Shown in pieces: positions 1 through 15,620 of a stretch of 15,620 nt of DNA. The translations under genes and the position numbers were made by a program. Positions within the stretch are counted from its first letter, which is position 1, and every line of letters begins with the position of its first letter. A model generated the notes under the pieces. That model made no database searches. It was not told the DNA's origin and saw only the letters and a program-made list of their open reading frames with translations. Source of the DNA: an uncultured Lachnospira sp. (GTDB lineage: Bacteria; Bacillota; Clostridia; Lachnospirales; Lachnospiraceae). Where the stretch lies: assembly GCA_934358235.1 (NCBI GenBank), contig CAKRKK010000037.1:1-15620 (forward strand), written 5' to 3'.

Positions 1-135
1 TTATCATATTTAACCTTCTTTCTGTCATATAAATCACTCATAGTTTTACAATATCCAAAACAGGACGATATATTTAAGGTTCTTATGGATATATGTTCTA
101 AACAGGCTCTTGTGTATCAGATAAATAATCACTAA
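1..135 (+). CDS. 3' end of an unidentified protein gene (partial, no start in window)
   Basis: Frame 1 is open from the first base to a TAA at 133-135, giving a 44-residue C-terminus. It begins with hydrophobic and aromatic residues (LSYLTFFLSYKSLIVLQYPK) and ends with a more polar tail (DDIFKVLMDICSKQ and so on). The codons (AAG, CAG, CTT, ATA, GAT) match the neighbouring genes, which favours a real coding end over chance. However, 44 codons without a stop could arise by chance in DNA this AT-rich. I do not recognise the family. It would be convergent with the response regulator gene, whose stop lies 39 bases further on. No hairpin terminator is evident in 136-174. Confidence 0.45.
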   Translation, partial: LSYLTFFLSYKSLIVLQYPKQDDIFKVLMDICSKQALVYQINNH

Positions 136-174
136 TCTGTGTATATTCATCTCCAGTTGACAAAATGCCCTATG

Positions 175-864
175 TTACATTTTAAAGCGATAGCCAACAC
201 CCCATATTGTTTCAATGTACTGTGGCTTGCTTGTATCAAGCTCTATTTTCTCTCTTATCTTTTTAATGTGGACCGTAACTGTTGCAATATCGCCAATAGA
301 ATCCATATCCCAGATTTCCTTAAAGAGCTCTTCTTTTGTATACACATGGTTTGGATGCTCTGCTAGGAAGGTAAGAAGGTCAAATTCCTTAGTTGTGAAT
401 ATCTTTTCCTCGCCATCCACGAACACTCTTCTTGCCGTCTTATCTATCTTAATACCACGTATCTCTATAATATCATTCTCCGGCTGTGCACTATTTACAA
501 GTCTTTCATATCTTGAAAGATGTGCTTTCACTCTTGCTACAAGCTCACTTGGACTAAAAGGCTTTGTCATATAATCATCTGCCCCCACTCCAAGTCCTCT
601 TATCTTATCAATATCCTCCTTCTTTGCAGATACCATAATAATAGGAGTATTCTTAGCCTCTCTTATCTTTCTGCATATTTCAAAGCCATCTATGCCAGGA
701 AGCATGACATCAAGAATATATATATCGTAATCACCTTCCAGTGCTTCTGCAAGACCGGTTGTTCCATCCTTGCAGGTTGTTACCTCAAAACCACTTAGTT
801 CCAGATAATCCTTTTCAATATCTGCTATTGCTTCTTCATCTTCAACTATTAATACTTTACTCAT
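175..864 (-). CDS. OmpR/PhoB-family response regulator
   Basis: This is a DNA-binding response regulator of 229 residues, the usual OmpR-family length. The N-terminal receiver domain (about 3-115) has the acidic pocket E8/D9/E10, phospho-acceptor D52 in ILDVMLPG, the conserved hydroxyl residue S79 and K101 in the MTKPF motif. The C-terminal winged-helix domain (about 130-229) has the typical RVFVDGEE, LTxKEFDLL-like and IWGVGYRF segments. The ATG has an AGGGA ribosome binding site 6 bases upstream. The gene follows its kinase gene by 68 bases with no terminator between, so the two are probably co-transcribed and form a cognate pair. Family members bind tandem direct half-sites; candidates exist upstream of the kinase (2552-2575) and of the M23 peptidase (6051-6067). 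The stimulus cannot be read from the sequence, and there is not enough to assign a specific name. Confidence 0.95.
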   Translation of the reverse strand: MSKVLIVEDEEAIADIEKDYLELSGFEVTTCKDGTTGLAEALEGDYDIYILDVMLPGIDGFEICRKIREAKNTPIIMVSAKKEDIDKIRGLGVGADDYMTKPFSPSELVARVKAHLSRYERLVNSAQPENDIIEIRGIKIDKTARRVFVDGEEKIFTTKEFDLLTFLAEHPNHVYTKEELFKEIWDMDSIGDIATVTVHIKKIREKIELDTSKPQYIETIWGVGYRFKM

Positions 865-932
865 CGCTTTTCCCTTTCTTTTATGTTTATATTTACAATT
901 ATATGCTTATGTCCAGAATATCTGCTTACCTG

Positions 933-2441
933 CTACTGCTGTAGCTTGGGATTCTTTTCATTATACTTAAGCAGATTAAGATGCATGGTAGTTCCTTCAC
1001 CTTCCACACTTTCTGCCCATATCTTGCCCTTATGATCCTCCACTATCTTTTTTACAATAGCCAGTCCTATGCCGCTGCCTCCCTGCTTGGAATTACGCGA
1101 CTCATCGGTTCTGTAGAATCTTTCAAATATTCTTGTAATATCCTTGCCGGCTATGCCTTTTCCATTGTCCGCCATAACCACATGTACATAATCTCCTTCA
1201 TCATAAATATCTATATCTATTCTTCCTTTACGGCCTTCAACCATATACTTAACCGAATTGCTTATTATATTATTAATAACTCTCTTTAGCTGCTCAGGAT
1301 CTGCAACTATCATAACCGGCTTTGTAATATGATTTCTATAATTCAGTTCTATGCCTGAGGCATCCAGCTCTGTTCCTATTTCATCACAGCAATCATCAAA
1401 ATAATCCGATACGTCCAGCTTTACAAAGGTATACAATATCCTGTTAGCATCCAGCCGCGAATAGATTGTAAGCTCATCAATAAGCTTATCCATATCATTA
1501 ACCTTATTGGCTATTGTTTTAACATACTTAGCCTGCTTCTCTGGTGTATCTGCCACACCATCCCTTAAGCCTTCAACATATCCTTTGATAGCTGTAAGCG
1601 GTGTTTTCAGGTCGTGTGATATATTTCTTATAAGCTCCTTTTCTTCTTTATCCGATTGAAGCTTATCCTCTGATGACTTCTTAAGTATAAGTCTCATTTC
1701 TTCAAAGTCCTTACACACATCTCCTATTTCATTATTAGGGACCTTCGGCATTTCAAAGTCAAAATTGCCTTCCTTTATGTTATCAGTAGCAAGCTTCAGC
1801 TTATTAACCGGCTTTATAATAGAGCTATATATCCACAGATTCAAAGCAAGGCTTGTCACTACAAGTATTACTATTATGATAAGCACAAGCTGCCACAGCA
1901 TCTGCCTTATCTGAGGCACGCTCTGCTTGACTGAGGTCAGTATGGATACACTATACATATTGCCAAGCTCATCTGTGAAATCCACCTGTTTTATGAGACT
2001 ATGGTATGCCCCGCCTTTATAAGTTGCTGCATCTGTTATATTGTCCCCATCAACTGTATACTCTGGCAGTAATCTGGCAAGCTCTGTATTAGAATAATCT
2101 GTTGAATTATATATGACCTTATTATTCTTTCTTACAACAAGCCGGGATAATCTATCATCCAGCGTGTCACCTAGCGAATCCAGATAACTCCTGTTATTAA
2201 AGGTTGTCGGATCCTCCTCTGCCTGGCTCTTTATCTGTTCATATACGTCATCCGTTATACTTCCAAATAATGTCATGGGTGAATAAAAATATAGCAGCAC
2301 CGTATCATCTTCTACATTGTAGGTTCTGCATATACTATCTGATTGAAGCTTGAATATTCCAACCACAAACACACATAAAAGTAATGCAGGAAGTATAACC
2401 ATAACACAGAAGGAAAACTTTAACTTATCTTTTAATTTCAT
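933..2441 (-). CDS. Membrane sensor histidine kinase
   Basis: This is a two-component sensor kinase of 502 residues. Its order is: TM1 (about 10-31), an extracytoplasmic domain of about 150 residues with no family I recognise, TM2 (about 182-206), HAMP linker (about 207-260), HisKA with phospho-acceptor H276 in NISHDLKTPL, and a HATPase_c domain. That domain has the N box around N391-N395, G1 DNGKGI (425-430), F box IFERFYR (438-444) and G2 GGSGIGLAI (454-462). All catalytic motifs are intact, so it should autophosphorylate and pass phosphate to D52 of the regulator encoded just downstream. Kinase-before-regulator is the less common gene order. There is no PAS domain, unlike typical WalK. The upstream gap to murA (2442-2708) holds a palindrome and tandem TGTTAA repeats that may serve autoregulation. 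The start ATG is preceded by a purine-rich stretch (GGAATGGGAAAG). Confidence 0.95.
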   Translation of the reverse strand: MKLKDKLKFSFCVMVILPALLLCVFVVGIFKLQSDSICRTYNVEDDTVLLYFYSPMTLFGSITDDVYEQIKSQAEEDPTTFNNRSYLDSLGDTLDDRLSRLVVRKNNKVIYNSTDYSNTELARLLPEYTVDGDNITDAATYKGGAYHSLIKQVDFTDELGNMYSVSILTSVKQSVPQIRQMLWQLVLIIIVILVVTSLALNLWIYSSIIKPVNKLKLATDNIKEGNFDFEMPKVPNNEIGDVCKDFEEMRLILKKSSEDKLQSDKEEKELIRNISHDLKTPLTAIKGYVEGLRDGVADTPEKQAKYVKTIANKVNDMDKLIDELTIYSRLDANRILYTFVKLDVSDYFDDCCDEIGTELDASGIELNYRNHITKPVMIVADPEQLKRVINNIISNSVKYMVEGRKGRIDIDIYDEGDYVHVVMADNGKGIAGKDITRIFERFYRTDESRNSKQGGSGIGLAIVKKIVEDHKGKIWAESVEGEGTTMHLNLLKYNEKNPKLQQ

Positions 2442-2517
2442 GTCTTTCCCATTCCTGTCTGCTTTCCATAAAGCTTTTATCTTTTACACTATCTTTATAC
2501 CATCAAATCCTTTATTA

Positions 2518-2534
2518 TTCAGAATAATTCTGAA
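2518..2534. promoter_or_regulatory. 17-bp palindrome upstream of the kinase gene
   Basis: TTCAGAAT-A-ATTCTGAA is a perfect 8-bp inverted repeat with one central base, lying 77-93 bases upstream of the kinase ATG. Its size and symmetry resemble a dimeric repressor operator, but no protein can be named. It is not followed by a T-tract on either strand, so a terminator is unlikely. Confidence 0.4.
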
Positions 2535-2551
2535 AATATGTTGCTTTAATG

Positions 2552-2575
2552 ATAACATTTTAACATATTTTAACA
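2552..2575 (-). promoter_or_regulatory. Tandem TGTTAA half-sites upstream of the two-component operon
   Basis: Read on the minus strand, TGTTAAAATA is followed directly by TGTTAAAATG and then TTAT, giving TGTTAA half-sites 10 bp apart and a third TGTTAT 8 bp later. OmpR-family regulators bind direct half-sites spaced 10-11 bp, so this is a plausible autoregulatory site about 110-135 bases before the kinase ATG. The region is very AT-rich, so chance is possible. Confidence 0.35.
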
Positions 2576-2606
2576 GAATATTTGTAAAAAAATAATTAAA
2601 ATATAT

Positions 2607-2698
2607 AAAAAAACTACGGAAATATATTATGCAGACAATATTTAAGATACATTTGTTATAAGTATCCCAAATATCTGCACAATATAATATCCGTAGTT
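2607..2698 (-). terminator. Long-hairpin intrinsic terminator of murA
   Basis: Starting about 10 bases after the murA stop, the minus strand reads AACTACGGAT... and returns ...TTCCGTAGTT. The two arms are about 30 nt and nearly complementary, with small bulges. The loop contains its own small hairpin (GGATAC with GTATC). The second arm runs straight into TTTTTTTATATATTTT. A stem followed by a U-tract is a rho-independent terminator, although the stem is far longer and more AT-rich than usual. Confidence 0.75.
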
Positions 2699-2708
2699 AC
2701 TATTATCA

Positions 2709-4001
2709 TCAACCTATTTTCAGCTTGAACTTCTGAAGCTCTCTTTCTGAATCAACCTTGGCAATAATTGCACCAAGTGCTGAAAGCTTACCTTCGAAAT
2801 CCTCATATCCTCTCTGGATATACTCTATATCATCTATCTGTGATATACCCTCTGCTGCAAGTGCCGCTATAACAAGCGCTGCGCCGGCTCTTAAATCAGG
2901 GGCTGATAGCTGTGCTGAAGTAAAATGCTCAACACCTTCTATATAAGCTGTATTGCCCTCGACCTTAATCTTAGCACCCATTCTGTTTAGCTCATCAACG
3001 TACTTGAATCTATTCTCAAATATGCTTTCTGTCACCATGCTTGAACCCTTAGCCAGTGCAAGTGCAACAGCTATCTGTGGCTGCATATCTGTTGGAAATC
3101 CAGGATATGGAAGTGTCTTAACGTTCGTACTTCCTATTTCCTTCTGTGCAATAACTCTTATCCAGTCATCACCCTCAATAAGCTCACATCCCATCTCGTG
3201 AAGCTTCGCAGTTATTGATTCAAGATGCTTAGGTATAACATCCTTTATAACAACATCACCGTGTGTTGCTGCGGCTGCCATCATAAATGTTCCTGCTTCA
3301 ATCTGGTCTGGAATTATGGAATAGGTACATCCATGAAGTCTTGTCACGCCTTTAATTCTTATAACATCTGTACCTGCTCCCTTTATATTCGCTCCCATAG
3401 CATTAAGGAAGTTAGCCACATCTACTATATGTGGTTCCTTAGCAGCATTCTCAAGAATAGTTTCACCCTCTGCCATGCAGGCTGCCATCATAAGATTGAT
3501 AGTTGCACCTACTGTTACAACATCAAAATATATATGTCCGCCTACAAGCTTATCAGCTTTTGCACTTACAACCCCATGGTCAATATCCACCTGGGCACCA
3601 AGTGCTTTAAAGCCCTTAAGATGCTGGTCAATCGGTCTGCTTCCTATATTACATCCACCCGGCAGTGCAACATTCGATTCATTATACTTGCCAAGCAATG
3701 CTCCAAGAAGATAATATGAAGCTCTTATCTTTCTTATATATTCATATTCAACATTAAGGTCACATATAGAGCCACCATTAATCTGAACTGTGTTACTATA
3801 TATATACTTTACCTTCGCGCCTATGCCTTCGATTGCCTGGAGCAGTACTCTTGTATCCCTGACATTAGGTACATTCTCTATCGTAACGGTTTCATCTGTC
3901 ATAATCGCTGCTGCCAGAATGCCAAGTGCTGCATTCTTAGCTCCACCTATGGACACCTCTCCACAAAGTGGCACTCCACCTTTGACAACATATTGTTCCA
4001 T
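2709..4001 (-). CDS. murA: UDP-N-acetylglucosamine 1-carboxyvinyltransferase
   Basis: This enzyme catalyses the first committed step of peptidoglycan synthesis, transferring enolpyruvate from PEP to UDP-GlcNAc in the cytoplasm. The 430-residue protein has the usual MurA length. Visible signatures are K22 in GGAKNAAL and the active-site loop LPGGCNIGSRPIDQH with the PEP-binding C117, so it should be of the fosfomycin-sensitive type. FPTDMQPQ and GDVVI-type repeats of the two inside-out alpha/beta domains are also present. I chose the ATG at 4001 because GAGGTG sits 6 bases before it. A GTG at 4022 is in frame but would swallow that ribosome binding site. The gene appears monocistronic: a hairpin terminator follows, and upstream a TATAAT (4030-4035) sits beside 12-nt tandem repeats. 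Firmicutes often carry two paralogues (murA/murZ); which one this is cannot be decided here. Confidence 0.97.
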   Translation of the reverse strand: MEQYVVKGGVPLCGEVSIGGAKNAALGILAAAIMTDETVTIENVPNVRDTRVLLQAIEGIGAKVKYIYSNTVQINGGSICDLNVEYEYIRKIRASYYLLGALLGKYNESNVALPGGCNIGSRPIDQHLKGFKALGAQVDIDHGVVSAKADKLVGGHIYFDVVTVGATINLMMAACMAEGETILENAAKEPHIVDVANFLNAMGANIKGAGTDVIRIKGVTRLHGCTYSIIPDQIEAGTFMMAAAATHGDVVIKDVIPKHLESITAKLHEMGCELIEGDDWIRVIAQKEIGSTNVKTLPYPGFPTDMQPQIAVALALAKGSSMVTESIFENRFKYVDELNRMGAKIKVEGNTAYIEGVEHFTSAQLSAPDLRAGAALVIAALAAEGISQIDDIEYIQRGYEDFEGKLSALGAIIAKVDSERELQKFKLKIG

Positions 4002-4029
4002 ACTTCGCACCTCAATTATCACTTACTTA

Positions 4030-4035
4030 ATTATA
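4030..4035 (-). promoter_or_regulatory. Candidate -10 box for murA
   Basis: A perfect TATAAT lies on the minus strand 29-34 bases before the murA ATG, which would give a leader of about 20 bases. No convincing -35 hexamer is seen at 16-18 bases. The place where it should lie is occupied by the edge of the 12-nt tandem repeats. Confidence 0.4.
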
Positions 4036-4044
4036 TCTAACACT

Positions 4045-4104
4045 CTAGTTTCTTATCTAGCTTCTTATCTAGTTTATATTCTAATTCATATTAAAGTTTA
4101 TATT
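4045..4104. repeat. Degenerate 12-nt tandem repeat, five units, upstream of murA
   Basis: The units are CTAGTTTCTTAT, CTAGCTTCTTAT, CTAGTTTATATT, CTAATTCATATT and AAAGTTTATATT in direct succession. They begin just upstream of the murA -10 candidate and fall within the 463-base gap 4002-4464. No open frame there looks coding. Confidence 0.85.
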
Positions 4105-4311
4105 CCATCAGTTATCCCCGGTTCACCATCTTAATCAGCATACCCGGAATACATCATTATATACCTTATGTTCACACCAGAATGTGTAAACCTGCCAATA
4201 TTCTTACAATATCCTTATGATTATAACATACCTTTTTATTATGTCAACGCTATTAAGCCAATTCCCACATAATTCCTACATAATTACTGCCAGGTTAATG
4301 CCAATTCAATG

Positions 4312-4367
4312 CTTAACTGCTTTAACTGCTGCTTTAACTGCTACTTTAACTACTGCTTACCTACTGA
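4312..4367. repeat. 12-nt tandem repeat (CTTTAACTGCTG-like), about 4.6 units
   Basis: After a partial CTTAACTG, the units are CTTTAACTGCTG, CTTTAACTGCTA, CTTTAACTACTG and CTTACCTACTGA. Just before them, ATTCCCACATA / ATTCCTACATA (4261-4282) is a separate 11-nt duplication. The block lies between the M23 terminator and the murA promoter and does not look coding. Confidence 0.85.
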
Positions 4368-4413
4368 CGGATTTATATCCTTGCAGGCTGCATTAAGGAT
4401 AAAACCTTTAAGG

Positions 4414-4447
4414 ATAAAACAGGGCATGGATTATAATACCCACGCCC
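4414..4447 (-). terminator. Intrinsic terminator of the M23 peptidase gene
   Basis: On the minus strand GGGCGTGG pairs with CCATGCCC (8 bp, one G-U) around a 10-base loop and is followed by TGTTTTATCC. It starts 17 bases after the M23 stop codon. Read on the plus strand the wobble pair becomes an A-C mismatch, which supports minus-strand function. Confidence 0.75.
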
Positions 4448-4464
4448 TTAATTCCTAAGCACCC

Positions 4465-5997
4465 TTAATTCTTGTTAACATAATCAAGTGGATTCACTCT
4501 TCTGCCATCTATCCATATTTCAAAATGCACATGCGCACTCTGGCTTTCACCAGTATTACCGCTAAGGGCTATTTCCTCCCCCTGCTTAACTTCCTGTCCA
4601 ACACTTACCTTCACACTACTATTATGTGCGTATCTTGTCAGACTGCCATCCTCATGCTGTATATCTACACAATAACCATAATCCGAATACCAGCCTGCTC
4701 TTGTAACAACACCTGCTCTTGATGCCTTAACTGATGTACCCTGACTGCAGGACCAGTCAACTCCATAATGTGGTGCCTCTGAGTCATCAGTATAGCCCTT
4801 TAAGAAGGTTCCACCATTCACAGGCTTTATATATGCTGATGAGGTGAGTGTTCCAACGGCAATCTTTGCCGGCTTTGCCTCTGTCGTAACGCTTTCACTA
4901 ACTATCTGTCTGTCTGCTTCCTTACCATTCTTATAAGTAACCGCTGCAACAACTGTCCGATGTCCTGTTGTACCCTCATCCAGCACATAATTAGTGCCTC
5001 TGCTGTTGTTATTATCATCAAGATATTCCGGCTCAGCCTTATAATCCTCTTCATAAGAAAGCTGTCTTGTTGTTACTACCGTAACCGCTGATGAAGAAGC
5101 TGTAATAATGATTTCCTCACCCGGAGCTATCACAGAATCTTCCTTAAGCTTATCATTCAGTTCAAGAAGCTCCTCCATAGACATATCATTAGCCTTGGCA
5201 ACCTGTGAAAGAGTATCTCCCTCCTTCACTATATAATGCGTATTAACTTTATTCTCGCTTGTTAACATATTATATGCATCCTGTACTGTTGACAATTCAA
5301 CCTTATCCGCATATACCGCATTAACAGATATCTCCTGCAAAAAACCAAGCGTCTGTATCTCATCAGGCGACTTCTTACTTTCCCCATTCGCACCCTCACT
5401 GTCTTCAAAGAAGGATGCAACTATCTGTGTATCCTGTTTAGCTGTTTCTTCATTCTTATCAATAGAAACTATATATGTTCCATCTGCCGACGAATCAGCC
5501 TTAATAACAGCCTGAAATTCGTCAGCCCTGTTATATGGCTGTATCAGCTTTGTAAACAGCTCCTCAACCTCCTGCTTTGATGATAAGCTGAATGTATTGT
5601 CACCTATTCTGACTGTATAAGCAAGCTGCTTCTCAACGTCAAGTATGCAGTCAAAAAGCTGGCTGTATATCGAGCCTTCAAGCTGCTCTTCAGACATTCT
5701 CCGGGCTATTGCCCTGCTTTCTTTATTAATCTTAACATCACAATCCATATATACATAACCATCAAGCTGCTGGCTAAGCTGGAGTCTTGCGTTAGCCAAT
5801 GCAACATTGACCTCCTCCTCTGTATTAGCAGCGCCAACCTGTGCGCCATGAATTGTTATGCTATAATACCCTACTTCATTATTAAGCATCTTTTTGGAAA
5901 CAAAAGGGATGCCAATTACTACTGCCAGACATGCCGCAAACATAGTTGAAATAAAAGTTGTTCTTATCTTTCTACCATATCTTGTAATGCGTGTCAT
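4465..5997 (-). CDS. Membrane-anchored M23 metallopeptidase with LysM and G5 domains
   Basis: This is a cell-wall hydrolase of the lysostaphin/LytM type, predicted to cleave peptidoglycan cross-bridges or stem peptides outside the membrane. It has 510 residues. A basic N-terminus (RYGRKIR) precedes a hydrophobic segment (about 14-33) that could be an uncleaved anchor or signal peptide. A region of about 200 residues without a recognised fold follows, then LysM (about 254-299, YIVKEGDTLSQVAKAN), G5 (about 303-382) and the M23 catalytic domain (about 395-505). The zinc ligands are present: H410xxxD414 and the HVH motif with H491. H458 in YAHNS and H489 are the additional active-site histidines. 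The ATG follows GGCGGAGGAATT. It has its own promoter, a WalR-box-like repeat, a leader hairpin and a terminator, so it is probably a single-gene unit. The LysM and G5 domains suggest it stays bound to peptidoglycan or aminosugar polymers. Confidence 0.93.
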   Translation of the reverse strand: MTRITRYGRKIRTTFISTMFAACLAVVIGIPFVSKKMLNNEVGYYSITIHGAQVGAANTEEEVNVALANARLQLSQQLDGYVYMDCDVKINKESRAIARRMSEEQLEGSIYSQLFDCILDVEKQLAYTVRIGDNTFSLSSKQEVEELFTKLIQPYNRADEFQAVIKADSSADGTYIVSIDKNEETAKQDTQIVASFFEDSEGANGESKKSPDEIQTLGFLQEISVNAVYADKVELSTVQDAYNMLTSENKVNTHYIVKEGDTLSQVAKANDMSMEELLELNDKLKEDSVIAPGEEIIITASSSAVTVVTTRQLSYEEDYKAEPEYLDDNNNSRGTNYVLDEGTTGHRTVVAAVTYKNGKEADRQIVSESVTTEAKPAKIAVGTLTSSAYIKPVNGGTFLKGYTDDSEAPHYGVDWSCSQGTSVKASRAGVVTRAGWYSDYGYCVDIQHEDGSLTRYAHNSSVKVSVGQEVKQGEEIALSGNTGESQSAHVHFEIWIDGRRVNPLDYVNKN

Positions 5998-6023
5998 AAT
6001 TCCTCCGCCATACTATAAAACAA

Positions 6024-6041
6024 ACAGGAGCTGCCTCCTGT
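6024..6041 (-). promoter_or_regulatory. Leader hairpin with U-rich tail before the M23 gene
   Basis: ACAGGAG-GCAG-CTCCTGT (minus strand) is a perfect 7-bp stem with a 4-base loop followed by TTGTTTTATAG. It lies between the predicted transcription start (about 6066) and the ribosome binding site (GGAGG at about 6004-6008). It could be an attenuator-like stem, or the terminator of the upstream flavin reductase gene. It also contains GGAGG, which may be a decoy anti-Shine-Dalgarno match. Confidence 0.5.
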
Positions 6042-6050
6042 AATAATTCC

Positions 6051-6067
6051 GTAACATTTTTGTAACA
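6051..6067 (-). promoter_or_regulatory. WalR-box-like direct repeat TGTTAC-N5-TGTTAC
   Basis: The minus strand reads TGTTACAAAAATGTTAC. This fits exactly the WalR (YycF) consensus TGT(A/T)A(A/T/C)-N5-TGT(A/T)A(A/T/C), known to control wall hydrolases in Bacillus and Staphylococcus. It covers roughly +1 to +16 of the promoter I propose at 6073-6101. In that position an OmpR-type regulator would be expected to repress. Confidence 0.5.
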
Positions 6068-6072
6068 AATGT

Positions 6073-6101
6073 ATACTACCACGCATAACATATATTGTAA
6101 A
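6073..6101 (-). promoter_or_regulatory. Sigma-A-type promoter of the M23 gene
   Basis: The minus strand has TTTACA (5 of 6 to TTGACA), a 17-base spacer and TAGTAT (4 of 6 to TATAAT). The predicted start is near 6066, giving a leader of about 68 bases that holds the WalR-like repeat and the hairpin. Confidence 0.5.
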
Positions 6102-6165
6102 GTATTTTTAATTGTTTTATATATTCTTTAGAAACGTTATATTTCTTTACATTACCACGCTTTTC

Positions 6166-6729
6166 TTACTTTTTCTTCACAGAAAAGCCAAAGCGTCCAA
6201 GGTGCTCACCAAGTGCATAATAATGGCCGTGGGAATATGAAACAAGCTCTGCATTTTCAAGGTGAAGCGTTCCTTTATTATCAAGAAGTGCCTCATCTAC
6301 ATTTACAGCCACAACCTCCGCTATAAACATATCATGGCTTCCAAGCTCTATAATCTGCTTTACCCTGCACTCAATATTAACAGGACTTTCCTTAATCGCT
6401 GGTGCACTTACCCTTACTGAGTCCTCAGCAGTAAGCTGCATATCCTTGAATTTATCAGTATCTCTTCCTGACTTAACACCGCAGTAATCTGTAGCCCTGC
6501 ATAGCTTTCTGGTTGTCAGATTGATAACGAATTCCCCTGACTCCTTTATAATATCGTGGCTATATCTTTCCTTCCTTACCGATATTGAAACCATTGCAGG
6601 ATCCGAACATATAGTTCCTGCCCATGCAACTGTTATTATATCAGGTCTTTCCCCGGCTCTTTTGCAGCTTACCATTACTGCTGGCACCGGGTATAACATA
6701 TTCCCAGGTTTCCAGGTCTGTTTACTCAT
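6166..6729 (-). CDS. Flavin reductase family protein (FMN-binding split barrel)
   Basis: This 187-residue cytoplasmic protein is of the flavin reductase-like/flavoredoxin type, which binds FMN and passes electrons from NAD(P)H or ferredoxin-linked partners. Family features are the N-terminal WKPGNMLYPVPAVMVS strand, the IITVAWAGTICSDPAMVSISVRKERYSHDII core that forms the flavin pocket, GEFVINL, and the C-terminal ALGEHLGRFGFS end. The length is typical. A GGAGAA ribosome binding site stands 7-8 bases before the ATG. The gene is divergent from phosphofructokinase across 257 bases and is followed, after 168 bases, by the M23 gene with its own promoter. There is no obvious terminator directly after the stop, so some read-through into the M23 unit is possible. 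The precise electron donor and physiological partner cannot be told from sequence; names such as flavoredoxin would be guesses. Confidence 0.88.
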   Translation of the reverse strand: MSKQTWKPGNMLYPVPAVMVSCKRAGERPDIITVAWAGTICSDPAMVSISVRKERYSHDIIKESGEFVINLTTRKLCRATDYCGVKSGRDTDKFKDMQLTAEDSVRVSAPAIKESPVNIECRVKQIIELGSHDMFIAEVVAVNVDEALLDNKGTLHLENAELVSYSHGHYYALGEHLGRFGFSVKKK

Positions 6730-6767
6730 AATGCATTTCTCCTTTTTGTATTTTTGACTTTAACATC

Positions 6768-6786
6768 ATTATACATTAGTATACTA
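6768..6786 (-). promoter_or_regulatory. Candidate -10 and overlapping palindrome before the flavin reductase gene
   Basis: A perfect TATAAT lies on the minus strand (6768-6773), 39-44 bases upstream of the ATG. The spacer region where RNA polymerase would sit contains the perfect 10-bp palindrome TAGTATACTA (6777-6786). TATACATTA occurs on the plus strand at 6770-6778 and again about 40 bases further right. No clear -35 hexamer is visible, which fits a regulated promoter. Confidence 0.4.
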
Positions 6787-6866
6787 TAAGTTTTTTGAAA
6801 GTTTCCACTATACATTAAAGTTTTTGCTAAATTAATGAATTTATTTAATTAATCAACGCATTTCAG

Positions 6867-6895
6867 TTGTATGATTGCTTTAATTATGTTAATAT
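6867..6895 (+). promoter_or_regulatory. Candidate promoter of phosphofructokinase
   Basis: TTGTAT (4 of 6 to TTGACA), a 17-base spacer and TAATAT (4 of 6 to TATAAT) lie about 90 bases before the start codon. The predicted start near 6902 leaves a leader of about 85 bases that includes the 6919-6947 hairpin. The region is AT-rich, so this is only a fair call. Confidence 0.4.
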
Positions 6896-6918
6896 AAATT
6901 TAATAAAATATTTATGTT

Positions 6919-6947
6919 GAATTGAAAGTCACGAGGGATTTCAATTC
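6919..6947 (+). promoter_or_regulatory. Leader hairpin with U-rich tail before phosphofructokinase
   Basis: GAATTGAAA pairs perfectly with TTTCAATTC (9 bp) around an 11-base loop (GTCACGAGGGA). It is followed by GGATTTTTATTATTATTATTT and then the GGAGG ribosome binding site. It has the layout of a weak intrinsic terminator or attenuator within the leader. The low GC content of the stem makes termination efficiency doubtful, and an operator or mRNA-stability stem is possible. Confidence 0.5.
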
Positions 6948-6986
6948 GGATTTTTATTATTATTATTTAATTTTCGGAGGACATTT

Positions 6987-8213
6987 ATGTTAGGAAATGT
7001 TATCGTAGGACAGTCTGGTGGACCAACTGCCGTAATCAATTCAAGTCTCGCAGGTGTATTCAAGACAGCCAAGGACAGAGGTGCCAACAAGGTATATGGT
7101 ATGCTTCATGGAATCAAAGGTCTTCTTGACAAACAGTATGTAGACCTTTCTGAGAAGATAAAGACTGATATCGATATAGACTTATTAAAGAGAACACCAT
7201 CTTCTTACTTAGGTTCATGTCGTTATAAGCTTCCTGAAATCTCAGATGACAGAGATACTTATGAGAAGATTTTCGAGATTCTTAAAGAGCTCAATATATC
7301 ATATTTCTTCTATATCGGTGGTAATGACTCTATGGATACCATCAAGAAGCTTTCAGACTACGCACTTCTTATCGGTAGTGATATTAAGTTTATGGGTGTT
7401 CCTAAAACTATCGATAATGACCTTGCAGTAACAGACCACACTCCTGGCTTTGGTAGTGCTGCTAAGTTTATTGCTGCTACTATGAAGGAAATTATCCGCG
7501 ATGGCCTTGTATATGATTACCCAACAGTTACTATTGTTGAAATCATGGGACGTAACGCAGGATGGCTTACTGCCGCTTCTGCTCTTGCAAGAGGTGAAGA
7601 TTGTGAAGGTGTTGATCTTATCTACCTTCCTGAAAAGGTGTTTGATATAGACCACTTCCTCGAAAGAGTTAAAGAGATTGCCTCTAAAGGACGTTCAATG
7701 GTTATTGCTGTTTCTGAAGGTATCAAGGTTATGGATGGCAGATATGTATTCGAGCTTTCAGAACACGTAGAATTCGTTGATGCTTTCGGTCATAAGCAGT
7801 TAGCTGGTTCTGCTAAGTTCCTTGCCAACAAGGTTGGTTCAGAGCTTGGCATAAAGACAAGAGCTATTGAATTATCTACACTTCAGCGTTGTGCAGCTCA
7901 TATGACTTCACGTACAGATATTACTGAAGCCTTTAACGTTGGTGGTGCTGCTGTAAAGGCTGCTTTTGAAGGTGAAACAGGTAAGGTTGTAGTTCTTAAA
8001 AGAGTTTCTGATGATCCATATATGTGCATTACTGAAACTCATGATGTACATCAGATTGCCAACATCGAAAAGAAGGTTCCACTTGAGTGGATTACTGAAG
8101 ATGATTTTGTTACAGAAGAGCTTATTCATTACATAAGACCATTGATTCAGGCTGAGCTTTCACCAATCATGGTTGATGGTCTTCCAAGACATATTAATGT
8201 TAACATGGATTAG
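6987..8213 (+). CDS. 6-phosphofructokinase, probably pyrophosphate-dependent
   Basis: This enzyme phosphorylates fructose 6-phosphate to fructose 1,6-bisphosphate in glycolysis, in the cytoplasm. It has 408 residues, longer than the roughly 320-residue bacterial ATP enzymes and typical of the group that includes PPi-dependent forms. Visible motifs are GQSGGPTAVINSS (8-20), GGNDS (111-115), PKTIDND (139-145, catalytic D143) and EIMGRNAGW (185-193). At the nucleotide-binding position, where ATP enzymes have Gly (GGDGS), this protein has D114, together with K140. That Asp/Lys pair is associated with pyrophosphate as phosphoryl donor and with reversibility, and this is the basis for the call (inference). 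A GGAGG ribosome binding site precedes the ATG by 7 bases. It is a single-gene unit with a leader hairpin and a strong terminator. Confidence 0.93.
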   Translation: MLGNVIVGQSGGPTAVINSSLAGVFKTAKDRGANKVYGMLHGIKGLLDKQYVDLSEKIKTDIDIDLLKRTPSSYLGSCRYKLPEISDDRDTYEKIFEILKELNISYFFYIGGNDSMDTIKKLSDYALLIGSDIKFMGVPKTIDNDLAVTDHTPGFGSAAKFIAATMKEIIRDGLVYDYPTVTIVEIMGRNAGWLTAASALARGEDCEGVDLIYLPEKVFDIDHFLERVKEIASKGRSMVIAVSEGIKVMDGRYVFELSEHVEFVDAFGHKQLAGSAKFLANKVGSELGIKTRAIELSTLQRCAAHMTSRTDITEAFNVGGAAVKAAFEGETGKVVVLKRVSDDPYMCITETHDVHQIANIEKKVPLEWITEDDFVTEELIHYIRPLIQAELSPIMVDGLPRHINVNMD

Positions 8214-8283
8214 TAACTATATTCTTATGAATAACCTCGTGTGGTACTATTCTACACATTAAACTATGTCTGTATTATAACAG

Positions 8284-8325
8284 CCCCTGCATTTCTTATA
8301 TTCACAGGAATGCAGGGGTGTTTTC
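8284..8325 (+). terminator. Intrinsic terminator of phosphofructokinase
   Basis: CCCCTGCATTTC pairs with GGAATGCAGGGG (12 bp, one G-U) around an 11-base loop and is followed by TGTTTTC. It lies 70 bases after the stop codon and separates pfk from the DUF4230 gene. Confidence 0.9.
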
Positions 8326-8340
8326 TAATCATAATAAAGC

Positions 8341-8364
8341 CATAATAAGTGCACAGAAATGAGG
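8341..8364 (+). promoter_or_regulatory. -10-like box plus shared leader motif GTGCACAGAAATGAGG
   Basis: CATAAT (8341-8346, 5 of 6 to TATAAT) is followed two bases later by the 16-mer GTGCACAGAAATGAGG (8349-8364), whose GAGG serves as the ribosome binding site 6 bases before the ATG at 8371. The same motif, differing only at the two middle GTGYRC positions, precedes mtnN (14031-14046, minus) and the TSCPD gene (14379-14394). Confidence 0.55.
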
Positions 8365-8370
8365 ATTGAC

Positions 8371-9081
8371 ATGAAAAAGAAACCTATTGATGATTCTTCT
8401 TTAGAAACTGCAGATAATACAGCAAAAGCTGCAAAAAGAGGACATAAACGTATACTCCACATAAACCTTTTTAGCATAAGGTCTTTGATCAGCCTGATTA
8501 TAATTGCTGTATTGGTGGCTGCGTTAATATACACACGCAGGACAGCTTCAACCAATTATTCAACTGACGGAAAGCTCACACAGCTTGGCTTTGAGAATAT
8601 CGGGGAGCTTGCCACACAATCAGTCACAACAACCTCCGTCCGTGTGGAAACTAAGGATAGAAAGCTTTTTAATATTTCCATCCCTCTTACAGAATCCAAG
8701 TACATATATACATATAATACCAATATCAAGGCCGGCATCAATTTCAGCGATGTAAAATGGAGCTTCGGCGACACAGAGGAAACTAAAAACACCATATATG
8801 TCCAGCTTCCAGCAGTCAGAACACTTTCTGTACAGCTAGATTTAGATTCCTTTAAGGTACTGCACGAAAGCACCAGCATTTTCACGCCTATTACCTTAGA
8901 CGAGCATAACGATGCACTAAAACAGCTTACTGATGATGCACTTAACGATGCCATAAGCAATGGCTTATATGATAAAGCTCTTGATAATGCCAAGGTGCTT
9001 TTAACATCTTTTATATATCAGGTATACCCTTCAGACCAGTACACAATAGTCTTCTCTGAAAATATAAGCAGCCACGAATAA
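8371..9081 (+). CDS. Membrane-anchored DUF4230-like protein
   Basis: The function is unknown. The protein has 236 residues, with a lysine- and polar-rich cytoplasmic N-terminus (1-37), one transmembrane segment (about 38-55, SLISLIIIAVLVAALIYTRR) and an extracytoplasmic domain of about 180 residues. The domain shape (LATQSVTTTSVRVETKDRKLF, then a strand-rich region with a KAGINFSDVKW-type turn, then helices ending in a VYPSDQYTIVF strand) resembles DUF4230; the family call is from memory. I chose the ATG at 8371 because GAGG lies 6 bases upstream. An in-frame ATG at 8359 (MRID extension) overlaps that ribosome binding site and has none of its own. It lies after the pfk terminator with its own -10-like box, so it is probably transcribed alone. 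A structured repeat begins 23 bases after its stop. Confidence 0.75.
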   Translation: MKKKPIDDSSLETADNTAKAAKRGHKRILHINLFSIRSLISLIIIAVLVAALIYTRRTASTNYSTDGKLTQLGFENIGELATQSVTTTSVRVETKDRKLFNISIPLTESKYIYTYNTNIKAGINFSDVKWSFGDTEETKNTIYVQLPAVRTLSVQLDLDSFKVLHESTSIFTPITLDEHNDALKQLTDDALNDAISNGLYDKALDNAKVLLTSFIYQVYPSDQYTIVFSENISSHE

Positions 9082-9104
9082 GCTGGCAAAGCTGTTTAAA
9101 TTTA

Positions 9105-9232
9105 ATGATACCAGGGTATTATGTGCCAGTAGCACATGTTTAGCACGGATCGGATTAGAGCGTAGACGTGGTAGTGCATAGCACGGAACAATCCGTAGGT
9201 ATCAAAGTCAGGGGCTTTTACCCCGACATCAT
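9105..9232 (+). repeat. Structured intergenic repeat, copy 1 (possible ncRNA or MITE-like element)
   Basis: This region of about 128 bases is bounded by ATGAT/ATCAT. An outer stem TGATACC (9106-9112) pairs with GGTATCA (9198-9204). Inside are ATGTGC-CAGTA-GCACAT (9121-9137) and ACGGA-ACAA-TCCGT (9183-9196). After the outer stem comes GTC-A-GGGG...CCCC-GAC (9207-9227). The last 60 or so bases (from about 9171) recur nearly unchanged, in reverse orientation, at 15519-15582. One difference turns a G-C pair into G-U in the ACGGA stem, preserving pairing on this strand. It fills the gap between the DUF4230 gene and the 93-residue gene. There is no coding potential. Confidence 0.75.
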
Positions 9233-9259
9233 CATAATATATCCGCAGGAGGTTTTAAC

Positions 9260-9541
9260 ATGAGAATATGGTGTAAATTATTTGATAATTCTAATCATAT
9301 GATAAAGGAGCTTGTTTCCGAAAATGCTGCTCCCGACTTATCACGCACCACAAAGATTCTTAATGGCATAAAGGAAGCCTGCTATGAATTCGATCTAAGT
9401 GAGCCTATATGGCTTGATGCAAACATAGCAGACTTCCAGCGCCGTTCTAAAGTACGCTTCACAAGCGATAACTTTATTGAAGATATTGACTTTGCTTATA
9501 TGGAGGTTGAGGTTCTTAGTGAAGATGAATATCTATATTAA
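9260..9541 (+). CDS. Small conserved-looking protein of unknown function (93 aa)
   Basis: This is a compact acidic protein without signal peptide or membrane segment. It opens with MRIWCKLFDN and has an EFDLSEPIWLDANI stretch, a basic patch FQRRSKVRFT and an acidic C-terminus (EVEVLSEDEYLY). I recall similar short uncharacterised proteins in clostridia, but no function can be named. A strong ribosome binding site (AGGAGG, 7-8 bases before the ATG) and ordinary codon use support a real gene. Its last 26 bases overlap the end of the convergent DUF4867 gene, so the two 3' ends are antisense to one another. The structured repeat ends 27 bases upstream of its start, within its likely leader. Confidence 0.8.
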   Translation: MRIWCKLFDNSNHMIKELVSENAAPDLSRTTKILNGIKEACYEFDLSEPIWLDANIADFQRRSKVRFTSDNFIEDIDFAYMEVEVLSEDEYLY

Positions 9542-10160
9542 CTCCCTTTAACCCTATGTATGCAGTATCGTCAAGTCCTCCCTCTGCATGTCCGATAAGC
9601 CACTTATTAGTGGCTGCAAGGAGGGCATCCTCACTATCTGCAACATTTTCATGCACCCTTGTATGCTCAGCCTTTAATGGGTAATTAGTTCCCTTAGGCA
9701 GTATTACTGCTACCTGAAAACCATTCTCTCCAACTCCGCATGGTGCATAATGAAGCGTTGTCGCATACACCTCTACTGCTGTACCTGCCGGTACTAAGAA
9801 GGCTTTTACCTTTGAGGTATCATAGGTATAGTCTTTTTTTACATCAGCTAACAGTCCAAGCATAAGAATCATATCCGTTGCAGGAATATTAATCTCTGAA
9901 TCCCTGTGATATTCCAATGCATTAAGCTTTGAATTATGTCCATTACAATAACCTATCTGAACCGGCATTTCACCATATACAATCTCTGAAATCTCCAGTC
10001 TTACTGGTAGTGACTCCAGTTCCTTTACCGCTGGTTCATACACAACCCCATCTGGAATGGGTGTTTTCTTTAGTGCCTCTACCAATGGTGTAAAGTCTAC
10101 ATTATCAACAATTCTTCCATATTTTCTAAATTCATCATCATTAACAGATAATATTTCCAT
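9516..10160 (-). CDS. DUF4867 family cupin-like protein
   Basis: This is a 214-residue cytoplasmic protein that I assign to DUF4867. Its core looks like a double-stranded beta-helix. GYCNGHNSKLNALEYHRDSEIN supplies H75, H85 and E89, and AFLVPAGTAVEVYATTLHYAPC supplies E130 and H137. This pattern suggests a metal-binding cupin, perhaps a sugar isomerase or lyase relative (inference; the activity is unknown). I chose the ATG at 10160 because AGGAG lies 8 bases before it; an in-frame GTG at 10175 would overlap the ribosome binding site. It follows the 2-hydroxyacid dehydrogenase gene by only 15 bases, so they are almost certainly one operon, which suggests a role in the same small-acid or sugar-acid metabolism. 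No terminator is seen after its stop, which lies inside the convergent 93-residue gene. Confidence 0.85.
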   Translation of the reverse strand: MEILSVNDDEFRKYGRIVDNVDFTPLVEALKKTPIPDGVVYEPAVKELESLPVRLEISEIVYGEMPVQIGYCNGHNSKLNALEYHRDSEINIPATDMILMLGLLADVKKDYTYDTSKVKAFLVPAGTAVEVYATTLHYAPCGVGENGFQVAVILPKGTNYPLKAEHTRVHENVADSEDALLAATNKWLIGHAEGGLDDTAYIGLKGVNIDIHLH

Positions 10161-10175
10161 AGTTTCTCTCCTCAC

Positions 10176-11138
10176 TTATTCAACTGCATTTCTTTTCTCG
10201 CCTCTGCTAAAGGCTGCTATATTTTCATATACCTCATCCATAAGTCTTGTTCTTGCCTCTATCGTTCCCCATGCAACGTGTGGTGTTATAACAAGCTTTG
10301 TACTGTCTTTAATCCTAAGCAGCGGATTATCAGCTTCTATTGGCTCTTTTCCTAACACATCCAGACCTGCTGCCGCTATCTTTCCTTCCTCAAGTGCATC
10401 TGCAAGCTCTGCATCATTAACTATTGGTCCTCTGCCAAGATTAAGAAGTATAGCACTTGTCTTCATCTTATCAAAAGCGGCTGCATTAAAGAGGTTCTGT
10501 GTCTTTTCATTCAAAGGAGCATGCACAGATATTATGTCCGATTCTTTCAAAAAATCATCAAGTTCCTTTCTTTCATAACCAACCTTCTGTGTATGTCCGC
10601 TCGCAGAATAATATATTACCCTGCAGCCAAAGTCTGCAGCTATTTTTGCAACACCCTTACCTATGGTTCCAAGCCCGACAATACCCCAGGTTTTACCCTC
10701 CAGCTCATGGAATACATTGGAAAAATGTGAAAAAATCGGACATTGTGCATATTCTCCGGACTTTACATATTCATCATAATAGCTTAACTTCTCAACAAGA
10801 TATAAAGCCAATGCAAAGGTATGCTGCACTACTGAAGCTGTCGAATATCCTGCAACATTGGCAACTCTTATATTCTTTTCCTTAGCATAGGCAATGTCTA
10901 TATTATTATAACCGGTAGCTGTTTCTGCTATCATCTTAAGAGCTGGTGCTGCATCTATGAATTCCTTATCTGCCACTATCTTATTAATGATTACAACCTC
11001 AGGATTATATTCACTTACCCTCTTAATTGCTTCTTCCCTTGTGCTTGTAGAATAACTCTTAACCTCTCCTAGTGTATAGAACTTATCTACATTAACATCC
11101 TCACCATAGGTCGATGCATCTAACATAAGAATCTTCAT
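10176..11138 (-). CDS. NAD(P)-dependent D-2-hydroxyacid dehydrogenase (glycerate dehydrogenase-like)
   Basis: It reduces a 2-keto acid to a D-2-hydroxy acid, or the reverse. The C-terminal pattern (ITPHVAWGTIEARTRLMDEVYENIAAFSRGEKRN) is most like glycerate dehydrogenase/hydroxypyruvate reductase, but substrate assignment is uncertain. The 320 residues fit the family. The Rossmann GLGTIG motif is at 155-160 and the catalytic triad is R236 (NLGRGPIV), E265 (KEP) and H287 (TPHVAW). The residues after the second Rossmann strand (IYYSAS) lack the Asp that usually selects NAD, so NADP use is possible. I chose the ATG at 11138 because GGAGG precedes it by 8 bases; an upstream in-frame start would include that ribosome binding site. 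It heads a two-gene operon with the DUF4867 protein. A TATAAT (11178-11183) lies about 40 bases upstream. Confidence 0.92.
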   Translation of the reverse strand: MKILMLDASTYGEDVNVDKFYTLGEVKSYSTSTREEAIKRVSEYNPEVVIINKIVADKEFIDAAPALKMIAETATGYNNIDIAYAKEKNIRVANVAGYSTASVVQHTFALALYLVEKLSYYDEYVKSGEYAQCPIFSHFSNVFHELEGKTWGIVGLGTIGKGVAKIAADFGCRVIYYSASGHTQKVGYERKELDDFLKESDIISVHAPLNEKTQNLFNAAAFDKMKTSAILLNLGRGPIVNDAELADALEEGKIAAAGLDVLGKEPIEADNPLLRIKDSTKLVITPHVAWGTIEARTRLMDEVYENIAAFSRGEKRNAVE

Positions 11139-11177
11139 TATATGTACCTCCTTTTTAAACTTACTATTGCATATCAC

Positions 11178-11183
11178 ATTATA
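11178..11183 (-). promoter_or_regulatory. Candidate -10 box of the dehydrogenase/DUF4867 operon
   Basis: A perfect TATAAT lies on the minus strand about 40 bases before the chosen ATG. There is no good -35. About 15 bases upstream of it, GTGC-AATGAA-GCAC forms a small inverted repeat that could be an operator. Confidence 0.4.
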
Positions 11184-11266
11184 AGTTACAACCCATGTGC
11201 TTCATTGCACTTTTAATAATATCCCTTATAAAACTTTTATATCGCCATTATACTTCCAGTCCTGCA

Positions 11267-11385
11267 TTTTTTCAATGCATTTTTTTTCGCATTTTCAAAA
11301 GATTTTTCCATAGATTTTTCCAAAGTTTTTTTAAGTTTTCTCAAAGTTTTTTTTAAGTTTTCCCAAAGTTTTTTCAAAGCTTTTT
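11267..11385. repeat. Eleven helically phased T-tracts (intrinsically curved DNA) upstream of pgi
   Basis: Runs of 4-8 T begin at 11267, 11280, 11292, 11303, 11315, 11326, 11336, 11347, 11358, 11369 and 11381. The spacings are 10-13 bases (mean 11.4). Part of it (about 11322-11375) is a tandem repeat of a 22-base unit of the form CAAAG-T7-AAG-TTTTC. A-tracts in phase with the helix bend DNA. The array sits about 50 bases upstream of the pgi promoter in the 398-base gap 11139-11536 and holds no coding frame. Confidence 0.75.
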
Positions 11386-11433
11386 AACCCGCAACAATAC
11401 ATTTACATAATACATTTATATAGCATTTGTGCC

Positions 11434-11462
11434 TTGTTTTCGACAATTAATAATAGTATAAT
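11434..11462 (+). promoter_or_regulatory. Promoter of pgi
   Basis: TTGTTT (11434-11439), a 17-base spacer and a perfect TATAAT (11457-11462) are seen. The start would be near 11469, leaving a leader of about 68 bases. The -35 is weak (3 of 6), so the phased T-tracts just upstream may assist RNA polymerase. Confidence 0.55.
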
Positions 11463-11536
11463 TCTTATATAATTATGTAGGTGTCAGATTATTCCTGTAC
11501 CCACTGATGTACGATATATAAGGAGGAGATATTATT

Positions 11537-13117
11537 ATGATTAATTGGAACAACCTTGATACGCTTGAAGCCTTCAAGCTTCTTAAGGAAACGAACGCTG
11601 TAGATTTAGCAGCTGTTATGTCAGGTGAGGCTGGTGCTGACCGGGTTAAGAATTACTCTATACCAATGGCTGAGGGACTAAGCTATAATTATGCTGCAAA
11701 GCAGGTAGATTCTGATATTCTGGCTGCACTTACCAGACTTGCTAATGAAGCCCAGCTTGCTGACAAGTTCGCCGCTCTCTACAATGGTGAGGTTATCAAT
11801 ACCGGTGAGAACAGACTTGTACTCCATCATATGACACGCGGACAGCTTGGTGATGCAGTGCAGGCAGATGGCGTTGACAAAAGAACCTTCTATAAGACAC
11901 AGCAGGATAGAATCGCTGAGTTCGCCAACAAGGTACATAATGGTGAAATCACTAACGCAGCCGGCGAAAAGTTCACAACTGTTGTACAGATAGGTATTGG
12001 AGGCAGTGATTTAGGACCACGCGCTATGTACATCGCTCTTGAGAACTGGGCTAAGAAAAACAACTCCTTTAAGCTGGAGGCTAAGTTTATAAGCAATGTA
12101 GATCCTGATGATGCCTCTGCAGTACTTGCTTCTATTGACGTTGAACACTCATTATTTATACTTGTATCAAAGTCTGGTACTACTCTTGAAACACTTACTA
12201 ATGAGTCCTTTGTAAAAGCTGCTCTTAAAAAAGCAGGACTTGATCCATCTAAGCATATGATTGCCGTAACCAGTGAAACCTCACCTCTTGCAAAGAGCTC
12301 TGACTATCTTGATGCATTCTTTATGGATGATTATATCGGAGGCCGTTTTTCTTCTACTTCCTCTGTTGGTGGTGCAGTATTATCACTTGCATTTGGTCCT
12401 GAAGTATTTGCGGCATTTCTTGACGGTGCTGCCAGCGAGGACAAGCTTTCTATGAACCAGGATCCACTTAAGAACCCTGAAATGCTTGATGCCCTTATTG
12501 GCGTATATGAACGTAACGTGCTTGGCTACGAATGTACTGCTGTACTCCCTTACTCACAGGGCTTAAGCAGATTTCCTGCACATCTTCAGCAGCTTGACAT
12601 GGAATCGAATGGTAAGTCTGTAAACAGATTCAGCGAGCCTGTTGATTACCCTACCGGACCTGTTATCTTTGGTGAACCTGGTACTAACGGTCAGCATTCC
12701 TTCTACCAGTTACTGCATCAGGGAACTGATATCGTACCGCTTCAGTTCATTGGCTTTAAGCACAGCCAGCTTGAAAACGACGTAACCATACAGGACAGCA
12801 CAAGCCAGCAGAAGTTATGTGCCAATGTTGCTGCACAGATTGTAGCATTCGCATGCGGAAAGTCTGATGACAATCTTAATAAGAACTTCAAGGGCGGAAG
12901 ACCTTCCAGCATAATAACTGGAGATTCTCTGACTCCTGCTGCACTTGGTGCGCTCCTTGCCCACTTTGAAAACAAGATTATGTTCCAGGGCTTCCTATGG
13001 AATATCAACAGCTTCGACCAGGAGGGCGTACAGCTCGGAAAGGTACTTGCAAAGCGCGTGTTAGCTCACGATACAGATGGTGCACTTGCTATGTATAGTG
13101 ATTTGCTAAACATTTAA
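11537..13117 (+). CDS. pgi: Glucose-6-phosphate isomerase
   Basis: This cytoplasmic glycolytic enzyme interconverts glucose 6-phosphate and fructose 6-phosphate. The 526 residues put it with the longer isomerases (E. coli-like, about 550) rather than the roughly 450-residue Bacillus form. Visible motifs are GIGGSDLGPRAM (about 153-164), the phosphate-binding SKSGTTLET (about 212-220), GGRFS (about 268), GEPGTNGQHSFYQLLHQGT (about 376-394, with the base catalyst Glu and the ring-opening His) and a C-terminal QLGKVLAKR carrying the conserved Lys. AGGAGGAG stands 8-10 bases before the ATG. It appears monocistronic, with a promoter and curved DNA upstream. An 8-nt tandem repeat and a shared bidirectional terminator lie downstream. 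Its product is the substrate of the phosphofructokinase encoded at 6987-8213, though the two are not in one operon. Confidence 0.97.
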   Translation: MINWNNLDTLEAFKLLKETNAVDLAAVMSGEAGADRVKNYSIPMAEGLSYNYAAKQVDSDILAALTRLANEAQLADKFAALYNGEVINTGENRLVLHHMTRGQLGDAVQADGVDKRTFYKTQQDRIAEFANKVHNGEITNAAGEKFTTVVQIGIGGSDLGPRAMYIALENWAKKNNSFKLEAKFISNVDPDDASAVLASIDVEHSLFILVSKSGTTLETLTNESFVKAALKKAGLDPSKHMIAVTSETSPLAKSSDYLDAFFMDDYIGGRFSSTSSVGGAVLSLAFGPEVFAAFLDGAASEDKLSMNQDPLKNPEMLDALIGVYERNVLGYECTAVLPYSQGLSRFPAHLQQLDMESNGKSVNRFSEPVDYPTGPVIFGEPGTNGQHSFYQLLHQGTDIVPLQFIGFKHSQLENDVTIQDSTSQQKLCANVAAQIVAFACGKSDDNLNKNFKGGRPSSIITGDSLTPAALGALLAHFENKIMFQGFLWNINSFDQEGVQLGKVLAKRVLAHDTDGALAMYSDLLNI

Positions 13118-13135
13118 TACTGTTTTCAGGCCTTC

Positions 13136-13188
13136 AATTATTAAATTATTAAATTATTAAATTATTAAATTATTAAATTATTAAATTA
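13136..13188. repeat. 8-nt tandem repeat (AATTATTA), 6.6 perfect copies
   Basis: Six identical AATTATTA units plus AATTA lie between the pgi stop and the terminator. They are perfect copies, so recent expansion by replication slippage is likely and copy number may vary between strains. Confidence 0.95.
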
Positions 13189-13199
13189 CTAACTAGTAT

Positions 13200-13290
13200 A
13201 AAAAGCCTGGCTCATATGCCGATGTCAGCAGGATACACCTTAAGTCCGGTCGTATCCTGCAGGCTGTGCATATAAGCCAGGTATTTTAAT
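13200..13290. terminator. Bidirectional branched terminator between pgi and mtnN
   Basis: The outer stem CCTGGCTCATATGC (13206-13219) pairs with GCATATAAGCCAGG (13268-13281): 13 of 14 pairs on the plus strand, and all 14 with one G-U on the minus strand. Inside, GCAGGATAC (13228-13236) pairs perfectly with GTATCCTGC (13252-13260). The tails are TATTTTAATT on the plus side (for pgi) and CTTTTTATAC on the minus side (for mtnN). It serves two convergent genes. Confidence 0.85.
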
Positions 13291-13331
13291 TAATATGTAA
13301 TTACTACGTGTTGTCTTAACAGACCTTAACA

Positions 13332-14024
13332 CTATATATATGACACAAGCTCTTTTATAAGCTTTACTGAGTTGGCAATCGCCTGCTTCTCAAATGCCGG
13401 ATAATCCATAGTTGCACTATCATCTGCCTTATCCGAAATAGCTCTTAATATTACAAATGGAATCTTATTAAGATAAGCTGCCTGTGCTATTGCTGCTCCT
13501 TCCATTTCAGTACAATAGCCATCAAAGCCTGCCGCAATTCTTTCTTTAACAGCCTTGTCTGATACGAACTGGTCACCACTTACTATTCTTCCAATATGTG
13601 TTCCTATATCAGGAAGTACCTTTTTACATGCCTTATCTGCAAGTTCTATAAGTCTTTTATCAGCTTCAAAGGCTAATACATCCATTCTTGGAATCTGGCC
13701 AGGCTGGTAGCCAAAGCCTGTAGCGTCCATATCGTGATGAAGGACATCACTTGATATAACTATATCAGCTATATCAATCTTTGCCTTAAGCGAACCAGCT
13801 ATACCTGTGTTAATAATGTAATCCACGTCAAAGTCATCTGCAAGTATCTGGGTACATACTGCTGCATTGACCTTTCCTATTCCGCTTCTTACAACAACCA
13901 CGTCCCTGCCATTAAGACTGCCCGACTTAAAGCACATACCAGCCTTGCTTTCCTCACGCTCAATCTGCATAACCTCAACTATCTGAGCCACCTCTTCATC
14001 CATAGCTCCTATTATACCTATCAT
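13332..14024 (-). CDS. mtnN: 5'-methylthioadenosine/S-adenosylhomocysteine nucleosidase
   Basis: It removes adenine from S-adenosylhomocysteine, 5'-methylthioadenosine and 5'-deoxyadenosine in the cytoplasm, recycling by-products of methylation, polyamine and radical SAM chemistry. It has 230 residues from the chosen start, the usual length. The signature N-terminus MIGIIGAMDEEV carries E11. VNAAVCTQ, NTGIAGSL, SGDQFV, EMEGAAIAQ with E175 and RAISDKADD with catalytic D198 follow, so the active site is complete. The ATG at 14024 has GAGG 6 bases upstream. An in-frame ATG at 14036 (MRIN extension) overlaps this ribosome binding site and is less likely. The leader carries the shared 16-nt motif. 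It shares a terminator with convergent pgi and is divergent from the TSCPD/radical SAM pair, whose radical SAM member would produce 5'-deoxyadenosine, one of its substrates. Confidence 0.95.
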   Translation of the reverse strand: MIGIIGAMDEEVAQIVEVMQIEREESKAGMCFKSGSLNGRDVVVVRSGIGKVNAAVCTQILADDFDVDYIINTGIAGSLKAKIDIADIVISSDVLHHDMDATGFGYQPGQIPRMDVLAFEADKRLIELADKACKKVLPDIGTHIGRIVSGDQFVSDKAVKERIAAGFDGYCTEMEGAAIAQAAYLNKIPFVILRAISDKADDSATMDYPAFEKQAIANSVKLIKELVSYI

Positions 14025-14030
14025 ATTAAT

Positions 14031-14046
14031 CCTCATTTCTGCACAC
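14031..14046 (-). promoter_or_regulatory. Shared leader motif GTGTGCAGAAATGAGG before mtnN
   Basis: The minus-strand 16-mer matches the leaders at 8349-8364 and 14379-14394 at 14 positions and includes the GAGG ribosome binding site. Directly upstream is a degenerate duplicate (GCGCAGGAATG), itself preceded at 6 bases by a possible -10, TATGAT. Confidence 0.55.
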
Positions 14047-14133
14047 ATTCCTGCGCTGTTTTATCATATTTTCTTGATTATAAATGTATTTAATATAGTA
14101 ACATAGTCCGCAGACTCATTCAACCAGCTTATT

Positions 14134-14193
14134 TTATATTCATTTTTATATTCATTTTGATATTTATTTTGATATTTATTTTTATATTTATTT
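14134..14193. repeat. 12-nt tandem repeat (TTATATTCATTT-like), five units
   Basis: The units are TTATATTCATTT (twice), TGATATTTATTT (twice) and TTATATTTATTT. It lies in the divergent mtnN/TSCPD gap (14025-14401, 377 bases), where no coding frame is evident. The near-helical period and T-runs could give mild curvature. Confidence 0.9.
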
Positions 14194-14270
14194 TATAATG
14201 ATAATTCACTAATAAGCATATTATATGTTATACTTTAAGGTAATGCTGGGCAGACAGCTTTTTGAATGTA

Positions 14271-14295
14271 CTGTGCTATTTTACATACAGCACAG
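14271..14295. other. Perfect 7-bp inverted repeat in the mtnN/TSCPD gap
   Basis: CTGTGCT and AGCACAG flank an 11-base AT-rich spacer about 75 bases upstream of the TSCPD -10 box. There is no T-tract on the plus side, so this is more likely an operator-like dyad or a structural accident than a terminator. Confidence 0.35.
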
Positions 14296-14368
14296 CTTAT
14301 CTATATCTGCACGCAGCAATAAGGTCTGGTGTCTACGCGCACCTGATACCAGCCTGATACATTTTATA

Positions 14369-14394
14369 TATAATATACGTGCGCAGAAATGAGG
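14369..14394 (+). promoter_or_regulatory. -10 box plus shared leader motif before the TSCPD gene
   Basis: A perfect TATAAT (14369-14374) is followed by GTGCGCAGAAATGAGG (14379-14394), whose GAGG is the ribosome binding site 7 bases before the ATG. Transcription would begin inside the motif, giving a leader of only about 20 bases. No good -35 is visible. Confidence 0.6.
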
Positions 14395-14401
14395 AAATAT
14401 T

Positions 14402-14650
14402 ATGAAGTACACAACACGCGGCGTATGTTCACGCTCTATTGAATTCGATGTAGTTGACAATAAAGTTACTGGTGTTAAATTCGAGGGAGGTTGCTCTGGC
14501 AACACACAGGGAGTTGCAGCTCTTGTTGAGGGAATGGATGTACAGGAGGCAATCAGACGTATGAAGGGTATAAAGTGTGGATTTAAGCCTACTTCCTGCC
14601 CTGACCAGCTTGCTGCTGCACTTGAGCAATATATGGCTAAGGCTGAGTAA
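14402..14650 (+). CDS. TSCPD domain protein, TIGR03905-like
   Basis: This 82-residue cytoplasmic protein of unknown function is named for its PTSCPDQLAAAL motif (63-74). The same domain occurs at the C-terminus of B12-dependent ribonucleotide reductases. Four cysteines (C9, C31, C59, C66) in CSRS, GGCSGN, KCGF and TSCPD settings suggest metal or Fe-S binding (inference). The length matches the free-standing family. The gene has a TATAAT box and the shared leader motif. It is followed after 36 bases, with a hairpin in between, by a radical SAM gene that has no promoter of its own that I can see, so the two are probably co-transcribed. Confidence 0.9.
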   Translation: MKYTTRGVCSRSIEFDVVDNKVTGVKFEGGCSGNTQGVAALVEGMDVQEAIRRMKGIKCGFKPTSCPDQLAAALEQYMAKAE

Positions 14651-14671
14651 GCTGTCAGTAAACAGCTTTAC
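14647..14671 (+). other. Intercistronic hairpin covering the TSCPD stop codon
   Basis: GTAAGCTGT pairs with ACAGCTTTAC (9 bp, one bulged base) around the loop CAGTAA. The TSCPD TAA lies in the left arm and the AAAGG ribosome binding site of the next gene follows 4 bases after the right arm. It may tune translation or mRNA processing between the two genes. It lacks a U-tract, so it is not a terminator. Confidence 0.45.
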
Positions 14672-14686
14672 TAAAAGGTTTATAAT

Positions 14687-15490
14687 ATGGGATCTGTAAG
14701 CCGTTTTAAAAGAATCTATATAGAGATTACAAGCACCTGCAACCTTACCTGCTCCTTCTGCCAGGAAACAAAACGTCCACCTCACTTTATGTCGATTGAA
14801 GAATTCGGACATATTCTTGATGAAATCAGACCATATACGAATTATATATATCTGCACGTAAAGGGTGAACCTATGCTGCATCCACAGCTTGAGGACATTC
14901 TATTGCTATGCAGGGAGGCTGGCTTTACTGTCAATCTCACCACTAATGGAACCCTGCTTTATAAGAAGCTGGATATTCTTATGAAGTACCCCGTACACCA
15001 GATAAATGTATCTATGCATAGTGCCGATGATAATGACTGCATTGATATGGAAACTTATATTGATGAGCTTTTTTATTCCTGCGAAGAACTATTATCACAT
15101 ACAGATACAGAAATATCTCTCCGGCTATGGAATACAAAAAAAGCTCCTACGCTTTTTAACAAACGTAATTGCACGATAAAAAGGCATCTGTATGTTAATG
15201 TACAAAGTCCTTTTGAATGGCCAGAGCTTGATGGCAGTTATTACAATGAACGAGGCTTCTGCCAGGGCTTACGGACACATATAGCGATACTCTGTGATGG
15301 TACAGTTACTCCATGTTGTCTTGATGGCAATGGCGTTATGGAGCTGGGAAATATTTTTCATACACCATTACAGGATATTCTTGAATGTGAACGAAGCACT
15401 GCATTTATTAATGGTTTCCATAACAAATATGCAGTAGAGCCTCTATGTCAACATTGCAGCTTCAAGGAAAGATTCGCTCATAAAATGTAA
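14687..15490 (+). CDS. Radical SAM/SPASM domain protein
   Basis: This is a 267-residue enzyme that should bind a [4Fe-4S] cluster through C18xxxC22xxC25 (CNLTCSFC) and cleave S-adenosylmethionine to a 5'-deoxyadenosyl radical. Other radical SAM features are HVKGEPMLHP (57-66, in place of the GGE motif) and NLTTNGT (83-89). A C-terminal SPASM-like cysteine set (C192, C203, C210/C211, C254, C257) includes the typical CDGTVTPCC...GNIFHTPLQDI and CQHCSF stretches and probably holds one auxiliary cluster. It is shorter than most peptide-modifying SPASM enzymes and I see no precursor-peptide binding domain. The substrate is unknown. The ribosome binding site is weak (AAAGG), 9 bases before the ATG. 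It lies 36 bases downstream of the TSCPD gene in a likely operon. An inverted copy of the structured repeat follows its stop. Confidence 0.9.
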   Translation: MGSVSRFKRIYIEITSTCNLTCSFCQETKRPPHFMSIEEFGHILDEIRPYTNYIYLHVKGEPMLHPQLEDILLLCREAGFTVNLTTNGTLLYKKLDILMKYPVHQINVSMHSADDNDCIDMETYIDELFYSCEELLSHTDTEISLRLWNTKKAPTLFNKRNCTIKRHLYVNVQSPFEWPELDGSYYNERGFCQGLRTHIAILCDGTVTPCCLDGNGVMELGNIFHTPLQDILECERSTAFINGFHNKYAVEPLCQHCSFKERFAHKM

Positions 15491-15518
15491 TGGTCACATT
15501 AATATATCACTAAATAAT

Positions 15519-15620
15519 ATGATGTCGGGGTCAAAAGCCCCATACTTTGATACCTACGAATTGTTCCGTGCTACGCACTCCCACAATTCTCCCCAATATT
15601 CGCATATCGTGGGATTATCA
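15519..15620 (-). repeat. Structured intergenic repeat, copy 2 (cut by window edge)
   Basis: Read on the minus strand, this is the second copy of the element at 9105-9232. It has TGATA at the window edge (pairing TATCA at 15548-15552), TCCCAC with GTGGGA, ACGGA-ACAA-TTCGT (a G-U variant of the copy 1 stem), GGTATCA and then GGGG...CCCC and GACATCAT. The 3' 60 or so bases are nearly identical to copy 1; the interior is shorter and different. The 5' boundary may lie beyond 15620. Confidence 0.7.

What the first reader, a model, noticed from the sequence alone, without database searches (positions are those of the whole stretch)
9105..9232. Dispersed structured repeat with variable core and a stem-preserving change: possible undescribed ncRNA or miniature element
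Two copies (9105-9232 plus; 15519-15620 minus) share a nearly identical 3' segment of about 60 bases containing ACGGA-ACAA-TCCGT, GGTATCA, GGGG...CCCC and GACATCAT. Both enclose their interior in a TGATA...TATCA stem, but the interiors differ in sequence and length (99 against 73 bases) while each keeps hairpins. In the ACGGA stem, copy 2 has TTCGT instead of TCCGT. This is a G-U pair if the RNA is read in element orientation, and an A-C mismatch on the other strand, so it favours an RNA in that orientation. Copy 1 precedes a gene and copy 2 points into the end of one, so it is not simply a leader riboswitch.
Basis: partly seen in the sequence, partly recalled or inferred. Interest (0 to 1): 0.72.

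Follow-up and report, generated by a model that had tools for sequence, protein, structure and literature searches.

The report
Mobile repeats carrying Clostridiales-1 RNA
The two repeats belong to a known but uncharacterised RNA family (Clostridiales-1) that, in a large subtype found in gut Lachnospiraceae, turns out to be a high-copy jumping element whose RNA shape is kept while its letters change.

Summary
Both copies are real. Copy 2 (15521-15620, minus, cut by the window edge) is a clear member of Rfam RF01699, Clostridiales-1 RNA (56.8 bits, cut-off 48). Copy 1 (9106-9230, plus) is a degenerate relative (22.8 bits, below cut-off). Two details of the reading fail: copy 2's 'TGATA...TATCA' stem and 73-base interior are made by the window edge, and the ACGGA/TCCGT hairpin does not covary; copy 2's T is compensated in another helix. 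RF01699 is multicopy: at least 95 matches in one 3.5 Mb genome; 164 of 299 sampled family genomes match. One subtype has terminal inverted repeats, 6-7 bp target duplications (62 of 85 testable copies; shuffled mean 2.7), empty orthologous sites and an ends-only derivative, so it moves like a MITE. Rfam's model omits its 3' terminal hairpin. The RNA fold covaries strongly; in hand-picked low-copy genomes, copies have unrelated closing stems and often start at a stop codon or after a terminator. Best reading: a BOX-like, RNA-structured MITE family. Mobility rests on comparison; no transposase was found and the RNA's task is unknown. My paper searches found no description of the family as mobile.

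The parts
9106..9230 (+). Copy 1: degenerate/internally rearranged RF01699 element; both element ends kept (TGATACC... and ...CCCCGACATC), no clean target duplication visible
   Evidence: cmscan 22.8 bits, below cut-off 48; own core model 25.8 bits, E=1.4e-4; ends by comparison
9106..9112 (+). Copy 1 closing stem, 5' strand (TGATACC)
   Evidence: cmscan alignment
9198..9204 (+). Copy 1 closing stem, 3' strand (GGTATCA)
   Evidence: cmscan alignment
9211..9224 (+). Copy 1 3' terminal hairpin GGGG...CCCC, not in the Rfam model
   Evidence: sequence; corresponding hairpin in the 39 aligned elements
15521..15620 (-). Copy 2: RF01699 element running off the window at its 5' end; lies antisense, 30 bp after the radical SAM/SPASM gene
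   Evidence: cmscan 56.8 bits over 15548-15620, 5' truncated at model position 95; 97% identical over 102 nt to part of a full copy in G002
15558..15589 (-). Copy 2 helix P3 (GAATTG.../CAATTC), the covarying hairpin
15527..15541 (-). Copy 2 3' terminal hairpin (GGGG...CCCC)
   Evidence: sequence

Best explanation
Both repeats are copies of RF01699 (Clostridiales-1) or, for copy 1, a decayed relative. In Lachnospira and other Lachnospiraceae a large subtype is a non-autonomous DNA element of about 184-213 bp, MITE-like. It has ends 5'-TGATRCCAGGGTCAAAAG... and ...CTTTTGACCCCAACATC-3' (typical forms), lies almost always between genes, at A/T-rich sites, and duplicates 6-7 bp of target. It carries a structured RNA (closing stem, long hairpin 1 usually with a GCUUGC loop, hairpin 2 with a conserved internal loop, hairpin 3, plus a 3' terminal hairpin). 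Shown by comparison: membership, mobility, ends, target duplication, empty sites, structural conservation. Inferred: that an unlinked transposase acting on the inverted ends moves it; that the RNA domain is selected as RNA, read in element orientation within neighbouring transcripts, possibly because it makes insertions in untranslated regions tolerable or useful. Copy 1 is an old, decayed insertion; copy 2 is near-intact as far as it is visible.
For: RF01699 match over cut-off for copy 2. 95 matches in G292 (150 of 177 candidates scored) and 33 in G253; 164 of 299 family genomes match, 130 of 299 over cut-off, at most 9 candidates scored per genome; 17 of 22 genus genomes. Of 176 fetched copies, 85 had a TIR-type 5' end and a recognisable 3' end; 62 of 85 have an exact flanking repeat of 5 bp or more at the boundary (41 of 6 bp, 17 of 7 bp); re-paired flanks give a mean of 2.66 and a maximum of 8 in 200 shuffles. 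An ends-only derivative of 37 bp flanked by ATAATTA on both sides (L241). Empty site of the L153 insertion in the 8 relatives listed with matches on both sides. Window loci: copy 1 absent from the G002 spacer; copy 2 absent before the next gene in G001, G002, G003, G004. Covariation: 20 of 25 core pairs change on both sides, score 0.498 versus 0.204 shuffled and at most 0.137 slid. G-U 32 versus A-C 7 distinct changes in the 132 best of 170 aligned matches.
Against: No transposase-bearing element with these ends was found. Copy 1 shows no target duplication and scores below Rfam's cut-off. The G-U excess may be helped by choosing copies by model score: in all 170 matches helix P3 alone gives 10 G-U versus 12 A-C. 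23 of 85 boundaries lack a repeat of 5 bp or more, and 91 of 176 fetched copies were not testable. Copies with target repeats show no significant orientation preference (20 versus 12, p=0.22). No transcript data.
Confidence: 0.82

Rival explanations
1. A plain MITE: the folding is only the DNA palindrome structure needed for transposition, with no RNA role.
For: Two ends alone occur flanked by a direct repeat (L241); insertion orientation not significantly biased; no transcript data.
Against: Internal helices P2/P3 covary although they are not at the ends; G-U over A-C among high-scoring copies; loop GCTTGC in 144 versus GCAAGC in 38 of 176 copies in element orientation; RF01699 members over cut-off without these inverted ends.
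Confidence: 0.25
2. A stand-alone small RNA gene family (as Rfam types it: sRNA), copies arising by duplication rather than transposition.
For: Rfam type 'Gene; sRNA'; single strong copies in several genomes.
Against: Precise target duplications, empty sites, an ends-only derivative and 95 matches in one genome.
Confidence: 0.1
3. A cis-acting mRNA element at gene 3' ends and between cistrons (stability, processing or coupling to translation end), which became mobile in some lineages; compatible with mobility.
For: In 20 low-copy genomes, 16 of 22 copies with a callable left gene are sense to it, and 11 of these 16 have its stop codon within 25 nt of the element start (10 of the 11 genes Pfam-checked, e.g. 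groEL, pgk, EF-G, PFK); 7 of 23 follow a T-run.
Against: Among the 152 other, mostly inverted-end copies the left gene is sense 71, antisense 71; no significant bias; the 20 genomes were hand-picked for low copy number; the gene caller was a simple ORF scan; no function measured.
Confidence: 0.3

Closest known systems
Rfam RF01699 Clostridiales-1 RNA (Weinberg et al. 2010, PMC2864571; table row and passages seen)
   Same: Same sequence/structure family; copy 2 over the gathering score; other Lachnospiraceae copies up to 153.4 bits.
   Different: Rfam lists it as an sRNA gene; its model stops at the closing stem, omitting the 3' terminal hairpin and the element boundary; the passages I saw say nothing on mobility (supplement not read).
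BOX elements of Streptococcus pneumoniae (PMC3049150; passages seen)
   Same: Repeats with TIRs and target duplications, predicted structure of the transcribed form, modular forms, copies at the extreme 3' end of genes supplying the stop codon, one copy forming a composite RNA with T boxes.
   Different: No sequence relation was tested; BOX is boxA-boxB-boxC, here one core plus hairpins; cross-genome covariation and unrelated closing stems are seen here.
IStrons (PMC4227781; start of the abstract in a search listing only)
   Same: A DNA transposon carrying a functional RNA that makes insertions harmless.
   Different: No splicing or group I intron is claimed here; no transposase gene was found with the RF01699 elements.

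Membership tests
RF01699 Clostridiales-1 RNA | Score at or above the curated gathering score (48 bits) | tested here: met
   Copy 2: 56.8 bits although truncated. Copy 1: 22.8 bits, NOT met; described only as a degenerate relative because its 3' segment is 90% identical over 72 nt to a full copy (L079).
RF01699 Clostridiales-1 RNA | Closing stem plus hairpins 1-3 | tested here: inconclusive
   Copy 2: hairpin 3 and the 3' half of hairpin 2 present, rest beyond the window. Copy 1: closing stem present, 5' strand of hairpin 3 lost.
MITE | Short, no transposase gene | tested here: met
   39 aligned elements of 184-213 bp.
MITE | Terminal inverted repeats | tested here: met
   TGATRCCAGGGTCAAAAG / TGATGTTGGGGTCAAAAG and variants: 123 exact pattern matches in 4 genomes versus 0 for the reversed control.
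MITE | Target site duplications | tested here: met
   62 of 85 testable copies, control mean 2.66. Not seen at window copy 1; untestable at copy 2.
MITE | Shares ends with an autonomous transposon | tested here: inconclusive
   None found in the stretches and genomes looked at; the search was limited and its last listing was cut.
BOX elements | boxA-boxB-boxC modular sequence | not tested
   No BOX sequence was compared.
Leader riboswitch | Consistent position upstream of related genes in sense | tested here: not met
   Both orientations occur; copy 2 lies antisense to the gene before it. Downstream genes are co-oriented more often than not (81 versus 42), but relatedness of those genes was not examined.

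The most novel reading that the evidence does not exclude
RF01699 is an RNA-first family whose ends are set by the RNA closing stem, not by a DNA sequence: among 29 copies chosen for differing context, 28 have distinct 5' stem strands and 27 still form at least 6 of 7 pairs, and in low-copy genomes copies lie mostly sense and flush with a stop codon or just after a terminator. It would be an RNA acting where translation or transcription ends, which acquired mobile ends in some lineages.
Probability: 0.25. Interest if true: 0.75.

Novelty: new variant of a known kind. Interest (0 to 1): 0.52.

Why it matters
An Rfam 'sRNA' common in Lachnospiraceae is, at least in one large subtype, a transposable element; annotating each copy as an sRNA gene is then misleading. 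Its strongly conserved RNA fold makes an open question testable: why some bacterial MITEs (BOX-like) keep an RNA structure, and whether RNA carried by a mobile element softens or uses its insertion at gene ends.

Tried and rejected
Autonomous element: a pair of ends 4.1 kb apart in G292 (L229) enclosed ORFs that do not look like a transposase by eye, and its right end is that of a separate element remnant; a 3-mismatch end search in two genomes gave 77-110 matches per strand against reversed controls of 22-45, with the listing cut. Orientation bias: in the larger inverted-end set (135 copies, 3 inside a long ORF) tandem-gene context gives 41 sense versus 23 antisense and the downstream gene is co-oriented 81 versus 42; among the 58 copies with target repeats in the later script it is 20 versus 12, p=0.22, so I do not claim it. 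Phage or plasmid carriage: matches in 9 and 20 records (two queries), unannotated faecal 'Bacteriophage sp.' records that may be bacterial DNA; one Butyrivibrio plasmid with 3 places; no plasmid match for another query. An exact 40-base pattern in viral contigs: 0. Empty sites among fetched loci: none marked in the part of the output shown (cut). Copy 1 locus in G001: flanking matches lie 4.2 kb apart, so not a clean test; other genomes were not tested for it.

Full report
What the window holds. Copy 1 lies at 9106-9230 (+), between a DUF4230 gene and a 93-aa ORF without a Pfam match; copy 2 lies at 15521-15620 (-), 30 bp after a radical SAM/SPASM gene, and runs off the window. The window is from Lachnospira or close kin: the SPASM protein's best matches are 88% (Lachnospira sp. 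UBA5912) and 81% (Lactobacillus rogosae ATCC 27753) identical. No whole genome is held for the window.

Identity. cmscan against Rfam 15 finds RF01699 (Clostridiales-1) at copy 2 with 56.8 bits (cut-off 48; E 2e-10), truncated 5' at model position 95, and at copy 1 with 22.8 bits (E 0.27 for the whole window; 0.004 in a 231-base search), below the cut-off. So the TGATAA at the window edge is not the outer stem of copy 2: it aligns inside hairpin 2. Copy 1 keeps the closing stem, a 3' segment 90% identical over 72 nt to a full copy in G002 (L079) and the 3' terminal hairpin, but its middle fits the model poorly and it has lost the 5' strand of hairpin 3.

Copy number. In 22 genus genomes 17 match at E<=0.01 and 13 exceed the cut-off; counts run up to 24. 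In 299 family genomes 164 match, 130 over the cut-off, with at most 9 candidates scored per genome. Two genomes held as one large contig have 95 (150 of 177 candidates scored) and 33 matches, some in tandem. The 14 control genomes gave none.

Mobility. I oriented 176 copies. 85 had a TGAT-type 5' end and a recognisable 3' end; the other 91 were dropped from the count. 62 of 85 are flanked by an exact repeat of at least 5 bp touching both ends, mostly 6 (41) or 7 (17) bp, A/T-rich; re-pairing flanks between copies gives 2.66 on average and at most 8 in 200 trials. The element therefore extends beyond the Rfam model to ...CTTTTGACCCCAACATC and its two ends are imperfect inverted repeats. One derivative is just the two ends: 37 bp in L241 with ATAATTA on both sides; other shortened forms with both ends measure 95 (L233), 66 (L237) and 71 bp (L234), whose flanks I did not test. 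The L153 insertion in G292 is absent from the orthologous site of the 8 relatives listed with matches on both sides (G320, G321, G322, G323, G324, G027, G028, G327): 24-52 bp lie between the two matches there against 195-223 in the query; the listing was cut, so further relatives may exist. For the window, copy 1 is absent from the matching 178-bp spacer of G002, the one genome where this could be tested cleanly; copy 2 is absent from the space between the SPASM gene and the next gene (murG by my reading of its start) in G001, G002, G003 and G004, the four read.

RNA structure. In 28 aligned cores 92.2% of cells pair, 20 of 25 pairs change on both sides, and the covariation score is 0.498 against 0.204 after shuffling and at most 0.137 when slid; one measure, further pair types, is not above shuffles (133 of 500). 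In the 132 best of 170 model-aligned matches, distinct G-U changes outnumber A-C ones 32 to 7 (P2 21:6, P3 7:1, P3 tip 4:0; the two innermost P2 pairs left out); in all 170 the figures are P2 37:13, P3 10:12, P3 tip 6:0, so degenerate copies blur the asymmetry and choosing by score may sharpen it. GCTTGC occurs in 144 of 176 copies in element orientation, GCAAGC in 38.

Wider family. Some matches over the cut-off lack the inverted ends: L068 (105.6 bits), L071 (83.7), L074 (73.8). I then took 20 of the 130 over-cut-off genomes, chosen because they had few, strong hits, and got 25 matches; I read 23, leaving out one already held and one below the cut-off. With 6 earlier copies, picked as one per type, 29 closing stems show 28 different 5' strands; 27 of 29 pair at 6 or 7 of 7 positions, against a shuffled mean of 1.72 (maximum 6). 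Rfam's alignment favours paired ends, so this control is generous to the claim. Of the 23, 16 of 22 copies with a callable left gene lie sense to it, 11 of those 16 have its stop codon within 25 nt of the element start, and 7 of 23 follow a T-run. Ten of the 11 upstream proteins were checked and each has Pfam matches: uridine kinase family, GroEL, altronate dehydratase, YicC, EF-G, HD domain, PFK, D-Ala ligase, thiolase, PGK; the eleventh (L300) is a short ORF across a terminator and may be spurious. By contrast, among the other 152 copies the left gene is sense 71 and antisense 71, the right gene 98 and 44. In L074 a T-box leader (RF00230, 115.5 bits) and in L068 an ldcC/SpF59 RNA (RF02440, 52.9 bits) lie upstream of the element. 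In 58 copies with target repeats the sense preference is not significant (20:12, p=0.22; within 20 nt of a stop 11 of 28 sense versus 5 of 20 convergent, p=0.36).

Interpretation. Membership of RF01699 (copy 2) and mobility of the inverted-end subtype are well supported. The mobilising enzyme is unknown. That the RNA is selected as RNA is likely, from covariation, strand asymmetry and conservation across elements with different ends, but no transcript was examined. The closest known kind is the BOX element of pneumococcus (PMC3049150, passages seen): TIRs, target duplications, predicted folding of the transcribed form, copies that supply stop codons, a copy combined with T boxes. I searched the paper library with the terms and saw no report of RF01699 as a mobile element in the listings; the supplement of PMC2864571, which may comment on the motif, was not read. 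In a 2024 review of prokaryotic MITEs (PMC10969869) the terms 'Clostridi', 'Lachnospir' and 'Rfam' do not occur in the main text.

Noticed in passing
L074 1176-1652; L073 around 1501-1657; L068 1235-1659: RF01699-type elements sit after the terminators of regulatory leaders (T-box before what reads like trpE; what reads like a T-box before tyrS; ldcC/SpF59 RNA before what reads like ldcC). Only the L074 T-box and L068 RF02440 were confirmed by Rfam.
   Followed up: partly
L285 (G137:C6), downstream of the element: A single RF01699 copy lies just upstream of what reads like the RNase P RNA gene (by eye).
   Followed up: no
L119 (G303:C1 near 294042): After the element, the hairpin-3 unit alone appears repeated in tandem with a spacer.
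   Followed up: no
G292:C1 copies of 204-206 nt, e.g. L181-L188: A sub-family with about 50 extra nt inside the RNA body, 10 copies in one genome's listing.
   Followed up: no
G292:C1:2403040-2403674 and 541241-541584: Tandem arrays of elements with periods of about 150-159 bp and of 191 bp (the latter sharing the target repeat).
   Followed up: no
L083, L085, L087, L073 downstream: A second GCGCGAG...CGATGAGA-type structured repeat with the same GCTTGC loop, after terminators; weak RF01699 hits for the first three, perhaps a sister family.
   Followed up: no
G003 copies L076, L086, L225-L228: RF01699-like core (below the cut-off) inside a longer conserved repeat with shared flanks (left ...TTCCGATTTAACGAG, right CGTAATGTAGT...).
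   Followed up: no
window 13133-13188: Short tandem array of 8-bp TTAAATTA units downstream of the phosphoglucose isomerase gene.
   Followed up: no
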